DNA from: an uncultured Bacteroidia bacterium
GTDB lineage: Bacteria > Bacteroidota > Bacteroidia > Bacteroidales > Prolixibacteraceae
Direction: 5' to 3'
Assembly (NCBI GenBank): GCA_903905505.1
Contig: CAIVGL010000097.1
Location: 1-62,693, forward strand
DNA length: 62,693 nucleotides
Positions 1 through 62,693 of the stretch are shown here, piece after piece (the stretch's first letter is position 1; each line of letters begins with the position of its first letter). The notes under the pieces are model-generated. The model had not been told where the DNA came from, searched no databases, and saw nothing but the letters and a program-made list of their open reading frames with translations. The position numbers and the translations under genes are program-made.

Positions 1-779
1 CCATTTATACGAAGATCTTTCGAATCGAAATTGCGAAACTCATTACCTCCTGGAAAATTATTCTCCCGACTAAGTTCATAGATCAGTAGATTGTCGCGAA
101 CAATCATAGGCTTTAAGTTAACCAGACTATTATCGGCTCTTCCATTCTGCAAAACGACAACCTTAACATCGGTTCGTGGATCAGAAATACTCAACCGAGA
201 ATAATCAATCGAGAAATTAACCTCTTGATCCCGTCCATTAAAACCTTCAAGAATCGATTTCTTCACCAATCCATTAACTTCGGCTATAGGCTCAACAACA
301 TAGAAACGACGGGTGAGAACAGGCTCTGTGCGATTACCATCTTCAAAAACCGAGAGCACATAATTGCCCGACACTAAGAAATGAACTTGCTCATTTGGAA
401 GCGCTAACTGATAGTTTGTGTAGCGAATGGTTGTATTTATTGAGGATGCATAATCATTAATGGGATTATCATTAAACCCTTCCATATACTCAGAAAGTGG
501 AATTCGAGAGGGATACCAGTTTGCATCACAGTGAGCTATGGTATAATAGAAACTTGAAACATGGTCTGAGACCTCATCAAATTTCAAAATCAGATGCTGA
601 TCTTGACCTTGCTCTAAGATAGGAATCGAAAAATCCCATCCTTTTCTGAACATCTGAACCGAGCGAATTGCCTTACGATAAATACCATTACTCAAAGGCT
701 CATCTGCCTCCGAGACAGATGCTGACCCAACAAGTAGAAACAGCAAAAACAAAATTTTCAATGTTTTAAACCTCATCAT
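1..779 (-). CDS. T9SS plug-like protein (DUF5103 family), C-terminus outside window
   Basis: This partial gene is open from an ATG at 779 (a second ATG lies at 776) to the window edge, about 259 codons. The N-terminus is a signal peptide (MMRFKTLKILFLLFLLVGS). Next come the conserved family features HCDANW, YMEGFND and the stretch around NYVLSVFEDG, which I recognise as the N-terminal domain of DUF5103/T9SS plug proteins. In Flavobacterium a protein of this family blocks the SprA translocon channel of the type IX secretion system when PorV is absent. That role is known for the family and only inferred here. A purine-rich AAGGGA lies a few bases before the start. DUF3810 is upstream on the same strand, 29 nt away, so they are probably co-transcribed. 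Confidence 0.75.
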   Translation of the reverse strand, partial: MMRFKTLKILFLLFLLVGSASVSEADEPLSNGIYRKAIRSVQMFRKGWDFSIPILEQGQDQHLILKFDEVSDHVSSFYYTIAHCDANWYPSRIPLSEYMEGFNDNPINDYASSINTTIRYTNYQLALPNEQVHFLVSGNYVLSVFEDGNRTEPVLTRRFYVVEPIAEVNGLVKKSILEGFNGRDQEVNFSIDYSRLSISDPRTDVKVVVLQNGRADNSLVNLKPMIVRDNLLIYELSRENNFPGGNEFRNFDSKDLRIN

Positions 780-808
780 GTGTCCCTTATGTTTAGTTTT
801 AATCTGAA

Positions 809-1909
809 TCATTTCTTTTGCTGTTTTAAGTTCAACGACTGCTGATGAATCCAACCTATAACTAAATCCACCACTTGGTTGTAATTCATCACGCCAGCCT
901 CAATGTGATTTGTCTTAAGGTACGCATTATTTGCAGCTGTCTGCATCTTATCAAGCGTTTTATTCTGTAGTCCTTGCCAATGAGCCCGCTGGAATCTCAA
1001 GTCAAGAATTACTGGTTTTTTTATCTTTTTCACATACTCTTTGACATCTTTAAATGCTGATGCATCAGACAAGAAGTATACCAATAGGTTTACATATCCG
1101 GAATACTGCAAACGTTGATCGGATGATGTGGTGCAGACAATGAACGAGGCTAAATTTGCTTCAGCTTCATTCGTTATCCCAAATTGATGTGCTTTTTCAT
1201 GTGCCAGCACATATGGGTATTCAATCGGAAGAAGATAATTATTCAGATGAACCTCATTGAAGAATGGTCCAAAATAGCCACTCACGCCAGACATGGCAAA
1301 CAACGAACTAAACAACATCGTCTTGGTGCGCCTTGTTCCATTGGGATAATTGATCCCAAGAACATCCTTGTTATTTGCATACGACTCCTCGATAAGCTGA
1401 TCAACGGCAGTGTAATCAGCCGGAGATATCGGACAATACGATTTATTTGTTTGGGTTATTAATGAATCTAATGTTACCCGAAAAATTTGCTCATCGGATT
1501 TGAGGATTTCCCAGCCTAGACGAGATTCTATCTTAGGTCTAAAGTAATTAAAACCCCATACTAAATAGAAGAATGCATACAACAAGGCAGCCATCTGGAA
1601 GATTCGAAGTAGAAACCAGCTCCATTTAGCCGACGAAAATAAAACGAAATAAATTCCATATAAAATCATAAAAACCCCGGCTACCCAAAATAGATCCCAC
1701 AAAGACAACGGCATCTGACTACTTACAGAAGAAAAAACACTGGAAAGGACTGGGTAAATTCCATTTGAATAATAATATTCGACCAGACTAGCATGTGAAG
1801 AAGCGAATTGAACTCCAAGAAAAATAAGACATGCCACCACGAAAGGCCAAATAGACCAAGCGAAGGCAACTAGCTGTTCTCGAGTGATTTCTTTTAAATA
1901 CTTACGCAT
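809..1909 (-). CDS. DUF3810 membrane protein, possible zinc metallopeptidase
   Basis: The protein is about 366 aa with three hydrophobic segments in its N-terminal third (about residues 17-36, 68-90 and 98-120), followed by a soluble domain. The motif HEKAH (residues 237-241) followed by NEAEAN is typical of DUF3810 and resembles the HExxH zinc site of membrane-anchored metallopeptidases, with the acidic residues as a possible third ligand. No substrate is known to me. I chose the ATG at 1909; a TTG at 1915 in the same frame is possible. It is followed 29 nt downstream by the T9SS plug-like gene. The DUF3810 assignment is fairly firm; peptidase activity is inference from the motif alone. Confidence 0.8.
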   Translation of the reverse strand: MRKYLKEITREQLVAFAWSIWPFVVACLIFLGVQFASSHASLVEYYYSNGIYPVLSSVFSSVSSQMPLSLWDLFWVAGVFMILYGIYFVLFSSAKWSWFLLRIFQMAALLYAFFYLVWGFNYFRPKIESRLGWEILKSDEQIFRVTLDSLITQTNKSYCPISPADYTAVDQLIEESYANNKDVLGINYPNGTRRTKTMLFSSLFAMSGVSGYFGPFFNEVHLNNYLLPIEYPYVLAHEKAHQFGITNEAEANLASFIVCTTSSDQRLQYSGYVNLLVYFLSDASAFKDVKEYVKKIKKPVILDLRFQRAHWQGLQNKTLDKMQTAANNAYLKTNHIEAGVMNYNQVVDLVIGWIHQQSLNLKQQKK

Positions 1910-2086
1910 TTTCAACTTTTAATCATCCAACAATTCAACCATTACATCCGGGTAAAAAAGTCAGTTGTCGATCAGTATTCTCGAAATAGCGATCACAACT
2001 GATCGCGCAAAACCATATTTAGGATAAAAAGATTCGAATTACACTAAAATAATTCATCGTAAAACTACAAAATGATTACCAATGTT

Positions 2087-2094
2087 TAACTTTG
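2087..2094 (+). promoter_or_regulatory. Bacteroidota-type -7 element before xseA
   Basis: TAACTTTG fits the Bacteroidota -7 consensus TAnnTTTG. It ends only 6 nt before the xseA ATG at 2101, so transcription would begin at or almost at the start codon. No clear -33 TTTG was found at the expected distance. Confidence 0.5.
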
Positions 2095-2100
2095 GGCTTA

Positions 2101-3549
2101 ATGAATGAGCAACTAAAGTTATCAGAATTAAATGGACGGGTTAAACAAGCTGTCGCATTGTCTTTCACAGCCCCTCTTTGGGTTGTTGCTGAGATTTCTG
2201 AGCTTAAGATCAATCGGAATGGGCATTGTTATCTGGTCTTGATTGAGAAGGAAGAGCTAGGCGAAGGCATAATAGCTCAAGCTAAAGCCACCATCTGGTC
2301 TTACACATTCAGAATGCTTCAACCCTACTTTGAAACAACTACAGGCCAACCACTGACTGAAGGGATCAAGGTCTTGGTCAGTGTATCAGTTGAATTTCAT
2401 GAATTATATGGCTACAGTTTAAATATCCGGGATATTGACCCCACCTATACCTTAGGGGATATGGCGAGGAAGCGAAAAGAGATCATCACACGACTTCAAG
2501 CAGACGGAGTCTTTGAGATGAACAAAGAGCTTGAGCTTCCCCTTGTTCCTCAGAAGATTGCCATAGTATCCTCATCCACGGCTGCGGGGTATGAAGATTT
2601 CATGGATCACTTGACCAATAACGTCGGTAAGTATAAGTTTCACACCAAGCTTTTCCCCGCAGTGATGCAGGGCAATCAAGCCGAATCGTCGATCATTGAA
2701 GCGTTAGAGCAAATATATCAACATGAAGATTTTTTTGATGTGGTCGTCATTATCCGAGGCGGAGGTTCGCAAGCCGACCTTAGCTGCTTTGACAATTACA
2801 ATCTAGCCTATTACATCACTCAATTTCCAATTCCTGTCCTAACAGGTATTGGTCATGAAAAAGATGATTCGATAGTCGATATGGTGGCACATACGCGTCT
2901 AAAAACACCTACCGCAGTAGCCGAATTCTTAGTGAATACGCTTGTAAAATTCGATGCTACGCTTTCTGAGCTAAACTGGCATTTCACACAGAAAGTTAAT
3001 GAGGTGCTGCTCACAGCACAAGGCAAGATTGATTTTTACACACGAGCCATCGCCCCAATTGTCCAAGAGAAAATCACAAAAACAAACAATCGACTAGATC
3101 AAACAATTTACAAAGTTGATCATCTGATTAGACTATTTATTCAAAGCAAAAGCCATCAATTAGAGAGAACAGAAGAGGCTTTCCTGCAAGAATCGAAAAA
3201 CTTCTCCCGGAAGCAGCTTCGCATTCTTGAACGATCGACATCAACACTCTCCAGCGCTGTGCAACGGATAAGCTTGTATAACAGAGAGCTAATTAGTCGG
3301 AAAATCAAACAGTCGGAGCAACTTATTAAAAAGAACCTAGCCCAACAGATTCATTTCTTAGAGCTTGCGAATCAGAAAGCCATCCTAATCGATCCTTCAA
3401 AAATACTTTCAAGAGGTTATTCTATAACAACCTATAAAGGTAAGGCATTAAAAACGACTGAATATCTAAAAGACCACGAACTTATTGAAACTAGATTAGC
3501 GCAAGGCACCATTATCAGTGAAGTAAAAACAATTTCTAAAAGAAAATAA
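2101..3549 (+). CDS. xseA: Exodeoxyribonuclease VII large subunit
   Basis: 482 aa from the ATG at 2101; a TTG at 2092 is in frame but lies inside the -7 element, so I rejected it. The protein begins with the OB-fold domain typical of XseA (about residues 4-110, LWVVAEISELK), followed by the catalytic domain with PQKIAIVSSSTAAGYEDF, RGGGSQADLSCFDN, TGIGHEKDDS and RLKTPTAVAEFL. A long helical coiled-coil stretch follows (about residues 270-430) and the short C-terminal segment RGYSIT closes the protein. With XseB it forms the single-strand exonuclease that trims DNA ends in mismatch repair and damage processing. xseB starts 1 nt after its stop, so the two subunits form one operon. Confidence 0.95.
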   Translation: MNEQLKLSELNGRVKQAVALSFTAPLWVVAEISELKINRNGHCYLVLIEKEELGEGIIAQAKATIWSYTFRMLQPYFETTTGQPLTEGIKVLVSVSVEFHELYGYSLNIRDIDPTYTLGDMARKRKEIITRLQADGVFEMNKELELPLVPQKIAIVSSSTAAGYEDFMDHLTNNVGKYKFHTKLFPAVMQGNQAESSIIEALEQIYQHEDFFDVVVIIRGGGSQADLSCFDNYNLAYYITQFPIPVLTGIGHEKDDSIVDMVAHTRLKTPTAVAEFLVNTLVKFDATLSELNWHFTQKVNEVLLTAQGKIDFYTRAIAPIVQEKITKTNNRLDQTIYKVDHLIRLFIQSKSHQLERTEEAFLQESKNFSRKQLRILERSTSTLSSAVQRISLYNRELISRKIKQSEQLIKKNLAQQIHFLELANQKAILIDPSKILSRGYSITTYKGKALKTTEYLKDHELIETRLAQGTIISEVKTISKRK

Positions 3550-3550
3550 G

Positions 3551-3763
3551 ATGAGCACTAACAAGCAACAAACAACTTACAAAGAGGCAATTACAGAGAT
3601 CGAAGAGATTCTTGCTCAACTTGAAAACAATGAGTTAGACGTAGACGAACTATCCGAGAAAGTAAAACGAGTCTCTCTATTGGTAACCTTATGCAAAGAC
3701 AAACTACACCATACAGAGAAAGAAATCGATAAGATTTTAAAAGATATGGAACCCAATTCTTAA
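3551..3763 (+). CDS. xseB: Exodeoxyribonuclease VII small subunit
   Basis: 70 aa, the usual size for XseB. The motif TYKEAITEIEEILAQLENNE, then VDELSEKVKR and a C-terminal helical, charged segment, match the helical hairpin that coats the XseA coiled coil. It lies 1 nt downstream of xseA. The stop codon sits inside the left arm of the hairpin at 3760-3803, so translation would end within the terminator stem. Confidence 0.93.
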   Translation: MSTNKQQTTYKEAITEIEEILAQLENNELDVDELSEKVKRVSLLVTLCKDKLHHTEKEIDKILKDMEPNS

Positions 3764-3803
3764 TTCTTTGGCAAGGCCTTAAGTGACTATGCCAAAGAAT
3801 TAA
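3760..3803. terminator. 14-bp perfect inverted repeat between convergent genes
   Basis: TTAATTCTTTGGCA (3760-3773) and TGCCAAAGAATTAA (3790-3803) are exact reverse complements around a 16-nt loop. The site lies between xseB (+) and the TonB receptor (-), so it could terminate transcription from both sides. There is no clear U-run on the plus strand. The xseB stop codon is part of the stem. Confidence 0.6.
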
Positions 3804-3809
3804 GTGAAC

Positions 3810-6254
3810 CTAAAATCCCACGCTTACGCTAAACATAAAATTGGTTCCTGCCTGAGGGAAATATCCATCCATCTTGTTGCGCTGTCCATTATATAAATAC
3901 GAGTACACCCAGGCATTACTTTCATATTTCTTATCCAAGAAGTTGTTAATTAGCAATTTGAACTTCAAATCTTTGAATAATTTCTGAGTTACACGATAAT
4001 CGAATCTCAGATTCTGGACAAAATAAGCTTTTAACATCCGGTCGTTGCTTGAGGTATTATCTATGAACTGCTTTCCCACGTAATTTGAAAGTAAACTAAT
4101 CTCAACTGATTTGCAAGCACGAAATGAGAGTGTTGAATTGGCTGTCAAATTTGGTGAAAAAGCAATATCTGTTGCGCCCAATTTATTTTCCTTCAATCCG
4201 CCATTGTCCCAATCCTCAACATACTCAACAAATTGTTGGATCCTATTCTGACTAAATGTAGTATTGACATTCCATTGAAAATTTTTCAGAAACTTAACGC
4301 TCGTCATTAACTCAACACCTTTGCGGTAACTATCGGCCACATTGGTCATAATTGGCGATCCCACGGAGTTTATCTGACCAGTGAGAATTAACTGATTCGC
4401 ATACATCATATCATAGACATTAACACCTATAACATAGTTAGAACCTTTAAACTTATAGCCAAGTTCAATATCATTTAAAGTCTCAAAAGTGGGCTGCTTA
4501 CCAAGTGGATCAGCATCTACAAAATTACCACGATTAGGCTCCCTGTTCGCTCGACTAAAGCTTAAGTAAGCTTCCTGACGGATGGTTGGGGAATAGAAAA
4601 GACCAAATTTCGGATTGAAAAAACTATAGTTGTGATCCTGGGTATTATCCCGGAGTTTATCGTCATAGCCACCAATATGATACTTAACTTTCCGAATTTG
4701 AAGGTCTACAGAGCCTGTTAAATGATTTGCAAGCTCGACGGAATAACGACCATAGAGATTCGCATCTTTCTTAAGGCCAGTACCACGATACCACTCCAAC
4801 TGCGGATTTGCATAACCTACAGCTTTAGACCAAAGGACTCGTCCAAAATGCTGACCATCGTAAACAGTTGCCCCTCCACCGATGGTAAGTATATTGCTCT
4901 CCTTGCGGTAATTCATGGAGAAGATAGTACCATAAAAGCCATTGTCTAGCCACTTTCGGGTTATCATATCTGAATTAGAAACGGCCGATCCATTCACCAA
5001 AGGCGAGGTTAATCCATAATCAGCATAGCTCTGACCGGGAACCATTTGTTCGTAATAACCTCTTCCATGCGTATAAAAGGCAGATGCCTTAATATTTAAA
5101 TCTTCATTAAGCTGATGAGAGAAGTGCAATTGAGTGTTGTCCTGCCGGTAATGATCGACTTGATTTTTATAGGTATAAAGGTTGTAGGTACGGCTATTTG
5201 AATTCAGCATTTCGAGCGTCTGCTGATGCGAATACAGACCATCCGATTCATACTGATTCATACCCTCGATATTGTTATTCAGGCGCACAGATGGAACACC
5301 ATTCCAAGCCTGATAGGTCTGCTCAAATCCCGAAAAAGCGGTGGCCTTTAAAATTGTTTTATCAGTAAAATAACCGGCTGAAACAAAAAATGATTTCAAA
5401 TCAGAAGAGGCCCTGTCAATAAATCCAGCTGAGCTAATTTTCGACATGGATACATCAAATGCCAACTTATTCTTTAAGAGTCCGCTACTGGCACTTAAGG
5501 TATTTCGAAAGGTGCTAAATGACCCCACTGAAGAAGAATAGTTAACTTTGGGATCGGCGTTAAGCTTGATGGTTTGCAGATCGATACTAGCACCGAAAGC
5601 ACTGGCACCATTGGTCGAATTACCCACTCCACGCTGAACTTGAATATTATCTGTCGAAGAAGCTAAATCTGGGATATTCACAAAATAGGTCATTTGCGAT
5701 TCGGCATCCGACATTGGAACACCATTAATCGTAACATTTACCCGGGTAGGATCAGTGCCGCGAATACGAAAATTAGTATACCCAATTCCATTACCTGCAT
5801 CAGATGTTGCCACAAATGATGGGGTATAATTCAGTAAATATGGAATATCTTGACCTTGATTCATCGCTTTAATTTCATCGCTTCCAACATTTGTGTAGGC
5901 CAAAGGGGACTTCTCATCTGCACGAGAACTAGAGACTAACACCTCTTCCGTTATAACAGTAAGTGGAGACAAAATAATTTTTAAATTTTGTGCCTGATCA
6001 GCGAGAACAACCTGACTAATGCGCTGAAATCCGATATAGGTAACCTGAACGGTTTGAGCTTCTTTCGATGCGATAGAGGCCTTAAACTCCCCATGGATTC
6101 CAGTGAGTAATTGTTTCGATAGGCCAGGAAGAATAACATGTGCCCCAGACAAGGGCTTACCAGCAGGATCAGAAACGACTCCAGAGAGTGAATACTGCCC
6201 AAATACGGCAGCTTGAACCAACATTAAAAACAGAAGAAAATTAAAACACTTCAT
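3810..6254 (-). CDS. TonB-dependent outer-membrane receptor, probably for thiamin or a precursor
   Basis: 814 aa with a signal peptide (residues 1-19), a CarboxypepD_reg-like domain (about 22-105, YSLSGVVSDPAGKPLSGAHV), a plug domain (about 115-230, including RIRGTDPTRVNVTINGVPM and NGASAFGASIDLQT) and a 22-strand-type barrel ending in the typical C-terminal aromatic, SVSVGF. The substrate call rests on regulation: two TPP-aptamer-like sequences precede the gene in its 5' leader. TPP-controlled TonB receptors in Bacteroidetes have been predicted to import thiamin. The gene stands alone; no PnuT-type inner-membrane transporter or thi biosynthesis gene is nearby. Confidence 0.85.
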   Translation of the reverse strand: MKCFNFLLFLMLVQAAVFGQYSLSGVVSDPAGKPLSGAHVILPGLSKQLLTGIHGEFKASIASKEAQTVQVTYIGFQRISQVVLADQAQNLKIILSPLTVITEEVLVSSSRADEKSPLAYTNVGSDEIKAMNQGQDIPYLLNYTPSFVATSDAGNGIGYTNFRIRGTDPTRVNVTINGVPMSDAESQMTYFVNIPDLASSTDNIQVQRGVGNSTNGASAFGASIDLQTIKLNADPKVNYSSSVGSFSTFRNTLSASSGLLKNKLAFDVSMSKISSAGFIDRASSDLKSFFVSAGYFTDKTILKATAFSGFEQTYQAWNGVPSVRLNNNIEGMNQYESDGLYSHQQTLEMLNSNSRTYNLYTYKNQVDHYRQDNTQLHFSHQLNEDLNIKASAFYTHGRGYYEQMVPGQSYADYGLTSPLVNGSAVSNSDMITRKWLDNGFYGTIFSMNYRKESNILTIGGGATVYDGQHFGRVLWSKAVGYANPQLEWYRGTGLKKDANLYGRYSVELANHLTGSVDLQIRKVKYHIGGYDDKLRDNTQDHNYSFFNPKFGLFYSPTIRQEAYLSFSRANREPNRGNFVDADPLGKQPTFETLNDIELGYKFKGSNYVIGVNVYDMMYANQLILTGQINSVGSPIMTNVADSYRKGVELMTSVKFLKNFQWNVNTTFSQNRIQQFVEYVEDWDNGGLKENKLGATDIAFSPNLTANSTLSFRACKSVEISLLSNYVGKQFIDNTSSNDRMLKAYFVQNLRFDYRVTQKLFKDLKFKLLINNFLDKKYESNAWVYSYLYNGQRNKMDGYFPQAGTNFMFSVSVGF

Positions 6255-6298
6255 TGAAACTAATTTAATAAGTTAAACAATGAGGCTATTGAAAATCA

Positions 6299-6380
6299 TC
6301 GCCATTCCTACACCAGCATTACCTGGATCAGGTTCGGTGGGTATGATCTCAGCCCGAATTAGTAAGGCACCCCATTGCGA
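6299..6380 (-). promoter_or_regulatory. TPP riboswitch aptamer, gene-proximal copy
   Basis: Read on the minus strand: GGGGTGCC, then GGGCTGAGA, ATACCC, GAACCTGATCCAGG, TAATGCTGG and GTAGGAA, in the order of the THI element. P1 can form between TCGCAAT (6374-6380) and ATGGCGA (6299-6305) with one mismatch. P2 pairs GGGT with ACCC, and P5 pairs CCAG with CTGG. It ends about 45 nt before the receptor ATG; no terminator stem was seen there, so control of translation initiation is more likely than attenuation. Confidence 0.85.
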
Positions 6381-6460
6381 AAAAGTTGAATCAAAACAAA
6401 AGCGTACTGACTCAATAAATTCTGATAAAAAAGAAATCTAAAAGTGGAATGATGGTTCAT

Positions 6461-6532
6461 TTTCCCTTCTCAGCATTACCTGAACAGGTTCGATGGGTTT
6501 GATCTCAGCCCGAATTATTAAGGCACCCCTTT
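6461..6532 (-). promoter_or_regulatory. TPP riboswitch aptamer, promoter-proximal copy (divergent)
   Basis: Minus strand: GGGGTGCC, GGGCTGAGA, AACCC, GAACCTGTTCAGG, TAATGCTGAGAAGGGAA. P2 (GGGT/ACCC), J3/2 (TGAGA) and P5 (TCAG/CTGA) are intact. It differs from the usual pattern at CCTGTTC (normally CCTGATC) and in the GAGAAGGGA segment, and I could not find a convincing P1: the flanks are A-rich on both sides. It lies about 80 nt upstream of the second aptamer in the same leader. It may be a working second sensor or a decaying copy. Confidence 0.75.
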
Positions 6533-6545
6533 TATTATTTCGATA

Positions 6546-6553
6546 CAAAAATA
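6546..6553 (-). promoter_or_regulatory. Candidate -7 element for the TPP-controlled receptor
   Basis: The minus strand reads TATTTTTG, a match to TAnnTTTG. A transcript starting about 5 nt downstream would begin just before the first aptamer and carry both. No clear -33 element was seen. Confidence 0.4.
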
Positions 6554-6679
6554 GCAATTTTAAGCTAGCACACGAAAAATTAAACATTAGAAACAACCCT
6601 AACTATGGTGAAAACAACTAAAATTTAGACCGTCCATCGTTTTATTTACAAAAAACGAAATGCAATTCACCACTCTTAT

Positions 6680-6687
6680 TAACTTTG
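6680..6687 (+). promoter_or_regulatory. -7 element before recR
   Basis: TAACTTTG matches TAnnTTTG. It gives a predicted leader of about 15 nt before the ATG at 6706, and it argues against the in-frame TTG at 6685, which lies inside the element. Confidence 0.5.
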
Positions 6688-6705
6688 GGGAAACAAAACT
6701 TGCGC

Positions 6706-7326
6706 ATGACCTTCGATCATTTCCCATCCAAACTTCTAGAAAATGCAGTGAATGAATTTTCTAAGCTTCCAGGAATCGGAAAAAAAACAGCTTTACGCTT
6801 AGTCCTTCACCTCTTAAAAAAAGAGCCCGAAGAGGTTGCCCGCTTCAGTAAAGCGATAACCCAGTTACGCGACGAGGTTAAGCACTGTCGAATTTGTCGC
6901 AACATCTCCGATTCTGACATTTGCAATATTTGCAGCAATCCGGCGCGCGATCATCGACTAGTGTGTGTGGTAGAAAACATTAGAGATGTGATGTCGGTTG
7001 AAAACACGCAGCAATATCGCGGTGTCTATCATGTCCTTGGAGGAATTATCTCCCCAATGGATGGCATTGGACCAGCCGATTTAGAGATTGACTCGCTCTT
7101 AGAACGAGTTTCAAAAGGTGAAGCTGACGAGGTTATTTTTGCCTTAAGCACAACCATGGAGGGAGACAGCACGAATTTCTATATATTTAAAAAACTAAAG
7201 GATCATAAGATAAAGATTACCACGCTGGCTCGAGGAGTCTCCATCGGCGACGAGATTGAATACACCGATGAGATAACCCTTGGTCGTTCGATCGTCAACA
7301 GAATGTTATTTGAAAACTTTATGTAA
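6706..7326 (+). CDS. recR: Recombination protein RecR
   Basis: 206 aa from the ATG at 6706. Helix-hairpin-helix [13 protein letters not shown] at about residues 20-32, a four-cysteine zinc finger (C61, C64, C73, C76), a Toprim domain beginning [15 protein letters not shown], and the C-terminal [19 protein letters not shown]. RecR works with RecO and RecF to load RecA on gapped DNA. Length and motif order are standard. The GNAT gene follows 8 nt downstream. Confidence 0.95.
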
Positions 7327-7334
7327 TCATCGAG

Positions 7335-7865
7335 ATGAAACTACACCTATTCTCTGAAAAAATTCGCTTACGAGCTCTTGAGCCTGAAGATCTTGAGCTA
7401 ATCTATGCTTGGGAGAACAACGAAGAGGTATGGAACATCAGCAATACCCTAGTTCCATTTTCAAAATATATCCTAGCACTTTACATCAAAAATTCAGACC
7501 AAGATATTTACGCAACGAAACAGTTGCGACTGATGATCGATACGGTGGAAGGCAAAACCGTTGGAGCCATAGACCTTTTCGAATTCGACCCACACCACTC
7601 AAGGATTGGCATTGGCATACTCATACATTCGGAAGCCGACAGATTAAAAGGATATGCATCATCAGCTATCGAACTGCTAATCATCTATTGCTTTGAAAAA
7701 CTCAACATACACCAGATTTACGCCAATATTGAGCCCGATAATTTAAGCAGCATATCATTATTTGAGAAACACGGCTTTATCCTTAGCGGGACAAAAAAAG
7801 AGTGGCTTCGTGATGGCCAGGGTTGGAAAGATGAGCTATTCTATCAAAAGATAAAAGAGAAGTAA
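7335..7865 (+). CDS. GNAT family N-acetyltransferase
   Basis: 176 aa, a single GNAT domain of the RimJ/RimL/SpeG type: it opens LRALEPEDLELIYAWENNEE, has the acetyl-CoA-binding region around ADRLKGYASSAIELL and the C-terminal ANIEPDNLSSISLFEKHGF. The acceptor cannot be told from sequence; the SpeG-like opening and size would fit a polyamine or protein N-terminus. It starts 8 nt after recR and is probably transcribed with it, then meets the convergent HSDR_N gene. Confidence 0.8.
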   Translation: MKLHLFSEKIRLRALEPEDLELIYAWENNEEVWNISNTLVPFSKYILALYIKNSDQDIYATKQLRLMIDTVEGKTVGAIDLFEFDPHHSRIGIGILIHSEADRLKGYASSAIELLIIYCFEKLNIHQIYANIEPDNLSSISLFEKHGFILSGTKKEWLRDGQGWKDELFYQKIKEK

Positions 7866-7880
7866 GAGGCTCAAACATGG

Positions 7881-8339
7881 TCAGACCCGCCCAACTAAAT
7901 CGAGATAGTCGGGTATTTCAGGAAGAAATGAATAGGTCATATTCTGTTGATCAAAATGACAACAGTAATGCATCATTCCATTGGTAACGACTAAGTAGTC
8001 GACGCGAAGGGCTAGATTATACCTGGCAATCTGATCAAAGACTTGTTGTGATATCTTAACCTCCGGAGCTTTGCATTCGACCACGACTAAGGGTTGACCA
8101 GTTTTCGAGAACAGCACGATATCGGTGCGAAAATCGTGCTGATTAATCCGCAAGGATCGCTCGACAGACAATAAGGAAGCTGGAAAATGTTTAACCTCGG
8201 TAAGGTATTTTGCAAAATTCTGACGAACCCACTCCTCTGGCGTTAACTTTACCCATCTCTTTCGAAATTCATCAAAAATCAAGCGCTGACCGTTTAGCTC
8301 TTTAACACGAAATGAGTAGGAAGGAAGATTAAGGTTCAT
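7881..8339 (-). CDS. Small HSDR_N-domain, PD-(D/E)xK nuclease-like protein
   Basis: 152 aa. The segment RTDIVLFSKTGQPLVVVECK has the spacing of a PD-(D/E)xK core (D, then E-C-K) as found in the N-terminal domain of type I restriction enzyme R subunits. No helicase, specificity or methylase gene is nearby, and the protein is far too short to be HsdR itself. I have the impression that such stand-alone proteins are common next to holA in Bacteroidota; here it is divergent from holA. Role unknown; a DNA-processing function is inference. Confidence 0.75.
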   Translation of the reverse strand: MNLNLPSYSFRVKELNGQRLIFDEFRKRWVKLTPEEWVRQNFAKYLTEVKHFPASLLSVERSLRINQHDFRTDIVLFSKTGQPLVVVECKAPEVKISQQVFDQIARYNLALRVDYLVVTNGMMHYCCHFDQQNMTYSFLPEIPDYLDLVGRV

Positions 8340-8357
8340 CGAATAAAATTATACCGT

Positions 8358-8388
8358 CAAAGCTAATTTTTATTTTGATTTGAGCCAA
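8358..8388 (-). promoter_or_regulatory. Promoter for the HSDR_N gene
   Basis: On the minus strand TTG (8386-8388) is followed after 20 nt by TAGCTTTG (8358-8365), a match to the Bacteroidota -33/-7 arrangement, 19 nt upstream of the start codon. Confidence 0.45.
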
Positions 8389-8488
8389 GAATCTGCAAAA
8401 TCCGGATAATTTTGTACACGTAGAATAATCAGATGAAAGTTATAGCTTAGTGAAAGTTCTAACCGATTAAAATGAAACATAATAAAGA

Positions 8489-9493
8489 ATGGATTTCAAC
8501 CAGATTATAGCTGATCTTAAGAGTAAAAACTATGCCCCAGTATACTTTCTGGAGGGTGCAGAGCCTTACTTTATGGATCAGATTAGTGATTACATCTTAG
8601 AGCATGTCCTTAGCGAGGAAGAGAAGGGATTTAACCAATCGATTTTATATGGGAAAGACTTAACGATTGATTCGATTTTGACTGCCGCCAAGAGATACCC
8701 CATGATGTCAGAGCGACAGGTTGTGGTCATCCGGGAAGCCCAGAACATCCGAGATATTGAGGAGCTTGCCACCTATGTAGAAAACCCACTTAAGTCCACA
8801 ATCTTAGTGATTAACTACAAATACAAAACCATTGACAAACGAAAAAAACTATATAAGACGGTTAATAAAAGTGGGGTATACTTTGAAGCAAAACCGCTCT
8901 ATGACAATAATATCCCAGGCTGGATCACCAAATATTTAAAAGAAATAAATCTGGGTATCGATCCCCGAGCAGCCCAAATGATCACCGACCATGTAGGGAG
9001 TGATCTACAACGAATTGTCAATGAATTAGATAAAGTAACCATTAGCATGGTCCCTGGAACGAGCATTATGCCAGAGGATGTGGAGAAAAACATTGGGATA
9101 AGTAAGGATTTTAATATGTTTGAATTACAAAAAGCATTAGGCAAGAAAGACATCCTTAAAACAAACCAAATCGTTAACTATTTCATTGACAACGAAAAGG
9201 CAAATCCTCTACCTGCAATCATTGGCATGCTGATTGGATATTACCGAAAAATACTCACCTACAATACCATAGAGATAAAATCAGATCGTAACTTAGTGGC
9301 TCAAAAACTTGGTGTCAGTCCGTTTTTTATCAACGATTATATCGATGCAGCGCGGAACTACCCCTTAGACAAATCGATCCAAATCATCTCCATGATGCGC
9401 GAATATGATCTGCGCTCAAAGGGTGCACGAGGTGGCACATTAAAATCTGGGGAGCTATTACGCGAACTTACTTTTAAAATTCTTCATTATTAA
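8489..9493 (+). CDS. holA: DNA polymerase III subunit delta
   Basis: 334 aa, the usual length. The start MDFNQIIADLKSKNYAPVYF and then FLEGAEPYFMDQISDYI match the HolA N-terminal AAA+ domain. The middle has GSDLQRIVNELDKV, and the C-terminal helical collar includes the ANPLPAIIGMLIGYYRKIL region. HolA opens the beta sliding clamp as part of the clamp loader. No Walker A motif is present, as expected for delta. The rhomboid gene begins 8 nt after the stop. Confidence 0.93.
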   Translation: MDFNQIIADLKSKNYAPVYFLEGAEPYFMDQISDYILEHVLSEEEKGFNQSILYGKDLTIDSILTAAKRYPMMSERQVVVIREAQNIRDIEELATYVENPLKSTILVINYKYKTIDKRKKLYKTVNKSGVYFEAKPLYDNNIPGWITKYLKEINLGIDPRAAQMITDHVGSDLQRIVNELDKVTISMVPGTSIMPEDVEKNIGISKDFNMFELQKALGKKDILKTNQIVNYFIDNEKANPLPAIIGMLIGYYRKILTYNTIEIKSDRNLVAQKLGVSPFFINDYIDAARNYPLDKSIQIISMMREYDLRSKGARGGTLKSGELLRELTFKILHY

Positions 9494-9501
9494 TTTAGAC
9501 C

Positions 9502-10116
9502 ATGACCTTACTCTTAATTGCCGCCATCTCCGTAGTTTCTGCACTCGCTTTCTCGCAGCAACAAATCATGCATAATTTGCAATTTAACGCCTATAAAATA
9601 GTGCAAGGGAAGCAATTATACCGATTGATCACACACGCCTTTGTGCATGCCAACTGGGAACATCTGCTTGTAAATATGATTGTGCTTTACTCCTTTGGAA
9701 CAGCAGTCGAGCAATTCTTTGGACTTACCTTCGGAGATCAAGGTCGCTCCTACTACCTATTTTTAATCTTTGGCTCAGTGATTTTCTCGACCTTATATTC
9801 ACTTTATCAAAATCGTAAAAACCCATATTACAATGCCGTTGGAGCGTCAGGAGCTGTATCTGCAGTTCTTTTTACAGCTATATTTTTTGATCCGTGGAAC
9901 AACATCTATTTCTTTGGAATCTTACCAATCCCAGGGATTATTTTCGGAGGTCTTTACCTCTACTATTCGTATTACATGAGCACAAAAAAGGCAGACAACA
10001 TTGGTCATGATGCCCATTTCTTAGGAGCCGTATTCGGATTCTTACTTCCAATTGTTCTTAAGCCCGCTTTATTAATTGGGTTCTTAGATCTACTCCTTGG
10101 AAGGATAGGAATGTAA
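9502..10116 (+). CDS. Rhomboid family intramembrane serine protease
   Basis: 204 aa with about six hydrophobic segments. The catalytic serine is S116 in VGASGAVSA (GxSG motif) and the partner histidine is probably H172 in HDAHFLGAVFG. The oxyanion-side motif HANWEHLLVNM is also present. Length and topology fit a minimal six-helix rhomboid with no extra domain. It cleaves transmembrane segments of unknown partners. It lies 8 nt after holA, so co-transcription is likely. Confidence 0.9.
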   Translation: MTLLLIAAISVVSALAFSQQQIMHNLQFNAYKIVQGKQLYRLITHAFVHANWEHLLVNMIVLYSFGTAVEQFFGLTFGDQGRSYYLFLIFGSVIFSTLYSLYQNRKNPYYNAVGASGAVSAVLFTAIFFDPWNNIYFFGILPIPGIIFGGLYLYYSYYMSTKKADNIGHDAHFLGAVFGFLLPIVLKPALLIGFLDLLLGRIGM

Positions 10117-10176
10117 CAATTGTTACACTAAGAGTGCGAATTAAACGTAGTAAAATATAAAGTTATACCCAGACGA

Positions 10177-11016
10177 ATGAAAGGAGGCTTCACACTATAC
10201 AATGGTAAATTTCACAAAGAAAATGACCTTCTTTTTAGTGGGCTAGACCTTTTCAGACTAACTTCAGGGATCAAAGAGTCGTTTAGAACGGAGAATAATT
10301 TAATCTTATTCGCAGAAGACAATTTCGATTATTTACTTCGAGGTCTTACATCGATTCATTTGCCCGTGCCCAAAGACTGGAATCTTAGCCGATTCAAGAG
10401 TGATGTGTCGAGGTTATTAAATAAAAACCATTTTTACTTAGCCGCGAAAGTCACTATCCATCTGATTCCAAGCACAAGTGGAACTGAATATTTGATGAGC
10501 GCCGAGGAGTTATCCAATGGTTTTTATCCCATCGTGGAGAGTAATCTATTAATTGATTTCTACACGGAAGGGTCCAAATCAGTTTCAAAACAGAGTGCTT
10601 TTGAGCTTTCAAGTCGAGCACTATGGACGTCAGCCACACATGCCGCCATGGCGCAAGGAAAAAACAACCTGATTCTATTAAATCAACAGGAATCCGCTTG
10701 CGAGTCAATCGGTGGTTCATTCGGATACATCTCGAATAAAACGGTCTATTTCCCAAGCGTAAGAGCCAATGGGTATATCCCACCCATACTGAGCAGCATT
10801 AAGCGATGTGTTCAAAAATGTGGGTATATGTCTAGGGAGATTGAATCGATTAGCAAAGAAGACTTAATGAATGCCGACGAGCTATTTCTAATTGATAATT
10901 GTTTGGGAATTCTTTCCGTTTTAGGACTTAATAGCCGAAGATATTACAAGAGCGAGACCATGGCTCTCGCACACAAGCTCCAAGAGATCGCAAGAGTCGA
11001 ACACCCCTCCACCTAG
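10177..11016 (+). CDS. Aminotransferase class IV-like protein, catalytic lysine not evident
   Basis: 279 aa. The overall pattern, an N-terminal YNGKF, then LILLNQQESACESIGGSFGY and DELFLIDNCLGILSV, resembles the fold-type IV PLP enzymes (PabC and IlvE family), in which the second segment normally reads like E-x-x-x-x-N-I/L-F. Where PabC-type proteins carry the PLP lysine (K-x-L-N-R/Y), this protein has FELSSRALW and I see no lysine at the expected place; K138 is the closest. It may be a lineage-specific pabC with shifted residues or a non-catalytic homologue. It lies 60 nt after the rhomboid gene and is convergent with yqgE (4 nt gap). Confidence 0.6.
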   Translation: MKGGFTLYNGKFHKENDLLFSGLDLFRLTSGIKESFRTENNLILFAEDNFDYLLRGLTSIHLPVPKDWNLSRFKSDVSRLLNKNHFYLAAKVTIHLIPSTSGTEYLMSAEELSNGFYPIVESNLLIDFYTEGSKSVSKQSAFELSSRALWTSATHAAMAQGKNNLILLNQQESACESIGGSFGYISNKTVYFPSVRANGYIPPILSSIKRCVQKCGYMSREIESISKEDLMNADELFLIDNCLGILSVLGLNSRRYYKSETMALAHKLQEIARVEHPST

Positions 11017-11020
11017 ATGA

Positions 11021-11605
11021 TCAATTGGCATTTGGATCGACGGGGAAATTCTGCCACGTCTCGTAATGACCACCGGCGCTCTTGACACTCTCAATCCAGA
11101 AGTTACGATTGCTATTCATAATTTGATAGGTATCGGACTCTACCACAAGCCATGAGTTCTCCGCTATTTCCTGTTCAAGTTGACCCGCGCTCCAGCCCGA
11201 ATAACCAACGAAAAACTTTACTTGCTCAGGCTTTACGGTACCCGTGACAAGGGCGAACTTTAAGGCATCAAAATCACCACCCCACGATAAATTATCCTTA
11301 ATTTGGATACTTCCTTCGAGCTGAGCTCCTAGGGTATGGACATAAAAAAGATTATCGGGACTCACTGGTCCACCGGTAAAAAGCTCAGGGGTATAGCCCA
11401 ATGGCATGCTAAACAAATCGTTCAAATCAGATTCAAAAGGTTTATTGAGGATAAAACCTACTGCACCTGTGCTAGAATATTCAACTAATAAAACCGCAGA
11501 ACGGCTAAATAATTCACCATGAAGGAAAGGCTCTGAAATTATGATCCGACCTTTCTGAGGAGCTATTTTCTGTTTAATCTTAAAGAAATCAAAATCAATT
11601 TTCAT
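11021..11605 (-). CDS. YqgE/AlgH family protein
   Basis: 194 aa. PQKGRIIISEPFLHGELFSR, GAVGFILNKPF, FTGGPVSPDNLFYVH and FVGYSGWSAGQLEQEI are the family hallmarks (DUF179). Its biochemical role is unknown; AlgH has been implicated in transcriptional control in Pseudomonas, but the fold suggests no DNA-binding. It starts 11 nt downstream of the ftsB/divIC-type gene and is probably co-transcribed. Confidence 0.92.
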   Translation of the reverse strand: MKIDFDFFKIKQKIAPQKGRIIISEPFLHGELFSRSAVLLVEYSSTGAVGFILNKPFESDLNDLFSMPLGYTPELFTGGPVSPDNLFYVHTLGAQLEGSIQIKDNLSWGGDFDALKFALVTGTVKPEQVKFFVGYSGWSAGQLEQEIAENSWLVVESDTYQIMNSNRNFWIESVKSAGGHYETWQNFPVDPNAN

Positions 11606-11616
11606 CGCTCAAAAAA

Positions 11617-11925
11617 TTACTTCTTTTCGATAATAACAAAAATATCTTCATTCTTTTTCTTCATCAAAAACTGTTCTCGAGCAAATTTCTCTAGGTTCTT
11701 CGAACTTGTTTTTAGTTCTCCTAGGCGCTCCATGTCTTTCTGAATCTTATCCTTATAATAGACACTCTCTATCCTATAGCGCTTTACCTTATTCAAGTTC
11801 TGACGAAGAAACAGGATATTGTTATCATCCAGAAAAATCATCCACACACTAAAAACCAAGAATGCAAACAAATATTTGTTCTTAATGGTTTTTAAAAATG
11901 CTTTTAATATGACTGGTCGATTCAT
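11617..11925 (-). CDS. FtsB/DivIC-type septum formation initiator
   Basis: 102 aa, with one transmembrane helix (about residues 17-33, YLFAFLVFSVWMIFLDD), then a coiled coil (about 38-75) and the terminal EKFAREQFLMKKKNEDIFVI, the typical FtsB/DivIC tail. It would form the divisome bridge with FtsL and FtsQ in the inner membrane. It is first of a two-gene unit with yqgE. A 13-bp inverted repeat lies 21-59 nt before its start. Confidence 0.88.
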   Translation of the reverse strand: MNRPVILKAFLKTIKNKYLFAFLVFSVWMIFLDDNNILFLRQNLNKVKRYRIESVYYKDKIQKDMERLGELKTSSKNLEKFAREQFLMKKKNEDIFVIIEKK

Positions 11926-11945
11926 GCTTTCGTCTAGAGTTTTTA

Positions 11946-11984
11946 GTATTCAGATAAAATCAATTCAAAGGTTTATCTGAATAC
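11946..11984. promoter_or_regulatory. 13-bp perfect inverted repeat upstream of the ftsB/divIC gene
   Basis: GTATTCAGATAAA (11946-11958) and TTTATCTGAATAC (11972-11984) are exact reverse complements around a 13-nt spacer. There is no U-run after it on either strand, so an operator or leader hairpin is as likely as a terminator for the upstream glycosyltransferase gene. The rest of the 11926-12132 interval shows nothing recognisable. Confidence 0.4.
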
Positions 11985-12132
11985 AAATTAACCGAATCCG
12001 CATCAGAATAAAAAGAGGATCGGAATAAAGTTTCAACAAGATCAATTACACACGATATTAGTTGACCAATAACTCAATCAAGTTATGTTAAAAAAATACA
12101 GAAAGAGAGATTCTGTTTAAGAAAACTAATAT

Positions 12133-13131
12133 TTAATCCGTAGAGGACAAAGAAGATTTACTAGACTTCTGATTAACTGAGCGAGGACTGATCCATGTCC
12201 CTGTCTTAAGAGCATTCAGATAGTAATAAGCGAGGCGTCCATAGGTGCGAGAAGCCACATTCAGACTTCCAATAAAACAGAGTAGAACTCCTGCAATTGC
12301 AGGAAAAAAGCCAAAGATCAAATTATTCACCACTAAGAAGCTTTGCATATAACCAGCTCTGATTCCCTTCTCGTGCTTTGAGATGTATACATGCCTCGAA
12401 ATATTGACACACGTCTTTGTTAAAGCAGTAACTTTTTTATTTAATCGAGTAGTACCTCCATGCAGATGCTCAATAACGACGCTCTTAAGCACCACAATTT
12501 CACCCCCTTTTTGTCTTGCTCTAAAACACAAATCGACATCCTCAAAATACATCCAGTAATCATCATCCCAACCAGATAAATCATCATAAGCCGATCTGCT
12601 TAGCATAAAAACCGAACCAGAAACCCAGTCGGGATAAATGTATTTATCGGTTTGTGGAACCAGCTTAGCTTCATCGCCAACAATTAACCGATTGATTGCG
12701 CGCGTCCAGCCAGTTATCGTAGCAGGGGATAAAAATCGTTTGTAAGGACGCTCAAATGAGCCATTTTTATTTTGTTGTAAACAAGAGATGATCGAATTGG
12801 GCTTGCGAGATTTGACTTCACATAACAGCTCAAAAATCGCTTCTGCTGAAGCTAAGGTATCGGGATTTAAGAACAACAGATATTGACCTGTGCTTTTTGA
12901 CGCTCCTAGATTGCACCCATGACCAAAGCCAAAATTACCCTCGTTTTCAACGAAGATAAAGTCAGGATAATTTCTTGAAAATTGATTAAACATGCCATCA
13001 TTCGAATTATTGTCGACAACAACAACCTCCAATGAAAATCGGTTATCCGTAATTGCAGACAAAGAGCTTAGGCACTTTACCAGACTAGGCCAACCTCTAT
13101 AATTAACGATGACAATGCTAACGTCCTTCAA
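12133..13131 (-). CDS. Glycosyltransferase family 2, rhamnosyltransferase-like
   Basis: 332 aa. GT-A fold opening VSIVIVNYRGWPSLVKCLSS, DXD-like region LFLNPDT, then VSGSVFMLSR and EDVDLCFRARQKGG typical of the WbbL/rhamnosyltransferase subgroup. A hydrophobic segment near residues 270-290 suggests membrane association. Start: no in-frame ATG or GTG exists before the conserved IVNY motif, so the TTG at 13131 is the likely start. Role in cell-surface polysaccharide is inference; no polysaccharide cluster surrounds it. The C-terminus is unusually Ser/Lys-rich. Confidence 0.85.
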   Translation of the reverse strand: MKDVSIVIVNYRGWPSLVKCLSSLSAITDNRFSLEVVVVDNNSNDGMFNQFSRNYPDFIFVENEGNFGFGHGCNLGASKSTGQYLLFLNPDTLASAEAIFELLCEVKSRKPNSIISCLQQNKNGSFERPYKRFLSPATITGWTRAINRLIVGDEAKLVPQTDKYIYPDWVSGSVFMLSRSAYDDLSGWDDDYWMYFEDVDLCFRARQKGGEIVVLKSVVIEHLHGGTTRLNKKVTALTKTCVNISRHVYISKHEKGIRAGYMQSFLVVNNLIFGFFPAIAGVLLCFIGSLNVASRTYGRLAYYYLNALKTGTWISPRSVNQKSSKSSLSSTD

Positions 13132-13211
13132 TTGATTTGATATTTATTTAAGAGCAAATTTATAATTAAAATTTTTAGGACGATAATAATTAAAAATGAC
13201 TTAGGCTGCGA

Positions 13212-14891
13212 TTACTTTTTCAACCATAGATCTTCCATCGACTCTAACGATTTTCCCTTTGTTTCAGGAACCATCTTCCAGACAAATAGCGCGGATAAGA
13301 ATCCCATTATGCCATAGATCCAGTAAGAGAATCCATGATTAAACTGGCTAGTCAACCAAACGTTATCGTTCATCATAGGGAAAGTCAGTGAGACAACCCA
13401 GTTCGCAATCCACTGAGCAGCAACGGCAATTGACATAGCCGCGCGTATCGAGTTCGGGAATATCTCGGCCAATAAAACCCAGCATACGGGTCCCCAGCTC
13501 ATGGCAAATCCGGCTGTATAGATTAACATAAAGGCCAATGCTGAATAGCCTTGCAAGGGTGTCAAAATCCCTCCAGACTGACCAAAGAAGAAGGTAAATC
13601 CAAGTGCCAGCATGCTTATCCCCATTCCTAAAGAACCAATAATCATTAAAGGTTTACGACCAAATTTATCAACTGTAAGAATAGCTACCACCGTAAAAGC
13701 AAGGTTTACTAGCCCAACGATTATAGTCTGAAGCAAGGAGCTATCAGTGGAGGCTCCCATGTTTCTGAAGATATTACCAGCATAATATAATACCACATTA
13801 ATACCCACAAATTGCTGAAAAACCGAAAGCATAATGCCGACAAAAATAACCATGAAACCATAAGACAACCAAGGGGCATTAGCCTCATGGATACTTCCTT
13901 TGATCTCTTCCAGAATTATCGCAGCTTGATCGTCCCCAGCAATTTTCTGAAGTACCTTAAGAGCCTTATCTTCCTGGCCATTAAGCACTAAGAATCGAGG
14001 CGTCTCAGGCACGAAGAAAAGCAGACCAACAAACAAGCCAGCAGGAATAGCCCCTGATAGAAACATCAATCGCCATCCCTCGGTTATCAGCCATTGCTCA
14101 TTCCCCTGTTTGGCAATAAAATAATTGACAAAATAGATCACTAACATCCCAAAAATAATGGCGAATTGATTAAAAGAGACCAGCTTACCTCTAATGTTCG
14201 CCGGAGCGATCTCCGCAATATACATCGGTGAAATCATCGATGCTAGTCCAACCCCAATCCCACCAATGATTCGATAAATAACAAACGAATACACATCTAG
14301 CGTACCAAACACATTAAACAGCTCAGGTCTCCAAGAGCCAATGGCAGATATAAAAAAGGCCACAGCGGCAATAAATAGGCCATTTTTTCGTCCTAAAGCG
14401 CGAGAGACAAATCCAGCAATAGACCCACCGATCACACATCCAATCAAGGCACTGGCAATCACAAAACCCTTTATGGTATCGACAGACCCTTTTAAGGCTT
14501 CAGGGTCAGTCGGAATTGATTTGGATAAAAAACTTGTAATCCATAGTGCCAATAGACCTAGGATAATTCCCGTTGCCACAAACCCCCTCTTTTTACCCAA
14601 TAACTTTATAAACTGCCCTGAGATAATGGCAAATACAAGGAAAAGTACCAAGGTCATCATTAACCGATATTGTGATATTATTTTCACCGCATAATCGAAA
14701 TTTGCCGGATTAGTAATTTTCGCAATATAGAATTCGACCAATGATTTTTCTGCTCCATTCACCACTGCGGTATCGTAGCCAAATAGCAGTCCACCAAGGG
14801 TTGCCACCAAGGTCAGAAGAACGATATACCTAGAATTTCCTTTCGTATAAGAGGAGGTGGCACTATTCGATGAGGTGTCAATAAAAGCCAT
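13212..14891 (-). CDS. xylE: MFS sugar:proton symporter, D-xylose type
   Basis: 559 aa with 12 predicted helices and the sugar-porter motifs: FGYDTAVVNGAE in helix 1, GRKNG, ISPMYIAEIAP, PETPRFLV, QQFVGINVVLYY, DKFGRKPL and the terminal PETKGKSLE. It is about 60-70 residues longer than the E. coli XylE type, mainly from an extended loop between helices 1 and 2 containing additional hydrophobic sequence. Position next to xylA and xylB indicates xylose as substrate. It is separated from xylA by a hairpin terminator (14924-14963), so its expression may be partly uncoupled from the enzymes. Confidence 0.88.
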   Translation of the reverse strand: MAFIDTSSNSATSSYTKGNSRYIVLLTLVATLGGLLFGYDTAVVNGAEKSLVEFYIAKITNPANFDYAVKIISQYRLMMTLVLFLVFAIISGQFIKLLGKKRGFVATGIILGLLALWITSFLSKSIPTDPEALKGSVDTIKGFVIASALIGCVIGGSIAGFVSRALGRKNGLFIAAVAFFISAIGSWRPELFNVFGTLDVYSFVIYRIIGGIGVGLASMISPMYIAEIAPANIRGKLVSFNQFAIIFGMLVIYFVNYFIAKQGNEQWLITEGWRLMFLSGAIPAGLFVGLLFFVPETPRFLVLNGQEDKALKVLQKIAGDDQAAIILEEIKGSIHEANAPWLSYGFMVIFVGIMLSVFQQFVGINVVLYYAGNIFRNMGASTDSSLLQTIIVGLVNLAFTVVAILTVDKFGRKPLMIIGSLGMGISMLALGFTFFFGQSGGILTPLQGYSALAFMLIYTAGFAMSWGPVCWVLLAEIFPNSIRAAMSIAVAAQWIANWVVSLTFPMMNDNVWLTSQFNHGFSYWIYGIMGFLSALFVWKMVPETKGKSLESMEDLWLKK

Positions 14892-14923
14892 AGTTTAGAG
14901 TTAGTTAGTTCGTAAAAATACAA

Positions 14924-14963
14924 AATCAACCGTAGAGATAAGTCATTAACTCTACGGTTGATT
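14924..14963 (-). terminator. Hairpin between xylA and the symporter gene
   Basis: AATCAACCGTAGAG (14924-14937) and CTCTACGGTTGATT (14950-14963) form a perfect 14-bp stem with a 12-nt loop. On the minus strand it is followed by TTTTGTATTTTTACG, a U-rich tail. It fits an intrinsic, possibly leaky terminator that lowers expression of the symporter relative to xylA. Confidence 0.75.
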
Positions 14964-14987
14964 ATATGAATTGCTAAAATAGTGAGA

Positions 14988-16313
14988 CTAAATATAAAAA
15001 TTGATTAGTTGTTCAATTTTTTCTTGTTTGCCACTTATTTGTTGTGGCTCTCCGACTTCTGAAGCAATCTCGCGAAGGTCTTCAAATTTCAGTTTTCCAG
15101 CTTCGAATTCAGCACCTTTACCTGCGTCATAAGAGCTATAGCGATCAGATTTTAATTTCAAGTAATCTGATTCTTTTAATAATTTATCTGCTACCACTAA
15201 TGCTCTGGCAAAAACATCCATGCCTGAAACGTGTGCAATAAAAATATCTTCAAGATCAGAAGATGAACGACGAGTCTTAGCATCGAAATTAATTCCTCCA
15301 GTTGTAAACCCACCAGCCTGAATAATCTCAATCATGGCTTCTGTTACTTCGTAGATGTTGGTCGGGAATTCATCAGTATCCCATCCATTTTGGTAGTCCC
15401 CTTTATTGGCATCAATTGATCCAAATAGTCCTGCATCAGCAGCCATACGAAGTTCATGTGTGAAAGTATGTCCAGCTAGCGTAGCGTGGTTAACTTCAAT
15501 GTTCATTTTGAAATCTTTCTCAAGTCCAAATTGACGCAAGAATCCAGTCACTGTTTGCGTATCAAAGTCATACTGATGCTTGGTTGGCTCCATAGGTTTT
15601 GGTTCGATTAAGAATGAACCTTTGAAACCTTGTTTACGACCATAATCGCGGGCCATCTGCAAGAAACGGCCTAAGTGTTCAAGTTCTCTTTTTGTATTTG
15701 TGTTATGAAGAGTCATATAACCTTCGCGTCCACCCCAGAATACGTAGTTTGTTCCTCCAAGAGCGATGGTAGCGTCAATCGCATTTTTCACTTGAACAGC
15801 AGCATTCGCCAAAACCTTAAAATCAGGATTTGTAGAAGCACCATTCATATAGCGGCGGTTAGAGAATACATTTGCGGTACCCCAAAGCAGTTCGACTCCA
15901 GAGTCTTTCTGCATCTGCTGCATCACAGGCACTACTTGACTCAACCGTTTCTCGATTTGAAAAACCGAGCCATCACCAACTACATCAGTATCGTGGAAGC
16001 AGTAATAGGAAGCTCCAATTTTAGTGATGAATTCAAAAGCTGCATCTAGCTTACTGTAGGCAGCCTCCAATGGATCTGGTGAACCCACCCAAGGAAAACT
16101 CTTTGTCCCTGGACCAAATGGATCGCCACCATCACCACAGAAAGTATGCCAGTAAGCGATTGCGAAACGCAAATGCTCCTTCATGGTCTTTCCGTTGATC
16201 ACACGGGTTTCATCATACCATTTGAAAGCCAATGGATTTCTTGAGTCAACGCCTTCAAATTTTATCTTTCCAATACCTGGAAAATACTCCTTTTTGCCAA
16301 TAAATACGCTCAT
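14988..16313 (-). CDS. xylA: Xylose isomerase
   Basis: 441 aa, the class II length. Active-site motifs: CFHDTDVV (catalytic His and Asp), [29 protein letters not shown] (metal ligand Glu and the essential Lys), [15 protein letters not shown] and GSIDANKGD for the second metal site. Converts D-xylose to D-xylulose in the cytoplasm. It follows xylB by 52 nt; that gap holds a copy of the operator-like motif. The start ATG at 16313 gives the normal N-terminus [21 protein letters not shown]-like opening. Confidence 0.96.
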
Positions 16314-16351
16314 AATAATTTAATTTTAACTAGTTATTTTAGGATATATTT

Positions 16352-16365
16352 GATCAATTCTGATC
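16352..16365. promoter_or_regulatory. Operator-like site upstream of xylA
   Basis: GATCAATTCTGATC, 39 nt before the xylA ATG. It shares ATC-N2-TTCTGATC with the site at 18916 and most positions with the one at 17877. Confidence 0.5.
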
Positions 16366-17850
16366 TTATAATATTTTCTTTAAGTTACTTTCCCAAACTT
16401 GATAGGCCTCTCCGATTCGGTCCTGCTCAGATGCTTTAGGCTCGACTAGATCAAGTTTTTTCAACCCTGCAAAAGCCTCGGTGAAGGAAGCATAGTAACC
16501 TGATCCAACACCAGCGCCACGTGCCGCACCTGCAGCTCCATCGGTATCGTAAAGTTCGATTGCCACGTTACTAACGGTCGCCAAGGTTTCCCGAAAGATT
16601 TCACTTTGAAACATATTTGCACGTCCAGCACGAATAACTTTTGCTTCAATACCAATACCTTTTAGGATTTCCATCCCATATTTAAACGAGAAAACAATAC
16701 CTTCCTGAGCCGCTCTAAACAAATGAGCTTGACTGTGTCGATTCAAATCAAGGCCGCAAAATTGAGCTCCAATGTTTTTGTTTCCCAATACACGTTCGGC
16801 GCCATTTCCAAATGGCAAAACAGATAATCCCTCTGAGCCAGCAGGGACAGTGGCAGCCAATGCATTCATCTGCTCATAGCTGAAACTTTTATTGCCTACA
16901 TTTTTATTAATCCACGAATTAAGAATTCCAGTTCCGTTGATACACAGCAGCACACCAAGTCGATTTGCTGCAGCCGAATGATTCACATGAGCAAAGGTAT
17001 TCACCCTTGATTGCGGGTCATATTTAACTTCACCGCTAACCCCATACACAACGCCAGAAGTACCAGCAGTGGCAGCTATCTCCCCTGGATTTAATACGTT
17101 TAACGAAAGAGCATTATTGGGCTGATCACCCGCACGATAAGAGACTGGAGTCCCTGCTTTTAATCCAAGTTCAGCTGCAATAGCAGAGGTTATACCACTC
17201 TGCACACCAAAAGTTTCGACCAGATCGGGTATCAAATCCTTGTTAAAACCATAATAATCCAAAACGAGGTCTGAAACAGCATTCTTTCTAAAATCCCAGA
17301 ATATACCTTCGGACAAACCCGATGCTGTAGTTTTGATCTCACCAGTTAATCGCATCGCAATATAATCGCCAGGCAGCATCATCTTATCGATCTTATCGTA
17401 TAGTGATGGCTCATTTTCTTTCACCCATCTCAACTTCGAAGCGGTAAAATTACCTGGAGAGTTAAGCAGCGAATGCAAACAAGCTTGGTCACCTATTTGC
17501 TCAAATGCCTTATTTCCTATTTCAGTGGCTCTACTATCGCACCAGATTATAGACGGGCGTAGCACATTTTGATTTTTATCTACGAGAACAAGCCCATGCA
17601 TCTGATAGGAGATACCAATTGCAACGATATCATCGCCGGAGACATTAGCCAGTTTTTTAGCCTCTAAGATGGCCAACTTTAAATTTTCCCACCACAACTC
17701 AGGCTGTTGTTCTGCCCAACCGGACTGAGAAGCTACGATAGTCATCTCACTCTTCGGGAAAAAAGAAGAGCCCAAAATTTGTCCGCTCTCTCCGTTTAAT
17801 ATAGAAGCCTTTACCGAAGAGCTTCCAATGTCAATACCTAATAGAAACAT
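16366..17850 (-). CDS. xylB: Xylulokinase
   Basis: 494 aa, FGGY kinase. N-terminal phosphate-binding LLGIDIGSSSVKASI, SYQMHGLVLVDKNQ, IIWCDSRATEIG, the sugar-binding region YRAGDQPNNALSL and ATAGTSGVVYG, and the C-terminal DTDGAAGAARGAGVGSGY. It phosphorylates D-xylulose to xylulose 5-phosphate for the pentose phosphate pathway. It lies between the regulator gene (51 nt upstream) and xylA (52 nt downstream). Confidence 0.95.
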   Translation of the reverse strand: MFLLGIDIGSSSVKASILNGESGQILGSSFFPKSEMTIVASQSGWAEQQPELWWENLKLAILEAKKLANVSGDDIVAIGISYQMHGLVLVDKNQNVLRPSIIWCDSRATEIGNKAFEQIGDQACLHSLLNSPGNFTASKLRWVKENEPSLYDKIDKMMLPGDYIAMRLTGEIKTTASGLSEGIFWDFRKNAVSDLVLDYYGFNKDLIPDLVETFGVQSGITSAIAAELGLKAGTPVSYRAGDQPNNALSLNVLNPGEIAATAGTSGVVYGVSGEVKYDPQSRVNTFAHVNHSAAANRLGVLLCINGTGILNSWINKNVGNKSFSYEQMNALAATVPAGSEGLSVLPFGNGAERVLGNKNIGAQFCGLDLNRHSQAHLFRAAQEGIVFSFKYGMEILKGIGIEAKVIRAGRANMFQSEIFRETLATVSNVAIELYDTDGAAGAARGAGVGSGYYASFTEAFAGLKKLDLVEPKASEQDRIGEAYQVWESNLKKIL

Positions 17851-17876
17851 AGCTTTAAAAGATTGAAAAATTAAAT

Positions 17877-17890
17877 AATCTGTTCTGTTG
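17877..17890. promoter_or_regulatory. Operator-like site upstream of xylB
   Basis: AATCTGTTCTGTTG, 27 nt before the xylB ATG. It shares ATCTGTTCTG with the site at 18916 but lacks the right GATC half. Confidence 0.45.
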
Positions 17891-17901
17891 TATTATGCCA
17901 T

Positions 17902-18894
17902 TTATAACGACTCCCGAATAATTAATTCAGTAGGAACGAGATAATCAAGCTTAGTATTTGAGATTGCAAATTCCGCTGCTTTCTGGCCCATTAATTTAAA
18001 ATCTGTCGAGATCACCGAAATTCCATCAGAGATAAATTTCTTCATCGGAGTATCGTTATAAGAGATAATGCCATAATCTTCACGAAGTTTGAATTTCTTC
18101 CGATTTGCTTGTTCTAAAACAGCTGCCAGATCGATATCTTCAAAAACAAAATAAACCTTACCTATCTGAATATCGAGATCCTGAATATCGTATAAGATAC
18201 TACAATCTAAATTATTATCCTCACAAAAGCGACTCACATTTTCAACCGATTCAACCGGATGAAACGTATATTCAGGATAGACACAAACTAACTCGGTGTA
18301 TTTGCGCAAGAGGTGCCATCCTGAAGCGAGACAGCGATAGACCGATTCGCCAAAGTCTTGATAGACCTTCGCTTGACCTAGCCCAGAATTGATAGGCCAA
18401 TCAATGAGTAAAAGCTTATCTGGATTAATTTCATTGATGATTGCCGGGATTTTAGGATGGTCGAAATTCATGATAATATAGGAATTAAACTTCCCAATGC
18501 TATTGCGAATAATCGATTCAAAAAGTTCGTAATTGTAATGGTGAAAATTAATATCAACCATGACATTCTTAGGCAAACTCTGCTTAAAAGAGTTGTAAAG
18601 CACCTCTTTATAGGCCTTAAAGGTATCAAGGAATAAAAATACCTGTTTCTGCGAACGGGTAACAAAGTATCCCTTGTTCGGAATAGCTTCAACGATTCCC
18701 CGGCGTTTTAACTCAGAATAACTTTTAAAAACAGTGTCACGCGACAAACCAGACTCTTTCATCAAATCGTTAACCGATGGCAGAGCATCTCCTTCGCGAA
18801 GCATCTTGAAATTTATGGAACGCAACAAGGAATCAACAAGTTGTTGAACCTTTGATACGCGAGAGTCAAGATTTGGCTTAAAACTAAATTTCAT
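17902..18894 (-). CDS. GntR-family transcriptional regulator with sugar-binding-like domain, probable xylose regulator
   Basis: 330 aa. N-terminal winged helix (about residues 12-82) with DALPSVNDLMKESGLSRDTV and RRGIVEAIPNKGYFV. The C-terminal domain (about 88-330) reads like a periplasmic-binding/LacI-type ligand fold, with YIIMNFDHPKIP, YGIISYNDTPMKKF and GISVISTDF. It lies first in the xyl unit. An operator-like sequence overlaps its predicted transcription start, and two related sites precede xylB and xylA, so autoregulation and control of the pathway are likely. Unlike the Nudix-type xylose regulator described in Bacteroides, this is a GntR/LacI-like chimera. Xylose as ligand is inferred from context. 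Confidence 0.85.
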   Translation of the reverse strand: MKFSFKPNLDSRVSKVQQLVDSLLRSINFKMLREGDALPSVNDLMKESGLSRDTVFKSYSELKRRGIVEAIPNKGYFVTRSQKQVFLFLDTFKAYKEVLYNSFKQSLPKNVMVDINFHHYNYELFESIIRNSIGKFNSYIIMNFDHPKIPAIINEINPDKLLLIDWPINSGLGQAKVYQDFGESVYRCLASGWHLLRKYTELVCVYPEYTFHPVESVENVSRFCEDNNLDCSILYDIQDLDIQIGKVYFVFEDIDLAAVLEQANRKKFKLREDYGIISYNDTPMKKFISDGISVISTDFKLMGQKAAEFAISNTKLDYLVPTELIIRESL

Positions 18895-18915
18895 TCCGAC
18901 TTATTAGGACGACAC

Positions 18916-18944
18916 GATCTGTTCTGATCCGTTCTGCAAACTTA
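18916..18944 (-). promoter_or_regulatory. Promoter and double operator-like site of the xyl regulator
   Basis: The minus-strand -7 element TAAGTTTG lies at 18937-18944. Immediately downstream, at the expected start of transcription, the plus strand reads GATCTGTTCTG (18916-18926) overlapping GATCCGTTCTG (18926-18936), a direct repeat in a 10-nt register. GATCTGTTCTGATC is also partly palindromic through its GATC ends. Confidence 0.5.
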
Positions 18945-19045
18945 ATGTTTTATTTAAGTCTAAGAATAAAAAAAAATGATGTTATTAAACATATCTCAAT
19001 ACAAATGTCAACGAAGTAATTTTAACGATCCCAAGTTGCTTTAAA

Positions 19046-19062
19046 CTAGATTAAATCTAGTA
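19046..19062. promoter_or_regulatory. 17-bp perfect palindrome before the CarboxypepD_reg gene
   Basis: ACTAGATT-A-AATCTAGT, a perfect 8+1+8 palindrome, overlaps TACCTTTA (one mismatch to TAnnTTTG) and lies 36 nt before the ATG at 19098. It looks like the binding site of a dimeric regulator. Confidence 0.4.
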
Positions 19063-19097
19063 CCTTTAACAAGAAACTATCGAACCTCAATTCAGTT

Positions 19098-19871
19098 ATG
19101 AAAAGTTATCAAAGCTCTTTCTTGGTCTCATCAGCTGTGATTTTGATTTTCTTGGCTGCATCGGTACGAGCACAAAATCTTTCCTTACCCAAAGGGAAAT
19201 CGATTTTTATAACTGGGGTAACATTCGATGGAACGACTAAGGAACCCTTAGCTCTAGCTAATTTCAGTATCAATCGCGCTAAATTTTCATCAACATCCGA
19301 GAGTGGCCGTTTTTCTTTCTATGCATTCTCTCGTGACACCATCGAATTTACTTATCTTGGCTACCAACCATGCCAAGTGATTATCCCAGATTCATTAAGT
19401 TCAGACGAATATGTCATGGGGGTGTTTATGCACGAAAAATCGACTCAGCTGGCAGAGATCATCATTGTAAAAAGGCAAAACTCGTCGTCGATGATCATTA
19501 AACCCGTTCAATCAGATCAGCGAGCGACTGTACTTGCTCAGAACAATGTAGACAAAGCGGTTATTGAAGGACTAACAAAGTCTCCACAAGTCTATGATGC
19601 AGAGATGAATGCGCGAAAGATGATGAAAATAAATCAGCTAAGAAGCGAATGGAAGGGGATGTTAGTGACACCCGAAAATTCACTGGGCATTTCCACCCTT
19701 GGGTACAAGACATTTAATGTCATCTATGATGGGCCTATTATTTACACGGACAAGACCACAAAAGAATTAATCTCTAACAGCGAAAGCACCTTGTTGTTAT
19801 CTTACTTTGATACACTAATCAAGCAAAAACCGAATCTGCTAATAATACCAGAAAATAGCCCATTAAAATAG
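19098..19871 (+). CDS. Secreted CarboxypepD_reg-like protein of unknown function
   Basis: 257 aa. A signal peptide (about residues 1-26, ending SVRAQ) is followed by a CarboxypepD_reg-like beta-sandwich (about 34-115: ITGVTFDGTTKEPLALANF, SGRFSFYAFSRDTIEFTYLG) and a C-terminal half I do not recognise, with helical segments around NVDKAVIEGLTKSP. No TonB plug or barrel follows, so this is not a receptor. Such stand-alone proteins are frequent in Bacteroidota and mostly uncharacterised; periplasmic or outer-membrane location is inferred. It has its own upstream palindrome and is divergent from the xyl regulator. Confidence 0.75.
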   Translation: MKSYQSSFLVSSAVILIFLAASVRAQNLSLPKGKSIFITGVTFDGTTKEPLALANFSINRAKFSSTSESGRFSFYAFSRDTIEFTYLGYQPCQVIIPDSLSSDEYVMGVFMHEKSTQLAEIIIVKRQNSSSMIIKPVQSDQRATVLAQNNVDKAVIEGLTKSPQVYDAEMNARKMMKINQLRSEWKGMLVTPENSLGISTLGYKTFNVIYDGPIIYTDKTTKELISNSESTLLLSYFDTLIKQKPNLLIIPENSPLK

Positions 19872-20055
19872 CTCAAATCCCCAAGCTAAAATTGAGTTTT
19901 CATAATAACAGCCGACAAAGCCAAATAAGTGTATTGATTTGCCGAACCTGGAAATGCGAACAAAGCGCTATCAAGTTTAGCACTAATCTAATAGTTAAGA
20001 TCAATCTTCTTAAAACAAAATTAACCAAAGCGTTTTTCTACTTCGACATTTCAAT

Positions 20056-20063
20056 TATATTTG
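20056..20063 (+). promoter_or_regulatory. -7 element before the OmpH gene
   Basis: TATATTTG matches TAnnTTTG, 42 nt before the ATG at 20106; a T-rich stretch (TTTTTC) sits near the -33 position. Confidence 0.45.
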
Positions 20064-20105
20064 TACCTCTAAATTCTCAAGGGAGAATAACCAAAACTGC
20101 TTTTT

Positions 20106-20696
20106 ATGAAGAACTCAACTGTTGTAAATATCGTTTTAGCGCTTGCTGTATTCGGACTTTATGTAATTTATTTTACTGGAGGGAACAAAGATAAATCAGC
20201 ACAGTCAACGAAAGCCAAAGGTTCCAATTCCTCTTTGAGTATTGCGTATGTAAAGATGGATTCGATGCTTTACACCTATGAATTAGCCAAAAAATTAAAT
20301 ATTGAGTTTACAGATAAAAAAGAAGTATTCCGGAAAGAATACACAGACAAACGTATTCGCTTTGAGCGTGATGCTGCTTCTTTTCAAGAAAAAGTACAGC
20401 GTGGTGGTTTCTTAACAGAAGAACGTGCCAAGCAAGAGCAAGAGCGATTAGTTGGAGCTCAGCAAGAGATTCAGAAGTTAGATTATGAGCTAACTCAGAA
20501 ATTATCAGAGATGCAAAACCAAATTAATCAGCAGATTGTTGATAGTATATCTTCGTATATAAAAAGCTATAACGCGCTAAAAAAATACGATATTATACTT
20601 AACAGCTCTAGTATGCTTGAGGGCTCAGAACAATACAACATCACAAAAGATGTTACTCAAGGGCTGAACGATCGTTACAAATCACTGAACAAATAA
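20106..20696 (+). CDS. OmpH/Skp-family periplasmic chaperone-like protein
   Basis: 196 aa. An N-terminal hydrophobic segment (residues 4-22) without an obvious cleavage site suggests a membrane anchor or signal peptide. IAYVKMDSMLYTYELAKKLN opens the OmpH domain, followed by a long charged coiled coil (about 70-150) and a closing sheet, YDIILNSSSML, as in Skp. Skp holds unfolded outer-membrane proteins in the periplasm. The gene stands alone rather than beside bamA, so this may be a secondary copy. The final TKDVTQGLNDRYK matches the family tail. Confidence 0.85.
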   Translation: MKNSTVVNIVLALAVFGLYVIYFTGGNKDKSAQSTKAKGSNSSLSIAYVKMDSMLYTYELAKKLNIEFTDKKEVFRKEYTDKRIRFERDAASFQEKVQRGGFLTEERAKQEQERLVGAQQEIQKLDYELTQKLSEMQNQINQQIVDSISSYIKSYNALKKYDIILNSSSMLEGSEQYNITKDVTQGLNDRYKSLNK

Positions 20697-20795
20697 CATC
20701 GCCAAATAGTCCTTGAACAAACGAAGCAGCAACCCCTTCACTACTTCGATTCGGCTATCAAGGAGAAAATCAAAATAAATTAAGGCTTGATTCGA

Positions 20796-20822
20796 TTGTC
20801 AAATAATTGGGTGTTATATTTG
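20796..20822 (+). promoter_or_regulatory. Promoter of the PAP2-GT39-GT2 operon
   Basis: TTG (20796-20798) and TATATTTG (20815-20822), 16 nt apart, close to the Bacteroidota consensus. Predicted leader about 13 nt. Confidence 0.5.
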
Positions 20823-20839
20823 CGAGATAATTTAGCGTA

Positions 20840-21538
20840 ATGATTTTAAAATCTAGCAAAAGAGCCCATATTGGACAAACGATAGCCGCGAATAGAAGTT
20901 TTCTGCTTCCATACGTGTTGTTTTGTTTGCTCTTCCTATCCATAATTTTAAAGTATAGCAATTCGACCTTCTTCCTTTTCGTAAACGGTCTAAATTCAGA
21001 AATTCTAGATACTCTTTTTTACTATTTTACCTATTTAGGTGACGGAGCTCTGGCCATTATTTTAGTCATTGGATTGCTATGGGTTTCATACCGAGACGCT
21101 CTAACATTTTTCATTATTACCTTACTCATAACTCTGATTGTGATGATTCTTAAGGATCATGTTTTCCCTGAATTAAACCGTCCTGTCGCCTACTTTGGCA
21201 CCACCCAATACTTACATTTAGTCGCAGGATACAAACCACCAATATTAAGCACTTTTCCCTCGGGCCACACAGCAACGGCATTTAGCATAGGTTTATATTT
21301 ATCAATTCTTTCGAAACAGAACTTAACAAAATATATTCTATTTATCGTTGCATTTTTTGTAGGATACTCGCGAATGTATCTGTCGGCACATTTCCCTGCA
21401 GACGTTGTAGGTGGAGCAACACTAGGTGTGATCATAACTTTGCTTTGCTATTACTTAAGTCTAAACCGATATGGAGCTTGGGGAGATAAAAAAATTCAGT
21501 ACAAACCGAATTTCTTCTCACGGGGCCAGAAATCATGA
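20840..21538 (+). CDS. PAP2-family membrane phosphatase
   Basis: 232 aa with five to six hydrophobic helices. The three phosphatase motifs are present: KDHVFPELNRP, PSGHTATAF (catalytic His) and SRMYLSAHFPADVVGG. Family members dephosphorylate undecaprenyl pyrophosphate or lipid A phosphates on the periplasmic face. The stop overlaps the GT39 start (ATGA at 21535-21538), so translation is coupled. With a GT39 and a GT2 next to it, lipid A or carrier-lipid modification is likely; a plain UppP role cannot be excluded. Confidence 0.9.
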   Translation: MILKSSKRAHIGQTIAANRSFLLPYVLFCLLFLSIILKYSNSTFFLFVNGLNSEILDTLFYYFTYLGDGALAIILVIGLLWVSYRDALTFFIITLLITLIVMILKDHVFPELNRPVAYFGTTQYLHLVAGYKPPILSTFPSGHTATAFSIGLYLSILSKQNLTKYILFIVAFFVGYSRMYLSAHFPADVVGGATLGVIITLLCYYLSLNRYGAWGDKKIQYKPNFFSRGQKS

Positions 21539-23175
21539 TAAAGAATTTGACCCTTGAAAATAGGTTTAGACTATTGATTATCCTGTTAGGGCTCTGCTTG
21601 TTCCTCCCCTTCAATGGGATGATTCATTTATTCGATTGGGATGAGATAAATTTCGCGGAGTCAGCACGTGAGATGATCGTTACTGGCAATTACAATACCG
21701 TAAGCATTAACTTTATCCCCTTTTGGGAGAAGCCACCCCTGTTTATCTGGATGCAAGTACTGAGCATGAAAGTTTTTGGAATCAATGAATTTGCCGCTCG
21801 TTTTCCAAATGCACTCTGTGGCATTGCAACCTTACTAATTCTATTTGAGATCGGAAAAGATCTAAAGGGAATCAAATTTGGACTTGTTTGGGCAGCAGCC
21901 TATGGCGCTTCACTTTTACCATTTTTATATTTCAAGTCGGGCATCATAGACCCCTGGTTTAACTTGTTTATATTTTCAGCTCTCTATTTTGTTTTCCTCT
22001 ACCTAAAACAGAGAGCGCTGGGCATACCAAACATTAAACCCTTGCTTATTTCTGCGCTAATCCTAGGATTAGCGGTCTTAACAAAAGGGCCAGCAGCGAT
22101 CCTACTGTATGGAGTTACGCTCATTCTTTACCTGACCATCGAGCGAAAATGGCACCTTCTTAAAATCTCGCATATCACTCTTTTCACCCTTGTGCTAGTG
22201 CTTTGTGGAGGATCCTATCACATTTATCAAGTATTAATCGGCAACGGACAGTTGGTCTATGATTTTTTCAAATACCAGCTCCGACTCATGAAGACTGAAG
22301 ATGCAGGTCACGGCGGAAGTATTTTCTACCATCCTATTGTTCTTTTTATTGGAGTTTTTCCTGCCTCCCTACTTGCCATAAGAGGTTTTATGAGGACTGA
22401 GGATGAACACAATGATTTTCGCAGACTGATGCTTGTATTGTTTTTTGTGGTCTTGACAATCTTCTCGCTTATTCAGACCAAAATCGTCCACTACAGTTCA
22501 CTATGCTATTTCCCAATAAGCTACCTAGCTGCTCTTCAGGCCTATCGAATATGTTTTGACGGGGAACGTTTAACAAAATCAACCAAAATACTTCTCCTCG
22601 TTATTGGATTATTCTACGCAATTGTCCCTGGACTTCTCCAATTAATTGCAACTACCATACCTATTGACACTTTAAAAACATTTATCAAAGACGACTTTGC
22701 ACTGGCCTGCATTGATCGCTCGATAGCTTGGAATGGGGGCGAATTTTTAATTGGAATTTTATTAGGGGTGATGCTAATCATTTCTATTTTACGATGGACC
22801 GCAATAAAGCAAATGATTGCTATTTTTGCCAGCACGATGGTGTTTGTTTTACTACTAATGATTTTTGTAGTCCCTAAAATCGAGAAGTATTCACAAGCTC
22901 CAGCCATTGCTTTTATGGAACGATTTAAAGACAAACCAGTCTGGATATCCCCGTTAGGCTATTATAGTTATGCTCACTTATTTTACACGAACAAGTCAAA
23001 AAGGGCTTGCATAGATTGCGATGAGGAGGAGTTTTTGCTTCTAAAAGATTCGGATCGACCCGTATATTTCGTAGCGAAATCAACTCAAGAAAAAGAGCTC
23101 CTAATTCAGCACCCTCAGTTAGAGGTTAAGGAGAGAAAAGGTGGTTTTGTGCTATTAGAGAAAATAATAAAATAA
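21535..23175 (+). CDS. GT39/ArnT-like membrane glycosyltransferase
   Basis: 546 aa, about 12 hydrophobic helices. The first periplasmic loop has FDWDEINFAESAREM, with the DE motif of the PMT/ArnT family, followed by FWEKPPLFIWMQ and GINEFAARFPNALCG. It would transfer a sugar from an undecaprenyl-phosphate donor to lipid A or another acceptor outside the inner membrane. The C-terminal about 90 residues form a soluble domain. It overlaps PAP2 by 4 nt and is followed 6 nt later by a Dpm-like GT2 that could make the lipid-linked donor. Donor and acceptor are not deducible. Confidence 0.88.
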   Translation: MIKNLTLENRFRLLIILLGLCLFLPFNGMIHLFDWDEINFAESAREMIVTGNYNTVSINFIPFWEKPPLFIWMQVLSMKVFGINEFAARFPNALCGIATLLILFEIGKDLKGIKFGLVWAAAYGASLLPFLYFKSGIIDPWFNLFIFSALYFVFLYLKQRALGIPNIKPLLISALILGLAVLTKGPAAILLYGVTLILYLTIERKWHLLKISHITLFTLVLVLCGGSYHIYQVLIGNGQLVYDFFKYQLRLMKTEDAGHGGSIFYHPIVLFIGVFPASLLAIRGFMRTEDEHNDFRRLMLVLFFVVLTIFSLIQTKIVHYSSLCYFPISYLAALQAYRICFDGERLTKSTKILLLVIGLFYAIVPGLLQLIATTIPIDTLKTFIKDDFALACIDRSIAWNGGEFLIGILLGVMLIISILRWTAIKQMIAIFASTMVFVLLLMIFVVPKIEKYSQAPAIAFMERFKDKPVWISPLGYYSYAHLFYTNKSKRACIDCDEEEFLLLKDSDRPVYFVAKSTQEKELLIQHPQLEVKERKGGFVLLEKIIK

Positions 23176-23181
23176 TTAAAC

Positions 23182-23925
23182 ATGATATTAAACAAGACAA
23201 TTGCTGTTGTGATGCCGGCCTATAATGCCGCTGAGACACTCGAGAGAACACTGAATGAAGTGCCGAGAGACATCGTTGATTACATTATCTTGGTGGATGA
23301 CAACAGCAAAGATGAAACATCTAAAGTGGCCTCCAACCTCAACATTCAGTATGTCATTAAACACGATGTAAACAAAGGCTATGGCGGGAATCAGAAAACT
23401 TGTTACAACAAAGCATTAGAGATCAACGCTGATATCGTGGTGATGCTCCATCCGGATTATCAATACACGCCAAAACTTATTCATTCGATGTGTTACCTCA
23501 TTGCTAATGAGGTTTATCCTGTCGTCTTTGGAAGTCGTATATTAGGTGTTGGCGCCGTGAAAGGTGGAATGCCAATTTACAAATATGTAGCCAATCGTTT
23601 TCTAACGCTATTCCAAAACATCGTCTTATGGAAAAAATTATCAGAATATCACACAGGCTATCGGGCTTTCAGCACCGATGTGTTACGCAGTATTGATTAT
23701 CAAAATAATTCTGACGATTTTATTTTCGATAACGAGTTTATCGCTCAAATCTTCAGTGCGGGCTACGAGATTGCCGAGATCACTTGTCCAACAAAGTATT
23801 TTGAAGAAGCCTCGTCGATTAGTTTTCTAAGGAGCGTTAAATATGGCCTTGGTGTTTTAAATGTATCGATTCGATATAGGCTGCACAAATGGAGAATCCT
23901 TAACTACAAGCTATTAAAAAGATAA
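23182..23925 (+). CDS. GT2 polyprenyl-phosphate glycosyltransferase (DPM-like)
   Basis: 247 aa. GT-A core VVMPAYNAAETLERTLNEVP, VDDNSKDETSKVA, KGYGGNQKTCY and the metal-binding DPDYQ-like variant HPDYQYTPKL (His replaces the first Asp of D-x-D). Then GSRILGVGAVKGGMP and YHTGYRAFS, as in dolichyl- or undecaprenyl-phosphate glycosyltransferases. No C-terminal membrane helices, so it is a soluble or peripheral DPM type. It could supply the lipid-linked sugar used by the GT39 enzyme upstream. Last gene of the operon; a strong terminator follows. Confidence 0.87.
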   Translation: MILNKTIAVVMPAYNAAETLERTLNEVPRDIVDYIILVDDNSKDETSKVASNLNIQYVIKHDVNKGYGGNQKTCYNKALEINADIVVMLHPDYQYTPKLIHSMCYLIANEVYPVVFGSRILGVGAVKGGMPIYKYVANRFLTLFQNIVLWKKLSEYHTGYRAFSTDVLRSIDYQNNSDDFIFDNEFIAQIFSAGYEIAEITCPTKYFEEASSISFLRSVKYGLGVLNVSIRYRLHKWRILNYKLLKR

Positions 23926-23948
23926 TTTTCGACTCAAAAAATAACATT

Positions 23949-23990
23949 AAAAGAAAAGGGTTTCTCGACATTGAGAAACCCTTTTCTTTT
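23949..23990. terminator. 18-bp perfect hairpin, bidirectional terminator
   Basis: AAAAGAAAAGGGTTTCTC (23949-23966) and GAGAAACCCTTTTCTTTT (23973-23990) pair perfectly around a 6-nt loop. A/T-rich ends on both sides allow it to stop transcription of the GT2 gene (+) and of the biotin-carrier gene (-). Confidence 0.9.
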
Positions 23991-24013
23991 AGGTTAAAGT
24001 GCAAGAACTAACC

Positions 24014-24334
24014 CTATTTGATCGTTATCATTATGGCATTCTTGGGTATGCGATCGCCTTTTGCCAGGTTTACCTCTTTAATGACTCCATCATAAGGCAT
24101 CTCGATCTTCGTATGCATCTTCATTGAGTCGAGTATCAACAGCACTGCTCCAGCTTTAACCTGTTGATCTGGTTTCACAAAGACTTCGATTACAGAACCT
24201 GGGATGATCGAGCAGATCTCCTTCGGATTGGATTGCTGCCATTTTTTTCGGTTTTCAAATTTCTTTGTCGTCAAAGTCAAATATGGGACTTGATCAACAA
24301 GAAATGGGCGATATTCCTTTACATTCTCTTCCAT
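24014..24334 (-). CDS. Biotin carrier protein of an acyl-CoA carboxylase or decarboxylase
   Basis: 106 aa. C-terminal biotinyl/lipoyl domain (about residues 38-106): IPGSVIEVFVKPDQQVKAG, then LDSMKMHTKIEMP with K72 as the expected biotinylation site. The common motif is A-M-K-M; here S replaces A, which occurs in some carriers. The first about 37 residues are a poorly conserved linker. It follows the carboxyltransferase gene by 26 nt, so the two form an enzyme. The biotin carboxylase subunit (or the membrane beta subunit of a decarboxylase) is not in this window. Confidence 0.85.
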   Translation of the reverse strand: MEENVKEYRPFLVDQVPYLTLTTKKFENRKKWQQSNPKEICSIIPGSVIEVFVKPDQQVKAGAVLLILDSMKMHTKIEMPYDGVIKEVNLAKGDRIPKNAIMITIK

Positions 24335-24360
24335 GGAATTAAGTTAGTTGAATGAGTGAA

Positions 24361-25905
24361 TCAGAATGGTGGAATACCATGTTTCCGAATTGGACGAGTG
24401 TCGACTTTACTCGCAGACACTTCCAGTGAATGGATGAGTCGGGCTCTAGTTTCCAGCGGCTCAATAACCTCGTCGATATACCCTTTTGAGGCTGCGACAA
24501 ATGGGTTTGCAAACTTATCTTTGTATTCCTGGATCTTCTGTTTGCGCATCTCTTCAGGGTTTTCAGACTCCTCAATCTCTTTCTTAAAGATGATATTTGC
24601 GGCACCCTCGGGCCCCATAACCGCGATTTCAGCTGTTGGCCAGGCAAAGACAAAGTCGGCACCCAAGTGGCGCGAATTCATCGCAATATAGCCACCCCCA
24701 TAGGCCTTTCGAATAATAACAGTTACCCTTGGAACAGTTGCCTCACTATAGGCGTATAAAAGTTTGGCCCCATGGCGAATAACTCCGGCATGCTCTTGAT
24801 CGACACCAGGCAGATAGCCTGGCATATCCTCAAGTGTCACAATTGGAATATTAAAAGCATCGCAATAGCGAATAAATCGAGCGGCCTTATCAGAGCTGTC
24901 GCAATCTAGCACACCAGCTAGGTACATGGGTTGGTTTGCAACAAAGCCGACAGTATTCCCATCGATACGACCGAAACCGATCACGATATTACGTGCAAAG
25001 TACTCCATGATCTCAAAGAAATCGGACTTATCTGTCACTGCACGAATAACATCTCGAATATCATAAGGAAGGTGTGGATCAATGGGAACGATCTCTTCGA
25101 TATTTGCAGCAGCTAATGGTTCAGCGACAGGAAATCGAAGTGCTTTTTGAGCATTATTCCAAGGGATAAAGGTGATCAGCTTTTTGATCTGCTCGAAACA
25201 CTCATCTTCACTCTTTGCAAAAAAATGGGCATTGCCAGTAATTTCGCTATGCACCATGGCGCCACCAAGCTCTTCCATGGATATCTCCTCCCCAAGCACT
25301 GATTTAATAACACTTGGACCAGTAATGAACATCTTAGAGATATTCTCCACAACAAAAACAAAGTCTGTTAAGGCAGGAGAATAGACTGCACCGCCTGCGC
25401 ACGGACCGAGGATAACAGATATCTGAGGTATTACGCCAGATGCGTTGGTATTTCGATAGAAGATCTCCCCATAGCCCGCCAAGGAATTAACCCCTTCTTG
25501 AATCCGGGCTCCTCCTGAGTCGTTGATTCCAATCAGAGGCACCCTCATCTTGAGAGCGTGATCCATAATTTTGGTAATTTTTCGAGCATGCATCAACCCA
25601 AGGGAACCGCCAAATACGGTAAAATCTTGTGCATAAATAGCGACAGGCTGGCCATACATGGTCCCGGTACCAATGATGACACCATCACCGTGCAAAACTT
25701 TTTTTTCCATGTCGAAATCTCGCCCAGTGTGCTCGACAAAAAGATCGTATTCATGGAATGAATTCTCATCTAGGATAGCTTTAATTCGCTCTCTAGCCGT
25801 TTTCTTGCCCATTGCCACTTGCTTCTCGATAGCCTTCTCACCACCTCCTTGCTGAGCCTCCTTTTTTCGCTTACGCAACTCTAGAATGTTTCGCTTAAAT
25901 GACAT
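24361..25905 (-). CDS. Acyl-CoA carboxyltransferase beta subunit (PccB/MmdA type)
   Basis: 514 aa, the usual length. N-lobe: TARERIKAILDENSFHEYD, YAQDFTVFGGSLG, NDSGGARIQEGVNSLAGYGE and ILGPCAGGAVYSPALTDF. C-lobe: VALEDMPGYLPG-like VTLEDMPGYLPGVDQE, RKAYGGGYIAMNSRHLGAD and AVMGPEGAANIIF. It transfers carboxyl between biotin and propionyl- or methylmalonyl-CoA. In Bacteroidota this can be propionyl-CoA carboxylase or the Na+-dependent methylmalonyl-CoA decarboxylase; the sequence alone does not separate the two, and no OadG/OadB-like gene is adjacent. Confidence 0.92.
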   Translation of the reverse strand: MSFKRNILELRKRKKEAQQGGGEKAIEKQVAMGKKTARERIKAILDENSFHEYDLFVEHTGRDFDMEKKVLHGDGVIIGTGTMYGQPVAIYAQDFTVFGGSLGLMHARKITKIMDHALKMRVPLIGINDSGGARIQEGVNSLAGYGEIFYRNTNASGVIPQISVILGPCAGGAVYSPALTDFVFVVENISKMFITGPSVIKSVLGEEISMEELGGAMVHSEITGNAHFFAKSEDECFEQIKKLITFIPWNNAQKALRFPVAEPLAAANIEEIVPIDPHLPYDIRDVIRAVTDKSDFFEIMEYFARNIVIGFGRIDGNTVGFVANQPMYLAGVLDCDSSDKAARFIRYCDAFNIPIVTLEDMPGYLPGVDQEHAGVIRHGAKLLYAYSEATVPRVTVIIRKAYGGGYIAMNSRHLGADFVFAWPTAEIAVMGPEGAANIIFKKEIEESENPEEMRKQKIQEYKDKFANPFVAASKGYIDEVIEPLETRARLIHSLEVSASKVDTRPIRKHGIPPF

Positions 25906-26077
25906 ACAGAAATTTTATAAGATTAAGAATATGAATCGTTCTATACCCTGTATACTTCGGAGTCGTACTAATCCTTAAAAGTACAACTATTTACTGTTCA
26001 ACTGACAGAAATCAGCAATTAACATAAAAGAAAATATTTCTATATCAAAGAATAGACTGAAGAGTTAGCTATTCCAT

Positions 26078-27169
26078 TTACTTGGAAGCCCAACGGTAAA
26101 GACCGATGGCAATTCCCGCATAAATAAAGTTCGGAAGCCAAACTGCAAGCAATGGATTAAACCCTACTTTAACGGCAAAGATGGTAGATACCTGCATGAA
26201 CATTATGTATGAGAAACTTAAAAGTAGTCCTATGCCCAATTGAACACCCAACCCACCTCTCATTCGACGAGAAGCTAAGGATACCCCAATAACAGATAAA
26301 ATAAAAGTACTAATTGGACCAGCGGTACGACGATATTTCTCTTGTTCGTAACGAGCCACATTGTCAACACCTCTCAGTTTTAGATCGGCGATATAGTTGT
26401 TAATTTGAAAATACCCCATTGTCTCCTCTTTGCAATTCTGTTGTCCGAAATCAGACGGGAGCATTCGCAAGGTGGTATCCTTAACTAAACCGCTTGTGAC
26501 TATCTCCTGAGGACCTGTCATGTCGCGTAGATAGTAATTCTGAATGGTCCATTTTTTCTTATCTCTATCCCACTTGATACTCTCAGCCATAAGCTTTTTA
26601 ACCAGCTTCTTGCCATCAAATTTATCGATAGAGAATTTATAACCTACATCATACTTATTGTTATAGCTCTGCATATACACATACATTCCAGGCTCTAATT
26701 GACGATGGATATTCTTGTCGACATTGACAAACTCATTATCGATATATCTGTTTCGAAAATTAACCCGTGCCTCGGTAGCAGACGGGATAACAAAATTTCC
26801 TAAGATCCACGACATAAGTGCAATCACTCCAGAGGCAACCATATACGGACGCATCAATCTTTTATAGGAAACGCCACTCGCCAAGATTGCAATGATCTCC
26901 GAGTTATAAGCCATCTTGCTGGTAAAGAAGATTACCGCAATAAAGGTAAATAACGCACTGAAAAGATTCGCATAATAGGGGATAAAGTTGAGGTAATAAT
27001 CGAAAACTATAGCCTTAAGTGGAGCATTTTTAGTAATGAAATCATCGATATTCTCAGAGATATCAAAGATGATGGAGATACTAATGATCAAAGCAATAGC
27101 AAGAAAGAAGGTCCCTAAGTACTTCTTAATGATATACTGGTCTATTCGTTGTATGTATTTTTTGACCAT
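26078..27169 (-). CDS. LptF/LptG family LPS-export permease
   Basis: 363 aa with six hydrophobic helices, three at each end (about residues 15-35, 55-85, 100-125 and 285-360), and a beta-jellyroll periplasmic domain between. The opening IDQYIIKKYLGTFFLA and the mid-region ILASGVSYKRLMRPYM are typical of YjgP/YjgQ. It forms the LptBFG ABC exporter that lifts LPS to the Lpt bridge. Whether it is F or G is not clear. It is 39 nt downstream of tgt, so probably in one operon. Confidence 0.88.
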   Translation of the reverse strand: MVKKYIQRIDQYIIKKYLGTFFLAIALIISISIIFDISENIDDFITKNAPLKAIVFDYYLNFIPYYANLFSALFTFIAVIFFTSKMAYNSEIIAILASGVSYKRLMRPYMVASGVIALMSWILGNFVIPSATEARVNFRNRYIDNEFVNVDKNIHRQLEPGMYVYMQSYNNKYDVGYKFSIDKFDGKKLVKKLMAESIKWDRDKKKWTIQNYYLRDMTGPQEIVTSGLVKDTTLRMLPSDFGQQNCKEETMGYFQINNYIADLKLRGVDNVARYEQEKYRRTAGPISTFILSVIGVSLASRRMRGGLGVQLGIGLLLSFSYIMFMQVSTIFAVKVGFNPLLAVWLPNFIYAGIAIGLYRWASK

Positions 27170-27208
27170 TCGTCCTTCCTTATTATTGTATACTAAAATA
27201 ACGCTTAA

Positions 27209-28339
27209 TTATAGTCGGTGAGCTAGTTGCTTTACCATTACTTCCTTCCAATCTTTGAAGGTTCCGGATAAAATTTGTTTCCGAGCTTCACCAACGAGCC
27301 AAAGATAAAAGGCTAAATTATGGATACTTCCAATCTGGGGAGCCAGCATCTCTTTTGCATTAAATAGATGCCTTAAATAAGCCTTTGAATAGTGGTGATC
27401 AACATGCGATGTACCATCTGGATCGATTGGAGAGAAATCATCTTTCCATTTATTATTCTTAATATTTATAATTCCCTTTTGGGTAAATAGCATTCCATTT
27501 CGACCATTACGGGTAGGCATCACACAATCGAACATGTCGATACCGCGATCAATAGCTTGGAGAATATTCACTGGTGTGCCAACACCCATGAGATAGCGAG
27601 GCTTCTCTTCAGGCAAAATCTCATTGACAACCTCAATCATCTCGTACATGTCTGCCTCTTTCTCCCCTACCGATAAGCCTCCGATGGCATAGCCATCCGA
27701 ATCAAACGTTGAAACATGTTCAGCGGCCATCTTGCGCAGTTCCGGGTAAACACAACCTTGTACAATCGGAAAGAAAGATTGACTGTAGCCATATTTCGGT
27801 TCTGTTTCATTAAAACGGGTGATACACCGCTCCAGCCAACGCTGTGTAAGCTCCAATGATTTCTTCGCATAGGAATAGTCTGCATCTCCAGGTGTACATT
27901 CATCAAATGCCATGATAATATCAGCTCCTATAGAACGCTGTGTATCGATCACATTCTCGGGGGTAAAAAGGTGCCTAGAGCCATCGATATGCGACTGGAA
28001 TTTAGCGCCATCTTCTGTGAGTTTTCGGATATCGCCAAGTGAAAAAACCTGAAAGCCGCCACTATCTGTCAAGATTGGCTTATCCCACCCCATAAAACGA
28101 TGAAGCCCTCCAGCTTTTTCAATAATATCAATCCCTGGACGAAGGTAAAGATGATAGGTATTGCCCAAAATAATCTGTGCTTTAATATCCTCTTTAAGAT
28201 CTTTAGAAAGTACACCTTTTACAGAGCCAATGGTCCCCACGGGCATAAATATTGGAGTTTCAATAGAACCATGATCGGTTTCTATTCTCCCTGCCCGTGC
28301 TTTTGATGCCGGCGTATTACTTTGAAGTGTAAATTTCAT
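27209..28339 (-). CDS. tgt: Queuine tRNA-ribosyltransferase
   Basis: 376 aa. TIM barrel with FMPVGTIGSVKG, LGNTYHLYLRPG, LTDSGGFQVFSLG (catalytic Asp), MAFDECTPGD, GGLSVGEKEADMYE and FDCVMPTRNGRNGMLFT (nucleophile region). It exchanges G34 for a queuine precursor in GUN-anticodon tRNAs. The usual zinc ligands C-x-C-x2-C near residue 310 are absent: the segment reads GTSHVDHHYSKAYLRHL; the later His in SIHNLAFYL is kept. This may be a lineage variant that folds without zinc. lptF/G lies downstream. Confidence 0.93.
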   Translation of the reverse strand: MKFTLQSNTPASKARAGRIETDHGSIETPIFMPVGTIGSVKGVLSKDLKEDIKAQIILGNTYHLYLRPGIDIIEKAGGLHRFMGWDKPILTDSGGFQVFSLGDIRKLTEDGAKFQSHIDGSRHLFTPENVIDTQRSIGADIIMAFDECTPGDADYSYAKKSLELTQRWLERCITRFNETEPKYGYSQSFFPIVQGCVYPELRKMAAEHVSTFDSDGYAIGGLSVGEKEADMYEMIEVVNEILPEEKPRYLMGVGTPVNILQAIDRGIDMFDCVMPTRNGRNGMLFTQKGIINIKNNKWKDDFSPIDPDGTSHVDHHYSKAYLRHLFNAKEMLAPQIGSIHNLAFYLWLVGEARKQILSGTFKDWKEVMVKQLAHRL

Positions 28340-28357
28340 TTTAATAAATTCGCGTCA

Positions 28358-28365
28358 CAAAGATA
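28358..28365 (-). promoter_or_regulatory. -7 element before tgt
   Basis: Minus strand TATCTTTG, matching TAnnTTTG, 19 nt before the tgt ATG. No clear -33. Confidence 0.4.
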
Positions 28366-28435
28366 GTTATTAAAGAAGAATAAGTAGAAATGTGAAAAAA
28401 ATCAGGAAAACGATAAATGTTCGGCCGCCAATTTG

Positions 28436-28443
28436 TAATTTTG
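28436..28443 (+). promoter_or_regulatory. -7 element before the GT2-rsmG pair
   Basis: TAATTTTG matches TAnnTTTG, 22 nt before the ATG at 28466, divergent from the tgt promoter. Confidence 0.4.
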
Positions 28444-28465
28444 AGAACTTTCGTTGAATTAGGTT

Positions 28466-29596
28466 ATGATTGAAATAAGCGGCTTTACATTTGGGACGGC
28501 AGAACTAGTTCTCTTGCTAAGTTTTGGGTTAACTTTTTTAATACAGTTGTTCTATCAGCTGCTAACGGCTATAAATACGCTGCGGAAAAGAAAGAAGAAA
28601 AACCAAGAAAACTACCCTTCGATCTCGATTATTATCCCTTCGCGCAATTACGAAGAGCATCTAAAAGAGCTAATCCCTTCGCTACTAAGCCAGGATTATC
28701 CTGACTTTGAGGTGGTAGTGGTTGATGACTGCTCTGCTGATGGCACGGAATGGTACCTTTCAGAACTTAAGCTTCAATCCAATAAGCTTAAGACCAGCCG
28801 GATTATTCAAGAGACCGATTTTCCGAATGCCTTAGTGATTACCATCGGAGTCCGGGCGGCCACAAAAGAGTGGATGATCTTCCTAAACCCCCTGTGTCGA
28901 GTAAGCGGAAAAGATTGGTTAAAATCGTTCGCTGCAGGGATGAATCCCAACACTGAAGCTGTATTTGGATTTATCAAGCACGCCAATACCGAAGGCTCGA
29001 TGCAGAAATTCTTTAAGTATGAGACTTTTGATTCCTATATGCTTTACGGTTCAGCCAGATTATTAGGCTTACCTATGCCGATAAGTGATCTGAATATCGC
29101 CTATAAACGGGAGCATTTCCTCGGACTAAGGGGCTTTGCAGCAGTTCTAGACGCTCGATTCAGCGAGAATGAATTGTTTATCAACAAGATTTCGAATCGA
29201 AAAAATACCACCTTTCTTATGGATCAGGGATCTGCAATTCAATATTTAGGGGAGACCGATTGGGACGATGAGTTAAACTTCAAACAGAAGCAGTTACTTC
29301 TAAAGCGAAAATTCACAATTGGACAGCGGTTTTTCTTATGGATTAACACCTATAGTCGTGCGATTTTTGATGCCTCCATGCTTGCACTCTTAATCCTCTC
29401 ACCATGGAGATGGTGGATAGCTGGAGTTTGGTTTTTTAAAAATCTCATGGAGCTGATCTGGGGAGTTGTTGGCATGAAACAGCTGGGCGAGAAAAAACTT
29501 TTTCCTGGTCTTCTAGCGTTAAGATCAACCGTTTTAATTTTCAATATTGTGTTATCAATAAACTTCCTGCTCACGCGTAGAAAACGCAAGTGGTAA
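28466..29596 (+). CDS. Membrane-anchored family 2 glycosyltransferase
   Basis: 376 aa. An N-terminal helix (about residues 13-36), GT-A domain with SIIIPSRNYEEHLKELIPSL, FEVVVVDDCSADGTEW and the acceptor-side region LNPLCRVSG, then two C-terminal hydrophobic segments (about 295-370). The D-x-D position is unclear: LNPLC replaces the usual D-A-D. The product is unknown. It precedes rsmG by 12 nt and is probably co-transcribed with it; divergent from tgt. Confidence 0.78.
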   Translation: MIEISGFTFGTAELVLLLSFGLTFLIQLFYQLLTAINTLRKRKKKNQENYPSISIIIPSRNYEEHLKELIPSLLSQDYPDFEVVVVDDCSADGTEWYLSELKLQSNKLKTSRIIQETDFPNALVITIGVRAATKEWMIFLNPLCRVSGKDWLKSFAAGMNPNTEAVFGFIKHANTEGSMQKFFKYETFDSYMLYGSARLLGLPMPISDLNIAYKREHFLGLRGFAAVLDARFSENELFINKISNRKNTTFLMDQGSAIQYLGETDWDDELNFKQKQLLLKRKFTIGQRFFLWINTYSRAIFDASMLALLILSPWRWWIAGVWFFKNLMELIWGVVGMKQLGEKKLFPGLLALRSTVLIFNIVLSINFLLTRRKRKW

Positions 29597-29608
29597 GGTT
29601 TCAGAAGC

Positions 29609-30235
29609 ATGCAAAGAATCTTACACTATTTTCCCCTTCTCACTCCAGAACAAATTCACTGCTTGGAGATGCTTTCACCACTCTACCACGAATGGAATGA
29701 GAAAATCAATGTCATTTCGCGGAAGGATATTGATTCAATCTATGAAAAGCATGTCCTCCATGCATTAGCTATTGCAAAGATTATCTCCTTTAGACCAGGT
29801 ACAAAAATTCTTGACGTTGGCACTGGTGGCGGTTTCCCAGGGATACCTCTGGCCATTTTATTTCCGGAGACTCAATTTACCCTAATCGATTCAATAGGGA
29901 AAAAAATAGCCGTTGTTCAATCGATCAGTGAGAGTTTAAACCTAAAAAATATTACGGCAATACATACTAGAGTCCAAGATGTTAAAGAAGAATTTGACTT
30001 TGTAGTCTCAAGGGCTGTAACCGCATTTCCCGATTTCGTAGCAATGGTCAGAAAGAATATTGCACGACAGCCTCTCAATTCGCGGCCTAATGGGATCATC
30101 TATCTTAAAGGCGGTGATTTTCAAGAAGAAATACAGAAATTCAAAACATCTATTGAGGTCACTGAGATCTCTAATTTCTTCCATGAGCCCTATTTTGAAA
30201 CCAAAAAAGTGATCTATCTCCCTATAAATCGGTAA
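29609..30235 (+). CDS. rsmG: 16S rRNA (guanine527-N7)-methyltransferase
   Basis: 208 aa. SAM-binding ILDVGTGGGFPGIPLAILFP, TLIDSIGKK and VVSRAVTAF are the RsmG hallmarks, and the N-terminal helical cap has YHEWNEKINVISRKDID. It methylates G527 of 16S rRNA. Start at 29609, 12 nt after the GT2 gene. Length is standard. Confidence 0.94.
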   Translation: MQRILHYFPLLTPEQIHCLEMLSPLYHEWNEKINVISRKDIDSIYEKHVLHALAIAKIISFRPGTKILDVGTGGGFPGIPLAILFPETQFTLIDSIGKKIAVVQSISESLNLKNITAIHTRVQDVKEEFDFVVSRAVTAFPDFVAMVRKNIARQPLNSRPNGIIYLKGGDFQEEIQKFKTSIEVTEISNFFHEPYFETKKVIYLPINR

Positions 30236-30271
30236 GAGAAAGAAATAATTTAATGCTAAACTGAATTTTGC

Positions 30272-30302
30272 TTTGCGGGAAAAGAAAAAAATCTTAACTT
30301 TG
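30272..30302 (+). promoter_or_regulatory. Promoter of rpmH
   Basis: TTTG (30272-30275), a 19-nt spacer and TAACTTTG (30295-30302), a full match to the Bacteroidota -33/-7 arrangement. Predicted leader about 48 nt. Confidence 0.7.
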
Positions 30303-30354
30303 CAGTCCAATTTAGAAAAGAAGTAATCTTAATTAATAAAAATATTTTTGCGAA

Positions 30355-30513
30355 ATGAAAAGAACATTTCATCCATCGAACAGAAAAAGGAGAAACAAAC
30401 ATGGTTTCCGCGAAAGAATGTCTACCGCTAACGGCCGCAAGGTTTTAAAGGCGCGTCGTGCAAAAGGTCGCAAGAAGCTAAGTGTATCTGACGAAGCTCG
30501 CCACAAGAGATAG
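30355..30513 (+). CDS. rpmH: 50S ribosomal protein L34
   Basis: 52 aa. The product begins [18 protein letters not shown] and continues [19 protein letters not shown], an unmistakable L34. It ends [10 protein letters not shown]. The gene has its own strong promoter and a strong terminator, so it is monocistronic. It is not next to dnaA or rnpA here, as is usual in many other phyla. Confidence 0.98.
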
Positions 30514-30537
30514 GAAGATTGTTGTTTTCGCAATTTC

Positions 30538-30576
30538 ACACAAAAGGTAAAGGACGATGTTCTTTACCTTTTGTGT
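30538..30576 (+). terminator. rpmH terminator
   Basis: ACACAAAAGGTAAAG (30538-30552) and CTTTACCTTTTGTGT (30562-30576) form a perfect 15-bp stem with a 9-nt loop, followed by TTATATTT. The remaining sequence to 30748 holds no gene; TAATTTTG at 30711-30718 is a candidate -7 element for the next operon. Confidence 0.85.
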
Positions 30577-30748
30577 TTATATTTACTGGAAAAACGCTCA
30601 ATTCGTTTAGCTCGCAAGGCAATAGGCATCGAGCAGCGACCATTTATCGAGCCTCCAAGAGACCGATCAAAACAGAAGAGTGCTTTATCTCATTATTGGA
30701 ATATTCTGTTTAATTTTGTTGTCGTTCATTCTACTTTAAAAAATCAGT

Positions 30749-31561
30749 ATGCGATTAAAAGAATTGTTCACAAACAAAATCTTTCTTAAAAATATAGGAG
30801 CTGCAGTTTTACTCTTGATTGCATTGATCTGGATAACACTGTCAGTACTTTCACTATATACCAATCACGCAGAGAGTTTTCCAACTCCAGATCTAAAAAA
30901 CCTAACGCTAAAACAATTAGAGGAGAAGGCAAATAAAAATAATTTTCGTTTTATCGTGCAAGATTCGATATACAAAAAGAATACATTACCTGGAACAGTA
31001 GTTGCTCAAAATCCGGCATCAGGGCATAAGATCAAACCCAACAGACTTATCGCGATCACCATTGCCTCCTACTCGCCTGAACAAGTAGAGGTTCCTAAAC
31101 TAACAGATGTCTCGATGCGTCACGCCAAAGAGCTACTTGAGTCTAAAGGTTTTGCACTCGGAAACATTCTTTTGCAATCGTCGGAGTTTGACGATCTGGT
31201 CTTGGAACAAAAATACAATGGACAGCAACTTATCGCCGGCTCAAAACTGGCAAATGGATCAAGTATCGATCTTGTTGTTGGTCGGAAAATGGGTGGCGGT
31301 GAATCTGCCGTCCCTGATGTTGTCTCACTCAGCCTAACCTTAGCTGAGTCTATTTTAAAGAGCAGCTCATTATCGGTTGGATCAGCAATCTTTGATCCAA
31401 CAGTTGTGACCTTAGCAGACACCTTAAATGCTATCATTTGGAAACAATTGCCGCAACACGACTCCTTAACACGAGTTATGTCAGGCACATCAGTCGATTT
31501 ATGGCTTAAACTAAGGCCAACTGCAACTGATTCAACCGCAATAAAAACACCCGTTCATTAA
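30749..31561 (+). CDS. PASTA-domain membrane protein
   Basis: 270 aa. A short cytoplasmic tail, one helix (about residues 12-33), then three PASTA repeats (about 42-110, 111-180 and 185-258); typical elements are VPKLTDVSMRHAKELLES and VPDVVSLSLTLAESIL. There is no kinase or transpeptidase domain. PASTA repeats elsewhere bind muropeptides or sit on PrkC-type kinases and PBPs. The stop shares one base with the start of the next gene, so it is translationally coupled to rluD and ddl, which fits a cell-wall role. Confidence 0.85.
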   Translation: MRLKELFTNKIFLKNIGAAVLLLIALIWITLSVLSLYTNHAESFPTPDLKNLTLKQLEEKANKNNFRFIVQDSIYKKNTLPGTVVAQNPASGHKIKPNRLIAITIASYSPEQVEVPKLTDVSMRHAKELLESKGFALGNILLQSSEFDDLVLEQKYNGQQLIAGSKLANGSSIDLVVGRKMGGGESAVPDVVSLSLTLAESILKSSSLSVGSAIFDPTVVTLADTLNAIIWKQLPQHDSLTRVMSGTSVDLWLKLRPTATDSTAIKTPVH

Positions 31562-32622
31562 TGATCGAAGACAATTACAACGAAGATACAGATGAACTAG
31601 ATGATTCTGGCGAAGAGATAACTCAGTTTGAACACTACCGTTTCACCGCTGATCCAGGACAAGGACTTTTAAGGATTGATAAGTTTCTTGCCAATCGAAT
31701 GCTCGGAACTTCTCGAAATAGAATTCAGGCGGCAGCGGATGGCGGAAGCATCTTTGTCAATGACAATGTGGTAAAATCCAACTACCGGATTAAGCCAGGC
31801 GACGAAGTTACCGTAATGCTCGACTATCCCAGAAGAGAATTGCGAATTATTCCAGAGGATATCCCATTGGATGTAGTCTATGAAGACGACCAACTTATGG
31901 TTATCAATAAGCCTGTTGGACTCGTTGTCCATCCCGGACATGGCAATTACAGTGGCACGCTTGTCAACGCATTAGTCTACAGATACCAGAATCTTGAACT
32001 ATACGGCGGTAATGATCCACGACCTGGTCTTGTGCACCGAATCGATAAAAACACCTCTGGATTATTAGTCATTGCAAAAACTGAATTAGCAAAAATAAAT
32101 CTTGCGCTTCAATTTTTCAATAAAACAACAAAACGGAGGTATGTTGCCTTGGTCTGGGGCAATCTTGCCCAAGACGAAGGTACAATCGTTGGAAATATTG
32201 GCCGAAGTGCAAAGAACAGACAAGTCTTTACGGTCTTTCCTGAAGGCGAAAGCGGCAAGCCAGCCGTAACCCATTATCGGGTCTTAGAAAGACTCGGGTA
32301 TGTCAACCTCGTTGAATGTATTCTTGAAACCGGCCGGACCCATCAGATCAGAGTGCATATGAAATACATTGGTCATCCCCTCTTTAATGACGACGTTTAC
32401 GGTGGAGACCAAATCTTAAAAGGGACCACATTTGCAAAATATAGGCAGTTTGTCGAGAATTGCTTTAAACTGATCCCTGGACAGGCTCTCCACGCTAAAA
32501 TTCTTGGCTTTGAGCATCCAGTTACAAAAAACGAACTTATCTTTGATTCTGAATTACCTCCTAAACTGGAGGAACTAGTTAATAAATGGCGCACCTATAT
32601 ATCAAATAGAGAGTTAGACTAA
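31561..32622 (+). CDS. rluD: RluA/RluD-family 23S rRNA pseudouridine synthase
   Basis: 353 aa. N-terminal S4 domain (about residues 38-100: RIDKFLANRMLGTSRNRIQ), then the catalytic domain with RPGLVHRIDKNTSGLLVIAK (catalytic Asp in HRIDKNTSG) and ETGRTHQIRVHMKYIGHPL. The S4 domain and motif set fit RluD (positions 1911, 1915, 1917) rather than RluA; the exact site is inference. It overlaps the PASTA gene by 1 nt and is 11 nt before ddl. Confidence 0.9.
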   Translation: MIEDNYNEDTDELDDSGEEITQFEHYRFTADPGQGLLRIDKFLANRMLGTSRNRIQAAADGGSIFVNDNVVKSNYRIKPGDEVTVMLDYPRRELRIIPEDIPLDVVYEDDQLMVINKPVGLVVHPGHGNYSGTLVNALVYRYQNLELYGGNDPRPGLVHRIDKNTSGLLVIAKTELAKINLALQFFNKTTKRRYVALVWGNLAQDEGTIVGNIGRSAKNRQVFTVFPEGESGKPAVTHYRVLERLGYVNLVECILETGRTHQIRVHMKYIGHPLFNDDVYGGDQILKGTTFAKYRQFVENCFKLIPGQALHAKILGFEHPVTKNELIFDSELPPKLEELVNKWRTYISNRELD

Positions 32623-32633
32623 CAGACTTACCC

Positions 32634-33611
32634 ATGAGCATAAAAACTATCGCAGTAGTAGCAGGAGGAGATTCCTCTGAATATATAGTTTCCGTAAAAA
32701 GTGGAGCAAACGTATTAAAAGCCATCGACAGATCGCTCTTCACCCCTTGGCTAGTTCGAATAAAAGGAACGGAGTGGATTGTCTTGGATGGAGACGATCA
32801 GATCGCCACAATTGACAAATCAGACTTCTCATTTACTCTAGCGGGGAAAAAGCATCAATTCGAATATGCCTATATCATCATCCATGGGACACCTGGGGAA
32901 GATGGGATACTGCAAGGCTATTTCGAAATGCTTAAGATCCCCTATTCATCATGCGATGTTCAAGCAGCGGCGCTTACCTTTAATAAATTTTTCTGCAATA
33001 ACTACCTCAGAAGCTTCGATATACCCATGGCACAATCGGTTAGACTGATTGCTGGGGAACAATATAGCGCAGCTCAAATCGTGGAGACCTTAGGACTCCC
33101 GTTATTTGTTAAACCTAGCGCAGGAGGCTCAAGTTTTGGAATTTCAAAAGTTAAAAAGGGAGATGAACTTGTAGAAGCCGTCAACAAAGCACTAGAAGAG
33201 AGTCCCGAAGTAATCATTGAACAGTTCATCGAAGGACAAGAATTTACCTGTGGAGTGGTTAAAGTGGGCGAGCGCAAATTAGTCTTTCCTGTTACTGAAG
33301 TTATTCCCAAGAACGAATTCTTCGATTACGAAGCAAAGTACAAGCCAGGTATGGCTGAAGAGATTACCCCTGCTCGGATATCAGAGGAGCTAACACTTAA
33401 AATACAATCTCGTACGGCTCAAATCTACGACCTTTGTCATTGCCGTGGAATCGTGCGTGTTGATTACATCCTAAAAGATGGCACCTTTTACTTCCTCGAG
33501 GTAAACACGGTTCCAGGAATGACAGCAACCAGCTTTATACCCCAACAGATTGCCGCCATGGGATTAAGCCTTACAGACTTACTCTCCGAGATCATCAACG
33601 ACGGAATTTAA
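32634..33611 (+). CDS. ddl: D-alanine--D-alanine ligase
   Basis: 325 aa. ATP-grasp: AVVAGGDSSEYIVSVKSG at the N-terminus, IIHGTPGEDGILQGYFEML, then FVKPSAGGSSFGISKVK, FIEGQEFTCGVVKVG and FLEVNTVPGMTATSFIPQQ. It makes the D-Ala-D-Ala dipeptide for peptidoglycan. The PASTA-rluD-ddl unit groups cell-wall functions. The MurF-Alr fusion, which supplies D-Ala and uses the dipeptide, lies 1.9 kb downstream on the other strand. Confidence 0.95.
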   Translation: MSIKTIAVVAGGDSSEYIVSVKSGANVLKAIDRSLFTPWLVRIKGTEWIVLDGDDQIATIDKSDFSFTLAGKKHQFEYAYIIIHGTPGEDGILQGYFEMLKIPYSSCDVQAAALTFNKFFCNNYLRSFDIPMAQSVRLIAGEQYSAAQIVETLGLPLFVKPSAGGSSFGISKVKKGDELVEAVNKALEESPEVIIEQFIEGQEFTCGVVKVGERKLVFPVTEVIPKNEFFDYEAKYKPGMAEEITPARISEELTLKIQSRTAQIYDLCHCRGIVRVDYILKDGTFYFLEVNTVPGMTATSFIPQQIAAMGLSLTDLLSEIINDGI

Positions 33612-33912
33612 CAAATTGACAGTAAGCGAAATAGGATCATCCTAAAAGTTATACTCAATTTGTGCATAACGCAGTTAATAAGATGTTGATAAATTAATTC
33701 AGCTCGCCAATTAATTGAATCAGGACGAAATGCTCCACAAATAATATAAGGAAGTGCCCCTCTTGGGCCATCAGACTTCTATTTATAAATGGAAATAATG
33801 TATTTTCCGTCAACAAAAAAAGGGTGTTGACAAGGGCTAATTAACGACATCGAATTAAACCTAAAAACCTAAATCACAATACATTATATATCACCTAGTG
33901 TAATCTCTACCC
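33612..33912. other. Intergenic region between ddl and dnaB
   Basis: 301 nt with no gene. It holds a small TAGGA-TCA-TCCTA hairpin at about 33633-33645 and a short GC-rich GCCC/GGGC stem at about 33753-33770. No convincing promoter or known RNA was recognised. Confidence 0.4.
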
Positions 33913-35475
33913 ATGCCTACTGAATCAAACAACTACAGAAATCGGCCGAAGCCAAAAATGACCGTTGAACAGCTTAATGCTCAATATGGGAAGATTCCGC
34001 CTCAGGCACCTGAAGTTGAAGAGGCAGTCTTAGGAGCTTTAATGCTTGAAAAGGATGCGTTTACAGGGATTGCTGCAATTTTAAAAGTTGAGAGCTTTTA
34101 CAAGGAAGAGCACCAGAAAATATTTAAGGTTATCCAGCATTTAGTGGCCAACGAAAAGCCTATCGATTTGCTAATGGTAACCCAAGAGCTAAAGAATAGA
34201 CAAGAACTTGACGAAGTCGGTGGGCCGATCTATATCACCCAACTGACTAGTAGAGTAGCTTCAGCGGCACATCTTGAGTTTCATGCTCGAATCATCGCTC
34301 AGAAATTTATCCAGCGCGAATTAATTCGCATCTCCTCCGAGATTCAGGTTAAATCGTTTGACGACTCAATGGATCTTGACGATTTAATTGACTATGCGGA
34401 AGCCTCCCTTTTTAAAGTTACAGAAGGGAATATCTCCAAAGAATCACAACCGATCAAACCGCTGCTCCGTGAAGCTATTGAGCGGATCGAGGAAAATTCA
34501 AAGAAACCAGATGGCTTATCTGGAATTGCCTCAGGATTCCACAAACTTGACAAGATTACCTCAGGATGGCAAAACACCGATTTAATGATCGTTGCCGCCC
34601 GTCCTGCAATGGGAAAGACGGCATTCGTGCTCTCGATGGCCCGCAATATGGCTGTCTTAAAACAAGTGCCGGTTGCCGTTTTCTCACTGGAAATGTCCTC
34701 GATGCAACTCGTGCTAAGGTTAATAGCGGCCGAGACAGAGCTCGGATCTGAAAAAATCAAAAGTGGCAAGCTAGAGGAATGGGAATGGGAGCTATTTAAT
34801 CGCCGAATTAAAAATCTAGAGAATGCACCTCTTTATATCGACGACACTCCAGCACTCTCTATCTTCGAGTTTAGAGCAAAATGCCGAAGATTAAAAATGC
34901 AGCACGATATCGGAATAGTTATTGTCGATTACTTGCAGCTTATGACTGCAGGCAACGATGTCAAAGGCAATAGAGAGCAAGAAGTAAGTACGATTTCACG
35001 AAATTTAAAAGCAATTGCCAAAGAGATTAATGTTCCAATAATTGCCCTTTCTCAGCTAAATCGTTCAGTTGAATCGCGCGACGGCAAGAGACCACAACTT
35101 TCAGATCTTCGAGAGTCTGGGGCTATCGAGCAGGATGCCGACATGGTTATGTTTATTCACCGTCCTGAATATTATGGTATCACGCAAGATGCAGACGGCA
35201 ATTCATTATTAGGAGTAGCCGAAATAATTATTGCGAAACATAGAAATGGATCAGTAGGAGATGTTCAACTTGCCTTTAAGGCATCTTTAGCTAAATTCTC
35301 CAATCTAGAGGAAGTCTCCATGGGAACAATGCCTGAAGATTTTAGCGAGGGGAAGAAAGAGTCAATTTATCGTTCAAAGATGAATTATGAGCCAACAAGT
35401 ACTGGCTTAAACGATTTTGCTCCATCAGGGTTTGGTGCACCTGGAGATAACCTAACTGAAGGCCAGCCTTTTTAG
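33913..35475 (+). CDS. dnaB: Replicative DNA helicase
   Basis: 520 aa. N-terminal primase-interaction domain (about residues 25-150, PPQAPEVEEAVLGALMLEKD), linker, then the RecA-like domain with Walker A ARPAMGKTAFVLS, SLEMSSMQLVLRL, Walker B IVIVDYLQLM, ALSQLNRSVESR and DLRESGAIEQDADMV. Hexameric helicase of the replication fork. The length is standard and there is no intein between the motifs. It is convergent with murF-alr (7 nt apart). Confidence 0.96.
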   Translation: MPTESNNYRNRPKPKMTVEQLNAQYGKIPPQAPEVEEAVLGALMLEKDAFTGIAAILKVESFYKEEHQKIFKVIQHLVANEKPIDLLMVTQELKNRQELDEVGGPIYITQLTSRVASAAHLEFHARIIAQKFIQRELIRISSEIQVKSFDDSMDLDDLIDYAEASLFKVTEGNISKESQPIKPLLREAIERIEENSKKPDGLSGIASGFHKLDKITSGWQNTDLMIVAARPAMGKTAFVLSMARNMAVLKQVPVAVFSLEMSSMQLVLRLIAAETELGSEKIKSGKLEEWEWELFNRRIKNLENAPLYIDDTPALSIFEFRAKCRRLKMQHDIGIVIVDYLQLMTAGNDVKGNREQEVSTISRNLKAIAKEINVPIIALSQLNRSVESRDGKRPQLSDLRESGAIEQDADMVMFIHRPEYYGITQDADGNSLLGVAEIIIAKHRNGSVGDVQLAFKASLAKFSNLEEVSMGTMPEDFSEGKKESIYRSKMNYEPTSTGLNDFAPSGFGAPGDNLTEGQPF

Positions 35476-35482
35476 TTGGTCG

Positions 35483-37972
35483 CTATTCCTTAAAATAAAT
35501 CCGCTTAACACGTTGACCTATTGAGGTCAGGATTTCATATGAGATCGTGCCAAGGTTGGCAGCAACTTCAGTTACAGGAAGCTCCTCGCCAAAGATAATT
35601 GCACGATCACCCTCTTGGGCCTCAACACCCGTAATATCCACCATACACATATCCATGCAGATGGTGCCGACGATAGGCACTTTAACTCCACCAATCACAA
35701 CTTTCCCAACCCCATTGCTAAGCCGTCTATTTAATCCATCGGCATAACCAATTGGGAGGACTGCAATCGTTGTTGGCTGATCGGAGACCCCTCTACGACC
35801 ATAGCCGACCGTCTCACCAGCTTCCACCGTTCGAATCTGCGAAATAGTCGTTTTTAACGTGGCCACATTATGCAAGAGACCCTGTAAATTTGAACTTGCG
35901 CCATATAATCCGATTCCCAGTCGAACCATATCTAATTCAAGATCTGGAAAACGTTCAATTCCCGAAGAGTTTGAAATATGTCTTAGAATTTTATAGTCAA
36001 ATAAATTGGTAACAAGATCACAATAACTCAGAAAATGAGTAAACTGCGATCTTGTAAATAGATCATTTGTAGGATCGTCACTAACAGCAAGATGCGAGAA
36101 TACCGATCTGATATACATCGTATCTCGAGCAAGAATATAGCGAGCTACTTTATCTACTTCAGACGCATTATCAAAACCTAACCGTTTCATGCCAGTATCC
36201 ATCTTCAGATGAATAGGAAAATTATTTACCGCATTTCGACTTAAAGCAGCATCGAATTTCTCGAGCAGTTCGAAGCGATAAATATTAGGCTCAAGACGAT
36301 TTTCAATCATCGCATCAAAACTATGCTCTTCCGGATTCATCACCACGATAGGGACATCAATGCCATTATTACGAAGTTCGATACCCTCATCAGCAATCGC
36401 AACAGCAAGGAAATCGATCTTCTGATATTGCAAAACTTTAGCCACTTCAATCGAACCAGTACCATACGAAAAAGCCTTCACCATGGCCATTATTTTTGTT
36501 CCTGAAGTCAGTTTAGAACGGTAATAATTTAGGTTAAAAACCATGGCGTCAAGGTCGATCTCCATAACCGTTTGATGAGCCTTCTCTTGAAGCAGAGAGG
36601 AGATCCGATCAAAACGATAAGCGCGAGCACCCTTTAGCAAGATAACCTCGTGATTAAAATCACCCTCTTGAAAATGAAGAATAAATTCATCCGCAGATGA
36701 ATAGAAGACTTTTTCGGGCACATTAAAGATGTTACTGTACTGACTAATCTCAGGTCCGATACCGATCATGCGATGAATCTTTCGCATCTCGATATAATCG
36801 GCTATTTCACGATAAAGTGACGATGAATTTTCGCCAGACTGAAGAATATCTGAAATTATTACAGTGCACTTTTTGTTTTTGCTATCCGACTGCTGAACAA
36901 TAAAGTCAAGCGCATTGACCAAAGATGCTGTATCTGAATTGTAGGAATCGTTAATGATCATGCAGCCATTGATCCCCTTCTTCAACTCAAGACGCATTGC
37001 AATAGGGGTAATTTTCCGAAAACGATCGGCAAGCAAATTCGTTGACCGACCAATAGCTAAGGCATAGGCCCAGCAATGTATCGCATTTTCGATACTTGCG
37101 TCATCGAAAAATGGGATCTCAATACGAAGTTCATTCGAATCGAACGTTCCTATAATCTCTGTAAAATCGGCATGCTTCAGCTTTGAAATGATCTGCAAAT
37201 TGGCCGTAGAATCGGATTCCGACCATCTGAAAAATCTGGGATTAGTTGTAAATTCAGCAGTTCTTAAGGCAGTATCTAGTATTTCAAAATCGCAGCAATA
37301 AACGATCAAAGTGCTATTTTTAAATAGCTTAATCTTCTCTTGAACTAACTCTTGAACAGAGCTAAAATTCTCAAGATGGGCCTTGCCTAGGTGAGTAAAA
37401 ATTCCGTGACTGGGGCAAATAATAGCTTCTAATCGCTCCATCTCTCCTGGAAGACTAATCCCTGCTTCAAAAATGGCCAAATCAAATCTATCGTCCATCA
37501 GCCAAACTGACAGCGGATTTCCAATCTGAGAATTATAGCTTCTCGGACTGCGGACTATTTTATTCTCCGGACTAAGGATCTCACTTAGCCACTCTTTTAC
37601 GATCGTCTTCCCATTGCTGCCTGTGATTCCAACGACAGGATAATCGAAACGAGCACGATGAAATGCGGCTAGTTTCTGCAGTGCAACTAATGCATCACCA
37701 ACGACAATAAATTGAATATGTTTATCTGATTGTAAATTCTCAGGAAGTTCCTCCACCACAAACATCGTGACTTCACGGCCAATTGCATCTTGAATAAAAC
37801 GATGCCCATTATTTCGATTGCTCTTCAAGGCAAAGAATAGGGTCTCTTTCCCAGCAAGTATTGTGCGACTATCGAATGATAAAAACCGAATGATAGTATT
37901 AGGCACGTCTTTAGCACCAACCATTCGGCCTCCAATAACTTCAAAAATATCTTTTAATGTATATGGGAACAT
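35483..37972 (-). CDS. murF-alr: Bifunctional MurF ligase / alanine racemase
   Basis: 829 aa fusion. Residues 1-450 are MurF: FDSRTILAGKETLFFAL, the P-loop VVGITGSNGKTIVKEW, SYNSQIGNPLSVW and INDSYNSDTASLVNALDF. Residues 455-829 are alanine racemase: TVMEIDLDAMVFNLNYYR, the PLP lysine in MVKAFSYGTG, MDTGMKRLGF, GYGRRGVSDQP and GTICMDMCMVDIT. The protein joins D-Ala production with addition of D-Ala-D-Ala to UDP-MurNAc-tripeptide. I know this fusion as a Bacteroidota feature, so it supports the taxonomic call. Confidence 0.95.
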   Translation of the reverse strand: MFPYTLKDIFEVIGGRMVGAKDVPNTIIRFLSFDSRTILAGKETLFFALKSNRNNGHRFIQDAIGREVTMFVVEELPENLQSDKHIQFIVVGDALVALQKLAAFHRARFDYPVVGITGSNGKTIVKEWLSEILSPENKIVRSPRSYNSQIGNPLSVWLMDDRFDLAIFEAGISLPGEMERLEAIICPSHGIFTHLGKAHLENFSSVQELVQEKIKLFKNSTLIVYCCDFEILDTALRTAEFTTNPRFFRWSESDSTANLQIISKLKHADFTEIIGTFDSNELRIEIPFFDDASIENAIHCWAYALAIGRSTNLLADRFRKITPIAMRLELKKGINGCMIINDSYNSDTASLVNALDFIVQQSDSKNKKCTVIISDILQSGENSSSLYREIADYIEMRKIHRMIGIGPEISQYSNIFNVPEKVFYSSADEFILHFQEGDFNHEVILLKGARAYRFDRISSLLQEKAHQTVMEIDLDAMVFNLNYYRSKLTSGTKIMAMVKAFSYGTGSIEVAKVLQYQKIDFLAVAIADEGIELRNNGIDVPIVVMNPEEHSFDAMIENRLEPNIYRFELLEKFDAALSRNAVNNFPIHLKMDTGMKRLGFDNASEVDKVARYILARDTMYIRSVFSHLAVSDDPTNDLFTRSQFTHFLSYCDLVTNLFDYKILRHISNSSGIERFPDLELDMVRLGIGLYGASSNLQGLLHNVATLKTTISQIRTVEAGETVGYGRRGVSDQPTTIAVLPIGYADGLNRRLSNGVGKVVIGGVKVPIVGTICMDMCMVDITGVEAQEGDRAIIFGEELPVTEVAANLGTISYEILTSIGQRVKRIYFKE

Positions 37973-38125
37973 ACCTTTAAACGAATAAGATCGTGCTGAC
38001 CATCAACCAAAAGACACATTCTATACAAAAGTGTTCTATTGGTTTATAGCTCAATCACAGAACAAAAATAGCGAAATTTAATCAACTGGATTTTTTGTAT
38101 TTTTACTTTCGAAAAAATAACAGCT

Positions 38126-38770
38126 ATGGAGATCAAAACACTGTTAAAACTTATCAAGGATGATATCTCACATCTTGATGGCATTGCACATGAGTTTAGG
38201 CTTAGTCCAAGGCCAACAAAAGAGGAAGTTGAGTTAGCTTTGGTCAGGGCAAATGCCTTAACAAAACAGTTGGAATTATTGCAAAAAGCTATTGCTGAGC
38301 CATTGCAAGAAGCTGTACCTAAGAGTAATGCTAAAGCAAATCCAACCCCAGAGCAAGAAATAGAAGCCACTGTAATCACGCCTGCCACACCTCCGGCTGA
38401 GACAGAATTATTAAGTATCCAAGAACAGATTAAAGAATCAGTTCCAAAAGCAACGGCATCTGCCATTCAAGATCCAGAAACAACTCCATTAATAGTCGAA
38501 GAGTTTCTTGATCAAGAAAAAATTGACCTCGGTTATACGCTGATGCCACTTGATAAAATAGCTGGTTCGATAGGGATAAACGACCGGTTTTTATTTGTTC
38601 GTGAGTTATTTGCAAATAACAGCGACGCCTTCGATCAAGCGATAGCAGATCTTGATCAATTCGATTCAATTGAGCAGGCCGTAAACTTTCTAAAAAAGAA
38701 TTTTAAATGGACTAAAAATGAGGCGAGTCAGAAATTTCTGATCCTTGTCAAACGTCGCTTTTCAAACTAA
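38126..38770 (+). CDS. Conserved Bacteroidota protein of unknown function
   Basis: 214 aa, soluble. Residues 1-55 are helical; 60-130 are a variable Pro/Glu/Ala-rich linker; the C-terminal 80 residues contain INDRFLFVRELFANNSDAF, LDQFDSIEQAVNFLKKNF and FLILVKRRF, a small helical domain that I have the impression is conserved across Bacteroidota without an assigned role. It is divergent from murF-alr and lies 2 nt upstream of rsmI, so it is probably co-transcribed with it. No catalytic motif or membrane segment is visible. Confidence 0.75.
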   Translation: MEIKTLLKLIKDDISHLDGIAHEFRLSPRPTKEEVELALVRANALTKQLELLQKAIAEPLQEAVPKSNAKANPTPEQEIEATVITPATPPAETELLSIQEQIKESVPKATASAIQDPETTPLIVEEFLDQEKIDLGYTLMPLDKIAGSIGINDRFLFVRELFANNSDAFDQAIADLDQFDSIEQAVNFLKKNFKWTKNEASQKFLILVKRRFSN

Positions 38771-38772
38771 CG

Positions 38773-39480
38773 ATGGGAAAACTATATATTGTACCAACGC
38801 CGATAGGGAATCTAGAAGATATGACGCTTCGAGCGATTCGGATGCTTAAAGAAGTAGACCTGATCTTAGCTGAAGATACGCGAACCTCTTCGGTTTTATT
38901 GAAGCATTACCAGATTGAGACACGACTTTCGTCGCATCATAAATTCAATGAACACAAGACGGTTACTCATCTCGCAGAACGGATTCTTGCCGGAGAAAAT
39001 ATTGCATTGATCTCAGATGCAGGCACACCTTCGATCTCTGATCCGGGCTTTTTATTAACCAGAACCTGCCTCGACATGGGTGTTGAAGTAGAGTGTCTAC
39101 CAGGTGCCACGGCATTCGTCCCTGCCTTAGTAAATTCAGGATTTCCGAGTGATCGTTTCTGCTTTGAAGGTTTTCTACCACAGAAGAAAGGACGTCAAAA
39201 GAAGCTAAAAGAGCTGGTCGACGAAACACGTACTATGATATTTTATGAGTCTCCTTATCGTTTAGTGAAAGCTCTTGAACAGTTTAGTGAATATTTCGGA
39301 GCCGACCGAAAAGTCTCGGTCTCCAGAGAGTTGTCAAAACTTTTTGAAGAGAACTACAAAGGTACGATAACTGAAGTGCTAGCCCATTTCAAATCGAAAA
39401 CTGTCAAAGGCGAGATTGTCATTGTCTTGGAAGGGAAGCCAAGCCTGAAATCGAGTGAGCGGGATGAGGATGATGAATAG
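38773..39480 (+). CDS. rsmI: 16S rRNA (cytidine1402-2'-O)-methyltransferase
   Basis: 235 aa, tetrapyrrole-methylase fold. KLYIVPTPIGNLEDMTLRA, LAEDTRTSSVLLKHY, LISDAGTPSISDPGFLL, CLPGATAFVPALVNSG, FEGFLPQKKGRQKKL and FYESPYRLVKAL are the family signature. It 2'-O-methylates C1402 in the 16S decoding centre. Short form without the C-terminal extension. The long repeat array starts 3 nt after its stop. Confidence 0.96.
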   Translation: MGKLYIVPTPIGNLEDMTLRAIRMLKEVDLILAEDTRTSSVLLKHYQIETRLSSHHKFNEHKTVTHLAERILAGENIALISDAGTPSISDPGFLLTRTCLDMGVEVECLPGATAFVPALVNSGFPSDRFCFEGFLPQKKGRQKKLKELVDETRTMIFYESPYRLVKALEQFSEYFGADRKVSVSRELSKLFEENYKGTITEVLAHFKSKTVKGEIVIVLEGKPSLKSSERDEDDE

Positions 39481-39482
39481 GT

Positions 39483-39965
39483 TCTAATGTGGTGAAAACA
39501 GAAACACAGTAGGTCACAATAGGAAAGACACAGTAGATTCTAATGTGCCTTCTATGTGATCTATGTGCCTAGTGTGGTAAAAAACAGAAGTAAAAGAAAA
39601 TGAACACAGTAGGTCACAATAGGAAAAGCACAATAGGAACAGTAGCTAAAACACAGCAGACACAATAGATTCTAATGTGCTTTCTAATGTGAACTATGTG
39701 CCTATTGTGGTGAAAAAACAGAAACACAGTAGAGCACAATAGGAAAGACATAGTAGACAAAATAGATTCTAATGTGCTTTCTAATGTGAACTATGTGCCT
39801 AATGTGGTGAAAGAAAAAAGAAACACAGTAGAGCACAATAGGAAAGACACAGTAGACACACTAGTTTCTAATGTGCTTTCTAATGTGAACTATGTGCCTA
39901 ATGTGGTGAAAGAAAAAAGATAAACACAATAGGCACAGTAGGAAAAACACAGTAGACACCATAGG
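39483..39965. repeat. Tandem ~100-bp imperfect hairpin units made of CACANTAG octamers
   Basis: Unit starts (ACACAGTAG or ACACAATAG) lie at 39504, 39604, 39724, 39823 and 39924, so spacings are 100, 120, 99 and 101 nt. Each full unit has a left half with three to five octamers of the form CACANTAG (CACAGTAG, CACAATAG) and a right half with about four copies of the reverse form CTANTGTG (mostly CTAATGTG). The last copy (39924-39965) is a left half only, and 39483-39494 is the end of a right half. Spacers between units are A-rich. TAG triplets in all frames make coding impossible. The whole of the 507-nt rsmI-yjjG gap is occupied by it. Confidence 0.95.
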
Positions 39966-39987
39966 TTTAAAGATTTGCAATTTCTAG

Positions 39988-40788
39988 ATGAGCTCTAAAA
40001 AATACACCCACCTATTTTTCGATTTAGACAATACGCTTTGGGATTTCACCTCCAATTCATACCAGGCCCTACTCGCGACTTTGGTAAGTCTAAAGCTCCT
40101 GGATCAGATAGGGTCTTATGACCTATTTTTTAAGATATACAGCGAAGAGAATGACCGGCTATGGGAACTCTATCGGAATCGAAAACGGACAAAACAAGAG
40201 TTGCGCACCCAGCGTTTTGAATCAGCCTTTGAACGTATTGGTATTGATCCAAAGGTTAATGGAACCATACTAAACGAGACCTATTTTAACGAAATGCTTA
40301 ATCAAACGAAGCTTGTAGATGGAGCGCAGCAATTACTAGACCATCTGCACGGAAGATATGAGCTAGCTATTATCACCAACGGATTTACAGAGGTGCAGTA
40401 TGACAAACTAACAAAATCAAACATCTCGCAATACTTCCGAAAAGTATTTATCTCGGAAGAGGTCGGCACTTCAAAACCAGGAAGTAAGATTTTCGAGCAT
40501 GCCCTAAAGTCTATGAATGCACCCAAGAAAAGCACCCTGATGGTTGGCGATAACTGGGACACCGATATCGTTGGAGCCATAAAGTTTGGCATCGACCAAA
40601 TTTATTTCAATCCCCAAATTGAAATGCTTCTAAAGACCAAAATCTACACAACCACAATGAGCAAAAATGGCAAAAAGAACCTCCAAAAAACAAGTTTGAA
40701 TATCACATCTACTTCATTACAAACACCTTCACCTAAGACATCAACTACCTATATTACCCATTTAGATCAATTATTAATAGAATTATAG
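39988..40788 (+). CDS. yjjG: HAD hydrolase, YjjG-type nucleotidase
   Basis: 266 aa; E. coli YjjG is about 225. Motif I FFDLDNTLWDF (nucleophile in DLDNT), motif II IITNGFTEVQ, motif III lysine in SEEVGTSKPGSKIF, motif IV MVGDNWDTDIVGA. YjjG removes phosphate from non-canonical pyrimidine nucleotides. Between IYFNPQ and the closing YITHLDQLLIEL there are about 40 residues rich in Lys, Thr, Ser and Asn (about 212-250) not expected in the family; the corresponding DNA is A-rich. The core is complete, so activity is likely. A weak ATAGAAT/ATTCTAT hairpin (40785-40809) overlaps the stop. Confidence 0.82.
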   Translation: MSSKKYTHLFFDLDNTLWDFTSNSYQALLATLVSLKLLDQIGSYDLFFKIYSEENDRLWELYRNRKRTKQELRTQRFESAFERIGIDPKVNGTILNETYFNEMLNQTKLVDGAQQLLDHLHGRYELAIITNGFTEVQYDKLTKSNISQYFRKVFISEEVGTSKPGSKIFEHALKSMNAPKKSTLMVGDNWDTDIVGAIKFGIDQIYFNPQIEMLLKTKIYTTTMSKNGKKNLQKTSLNITSTSLQTPSPKTSTTYITHLDQLLIEL

Positions 40789-40942
40789 AATAATTTTTAC
40801 TGATTCTATTTAGCAACAAAGGCCATAGGATTTCAAAATCAAGCAATTGACAATTAACCATATAACAACGAAAACGAACCCTATTCTAGGTTGAATTAAT
40901 ATAACTCCTGCGTTAATAATTATTGTTTTAAATTCTTGCGTA

Positions 40943-40972
40943 TTGTGCAGATCAATTCTTTTAATATATTTG
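40943..40972 (+). promoter_or_regulatory. Promoter of the SusC operon, with flanking 11-bp repeats
   Basis: TTG (40943-40945), 19 nt, TATATTTG (40965-40972). The repeat CTTGCGTATTG occurs at 40935-40945, overlapping the -33 box, and again at 40995-41005, just after the predicted start. The two copies are 60 nt apart and could bind a regulator from both sides of the promoter. Confidence 0.6.
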
Positions 40973-41152
40973 TATTTCGTAACAAAATTTAACACTTGCG
41001 TATTGGATATGTAATATTTTTTTACAGTTGATTCGTACAGGTATTATTTTAGTTGCAATATGTAAATAATTTACAGGTAACGACAAGGCATTAGAGATAC
41101 GACTTAATCAGCATCTATCTTTTAGTGGCAAATCATAGATAAGCTCAATGTT

Positions 41153-41183
41153 TACTTATTGCATGGTTCAGATGCAATAAGTA
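41153..41183 (+). ncRNA. Stem in the SusC mRNA leader
   Basis: TACTTATTGCAT (41153-41164) and ATGCAATAAGTA (41172-41183) pair perfectly over 12 bp with a 7-nt loop. It lies in the middle of the gene-free interval 40789-41394, about 180 nt after the predicted transcription start. I do not recognise the leader as a known riboswitch class. Confidence 0.5.
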
Positions 41184-41314
41184 TTAAAGCATTAGATTTT
41201 AATTTGGTTTGCAGTTTATTTAGGTTTTACAGGTAGCATAACGATGCGACAATGGGTGGAATACATAAATCAGCAGTAACCCGCCCAACACAACATGAAT
41301 TTAATTTTATCCAA

Positions 41315-41361
41315 GCACTTCGAAGATGGAAGCATCGACTAAGTGCGAGAGTTTTTTTTTT
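41315..41361 (+). terminator. Terminator-like hairpin in the SusC leader (candidate attenuator)
   Basis: GCACTT (41315-41320) pairs with AAGTGC (41341-41346); inside, GATG pairs with CATC. A run of ten T follows at 41352-41361, 33 nt before the SusC ATG. The stem is interrupted but the U-run is the best on the plus strand in the window. As it precedes the coding region, it would act as an attenuator. Upstream GGGTGG and CCGCCC (about 41255-41286) can form a competing or preceding stem. Confidence 0.6.
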
Positions 41362-41394
41362 AATTGATAATTGCTAACCATTAAATTTTAGTCT

Positions 41395-44300
41395 ATGAAG
41401 AAAATTTCGCTATTGCTTGCTTTCCTAGGTTTCATAGGATTTCAAGTGGTTTTTGCACAGACCAGAGATCTCTCGGGTGTTGTGACTTCAGGCGAAGATG
41501 GAAGTTCTATCCCAGGAGCTTCGGTCGTCGTGAAAGGAACAACCATTGGAACTGTCACCAATATAAATGGGCAGTTTAGCTTAACAGTTCCGCAAAATGC
41601 AAAAGCAATAACCATATCCTTCGTTGGGATGGCTACTGCTGATGTGCAATTAACCGGCTCGAATAATTACACGGTAAAGCTGCAAGCTGAAAGTTTTGCT
41701 GTTGATCAGGTAATTGTTACCGCTTTAGGTATTAAAAGAAAACCTAAAGAGATGGGAGTTGCTACTGCTAAGGTAGAGAACGCAGACTTAACACAAGCTG
41801 GAGCATCCAATGTGATGAATGGTTTATCTGGAAAAGTTTCTGGCTTACAGATTAACACTATTAACAATGGTGTTAACCCTGAAACAAAACTGACTCTTCG
41901 TGGCAACCGTCACTTCTTGGCCAGCAACCAGGCATTAATTGTCTTGGATGGGGTTCCAGTAAGTGCAACATACCTTAACTCTGTTAACCCAAATGACATT
42001 GAAAATGTAAACATCTTAAAAGGAGCATCGGCAGCCGCACTATACGGTAACGATGCATCGAATGGTGTTGTAATCGTAACAACCAAAAGAGGTGAAAAAG
42101 GGAAAATGACTGTTAAGATTAGTAATGTTACCAATTTCGAACAAATCTCTTATTTACCAGAATTACAAACACGTTTTGGTGGTGGTTCAGGTGAAACGCT
42201 AACCAACTCTGATCCGAACTATACGATGTGGATCGGTCCAGATCGCAATACAGATCCTTATACTTCTTATGAGAACCAAACTTTCGGCCCAGAGTTTAAT
42301 GGCCAAATGGTAATCTTAGGAGGTAAACTTGTAGATGGTTCTTACCAAATGGTTCCTTACAGCAATGTAAAAAACCAAAAGAAGAACTTCTTCAATACAG
42401 GCATCTCTATGCAGAACGACATCTCAATCAGCAGTTCTGATGAGAACAGTCACTTCTACTTATCGGCTCAAGATGTTAGAACAACAGGTACAATCCCTGG
42501 TGATAAAAACCAACGGACTGGAGCTCGTTTATCTGCTGGCAGAACGTATGGCAAATTTAGCGCTGACTACACCATTAGCTTTACGCAAACCGCTACGGAT
42601 GTATCGGGTGGTGATATGAATCAAGGCAGAGGGGTATACTGGAATGTATTAAACACTCCACCTCAGGTGCCACTTACCTCTTATAAAGACATTGAAAACA
42701 ATCCATTTGCAACATTAGATGGTTATTTCAATGCTTATTATCCTAACCCATACTGGCAAATTAAACATGCACGTAACAAACAAATGCGTGATGACGTTCT
42801 AGGATCAGTAAGTCTATCGTTTAAACCAGTTAAATGGCTTGTTCTTTTTAACCGTTCAGGATTAGTATTCAATACGATAAACAATCACAACCATCAAGAT
42901 GAGGCCATCTATAACAGCTATTCTCACAATGACCCTTGGAGCCAAGGCCACATGGGCCAATTATCACCTTATTCAGGATACTCAAGCGATATGATGCGGC
43001 AAACAATGATTCTTACCAATGACTTCATGGCAACGGTAGATCAAAAATTTGGAGACTTTACATTGAAAGGTATTCTTGGAAATTCGATCTACATGCAGAG
43101 ATATGAGTATTCTTATAATATGGCCGGTGCATTGGTTATTCCAAATCTTTACAACATTAGCAATCGTGTGGGTGAGCCAATCGTATCGCAGGCAAGTCAA
43201 CAACGTAGTTCAATTGGGGTCTTTGGTGATGTCACGTTAGGATATAAAGACTTTGCTTTCTTGCATGTGACTGGTCGTAACGACTTAGATTCTCGTTTAA
43301 CTGCAGCCAATCGCTCGTTCTTCTATCCATCAGCGGATGGTAGTTTAATTGTTTCAGAGATGTTACCTTCTATCATTGAAAATTCTCCTCTTTCATTCTT
43401 GAAAGTCAGAGGAGGCTGGTCTAAAACTGGACAAATTGCGATGACTGACTGGTATGGTACTTTACCATCCTATCCTGCTGCTTATGGGTTCCCATATGGC
43501 AGTAATTCAGGATTTGCATTAAGCACCACCTTGAGTAACTCAAAATTAAAACCAGAGTTAACCACCGAACTTGAATTTGGAGCTGAGATGAGCTTCTTGC
43601 ACAATAGGATTCATCTTGAAACCAACGTATATCAAACAAACACCAAGGACCAGACTATTCCTGCAAGCATTTCAGGATCAACTGGATTCTACAGTGCTTT
43701 GATTAACGCTGGAGAGCTTCAAAATAAAGGTTTAGAGATCGACATGAAGTTTACCCCAATTCTAAAGATTGGAGATGTAAAATGGAACGGAGGATTTAAC
43801 TATTCTTATACTGAATCAAAGGTTTTATCCATCCTCCCAGGGCTTGATGAGATCCCAATTGCGGAATCTTCTTTCATTACTGTTGGAGAGCAATTCCCTG
43901 CTATCAAAGTAACAGATGTGTTAAGAGATCCTAAAGGAAACATCATTGTTAATAAGCTAACTGGTTTACCATCTAAGAACACACAACTTGTTCAATATGG
44001 CCATGGTAATCCAAATCATATCTTGGGTATCAATACAGACATTAACTACAAAGGATTCCGTTTGGCTGCAGTAGCTGAATATCGTGGAGGCAACGTCATC
44101 AACAATCATATTGGTGAGGCACTTGACTTTACGGGAGTTTCACAAAACTCAGCGTTGAATGGTCGTCAATCGTTTGTTATTCCAGGATCGGTCATTGAAA
44201 CCTCTCCAGGTGTCTATACCCCAAATACCACTTCTGTAATTGCAGATGCTGGTCGTAATTTCTGGGTACTATCAGACTATCATACTACAGCAAAAGCCTA

Positions 44301-44568
44301 TACAACTAGTGCAGCCTTCTGGAAGCTTCGTGAGGTCGCCTTAAGTTATAATCTACCAGTTAAGCAATTGTTTGGTGGCAATGCCATCAAGAGTGCATCT
44401 GTTAGTCTTGTTGGCCGCAACTTGATTATGTTACGACCCAAAACTAATATTTGGACAGATCCTGAGTTTAACAACTCTGGTGTAACAACCAATGCGGTTG
44501 GTTACACAACTGAAGACCAGACACCTCCTACCAGACTTTATGGTTTTAGTGTAAAACTTACTTTCTAA
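41395..44568 (+). CDS. SusC/RagA-family TonB-dependent glycan importer
   Basis: 1057 aa. Signal peptide (residues 1-21, ending VVFAQ), CarboxypepD_reg domain (24-98), TonB-box region (VDQVIVTALGIKRK), plug (about 112-230) with the SusC signature LRGNRHFLASNQALIVLDGVP and ILKGASAAALYGNDASNGV, then the barrel ending in FSVKLTF. It forms the outer-membrane channel closed by the SusD lid. Neighbours SusD, DUF1735 and FnIII lipoproteins complete a glycan-binding complex. No glycoside hydrolase is in this operon, so the substrate is unknown. Confidence 0.96.
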   Translation: MKKISLLLAFLGFIGFQVVFAQTRDLSGVVTSGEDGSSIPGASVVVKGTTIGTVTNINGQFSLTVPQNAKAITISFVGMATADVQLTGSNNYTVKLQAESFAVDQVIVTALGIKRKPKEMGVATAKVENADLTQAGASNVMNGLSGKVSGLQINTINNGVNPETKLTLRGNRHFLASNQALIVLDGVPVSATYLNSVNPNDIENVNILKGASAAALYGNDASNGVVIVTTKRGEKGKMTVKISNVTNFEQISYLPELQTRFGGGSGETLTNSDPNYTMWIGPDRNTDPYTSYENQTFGPEFNGQMVILGGKLVDGSYQMVPYSNVKNQKKNFFNTGISMQNDISISSSDENSHFYLSAQDVRTTGTIPGDKNQRTGARLSAGRTYGKFSADYTISFTQTATDVSGGDMNQGRGVYWNVLNTPPQVPLTSYKDIENNPFATLDGYFNAYYPNPYWQIKHARNKQMRDDVLGSVSLSFKPVKWLVLFNRSGLVFNTINNHNHQDEAIYNSYSHNDPWSQGHMGQLSPYSGYSSDMMRQTMILTNDFMATVDQKFGDFTLKGILGNSIYMQRYEYSYNMAGALVIPNLYNISNRVGEPIVSQASQQRSSIGVFGDVTLGYKDFAFLHVTGRNDLDSRLTAANRSFFYPSADGSLIVSEMLPSIIENSPLSFLKVRGGWSKTGQIAMTDWYGTLPSYPAAYGFPYGSNSGFALSTTLSNSKLKPELTTELEFGAEMSFLHNRIHLETNVYQTNTKDQTIPASISGSTGFYSALINAGELQNKGLEIDMKFTPILKIGDVKWNGGFNYSYTESKVLSILPGLDEIPIAESSFITVGEQFPAIKVTDVLRDPKGNIIVNKLTGLPSKNTQLVQYGHGNPNHILGINTDINYKGFRLAAVAEYRGGNVINNHIGEALDFTGVSQNSALNGRQSFVIPGSVIETSPGVYTPNTTSVIADAGRNFWVLSDYHTTAKAYTTSAAFWKLREVALSYNLPVKQLFGGNAIKSASVSLVGRNLIMLRPKTNIWTDPEFNNSGVTTNAVGYTTEDQTPPTRLYGFSVKLTF

Positions 44569-44588
44569 AAAATTAAAATTCAAATACG

Positions 44589-46100
44589 ATGAATAAGATA
44601 ATATTTACGCTGTTAATTTCATTCGCACTTTTAGGAAGTTCTTGCTCAAAGTTTCTCTCTGTAAATGAGGTAAACCCAAATAGCGCTTCTCAAGTGCCTG
44701 CTAAACTGCTGTTGCCGGCTGTATTAAACAACATTGCTGTCAGCATGAACAATCCACGAAACTTTGATTTCGTATACCTATGGCATGGACTTTGGTCTAT
44801 CAGCACTGGCTATTCACAACCGTCAAGCTTAGTTCAATATCGACTATTGAATAGCAGTTACTCCGGTTTGTTCTCTTCTAGCTATACCTTCGGTCAGAAT
44901 TTAGTTGAAATTGAAAAAGCAACTACCGATCCAAAAGATGCTGGATACGTTGCAATTGCAATGATCATGAAAGCATATCTTCTTGCAAATATTGTAGACA
45001 TGTGGGGGAATGCTCCATATTCAGAAGCGTTCAAAGCGAATGAAGGGATCTTAAAACCAAAATACGATGATCAAAAAGTGATTTATGAAGATTTGGTTCT
45101 AAAGCTAGATGCTGCCATTAAAATGATTAAGGCATTACCAGCTACAGCAACAGAGATCCCTGCATCGAGTGATATCATGTTTGGTGGAGATATGAGTCTT
45201 TGGGCGAAATTCGCAAACACATTAAAATTGCGAATGTTGGTTCACCAATCAGGTATGGCCGGTCGTGATGCCTACATCAAAACTGCTATTGCCACAACTG
45301 CATCTACCGGTTATCTTGGTGCTGGTGAAGGAGCTATGGTAAACCCTGGTTATTCGAATTCATCTGGTAAGATGAATCCATTTTACGAGACATTCTATAC
45401 GGTATCAGGTAGTTCACAAAGCGATGGAGTATCGTACTATTTTGCTGGAAAGAATGCGACTGACTTTATGATTTCCACTTCAGATTTACGGATTGGACGT
45501 TTCTTTCTTCCAGTTACTGGAACAACTTTTGCAGGCAATGTGCTAGGTGTAACAACTCCAGCTCCTTTAGCTGCAACAGCAACCAGTAAATTAGGTTACC
45601 TAAGTGGTAGTACTGGTGTGGGTTATATGATCGGAACTTACGACAAGTCAGCACCAATTCTAACAGACTTTGAAAGTCTATTAATTCAGGCTGAAGCAGC
45701 TGAAAGAGGTTATATCACGGGTACTGGTAAAGATCTATATCAGGCAGGTATCACTCAATCATATATTTATATGGGATTAACTGCAACAGATGCTACAAAT
45801 TTCTACACAGGCTCTTTATCTACTGTAAACTATGATTTAGCACCAAACAAAATCAACTTGATCCTTGATCAGAAGTATGTTTCGCTAAATGGTGTTGCTC
45901 CGTTAGAAATTTGGACTGACTACAGAAGATCTGGACGACCAACGTTTATCACCTTTAGTGAAGATGCGAACAAGGCTAATCCAACTCCACCTGTACGTCT
46001 GCTTTATCCACAACGTGAGATATCCGTTAACAACGATAACGTAACTGCAGTTGGTACAATTAACGCCTTTACATCGAAGATATTCTGGCAAAATCGCTAA
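44589..46100 (+). CDS. SusD/RagB-family nutrient-binding lipoprotein
   Basis: 503 aa. Lipoprotein signal with lipobox LGSSC (Cys at about residue 20), then FLSVNEVNPNSASQVPAKLLLPAV, which is typical of the SusD-like_2 subgroup, and the TPR-like helices YVAIAMIMKAYLLANIVDMWG and PYSEAFKANEG. The C-terminal ILDQKYVSLNGVAPLEIWTDYRRSG is another family hallmark. It closes the SusC channel and binds the ligand. It starts 20 nt after SusC. Confidence 0.95.
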   Translation: MNKIIFTLLISFALLGSSCSKFLSVNEVNPNSASQVPAKLLLPAVLNNIAVSMNNPRNFDFVYLWHGLWSISTGYSQPSSLVQYRLLNSSYSGLFSSSYTFGQNLVEIEKATTDPKDAGYVAIAMIMKAYLLANIVDMWGNAPYSEAFKANEGILKPKYDDQKVIYEDLVLKLDAAIKMIKALPATATEIPASSDIMFGGDMSLWAKFANTLKLRMLVHQSGMAGRDAYIKTAIATTASTGYLGAGEGAMVNPGYSNSSGKMNPFYETFYTVSGSSQSDGVSYYFAGKNATDFMISTSDLRIGRFFLPVTGTTFAGNVLGVTTPAPLAATATSKLGYLSGSTGVGYMIGTYDKSAPILTDFESLLIQAEAAERGYITGTGKDLYQAGITQSYIYMGLTATDATNFYTGSLSTVNYDLAPNKINLILDQKYVSLNGVAPLEIWTDYRRSGRPTFITFSEDANKANPTPPVRLLYPQREISVNNDNVTAVGTINAFTSKIFWQNR

Positions 46101-46133
46101 TGAACTATTCATTATCATTAAAAAAAATAAAAT

Positions 46134-47063
46134 ATGAAAAATAAAATAACTCTATATGTCTCGTTTCTTGCGGCAGTGCTATTGTTTGGTGCGTGCTTAA
46201 AAGACAACGTTGGCGATTACTGGCCAGATGGTGTAGCTGGTAAGATGTATGCACAGATTCCTTCTTATACCTTACAGAAACAAGGTCTACAAGCAGCTGC
46301 TGGTGATGTGCCGTTTACATTTGCGGTAAACATTGCTACGGATGCTCCTCCTACAGAGGATATAACGCTAACAATTGCAGCAGATGCAGCATCTGTAACC
46401 CAGTATAACACGGATCATAGCACAACTTACAAGCCTTATCCGAATATTATGGTTACAACGGCAACAGTTGTTATTGCTAAAGGGACTAGAACTGGAACAG
46501 TAACTGGTAAAGTTTTTGGAGCAAATGCCGTTAATGCGTGTGATAAATACCTTGCAGCAATTTCAATAACCTCTGCTAAAACAGCTTCAGGTAAAGATGT
46601 TGCTATTGCATCGAATATGAAATCATATCTTTTGGAACTTCTAATTTCAAATGCTTATGCAGGTAAATACCAGTGTGATGGTTATCGTATCCGTCCTGGC
46701 AATCCGACAGAACCAGTAAGTATGGTAGAAACTTTTAATACTGTTGACTGTACGAAGCAAAATGTGGTTCAGAAAAATGGATTTGGTAATTACACTGCCT
46801 TTGATATTTACATCGAAATCACTACAACTCCAGTAGTTGTTGGTGGAACAACCTGCTACAAGGTAAATGCAACACCTATTGATCCTGCAACAGGGGTTGC
46901 AACTGGTGGCATGTGGCCTGTCTGGACGGGTGATGCGTCTAAAAAACCTGCAGACTTAACCATTAACTACTACAATCCAGTTACAAAGACATTCGTATTA
47001 AACTGCTACTATAGTAGTAGTGCGGGTGATCGTATCATGTACGAAGTTCTGGTTAAACAGTAG
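46134..47063 (+). CDS. DUF1735 lipoprotein, surface glycan-binding type
   Basis: 309 aa. Lipoprotein signal peptide with lipobox FGAC. After the Cys come LKDNVGDYWPDG and a DUF1735 (BT_3987-like) beta-sandwich (about residues 35-145, FTFAVNIATDAPPTEDITLTI and VVIAKGTRTGTVTGKV), then a second beta domain of unknown type. Such proteins often act as surface glycan-binding partners of SusCD. 33 nt after SusD, and the same strand; operon. Confidence 0.85.
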   Translation: MKNKITLYVSFLAAVLLFGACLKDNVGDYWPDGVAGKMYAQIPSYTLQKQGLQAAAGDVPFTFAVNIATDAPPTEDITLTIAADAASVTQYNTDHSTTYKPYPNIMVTTATVVIAKGTRTGTVTGKVFGANAVNACDKYLAAISITSAKTASGKDVAIASNMKSYLLELLISNAYAGKYQCDGYRIRPGNPTEPVSMVETFNTVDCTKQNVVQKNGFGNYTAFDIYIEITTTPVVVGGTTCYKVNATPIDPATGVATGGMWPVWTGDASKKPADLTINYYNPVTKTFVLNCYYSSSAGDRIMYEVLVKQ

Positions 47064-47101
47064 TTATTGTTGATTATACATTCATTCAAAAGAAAGAAAA
47101 C

Positions 47102-48169
47102 ATGAAAAGAAAGAATATAATCTTAGCATTTATGTCGATTATGACAATGCTAATAACAGTTCAGAGTTGCAAAAAAGATGATGCGGCAACGCCTACAGTT
47201 TTTGTAGCTGCTGTTCCTGAGAATCCAACTCCTGCAGTAGATGCTGTAGTTGCACTAGCAGGTACGACCTATACAATAAAATGGGCAGGAACTGCTTCAG
47301 CCTGGGATATCTACCTAGGCACTACGTCCAAACCTAGCTTGGTAAAGGCTGGTGCAATTGGTAATTCTTATACGTTCACAACAGCTGTGGGTGGTGAGTT
47401 CTTTTGGTACGTTAAAACTGTAGATGCTAATAAAGTAACTTCAAAGAGTACTTTATGGAATTTCTATATTAACAGTGCTCCAACAGTACCATCATTGACG
47501 GCTCCTGCAGCTAGTGCAACTGCAGTTAGTGTTAAAGGGGCTATAACTTGGAGTGCGACTGATGCTGAGGGTGATGCATTGACATATGACTTGTATTTAG
47601 GTAAAACCGCTACACCTGGTATAGCCGCTGCTGGTCTAACCGCTGCAACGTATACTCCTGCATTGGATAATAATACCACTTATTATTGGAAAGTTGTGGC
47701 CACAGATGTACACGGAGCAAAGTCGGAAAGTGCAGTTAGGTCATTTACAACTGACATATTCCGTCCTGACTTCTCGGTATTCAACGGTGTAGCCTCTGAG
47801 CTTTGTCCAACTTTCTCTGCAACAGCAAAGAAAGACGTATATGTTCAGATAAATACCACCACCTCTACCATCACACTATACTTGCCATTGGCTGACGGTA
47901 TGGTATCGGCAGGATGGGGTACTAAGTATTTTGGAGCTCATCCAATAACGATTACGTATAATCCTACCACCTTTGCGGTTACGTCTACGAAACAACTTTG
48001 GACAGATAGTTTTATCGATCCTGAAGAGATGGGTCCGATGTCGTTGAAAGCATATTCTGGAACGATAGACGCTACAAACAAGAAGATATCTATTAGATGG
48101 ACCGTATCAGGCAATGCGTATTGGGGTCCTGATTACACAATGAGCACAACAACTTATACGATGAAATAA
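47102..48169 (+). CDS. Fibronectin type III-containing lipoprotein
   Basis: 355 aa. Lipoprotein signal with TVQSC followed by KKDDA, an acidic-basic stretch compatible with the Bacteroidota lipoprotein export signal for surface display. Two Ig/FnIII-like domains (about 35-125 and 126-215; YKLKWAG-like YTIKWAGTASAWDIYLG and TYYWKVVATDVHGAKSES) and a C-terminal domain of about 135 residues (DFSVFNGVASELCPT onward) that I do not recognise and that may bind the glycan. Last gene of the SusCD operon; terminator follows. Confidence 0.8.
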   Translation: MKRKNIILAFMSIMTMLITVQSCKKDDAATPTVFVAAVPENPTPAVDAVVALAGTTYTIKWAGTASAWDIYLGTTSKPSLVKAGAIGNSYTFTTAVGGEFFWYVKTVDANKVTSKSTLWNFYINSAPTVPSLTAPAASATAVSVKGAITWSATDAEGDALTYDLYLGKTATPGIAAAGLTAATYTPALDNNTTYYWKVVATDVHGAKSESAVRSFTTDIFRPDFSVFNGVASELCPTFSATAKKDVYVQINTTTSTITLYLPLADGMVSAGWGTKYFGAHPITITYNPTTFAVTSTKQLWTDSFIDPEEMGPMSLKAYSGTIDATNKKISIRWTVSGNAYWGPDYTMSTTTYTMK

Positions 48170-48185
48170 ACTATTTCATATCAAT

Positions 48186-48218
48186 AAAAAAAGCTGTCCA
48201 CAAGGGCAGCTTTTTTTT
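48186..48218 (+). terminator. Terminator of the SusCD operon
   Basis: AAAAAA-GCTGTCC, a short ACAA loop, GGGCAGC-TTTTTTTT: a 7-bp GC-rich stem (one G-T pair) flanked by A and T runs. Ends 49 nt after the FnIII gene. Confidence 0.9.
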
Positions 48219-48284
48219 ATTGATAGAAACTGATACGAAATACTCTAGACCTCTTAAAAAAGTTAATATTCCAAAAAAAACCAC

Positions 48285-48413
48285 CTACCCCTCTTTTGCA
48301 ATGAGGGGTAGCTTAGGATGATATCATCCAAGACTAATGAAAAGCCCATAGAACTGATATGATGCTCGACAATATATTTAAAATCGACCGAAACCCCAGA
48401 GGGGTGATATGAT
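48285..48413. repeat. REP-like hairpins on the left of the transposase gene
   Basis: Contains a hairpin CTACCCCTC (48285-48293)/GAGGGGTAG (48303-48311); a perfect palindrome GGATGATATCATCC (48316-48329); a degenerate REP GCCCATAGAACTGATATGAT (48344-48363); and an intact REP CCCCAGAGGGGTGATATGAT (48394-48413). The last lies 12 nt from the transposase stop codon and points towards it. Confidence 0.85.
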
Positions 48414-48425
48414 TTTATTTAAGCA

Positions 48426-48890
48426 TCATTCCTCATTCCAATCGAACAAATACTTTTCGTCATAATCGACCTTAAAATTATGTAGGAATTCAAGATATTC
48501 CTCTTGAAAAGAGCTACTGCTATGATGAGTTTCTTGATTTAAAATGTAATTATAAACACTTTCAATTTGAGAATATCCATAGGAAAATGATCCAAATCCT
48601 TCTTGCCATGAAAATTTGCTTTTTAGAAAGTTTTGCTCATTAATAAATCTACTGCTATTGTTTTTGATATCTCTTACTAAGTCAGATAAAACAATGGAAG
48701 GACTTAAACCAATCAATACATGAACATGATTAGCAACGCCATTTACTATGATTGACTTTTGACCCTTCGCAGTAATTATCCCAGCCATATATTTAAAAAC
48801 CTCGTTTCTCCATGGTTGTTGAAGCAGATTAGCTCTTCCTCTTACAGCAAAAACAACTTGAATATAGATCTGTGAAAATGTATTTGCCAT
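48426..48890 (-). CDS. IS200/IS605-type Y1 transposase, RAYT-like
   Basis: 154 aa, single Y1_Tnp domain. HUH motif NHVHVLIG (H55, H57), and the catalytic tyrosine most probably Y115 in SVYNYILNQ with Q119 as the helix partner. VVFAVRGRANLL at the start and SPSIVLSDLVRDIKNNSS are typical of Bacteroidota IS200-like proteins. No TnpB is present and no long terminal inverted repeats were found; the gene sits among REP-like hairpins in inverted orientation on either side (48394 and 48925), which fits a domesticated RAYT that moves REPs rather than itself. The reading frame is intact. Confidence 0.88.
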   Translation of the reverse strand: MANTFSQIYIQVVFAVRGRANLLQQPWRNEVFKYMAGIITAKGQKSIIVNGVANHVHVLIGLSPSIVLSDLVRDIKNNSSRFINEQNFLKSKFSWQEGFGSFSYGYSQIESVYNYILNQETHHSSSSFQEEYLEFLHNFKVDYDEKYLFDWNEE

Positions 48891-48924
48891 GATTAATGTT
48901 TTTAATAAAACATCCTATGTCATC

Positions 48925-49349
48925 ATCATATCACCCCTCTGGGGTTTTAAATAATGACACTCCTATAATGATTTCACTCCTATAATAATTTCACTCCTCC
49001 GGAGTTATTCATTTAAAACCCCAGCGGATATTATTCTAAATAATGCCATTAGACCAAACAATTCCCCTTAGGGTGAAATTATCCAAGGCTATTGAAAAGC
49101 CCAGAGGGCTGATATGATACTAAACTACGGAGTTAAAAAAATTACAAATAATATCTAGCGAAAATAATTTCATCCCTCCAGAGTTAGCTATTCAAAACCC
49201 CAATGGGTGATATGATGCTACACAATGGTTATGAGACTAATCAGAAAGCCCATAGGGCTGATATGATACTAAACAACGTATATAAAACAACCCAAAAACC
49301 CCAGAGGGGTGATATGATGCTGGGGTGATATTATGCTGGGGTGTTATGA
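48925..49349. repeat. REP/BIME-like hairpin cluster right of the transposase gene
   Basis: Reverse-oriented copy: ATCATATCA plus CCCCTCTGGGG (48925-48944). Partial reverse copies with a TTTCACTCCT core at about 48970-48982 and 48988-49005 (hairpin ACTCC-TCC-GGAGT). Forward copies: 49064-49082 (CCCCTTAGGG), 49099-49118 (GCCCAGAGGGC), 49198-49216 (CCCCAATGGG), 49248-49267 (GCCCATAGGGC), 49299-49318 (CCCCAGAGGGG), all followed by TGATATGAT or TGAAATTAT, and two trailing half copies GGGGTGATATTAT and GGGGTGTTATGAT (about 49322-49350). Stem changes are compensatory (C...G to G...C). The interval 48891-49366 holds no other gene. Confidence 0.9.
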
Positions 49350-49366
49350 TTATACAATTTAATCAT

Positions 49367-51643
49367 TTATTTTTTCATTATTGGTGCTGAAATAACCCCT
49401 AGATATCGGCCCATCCAATATGGCAAGAGCCAGGTGTCGCCGGCACTAGTCAGAGTTGAGCCATCGCCAGCATTATCCAATCGAAAGATCTGACCATTAT
49501 GCCGAAACAGTGGAGCTTCCCGAAGTGAAAGACGCTCTTTGGTTGTCTGACCTCTAAAATTAGCAGGTATTAGCTCAATATCTTTTCGTTCAGAGTTGCT
49601 AACAGCCCAGTTGCGCATGTCGATAGGATAATCTTTCAGGAAATCGATTGAAGCATCCAAATCAAAATCTTTAGCACCGGTCATGGCATAGGTAAAATTC
49701 CAGAGCGCATTATGCTCCGGCAGTTCAACAGACCAATGATCTTTAATCGCCTGTCCAAATTGTTCTTTTAGCTCACCCGAAAATGCAAAGGGATACAAGC
49801 CCCAATAAGCCAAAAAATACATCTCATCATCCGAATGGTTCCACTCTTCAGAAAGGACCTTGCTTAATTCATCAGCATGATTCGGTCCAATCTGAGCAAA
49901 TGGACGGGTTAAATTATCGAGATAGCCGTATTTTGTCATGAGCTCAAAAGCCTTATCCTTAAACAACTGCTTATGGGTATAATGGTAGGCTGTCTGAAGA
50001 AAGGCAATGATATTTGAAGAGGTAATTTTACGATCTCCCACGTTCGTTGGAAATTTATTCACATAATCGGGATTCCATTTTCCCCACATCGTAGGCTCGC
50101 CATCCACATCGATGATGTAAAGATCATTCTTTACAATAAAGGTCATTAGATTATCTAGACATTTCAAGGCTCGTACTTTCCAAGCAGCATCATCGGAAAG
50201 CTCTAAAATCATCGTCATGGCAAAGACTTGTGCCACGGTCTGATCACTGCTGGCCGTTGAGCGCCAAGTCCAATTGCGATGATCTGCGGCAGGAAGCCAT
50301 ATGCTAGCAGGACTGCCTGAAAGCAGCTCCTTCTTTTTCCAATCGGCACCTTTGGTATTTTCTGTTTTATAATCACGTTCAAAACTACGAGCAAAGAGGC
50401 CAGGGATATTGGTGACGGTATGAAAACGTTCCATCGCCTCAAAGGCTTCAAACGCATTCTCTTTGGCATCGAGAGAACCGGTAACTTTAAAACGGAAAAG
50501 CTCAGCCGCTAAATACATCCCCGTCCATAGGTTATCGCTTGGCTGATTGCCTGTCTGACCTGAAGAATAGCCATTAGGCATACTTACGCCGCTACAGTTA
50601 ATCCCATATCGGATATTCTTCTCGCGGACTTGTTTTTCATAAAACAGCGCCTTCTCTTCAAGAGTCATCGGATTAAATGAAAGCTGACCAAGCCCTTTAT
50701 CTGTTAAAGCCAGAATGCTATTTTCCGGACCCGAAACAAGGTCTAAGATTCGATTGCCTGGAAGCCATCTCTCGCCAGCGAAGTAGCTATATTTCCCCTT
50801 CTCGTTTAAGCAAAAAGCACCCTTTGCAGAACCAAACCAAAGTTGGTTATTCAATTGCTTAACCACCGTGATTTCGGCGCAAGGAAGAGCTGTAATTAAT
50901 TTATGATCCGAAAGTTTCAGATAACCTTGTTGAGTTCCAATGACAACATCGGAACTATGCGATAAAACGGCCGCACTGGTTATTCCAGATCCAGTATACA
51001 AGACCTTTAATTGAGATTGAGCTGGACTAAATTCGGCCACTTGCGTAGGAGTGACCAGAATAAACCGTTTCGCTTCGGCATCAAATATAATTTTCAGCAC
51101 ATTCTTTAGATTACCGCTCCAAAGCTTATGATTTGATTGATCGAGGTAAGCAAGTTGATCACCATCTGAAACTAAAAAATGAAAATCTTCACCTCCTGCG
51201 AATACAGAAGCGTTAGGCATTCCATGATCGATTTGCAGGGTACCAGCCCAAGCATTGCTATAGATCTGTTTGTTATCGAGGTATATGGTTTGATTCCGAT
51301 ATGTATCAAGAGATTTTATCTTTTTAGGCAGCAACTGAGAATAGGAAATATCTTTAGTGAAAGATCCAGCATAGAACAGTGATCCATTATCAGGCACGAC
51401 AACACCGCTATCGGAAAGGATCCGAATTTGTCCATCGCGATTGGCAGAAATACCCACCAATTTAGATGAAGGCCAGGCGGAATCATAGTAATACTTGACA
51501 CTTTTTTCTTGAGGATAAGGGACATCCTGATAGACCGATTGTCCTTTTTTATTGCTGATCGGATTAGCCGATTCAGCTTTGCCTGCGATATTAGACAGCA
51601 GAACTAAACTTAAGCAGAAATACAAAACTAGACGATTGTTCAT
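49367..51643 (-). CDS. Large secreted protein, propeller-like N-terminus and helical-barrel C-terminus, function unknown
   Basis: 758 aa. Signal peptide (about residues 1-25). Residues about 60-325 have short repeating beta motifs such as DGQIRILSDSG, IGTQQGYLKLSDH and ILALTDKGLGQLSFN, like a two-component-regulator or YncE-type propeller. Residues about 335-750 are helical, with NLWTGMYLAAELFRFKVTG, RSTASSDQTVAQVFAMTMIL and SDDEMYFLAYWGLYPF, reminiscent of (alpha/alpha)6-barrel glycosidases. I cannot assign a family. It ends 17 nt from the last REP half-copy and is separated from the operon upstream by a terminator. Confidence 0.6.
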   Translation of the reverse strand: MNNRLVLYFCLSLVLLSNIAGKAESANPISNKKGQSVYQDVPYPQEKSVKYYYDSAWPSSKLVGISANRDGQIRILSDSGVVVPDNGSLFYAGSFTKDISYSQLLPKKIKSLDTYRNQTIYLDNKQIYSNAWAGTLQIDHGMPNASVFAGGEDFHFLVSDGDQLAYLDQSNHKLWSGNLKNVLKIIFDAEAKRFILVTPTQVAEFSPAQSQLKVLYTGSGITSAAVLSHSSDVVIGTQQGYLKLSDHKLITALPCAEITVVKQLNNQLWFGSAKGAFCLNEKGKYSYFAGERWLPGNRILDLVSGPENSILALTDKGLGQLSFNPMTLEEKALFYEKQVREKNIRYGINCSGVSMPNGYSSGQTGNQPSDNLWTGMYLAAELFRFKVTGSLDAKENAFEAFEAMERFHTVTNIPGLFARSFERDYKTENTKGADWKKKELLSGSPASIWLPAADHRNWTWRSTASSDQTVAQVFAMTMILELSDDAAWKVRALKCLDNLMTFIVKNDLYIIDVDGEPTMWGKWNPDYVNKFPTNVGDRKITSSNIIAFLQTAYHYTHKQLFKDKAFELMTKYGYLDNLTRPFAQIGPNHADELSKVLSEEWNHSDDEMYFLAYWGLYPFAFSGELKEQFGQAIKDHWSVELPEHNALWNFTYAMTGAKDFDLDASIDFLKDYPIDMRNWAVSNSERKDIELIPANFRGQTTKERLSLREAPLFRHNGQIFRLDNAGDGSTLTSAGDTWLLPYWMGRYLGVISAPIMKK

Positions 51644-51794
51644 GGTATTAATTTATATTTTGACACCTAACAAAGAAACGTGATCTTGAAAAGTAAAACT
51701 TCTATTTAATTAGTCAAATCACATAGTTTATTCACCTACATCGAAAACGAATAAAATAACTATAACTTCAGTAAATTTAAACTTAAAATTGGCG

Positions 51795-51855
51795 CAAAAA
51801 AAATCATCAAATAGCACGAAGGATCGTTAAACCCAACTATGCTATCTGATGATTT
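51795..51855 (-). terminator. Terminator after the DUF1080 gene
   Basis: AAATCATCAAATAGCA (51801-51816) and TGCTATCTGATGATTT (51840-51855) pair over 15 of 16 positions. On the minus strand the stem runs straight into a T-run (51795-51803). The 51644-51903 gap holds nothing else recognisable. Confidence 0.8.
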
Positions 51856-51903
51856 AATGTTCTTGAAAAGCTAATTCGGGCTAGCTATTTCAACAATGAA
51901 GAA

Positions 51904-52509
51904 TTATTTCTTATCCAGACTATGATAGAATAGGTTTTTAGCCTCAATTTTCATCCCTGGATTATGACCTTGAATGGCAAAATGACCAGTTTTAAAGTCG
52001 CTATCATCATACGTCATCACCAATTTATTATTGATCCAAAACTGAATATGAGTACCGACAGCCTTGATTTGGTAAGTAAACCACTCTCCATTTTTAGTTA
52101 ACAGTTCAGTTGCTTTTCCAGTTGGCGTACCTGGTTTCCAAAGCCATCCGGTATAGGCATCTTGACTGTTACAGATCTGAGCTTCGTAGCCGCGTGGATA
52201 ACCATCTAGGTTATCTTCGGGGGGATTCGCTCTAAAATAGAACCCACTATTTGCCTTGCTTCCAACTTCAGAAAGGCGAAATTCACCTTTTGCCTCGAAG
52301 TCAGTACAAGCGGCATCGGTATAGATATGACCCATACCACCCTCACCTACCAATACGCCATCTTTAACACTCCAGGCAGCTTTTCCGCGAATGGTCCAGC
52401 CAGTAAGGTCTTTGCCATTAAACAGAGAAACCCACTTAGGCTTAGCTTCAACCAAAAGGTTAACGCCGATCATCAAAATGATGAATAATACGATTGAGAT
52501 TTTTTTCAT
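51904..52509 (-). CDS. DUF1080 protein (3-keto-disaccharide hydrolase family)
   Basis: 201 aa. Signal peptide (about 1-22), then a concanavalin-like beta-sandwich: WVSLFNGKDLTGWTIRGKAA, GKGGMG-like VLVGEGGMGHIYTDA, SGFYFRANPPEDN and GYEAQICNSQDAYTG, and the end GHFAIQGHNPGMKIEAKNLF. The family includes hydrolases of 3-keto-glycosides and many binding proteins of unknown action. No glucose-fructose oxidoreductase-type partner is in the window. It closes the operon, 28 nt after the symporter gene. Confidence 0.88.
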   Translation of the reverse strand: MKKISIVLFIILMIGVNLLVEAKPKWVSLFNGKDLTGWTIRGKAAWSVKDGVLVGEGGMGHIYTDAACTDFEAKGEFRLSEVGSKANSGFYFRANPPEDNLDGYPRGYEAQICNSQDAYTGWLWKPGTPTGKATELLTKNGEWFTYQIKAVGTHIQFWINNKLVMTYDDSDFKTGHFAIQGHNPGMKIEAKNLFYHSLDKK

Positions 52510-52537
52510 AATTTAAGATTTAGGATTTTGTTTAAAT

Positions 52538-54151
52538 TTAGCTGAGCCAGATATATAAAAATAATGTAATGCTTGCCAAGATGCTCCAATGTAAACGCCA
52601 ATCGGTAATGCCTTCAAATTTCGCCACTCCATTAGAATAATTTATCGTGGTAGTTTCCAATTTCTCCGGAGCAGTTTTTTCAGTAAAAGCGGAGACTGCG
52701 AAAAGCACACCAGTGATGATCATCTCAGCCCATAGACCACGATAGCCGAAGTTAGTCGTTAATTTTGCATGAAGCCATGGGAAGACCTCCGATGCCGTTG
52801 CTGGGGCAAGAAGTTGGTCAATCACAAAAATTGTAGCAAATATTATACCTACTATCACAGACACTCCAGCACCTTTAAGAGTGACTTTTTTACTTACAAT
52901 ACCAAAGAAGATCGCTGGGAATACTGGCAGGATAAGATAAGCTGTAATGGTTTGCAAATATTTATAGAGACCTTCCTCGTTTTTATAAACCAGGTAAGCT
53001 GCGCCAATGCCTAAGATTGCAACAATAAGTATTACTAATCGACCTAATTTAACTTGCTTTTTCTCAGGTATATCTGGACGGAACTCAACAATAAAGTCAC
53101 GAACTACAAGGGTAGAAACAGAGTTTAGAACAGCGATTAAAGAAGTTACCAGTGCAGCCATCAGCGATGCTAATAACAATCCTCTAAATCCAGTTGGAAG
53201 AAGCTTGTTTAGCAGCAAAACAAACGTTTGCTTAGTGGCTTCACCTTGTAATTCATTCGGGAATAAAGCAAAAGCAATAACTCCTGGTAGAGCAAAGATA
53301 AATATGGGTAAGAGCTTTAGAAAAACAGCAAACATAGCACCCCAACGGGCCTGTTTAAGATCGGAAGCTGCTAAGACTCGTTGCACATTAACCTGATCGA
53401 TACCCCAATAGAAGATTCCAGCATAAAAGGCCGTGGCCAGAATTCCCCAAAATGGATAAACGGGATCGTCATAGGGCTTTGAGATTGTCATCATTTCGGG
53501 CACCTTAGTCATCAAGCCATGCCAGCCTCCCACTTTATCCAATCCGATAAAGAGCATTATCGCCGAACCTCCAATCATTATGACAACTTGAATGACATCG
53601 GAATAAGCGACAGCTGTAAATCCCCCAATCATCGTAAATATGGCGACCGCCATACCAATGTAGAATACGGTTGTCATTACATTCCATCCAAGGATACTAT
53701 TTAGTACCAAGGCTCCTGCAAATAGTGTAAATGCCAATTTGGTCATGATACTAATAATCAACATTAAGCCTGAAAAAAATGTCCGTGCACGTCGGTTATA
53801 GCGCATCTCAAGAAACTCAGGAATTGTAAACACCTTATTTTTTATGTAATAGGGAAACAAGATTGCACAAGCAAACCCAAGTGTTATCGCGCAAGTTAGT
53901 TCCACCGATCCTGCAGAGAGACCATAGCGATAAGAATCACCAGAGAGTCCCACCAAATGTTCCGCTCCAATATTTGTTGCAAACATAGAGGCTCCGACGA
54001 TAGGCCACTTCATAGACCGACCTCCTAAAAAGAAGCTAGAGCTATCTTGTCCTGCCTTGTGACGATAAGCCATGTAGAGTCCAAAAGAGAGACTACCACC
54101 CATGACTAACGCAAGAACAATATAATCTAGCATTGTTAAAGTTAAACTCAT
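52538..54151 (-). CDS. Sodium:solute symporter, SGLT type
   Basis: 537 aa, about 14 helices. SSFFLGGRSMKWPIVGASMF, NIGAEHLVGLSGDSYRYGLS (Na+ site region), FTIPEFLEMRYNRRARTF, GGFTAVAYSDVIQ and YWGIDQVNVQRVLAA are the SSS signature and fit the sugar subgroup. It would bring the sugar or disaccharide released in the periplasm into the cell with Na+. Upstream is the AGE epimerase, 35 nt away; downstream DUF1080. Confidence 0.92.
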   Translation of the reverse strand: MSLTLTMLDYIVLALVMGGSLSFGLYMAYRHKAGQDSSSFFLGGRSMKWPIVGASMFATNIGAEHLVGLSGDSYRYGLSAGSVELTCAITLGFACAILFPYYIKNKVFTIPEFLEMRYNRRARTFFSGLMLIISIMTKLAFTLFAGALVLNSILGWNVMTTVFYIGMAVAIFTMIGGFTAVAYSDVIQVVIMIGGSAIMLFIGLDKVGGWHGLMTKVPEMMTISKPYDDPVYPFWGILATAFYAGIFYWGIDQVNVQRVLAASDLKQARWGAMFAVFLKLLPIFIFALPGVIAFALFPNELQGEATKQTFVLLLNKLLPTGFRGLLLASLMAALVTSLIAVLNSVSTLVVRDFIVEFRPDIPEKKQVKLGRLVILIVAILGIGAAYLVYKNEEGLYKYLQTITAYLILPVFPAIFFGIVSKKVTLKGAGVSVIVGIIFATIFVIDQLLAPATASEVFPWLHAKLTTNFGYRGLWAEMIITGVLFAVSAFTEKTAPEKLETTTINYSNGVAKFEGITDWRLHWSILASITLFLYIWLS

Positions 54152-54186
54152 AATGTGTTTGTTTAGTTTAGTTGTTTTAGTTTTAG

Positions 54187-55461
54187 TTATTTCAGCGAGG
54201 CGCTTAGTTTCTCCAGTCGCACCACACTTTGAATCATCGCCCGCACCGTATGGTAGTTAATTTTCCACGAATGACTCATATGGGTCCAAATTGGAACTCC
54301 CGTGCGGGTGAGTAGTGGATACCACTCTCCTACCCCTTTATTCACCACCTTATCGATGACAAAACGATGCACATTAACGTAAGCATTCCAGTATTTCTCA
54401 TCGTTAAACATAAGCACGCCATCAAGGAGTCCGATAAGCGCTTCAGCCTGTTGCCAGAACTCTTTCTCTTTATCGTAAACGCCACCCGAATGAGGTCCTT
54501 CGACATATACTCCACCAAATTCCCAGTCGATACCATTATCTACCGTATGATCGAAAATAATACGGAATAAATCTTTATCCGAATTTGGATCGATCTTCAT
54601 AATCCGATAGGCATGGATCAAAAGATGTGCAAATTCAGCATTATGGCCATAGCAAGTATTATCGGTTGCATTTCCTTTCTCGCCATCTGGAGAGAAACGA
54701 TCCCAACCCCAGATGATGTCAAACTTAATCTGAGGAGCAACTGTCCAGTCTTTGTAAAACTGAGGAATACCCGTTTTATATTGAGGATGAATGATCTTAT
54801 TTAGCAGCAGATCTATATTCTCGGTTAATTTTCGACGATGAACTTCTTTTCCTGTACACTCGTAAAGGGTTGTAAATGCTTCCATAAGATGCATATGGAC
54901 ATCCAATGTTTTACGATCGCCTCCTTGGCTGCCTGGTCCACACATGGTCCAATCGCGGTGAAACATCTCCCAATAACCACCATATCTGGTATCCGCGCAA
55001 TATTTCTGCAAGAGATCGAATACCTTTTCTGCATATTCAACACCACGCTGATCACCTGTCGCTAAGGTATATTCGCTTAATGAATAGATTGCAAAACTAT
55101 GACCATAGATGATCTTCTGATCAATCTTTACCTCCCCTTTACGATTCATCATCCAGAAGAAACCACCATGCTTCTCATCCCACATCTTGTTAATCAAGAA
55201 GTCGGCACCATGCTTAGCCATAGCCGCATAAGCTCCGTTTCCATATCCCGCCCGATGTGCTGAAGCGATGGTAAATAGGCAACGAGTTTGAGCTATCAAT
55301 GATTTCTCATCTTCACCTGTATCGTTTCCATTTTCATCAAAATGAGTGAGAAAACCCCCATTGACGGTATCGATCATTCGAGAGGTCCAGAATGGAAGAA
55401 GCTCGTTAACTAAATGATTTTCGGCTTCGTTTTTCAGGTTGATAATTTCTTCTTTATTCAT
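54187..55461 (-). CDS. AGE-family 2-epimerase, cellobiose/mannobiose-epimerase-like
   Basis: 424 aa, (alpha/alpha)6 barrel. IYGHSFAIYSLSEYTLATGD, KTLDVHMHLMEAFTTLYE, NTCYGHNAEFAHLLIHAYR, KEFWQQAEALIGLLDG and HMSHSWKINYHT carry the active-site histidines and the W/E pattern of the family. The combination KTLDVHMHLMEA and CYGHNAEF is closest to cellobiose 2-epimerase-type enzymes rather than RnBP/GlcNAc epimerases. With the GH92 mannosidase in the same operon, mannobiose or mannose is a reasonable substrate; no GH130 phosphorylase is seen. Cytoplasmic, no signal peptide. Confidence 0.85.
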   Translation of the reverse strand: MNKEEIINLKNEAENHLVNELLPFWTSRMIDTVNGGFLTHFDENGNDTGEDEKSLIAQTRCLFTIASAHRAGYGNGAYAAMAKHGADFLINKMWDEKHGGFFWMMNRKGEVKIDQKIIYGHSFAIYSLSEYTLATGDQRGVEYAEKVFDLLQKYCADTRYGGYWEMFHRDWTMCGPGSQGGDRKTLDVHMHLMEAFTTLYECTGKEVHRRKLTENIDLLLNKIIHPQYKTGIPQFYKDWTVAPQIKFDIIWGWDRFSPDGEKGNATDNTCYGHNAEFAHLLIHAYRIMKIDPNSDKDLFRIIFDHTVDNGIDWEFGGVYVEGPHSGGVYDKEKEFWQQAEALIGLLDGVLMFNDEKYWNAYVNVHRFVIDKVVNKGVGEWYPLLTRTGVPIWTHMSHSWKINYHTVRAMIQSVVRLEKLSASLK

Positions 55462-55499
55462 TCGTATAAGTCTTAACTTTTGAACTAAACATACTTAAA

Positions 55500-55570
55500 T
55501 AATAATGTCGCCACCAAGGCTCCAAGGCACCAAAATTCACCAAATAGAATTAACGTATTTGTGTTTCAGT
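55500..55570. repeat. Small CACCAAGG-type repeat inside the operon
   Basis: Between the DHS-like and epimerase genes (117-nt gap) the plus strand reads CACCAAGG, CTCCAAGG, CACCAAAA and CACCAAAT at 8-10-nt spacing, followed by TTTGTGTTTCAGTGGCC, a loose reverse form. The plan, short octamer repeats on the left and their reverse complements on the right, resembles the array at 39483-39965, with a different octamer. Confidence 0.55.
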
Positions 55571-55578
55571 GGCCTATT

Positions 55579-56685
55579 TTATTCCGATAATTTCTGATGG
55601 ATAGCGAGCAGAAAGTCTCTATTGTCAGCCGTTAAATAATGCATCTCGCCTCCCATGCGTTGGAATGTCTTGCAGTAACGCAAATAATAAGCTGGGTTAT
55701 CCATTGGTGGTTCACCCTTCGATTGCCAATCCCAATCCGATTTTGCCAGATCTACGATAAGCATATAATGATTATCGATATGACCTTTTTGTTGGATGAT
55801 CAGGTTTTGTGACATTGAGAGTGCTTTTTCGAAGATCATTGGGGACATCACCGCTGATCCGATAGACATGTATACACCATAGTCGAGATTGCTAACGCTC
55901 TTGGCAAAGCTAAGAAAGTCGTTTTGTGCGACTCGGCCTATAGCGGCTCCATAGTTCATTGGATGGTTGTAAATGATATCACAGCCAAACATAGGATGAC
56001 CAGTAAATGGAATCCCCAGTTCAAAAGCCCGTGCCTGAACGGAATACCGTTTATAAGGGTGAGGGATGCTCATGAATCCAGACTTAAGCTTGAATTTCTG
56101 AATCACTCCTGCAAAGTCAGCAGCTGCAGCAGCTTGCTCTGGATTCGTAGCAAGAAGATTAATTACTTCCTGATGTAAGGTTGAGATTTCAGGAATCTCT
56201 AATCCTTCCAAGGAGATCATCTTACCTACCGACTCGCCATAACCAAGCCCTTCATAAGCGCCTACGATTAGGGCTAAATTGATGTTGAACCCAGTATGAT
56301 CCCAGATGCCGAACTGACCGAGCTCAACATTCTCGCGAACATCTTCACTCGATTTTCCCTGAAAGGCAAATTCCCAGTCGTGGATAATACCCGCACCATT
56401 GGTCGAAAGATGGGTGACCCATCCCTCTTCCATCAAAGCGATAAGGGTTGGTGCCATCCCATTTTTAATCGTATGAGCACCAAAAGTTAACATTCGTGAA
56501 CGTCCACCTTCGCGAGCAGACTTAATGCGTTCTGCAGTCTTCTCAATCAGCTGCACCCCTAACGAGGAGAGGTGTGCCGGTTTTTGAATTACTGGTACGT
56601 GATCTTTTTCTATATAAACCTTGTTTTTCCGATCGGCTAGTTTCTTAATATCTAGTCTGTCACGGTCCAATTTGGGATAAGGCAT
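55579..56685 (-). CDS. Deoxyhypusine-synthase-like protein of unknown function
   Basis: 368 aa, no signal peptide. RSRMLTFGAHTIKNGMAPTL followed by LIALMEEGWVTHLSTNGAGI and IIHDWE (residues 96-105) looks like the NAD-binding Rossmann core of deoxyhypusine synthase, where the matching stretch reads T-T-A-G-G-x-E-E-D. Further segments GQFGIWDHTGFNINLALIVG and FTGHPMFGCDIIYNHPMNYG contain conserved-looking His and Asn. Bacteria lack eIF5A, so the true substrate must differ; homospermidine synthesis or a sugar/amino acid role are possible. It starts 10 nt after the PfkB-HAD gene, so a joint pathway is likely. Family call is tentative. Confidence 0.5.
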   Translation of the reverse strand: MPYPKLDRDRLDIKKLADRKNKVYIEKDHVPVIQKPAHLSSLGVQLIEKTAERIKSAREGGRSRMLTFGAHTIKNGMAPTLIALMEEGWVTHLSTNGAGIIHDWEFAFQGKSSEDVRENVELGQFGIWDHTGFNINLALIVGAYEGLGYGESVGKMISLEGLEIPEISTLHQEVINLLATNPEQAAAAADFAGVIQKFKLKSGFMSIPHPYKRYSVQARAFELGIPFTGHPMFGCDIIYNHPMNYGAAIGRVAQNDFLSFAKSVSNLDYGVYMSIGSAVMSPMIFEKALSMSQNLIIQQKGHIDNHYMLIVDLAKSDWDWQSKGEPPMDNPAYYLRYCKTFQRMGGEMHYLTADNRDFLLAIHQKLSE

Positions 56686-56695
56686 AAGGATAAAT

Positions 56696-58594
56696 TTAAA
56701 TATTTAACAGTTTCAATAGTTGCGACAATTGTGAGAAATCAGATATGATTACATCGGCGCCAGCTTTAATTAAACGAGTACGTTTCTGCTCGTTTAATCC
56801 GTAGCGACGCAATTCGTTACTTGCAATACCGATAGAAATTCCACCTCGTTTATTGGTCTCACGCATCTCTACTGGTCCATCACCAAAGGTAACCACCTTG
56901 CCGTGTGCCGAATCACCAATTGAATTCAAGATACGATCGAGAACAATTTTCTTAGCCTCTTTAGTCACATCACCTACCGCACCATAAATGCGTCCTTCAA
57001 AGAGATGATCGTAGCCCAAAACACGAGCCTCACTTTTCACATCCACTTCATCAGTACCACTTGCAAGATATAGTTTAACGCCAGCATCATGCAATTTCTG
57101 AAGGAATGTCACCGCATTTTTAAGGGTAAAATCTTCAAGCGAGAGTTCGCCTTTCGCAAATTTCTCCTCACGAACTTTAACCATAATTAGAAGTTCGTCG
57201 TTGTAGATTTGTTTGTATCCAAACTCATCTAGTATTTGATCTTCTGGCACACATCCAAATTCACGAATAAGGTCAATCAACCCCTTCATCTGAACTAAAG
57301 TCTGAATACCCGTTGTCTTGTCAATAAATTCATCAGAACGCTCTTTTACGCGCTGATATAAAGCTTCGTCAGCCTCAAGGTATTTATCACCTAAGATGGC
57401 CTTAATCATCATTGGAGCCATGATCAATTCCCAACCTTCGCGTAAGGTTGAAATAGTTCCATCGTGGTCAAAGATGGCATGTTCGATATTTAGATTGCCA
57501 TCCCATTTGTTCACGATTTCAATCTCTGTGCCAGGGAGATATTTTGCATGACGGCTATCATCAGCCAATTCTGAAGCAAAGATATAATCTGGGTCTACGC
57601 CGACAGTCAAAATTTCTTCTGGGGTAGCCGTGCCGCACTGGAATAGTTTTTGAACTGTAACGCCAGCAACAAATGAGCCAATCTGAGCAGCGACATTCAT
57701 ATCGTAGCCTGCCGCTAACGATGAAGCGGCTCCAGCTAAATAGCTATCCCCAGCACCAACGGTATCGACTTTAGAAAGAATCATTAAGCCTGGAGTCTCA
57801 GAAATACCATTCTCATCGATAGTTAAAGATCCTTTGCTGCCACGAGTAATAAACAGCGGTTTCTTATAACGTTTATATAACTCATTAGCTGCTGTTACAA
57901 CTTCAGAATAAAGAACGACCTCGTCCGGTTTTTTCTTCATTCCACAAAGATTAGCTGCCTCAGTATCGTTCATCTTACGAATAGCGCCTGTGTAGAAATC
58001 GTTGAAATTACGACTGTCAACGATAAAGGTTTTCTTTGGAAACTGCGCGATCACCTCAACTAATCGCTTTTTAAAGTAGTCGATATGGATTCCAGATGGA
58101 ACTTGTTGGTTGATGATCACCACATCAACTTCCGGAATCTCTTTGATTAGGTTTGCGATCAAACGATCAGCTGTCTCTTTAGATAGTACGTTGTAGTTTC
58201 CAAAATCGACACGATTTAATTCGTTATCGTTTAGGTATGGTTTTGCATAAGCATGAGTATACCAAGCCTCTTCTTGAATCAACAAGTTACGAGGTTCAAT
58301 ACCTGTTGCTTTCATCACACGCACCATCTCTGCTCCAAATGGGTCAGTCCCAATCACACCAAAGGCACGAATATCCTTGATCTTCATTGCGGCAAGGTTA
58401 TTGGTCACATTACCTGCACCACCCAATGAATAGCGCTGTTCGCGTACTGGACGAGTCGCCTGGTTGGTCTCGACAGAGATCTCGCTCATGGCCTCATCGA
58501 TAAACCAATAGGCATCGAGGCAGAAATCACCAATAACAGCAATCTTTACATTGCTAAGATCCCCTAAGATCTTTTGAAGTTGTTCTATTTTCAT
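56696..58594 (-). CDS. PfkB sugar kinase - HAD phosphatase fusion
   Basis: 632 aa. Residues 1-335: PfkB/ribokinase domain resembling the kinase half of HldE (IGDFCLDAYWFIDEAMSEIS, SLGGAGNVTNNLAAM, FGVIGTDPFGAEMV) with the active site DTVGAGDSYLAG (base D283). Residues 370-632: HAD domain with nucleophile D376 and acid/base D378 in FDHDGT, motif II YLASGT and motif IV FGDGPVEM. HldE itself is fused to a nucleotidyltransferase, not to a phosphatase. A kinase and phosphatase in one chain suggest successive phosphorylation and dephosphorylation at different positions of a sugar. The substrate is unknown. Confidence 0.85.
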   Translation of the reverse strand: MKIEQLQKILGDLSNVKIAVIGDFCLDAYWFIDEAMSEISVETNQATRPVREQRYSLGGAGNVTNNLAAMKIKDIRAFGVIGTDPFGAEMVRVMKATGIEPRNLLIQEEAWYTHAYAKPYLNDNELNRVDFGNYNVLSKETADRLIANLIKEIPEVDVVIINQQVPSGIHIDYFKKRLVEVIAQFPKKTFIVDSRNFNDFYTGAIRKMNDTEAANLCGMKKKPDEVVLYSEVVTAANELYKRYKKPLFITRGSKGSLTIDENGISETPGLMILSKVDTVGAGDSYLAGAASSLAAGYDMNVAAQIGSFVAGVTVQKLFQCGTATPEEILTVGVDPDYIFASELADDSRHAKYLPGTEIEIVNKWDGNLNIEHAIFDHDGTISTLREGWELIMAPMMIKAILGDKYLEADEALYQRVKERSDEFIDKTTGIQTLVQMKGLIDLIREFGCVPEDQILDEFGYKQIYNDELLIMVKVREEKFAKGELSLEDFTLKNAVTFLQKLHDAGVKLYLASGTDEVDVKSEARVLGYDHLFEGRIYGAVGDVTKEAKKIVLDRILNSIGDSAHGKVVTFGDGPVEMRETNKRGGISIGIASNELRRYGLNEQKRTRLIKAGADVIISDFSQLSQLLKLLNI

Positions 58595-58628
58595 TCGACG
58601 TAATTTATATGTTTTTAGTATTTATCTC

Positions 58629-59900
58629 TTATTTTTTCGATGAATCTAGTGTTGGGAATGTATAAATAGCCATATCTCCAGCTTCAATTTCTGTTGCATT
58701 CGCATAGTCACTAGCAGGAATCAGTGTGCCATCTTTCAATACTTTTTTAACCGTCTCATCAGTTGATATAATCAGTTTCATCGCATTTTTAAAGTCACGA
58801 TTGACAATTACCACAAAGGTATTCTTTCCATTTTCAAGCACCGAAACGACAGCACCATCACCAACAGTTTCCAATAAATGAATAGGTGCAGGAAGCTGAA
58901 CGAGTGCTTTGGTCTCATTCGGAATATTTAACCCAGTGTGAGCCACGGAGATTAGCTTAGCGCCTAAAAACACGCCAGATAACTGCTGTATTTCATTGCT
59001 AACCTTCTGCAATCTATCGAAAACAATTGTTCGTTTACCTTGCGCATCAAGTGGAGAGCCGAATCCTATGAAACTCCAATACTCAATACCTTGAGCACCA
59101 TAAGCCAAATCAACAAAAGCTTGAAGTCGCAATTCCGATAGTGTTGGAATCCCATGAACAAAAGTTTTTTCTGGATTATAGGTTTTGTACAGTTGGTAAA
59201 AATCATTCAATGAAGGTTGCACAGCGTCGCCTGAATACGCAAGATACGATGTTGTAAGAACGAAAGCCCAATATGGACGACCTTCAGTTTTGTATTTATT
59301 GGCAAAGAACTCCATATTCTCATACCATCTATTATGAACCCCACCATCGACGAGCGGATAGAAATCGAAGGAAATATAGGGTGCTGGGAAGATTTTATCA
59401 AATGAGTTAATATATTCGGCATAGTCTTTTGTGCCAAACTTTGATTGGTTAGAGTTAATATTCGGATAAAGATTTACGAATCCATAATGTTTTGGATCTA
59501 CAACTTTCAATCGTTTTGTCCAATCGGCTAGTCCTTGAAATTGCGGCATGTCCGGTTCATCAGAAAGGTAATAACCTTCAAGAGCAGGATGGTTCTTAAA
59601 TCGATTAGCGATCTTCTCTGGATCGGCTTTAAGCTCGGGACAAGAGATCATCAATTTAACACCTGCTTTATTGGCCGCATCAAGTGCTAAAGCAATGGCA
59701 TCTGCACTACTAAAAAATGCAATATCAATATTAACACCAACACTTTTAAGCTTTTTATAATTTTCTACAGAGACTTCTTTCTGCGTAATTCCGCCCCAAG
59801 ACATGATTGGAACAACGCCAGTAGATTTCAGTTTTTCTTGAGCAAATGCTTGACTTCCAATTAAAATCAAGACTAGACTTACCTTTAATATATTTTTCAT
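58629..59900 (-). CDS. Secreted TIM-barrel glycoside hydrolase-like protein, copy 1
   Basis: 423 aa. Signal peptide (residues 1-20, ending SQAFA). TIM-barrel with PIMSWGGI, VNIDIAFFSSADA, LMISCPEL, LEGYYLSDEPDMPQ (E115 at the place of an acid/base Glu) and ISFDFYPLVDGG, then GAQGIEYWSFIGF; a small C-terminal beta domain (about 330-420) contains AVVSVLENGKNTFVVIVNRD. It resembles clan GH-A enzymes (GH5/GH42 type), but I cannot name the family. It follows the paralogue by 6 nt; about half the residues are identical by eye. Confidence 0.7.
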   Translation of the reverse strand: MKNILKVSLVLILIGSQAFAQEKLKSTGVVPIMSWGGITQKEVSVENYKKLKSVGVNIDIAFFSSADAIALALDAANKAGVKLMISCPELKADPEKIANRFKNHPALEGYYLSDEPDMPQFQGLADWTKRLKVVDPKHYGFVNLYPNINSNQSKFGTKDYAEYINSFDKIFPAPYISFDFYPLVDGGVHNRWYENMEFFANKYKTEGRPYWAFVLTTSYLAYSGDAVQPSLNDFYQLYKTYNPEKTFVHGIPTLSELRLQAFVDLAYGAQGIEYWSFIGFGSPLDAQGKRTIVFDRLQKVSNEIQQLSGVFLGAKLISVAHTGLNIPNETKALVQLPAPIHLLETVGDGAVVSVLENGKNTFVVIVNRDFKNAMKLIISTDETVKKVLKDGTLIPASDYANATEIEAGDMAIYTFPTLDSSKK

Positions 59901-59906
59901 TGTGGA

Positions 59907-61100
59907 TTATTTTTTAGTAGGGAACATATAAATAGCAATATCGCCAGGCTCAATCTCTGTTGTGGCACCATAGGTAGTGGCAGGAACAACAGTGCCATCC
60001 TTAAGTACTCTTTTCAACGATTTATCACCTAAAATAGTAATTGGCAGACTTGTGACTAAGTCGCGATTGATTACTACAAAGAAGGTGTTTGCCCCATTTT
60101 CTAATTGTGAGACAACAGCCCCTCCTTCAGCTTCAAAGACTTTAATCGCAGAAGGTAAAGACATCAACTGCGTAGTACCCTTGGGTATTACCACACCAGT
60201 ATGATTAACAGATATCATTTTAGCCCCTACAAAAACACCAGCCAAGTTCTGAATCTCGTTGTTCACCAATTTAATGCGATCATAGACAACTGTCCGTTTG
60301 CCATCTAACCCAATTGGTGCTGAACGCAGCCCTTGAGACATCCAATAAGACCAATATTCTAAACCTTGAGCGCCATAGGCCAAATTACTATAAAGTTGAA
60401 GTCGAAGAGCTGCAATAGTTGGAATTGGATGAAGTGTATTGTATGAGCTAGCCAATGCAAAAGCCCAAAAAGGCATTCCTAATTTCTTAGCTTCGACAGA
60501 GAATATTTCTAATCCGTCGTACCAACTCTCATGAATACCTTGAGTGAGAATAGGATAGAAATCGAATGAGAGCAGTCGTGTTGGGACTTCAGTAGCAAAA
60601 GTCCTGACATATTCGGCATAGGTAGGTGTTCCCAGCGCTTCCGACTTTGAGGTGTTGATACTTGAGATCAAGTTCACAAAGCAAAAGTGAGTTTTGTCAA
60701 GTGCATTAATCCGTTTGGCCCATTCAGCTAAATACCCAAAATCTTTTTTTACAGGCTCATCACGCAAGAAATACCCTGCCAATGCAGGGTGATTTGAAAA
60801 TCGTTTTACCGTTTTCTCAGGATCACTCTTTAACTCAGGACATGAGGTAACCATTTTCAATCCTAATGATTGAGCAAGATCCAATGCCTTCTGCATCGCA
60901 TCGGCTGATGAATAATTAGCCAGATTGACATTTATACCCATCTCGCGAAGTTCGGTGAATCGGTCCACATTGGTCTCCCCTTCTGGAATACCTGACCATG
61001 CCATAATCGGCAAAGGCTTGTCTGATTTTAATTTTTCTTGAGCATTTACCTGATTGATGAAAAGGACAAAAAATGCACAGAGGATAAGAATGTTTTTCAT
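59907..61100 (-). CDS. Secreted TIM-barrel glycoside hydrolase-like protein, copy 2
   Basis: 397 aa from the ATG at 61100; an upstream in-frame ATG at 61127 would add nine residues, but the paralogue and the signal peptide MKNILILCAFFVLFINQVNA begin at 61100. PIMAWSGIPEGE, LANYSSADAMQKAL, MVTSCPELKSDPE, GYFLRDEPVKKDFG (Glu in RDEP), LLSFDFYPI and GAQGLEYWSYW mirror copy 1. Both copies keep the Glu, so both may be active with different specificities. It lies 57 nt after the GH92 gene. Confidence 0.7.
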   Translation of the reverse strand: MKNILILCAFFVLFINQVNAQEKLKSDKPLPIMAWSGIPEGETNVDRFTELREMGINVNLANYSSADAMQKALDLAQSLGLKMVTSCPELKSDPEKTVKRFSNHPALAGYFLRDEPVKKDFGYLAEWAKRINALDKTHFCFVNLISSINTSKSEALGTPTYAEYVRTFATEVPTRLLSFDFYPILTQGIHESWYDGLEIFSVEAKKLGMPFWAFALASSYNTLHPIPTIAALRLQLYSNLAYGAQGLEYWSYWMSQGLRSAPIGLDGKRTVVYDRIKLVNNEIQNLAGVFVGAKMISVNHTGVVIPKGTTQLMSLPSAIKVFEAEGGAVVSQLENGANTFFVVINRDLVTSLPITILGDKSLKRVLKDGTVVPATTYGATTEIEPGDIAIYMFPTKK

Positions 61101-61157
61101 AATAAAAGAGATGAAGTGCGTTTTCATTTTGTTTTACTTAAAGTGTTGAAATTAAAT

Positions 61158-62693
61158 TTATTTTGACATTGACGGAGGAGCATCAACAATAGAGATGGCC
61201 CAGGTTTTATTTGGCTTAGGTCCCATTACAAGCGTTAGCTTTCCACCATTTTTAACCACCAAATGGTCGAACCACGTCTTAGTTAAGGGTTTACCATTCA
61301 AGGTTGCTGACTGAATATACTTATTCAGTTTCGAATTATTTTTTGCTTCAATGACAAAATCGCCTGTATTGCCAAAAGTCTTATCTAGATGGATAGTCAC
61401 ATTGCTAAATGTTGGACTTCCGATAGCGTAAATATTCTGACCTGGTGCAACCTGATAGATGCCCATCGTGCTTAAGACATACCAAGCTGACATCTGGCCC
61501 ATATCTTCGTTTCCACACAGACCAGCAGGCCCTTCACTATAAAGACTATCCGTTATTGTGCGAACCATTTCTTGAGTTTTCCAAGGAGCACCGGCATAAC
61601 TATACAAGTAAGCAGTATGATGACCAGGCTCGTTTCCGTGGGCATACTGACCAATTAATCCCGTGATATCAACAACCGTACTTTTCACGTCAGAGCTTGT
61701 TGTAAACAACGTATCAAGCTTAGCGAGGAAATTTTTCTGTCCACCTTCTAGCGCCATAAGCCCTTTCACATCGTGAGGCACGAAAAGGGTATATTGCCAA
61801 GCATTGGCCTCGGTATAATGACGATCTTTTCCATGACCTACAAACTTAGGGTCGAATGGCTCGAGCCATTTACCTTCTGAGTTTTTAGGGCGAGCAAATC
61901 CAGACTGACGGTCAAAAATATTTTTGTAGTTATAGGCTCTTTTCATAAACATTTCGTAGTCTGCCATATGACCTGCTTCTTTTGCCAACTGAGCAACGCA
62001 CCAGTCATTGAAAGCATATTCCAATGTTTGTGAAACAGATTCTTTGATCTTGTCGTATGGAAGGTATCCCAAGTTAAGGTAGAATTGCAATCCCGCTCTT
62101 CCTTCAGACCGATGACCGACAGGAGGAGTCTCCATGGCATTTTTTCGAACGGCAGCGTACGCCTTTTGAAGATCAAATTTCTTAATGCCTTTGCGGTATG
62201 CATCCAAAATAGCCACTACGGGATGATCCCCAATCATGTCATTGGTATAACTATTGCCAAATTCCTGAGGAGTTGGAAGCCAGCCACCTTGCTCATATTG
62301 CGCGATCATGGTATTAACCACATCGTTGCTTCGTTCGGGATGAATTAAAGTTAGCAATGGCATCTCAGCCCTAAAGGTATCCCAAAGGGAGAAGTCGCTA
62401 CGATAAGTAAAACCATTAGCCGTGTGAACCTGTTTATCAAGACCCATATATTTACCATCTACATCACTGAAGGTCGCAGGGAAAAGCAACGAATGATAAA
62501 CGGCAGAATAAAAGGTGATCATTTTATTCTTAACATAAGTTGGGTCAGCACCTTTTTCAAGTTGCACCTCAATCTTACTCAAAGCAACATTCCATCGAGC
62601 AGCTGCAGCAGCTTTAGTCCCCTCAAAGTCCTTGTTCGAGATTTCCTTCTCAAAGTTCAAACGAGCTTGAGCAATGCTGGTATAGGAGATCCC
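61158..62693 (-). CDS. GH92 alpha-mannosidase, N-terminus outside window
   Basis: At least 511 codons, open to the window edge; the TTG at 62660 is an internal Leu, not a start. SVLFPATFSDVDG-like LLFPATFSDVDGKYMG, FSLWDTFRAEMPLLTLIHPE, GHRSEGRAGLQFYLNLGYLP, GNEPGHHTAYLYSYAG and GNEDMGQMSAWYVLSTMGIY are the GH92 signature; the catalytic Glu/Asp pair lies in the NEP/NED segments. Family members are Ca2+-dependent exo-alpha-mannosidases on N-glycans or mannans. About 230 N-terminal residues (beta-sandwich and signal peptide) are missing. First visible gene of the minus-strand carbohydrate operon. Confidence 0.93.
   Translation of the reverse strand, partial: GISYTSIAQARLNFEKEISNKDFEGTKAAAAARWNVALSKIEVQLEKGADPTYVKNKMITFYSAVYHSLLFPATFSDVDGKYMGLDKQVHTANGFTYRSDFSLWDTFRAEMPLLTLIHPERSNDVVNTMIAQYEQGGWLPTPQEFGNSYTNDMIGDHPVVAILDAYRKGIKKFDLQKAYAAVRKNAMETPPVGHRSEGRAGLQFYLNLGYLPYDKIKESVSQTLEYAFNDWCVAQLAKEAGHMADYEMFMKRAYNYKNIFDRQSGFARPKNSEGKWLEPFDPKFVGHGKDRHYTEANAWQYTLFVPHDVKGLMALEGGQKNFLAKLDTLFTTSSDVKSTVVDITGLIGQYAHGNEPGHHTAYLYSYAGAPWKTQEMVRTITDSLYSEGPAGLCGNEDMGQMSAWYVLSTMGIYQVAPGQNIYAIGSPTFSNVTIHLDKTFGNTGDFVIEAKNNSKLNKYIQSATLNGKPLTKTWFDHLVVKNGGKLTLVMGPKPNKTWAISIVDAPPSMSK

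Follow-up and report, generated by a model that had tools for sequence, protein, structure and literature searches.

The repeat array behind rsmI

The window, which is the whole stretch of 62,693 nucleotides that was analysed, belongs to a draft assembly of 2.9 Mb in 129 contigs (97.3% complete, 2.9% contamination). In this window most of the spacer between a TP_methylase gene, which we take to be rsmI, and a HAD-hydrolase gene is filled by an array of short repeats (Table 1). The array contains four complete units of about 100 bp together with half units, and its left arms are made of CACANTAG and its right arms of CTANTGTG. It opens with a right half at the first base past the rsmI stop codon (TAG, 39478-39480) and is closed by a left half, giving the order R(LR)4L. 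When both strands are counted there are 30 matches to CACANTAG in the window and 28 of them lie within 39484-39955; 5.4 are expected in the window and the largest number found in 100 dinucleotide shuffles was 12. This concentration shows that the array described in the original prediction, which was made from the letters of the sequence, is real, and the five unit starts given there (units 1 to 4 and the closing left half) are correct. TRF reports 39651-39964 with a period of 99, 3.2 copies and 91% matches. The inverted arms of the predicted octamer plan were also recovered, but a strict 8-nt period was not, because the spacers between octamers are unequal (in unit 4, they are 2, 6 and 1 nt on the left and 4, 2 and 1 nt on the right). 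Unit 2 is longer than the others and contains decayed octamers. Elsewhere in the window, positions 35483-37972 of the minus strand encode one 829-aa protein that combines Mur ligase and alanine racemase domains.

Table 1. Positions of the array, its parts and the neighbouring genes in the window
Feature	Coordinates	Strand	Remarks
Upstream neighbour, TP_methylase family	38773..39480	+	outside the element
Whole array, R(LR)4L	39481..39967	+	28 CACANTAG matches on both strands; token map
Opening right half	39481..39503	+	one CTAATGTG and a GTGAAA-type stretch; adjoins the rsmI stop codon
Unit 1	39504..39603	+	includes the purine-rich stretch after it
Unit 2	39604..39723	+	longer; left arm with decayed extra octamers
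Unit 3	39724..39822	+
Unit 4	39823..39923	+	most regular; 4 left and 4 right words
Closing left half	39924..39967	+
Downstream neighbour, HAD hydrolase family	39988..40788	+	outside the element

The regular one-base mismatch between the arms, which had been noted before, was confirmed: 26 of the 28 window octamers have a purine at the variable position, on one and the same strand whichever arm they belong to. The idea that arm pairing is maintained at this variable base was rejected, as it is mostly purine against purine. The bias is full in some other arrays (30/0, 22/0, 33/0, 0/21 and 0/24) and weaker or absent in others (11/4, 21/4, 9/3, 7/5, 4/4 and 3/3), and in many words the variable base is missing altogether (CTATGTG occurs 52 times in arrays of the same genome). 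The base preceding TAG is not constant in the iterated words, with 84 cases of CACAATAG, 40 of CACAGTAG and 26 of others.

Folding of 510 nt of the plus strand gave z = -6.4, and folding of a single unit, a check proposed with the original prediction, gave z = -3.3. The shuffles used for these values destroy inverted repeats, and therefore the z scores show the arms and not an RNA function. Identity with a described satellite or REP family had been raised as an objection to the prediction, and no Rfam match above chance level was found; at a loose threshold the array has just two matches, both below the gathering score (E 0.48 and 0.83). A CRISPR array was rejected since the units have inverted arms and the same purine-rich stretch lies between them rather than unique spacers.

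Other clusters in the genome and a nuclease-like gene between two arms

A genome-wide count, also proposed at the outset, gives about ten such clusters in the window's genome. Close pairs of the right-arm word occur 108 times in this assembly vs once for the reversed pattern. Thirteen clusters of at least four words were found in the window and in 11 other stretches of the genome, and flanks shared with sister genomes indicate that L063/L065, L064/L067 and L068/L069 are each the two ends of one array, which reduces the number to about ten. A second unit type, a tandem of about 75 bp, is present at C110/C1 (L068 4012-4253 and L069 43-220) and in L230 of G004. It has three CACANTAG words in a single orientation and an unrelated spacer with ATCACGTTA.

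A search of the same genome with the TIGR04256 profile (E up to 0.01) gave a single match, at C4:118642-118965 with 127.5 bits. This GxxExxY gene is flanked by two CACANTAG arrays, with the left arm on one side and the right arm on the other. It encodes a protein of 137 aa (L061 4077-4490, minus strand) that is above the curated cut-offs of TIGR04256 (127.7 bits vs 35) and Pfam PDDEXK_3 (125.9 vs 22). GxxExxY is named merely for a motif, and no function is given to it in the literature and libraries searched; the portions of papers available contain passing mentions of GxxExxY that state no function, and nothing was found there for PDDEXK_3.

The sequence of the protein points to a PD-(D/E)XK nuclease. 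Residues E29, D69, E79, K81, Q93 and Y97 are invariant across seven aligned rows; across 18 rows E29, D69, E79 and K81 are still invariant and Y97 nearly so, while Q93 no longer is. The predicted catalytic layout D..E-x-K is found in 178 of 181 proteins and a later Q-x3-Y/F in 162 of the 181, and these two in succession are typical of RecB/Cas4-type nucleases. The similarity to Cas4 is below threshold, with Pfam at 0.0014 and PADLOC, which gives weak matches only, at 2.7e-4; the scores are 19.2 bits vs a cut-off of 22.7 for Pfam Cas_Cas4 and 13.4 vs 65 for NCBIfam cas4. Among the best 80 of 559 loci, the closest named homologue is L149 (76% identity), and its predicted model has a mean pLDDT of 94.6. 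The best solved fold match of this model is weak (4ic1, which we take to be a Cas4; E 2.9e-3, TM 0.50), lambda-type exonucleases are also among the best solved matches, and the fold search gave zero matches at E 0.001 or better. A sequence search for solved relatives gave none at E up to 1. It could be suggested that nuclease and arrays form a defence or Cas4-like adaptation module acting on invading DNA, as the sub-threshold Cas4 similarity and the top fold match to 4ic1 are in its favor. However, the units are contiguous with no unique spacers between them and PADLOC finds weak matches alone for the protein, and this suggestion is given very little probability.

Of 61 relatives, 38 have GxxExxY (E up to 1e-10); so do 99 of 198 genomes of the phylum (E up to 1e-15), and there are up to 15 copies per genome. 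The titles of the best 80 of the 559 confirmed named loci come from more than 10 phyla and include one Methanothrix assembly. Carriage by phages or plasmids was rejected, with 0 matches in 50,697 phage records and 7 in 72,556 plasmid records.

Arm words and protein clades at GxxExxY loci

When the flanks of 16 and then 19 loci were read, most had inverted arms on the two sides of the gene, built from repeated words of 7-10 bp that vary between loci. Clear small cases of the arm-gene-arm plan are L186 and L307 (Bacteroides finegoldii, behind radA). Six word classes were defined only after these 35 loci had been read, and a locus was counted when three or more words belonging to one class lie no more than 200 bp from the gene on either side; the distant controls were regions twice as long at 900-1300 bp. 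Words were found near the gene in 111 of 141 loci of the first set vs 12 of 115 distant controls. Because the classes had been written after reading, a second set of 40 loci was taken, and here words were found in 19 of 40 vs 5 of 37 controls. Five of these (L296, L302, L304, L305 and L306) had been chosen in the knowledge of octamer-pair counts, and the words beside the gene were already visible for two of them, L296 and L302, before the choice; without the five, the counts are 15 of 35 loci and 3 of 32 controls. Within the 35, the GPGLLESxY type has words in 11 of 17 loci (controls 2 of 16) and the remaining types in 4 of 18 (controls 1 of 16). The other types in all 40 give 0 of 6 for GNGFQE, 0 of 4 for GLLEKVYEICF, 2 of 6 for GYGFLEK and 3 of 3 for GCGFLE. 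The link to words thus applies to the main GPGLLESxY type and to GCGFLE but does not extend across the family, several divergent subfamilies of which have no words.

The nearest words point toward the gene on both sides in 61 of 102 loci. Bordering the words on the outside, the sequence tends toward TTxAAC (among 195 contexts, A is at -2 in 114 and C at -1 in 101). When one mismatch was allowed, the words exceeded every one of the 10 shuffles at 35 of 59 loci; one further locus was too short. The k-mers shared between the two flanks are a weaker signal, exceeding the 95th percentile of mismatched pairs in 27, 30, 33 and 29 of 59 loci for k of 8, 9, 10 and 12, and shared k-mers occur in the distant control as well (a median of 7 at k 8 and of 0 at k 10).

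The two arms of a locus also match each other better than they match arms from elsewhere in their word class, with means of 17.8 vs 10.3 for GAG (47 loci) and 14.5 vs 9.9 for AAG (38 loci). This resemblance, the strong predicted folding and the position of the window array between co-directional genes would fit an RNA-level role, in which hairpins of transcribed arms may terminate or protect transcripts nearby, or regulate them, and the protein may act on that RNA. This role appears rather unlikely, since pairing is lost at the mostly purine-purine variable base, Rfam has no match at gathering score and the own arm is the best match of its class in only 16 of 47 GAG loci and 8 of 38 AAG loci. 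An RNA hairpin ladder, which the original prediction had also listed, is no more than a possibility.

Between genomes, word class goes with protein identity; it does not go with the genome itself. The share of between-genome pairs with the same word class climbs with protein identity (0.05, 0.23, 0.42, 0.52 and 0.82; 128 labelled loci), and pairs within one genome share a class in 8 of 29 cases (8 of 27 without L300), the base rate being 0.31. On a tree of 117 proteins and 128 columns, in which many forks are weak, 24 changes of word class are needed for 108 labelled rows vs 40-55 in 200 shuffles. A Mantel test on 115 loci gave r = 0.129 for the near flanks (1 of 299 permutations as high) and -0.001 for the far flanks. 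The words of L149, the closest homologue, are CACATTAG/CTATTGTG; later members of the clade are L296 and L302 with TAG words and L300, whose TAG words are decayed and below threshold. Some genomes do not follow a simple correspondence. Word pairs number 29 in G002 and 19 in G005, with no matching gene among the copies read, one per genome (L100 in G002 with AAG words, L306 in G005 with none), and G038 has a gene with TAG-class words (L098), yet zero pairs of the 8-base word. Plain tandem CTAATGTG runs without an inverted plan are seen in G024 (e.g. C93:5502-5605) and G006 (C119), and are perhaps another word class.

Joint descent of gene and arms yields the same pattern as recognition, so the match between clade and word shows that they travel together, and it only suggests that one partner may read the other. 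Protein-binding sites, one of the readings first offered for the array, are compatible with these data because each GxxExxY clade tends toward its own word.

Site occupancy, the proposed element and known systems

At the window site three sister species, G000, G004 and G007, have 33, 40 and 18 words, numbers read from short contigs so that exact array lengths are uncertain. The array is thus not unique to one assembly, which had been another objection to the prediction, as the same site is occupied in three assemblies; nor is it a single copy. Seven congeners with both genes on the stretch have no words in the rsmI-HAD spacer; in the remaining matched congeners the site is cut or the HAD start is unrecognisable. 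In L140 there are two words, at a distance of 570-650 bp behind rsmI. In the congener G016 (L141), CACAAAG-type words lie directly behind the rsmI stop, as if this junction were a recurrent target. Among the array sites listed, those of the sisters are orthologous and no recent jump between the three genomes was found, and hence the arrays change length in place. In G000 and G004 a gene of about 1.4 kb, which by reading resembles an amidohydrolase, lies between two arrays (L062 4112-6187); it has no match in G007, where a single array is present (C45). Either it was lost in G007 by array-array recombination or it was gained in the other two.

Change in place, the 75-bp unit built on the same word and the plain tandem runs in G024 and G006 would all be expected of a passive satellite, in which the arrays are slippage products and GxxExxY merely sits in one of them with no present link. 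This explanation has little probability, as gene and word are found together again and again, at scores of loci that are unrelated and differ in their words, and far controls are low.

The junction of sbcD and sbcC offers both occupied and unoccupied sites, and no target-site duplication was established. In 8 of 15 loci the sbcD frame runs into sbcC and there is no spacer. L249 has a gene-less unit, a GxxExxY cassette and another unit, and sbcD ends there on a stop codon supplied by the element, the TAA within its outer TTAACC. L250, whose SbcC is 96% identical, has a gene-less unit and a half at this junction. Decayed words are found in L252 and L259 and other spacers in L254, L258 and L262.

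Could the arrays instead serve the host, with GxxExxY acting as a resident factor for repair or for the chromosome and the arrays marking its genomic addresses, like Chi or parS? The array sites are stable across the three sister species, gene and words occur together and the fold is of the Cas4/lambda-exonuclease kind. Such a role seems unlikely, because a match is found in just half of the 198 phylum genomes, a genome may have as many as 15 copies with differing words, and the words differ between congeners.

The anatomy, the link of gene and word in many phyla, the match of clade and word, the occupancy of junctions and the change of length in place are established. Our preferred reading, which we give about an even chance of being right, is that the window array derives from a small selfish element, as a copy that lacks the gene and has multiplied in tandem; the autonomous form of the element would be arm-GxxExxY-arm. 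The autonomous element would consist of a gene for a Cas4/RecB-like PD-(D/E)XK protein of about 135 aa between inverted arms, each with a few short words; in the window's genome the element word would be CACANTAG, and the sole gene-bearing copy found sits on contig C4. GxxExxY may be an active nuclease that recognises the word of its own arms, whether in duplex form or as a single-strand hairpin, and cleaves the DNA at that point. Host repair or recombination after cutting would then copy the element into new intergenic sites, and arrays may grow by unequal recombination or slippage among near-identical units. The original prediction had included a non-autonomous element that grew by slippage. 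This part is supported, as orthologous arrays differ in unit number and, elsewhere, one site is found with the gene-bearing form in one genome and the gene-less form in another; the nuclease-like gene within the same repeats on another contig was not visible to it.

A wider proposal is more tentative, and we put its chances somewhat short of even. It holds that there may be a separate class of minimal mobile elements in more than 10 phyla with a lone gene for a single-domain, Cas4-like PD-(D/E)XK nuclease and a specificity laid down as the iterated arm word, in which clade and word change together and the anonymous intergenic inverted 7-10-bp word arrays of Bacteroidota are gene-less satellites. 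No description of such an element was found in the literature, preprints aside. Searches on GxxExxY with repeats, or on intergenic palindromic interspersed repeats of Bacteroidetes, gave no description of the element, and those on CCACAGAG with repeats gave eukaryotic papers alone. The GxxExxY-linked repeats suggest mobile or selfish DNA of a kind that has been little studied. If GxxExxY is the enzyme of the repeats, many anonymous intergenic repeats gain an owner and a widespread protein family gains a substrate. The word-by-clade match would also provide scores of natural protein-word pairs for the study of DNA recognition, and such a role of the protein would bear on how repeat arrays came to lie beside Cas4-like nucleases.

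Several known systems share features with the proposed element. The Rpn recombination-promoting nucleases are PD-(D/E)XK proteins that are tied to DNA rearrangement. They resemble GxxExxY by description in having this fold, and we know of no bracketing word arrays for them. Like transposons with terminal inverted repeats and MITEs, the element has inverted arms around one gene, gene-less derivatives and intergenic insertion. Unlike them, it has no known transposase, its arms are modular words and its gene-less forms are tandem arrays. With the Cas4 nucleases, including solo-Cas4 and MGE-Cas4 as described in the part of the source available (PMC5704561), GxxExxY shares the PD-(D/E)XK core and a weak profile and fold similarity. 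In contrast to Cas4, it is half-size and single-domain, falls below the Pfam and NCBIfam cut-offs and has no CRISPR array seen alongside.

REP/REPIN sequences are, in the portion of the source available, short palindromic intergenic repeats that often form opposed pairs and flank the gene of the nuclease thought to mobilise them (PMC3733652). As in REP/RAYT systems, the intergenic repeats here flank a putative nuclease gene. The enzyme, however, is PD-(D/E)XK and not an IS200/IS605-like HuH protein, and the arms are iterated 7-10-bp words and not one palindrome of 20-40 bp with a fixed GTAG tag. The window also contains an IS200/IS605-like Y1 transposase gene (48429-48890, minus strand), with a weak REP_Tyr_transpos match too, amid REP-like CCCCAGAGGGGTGATATGAT repeats at 48380-49350; this HuH-type repeat system is distinct from the octamer array of the window. 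Membership of the octamer arrays in REP/RAYT was rejected. The genome has four Y1_Tnp genes, with no octamers in the 1.5-2 kb or so examined around each, and the constant GTAG or CGTC tag beside a palindrome is absent. The element works like REP/RAYT but is not a member, because it lacks both the HuH gene and the tag, and if GxxExxY is the enzyme of the repeats it would be a counterpart of REP/RAYT that is neither HuH nor DDE.
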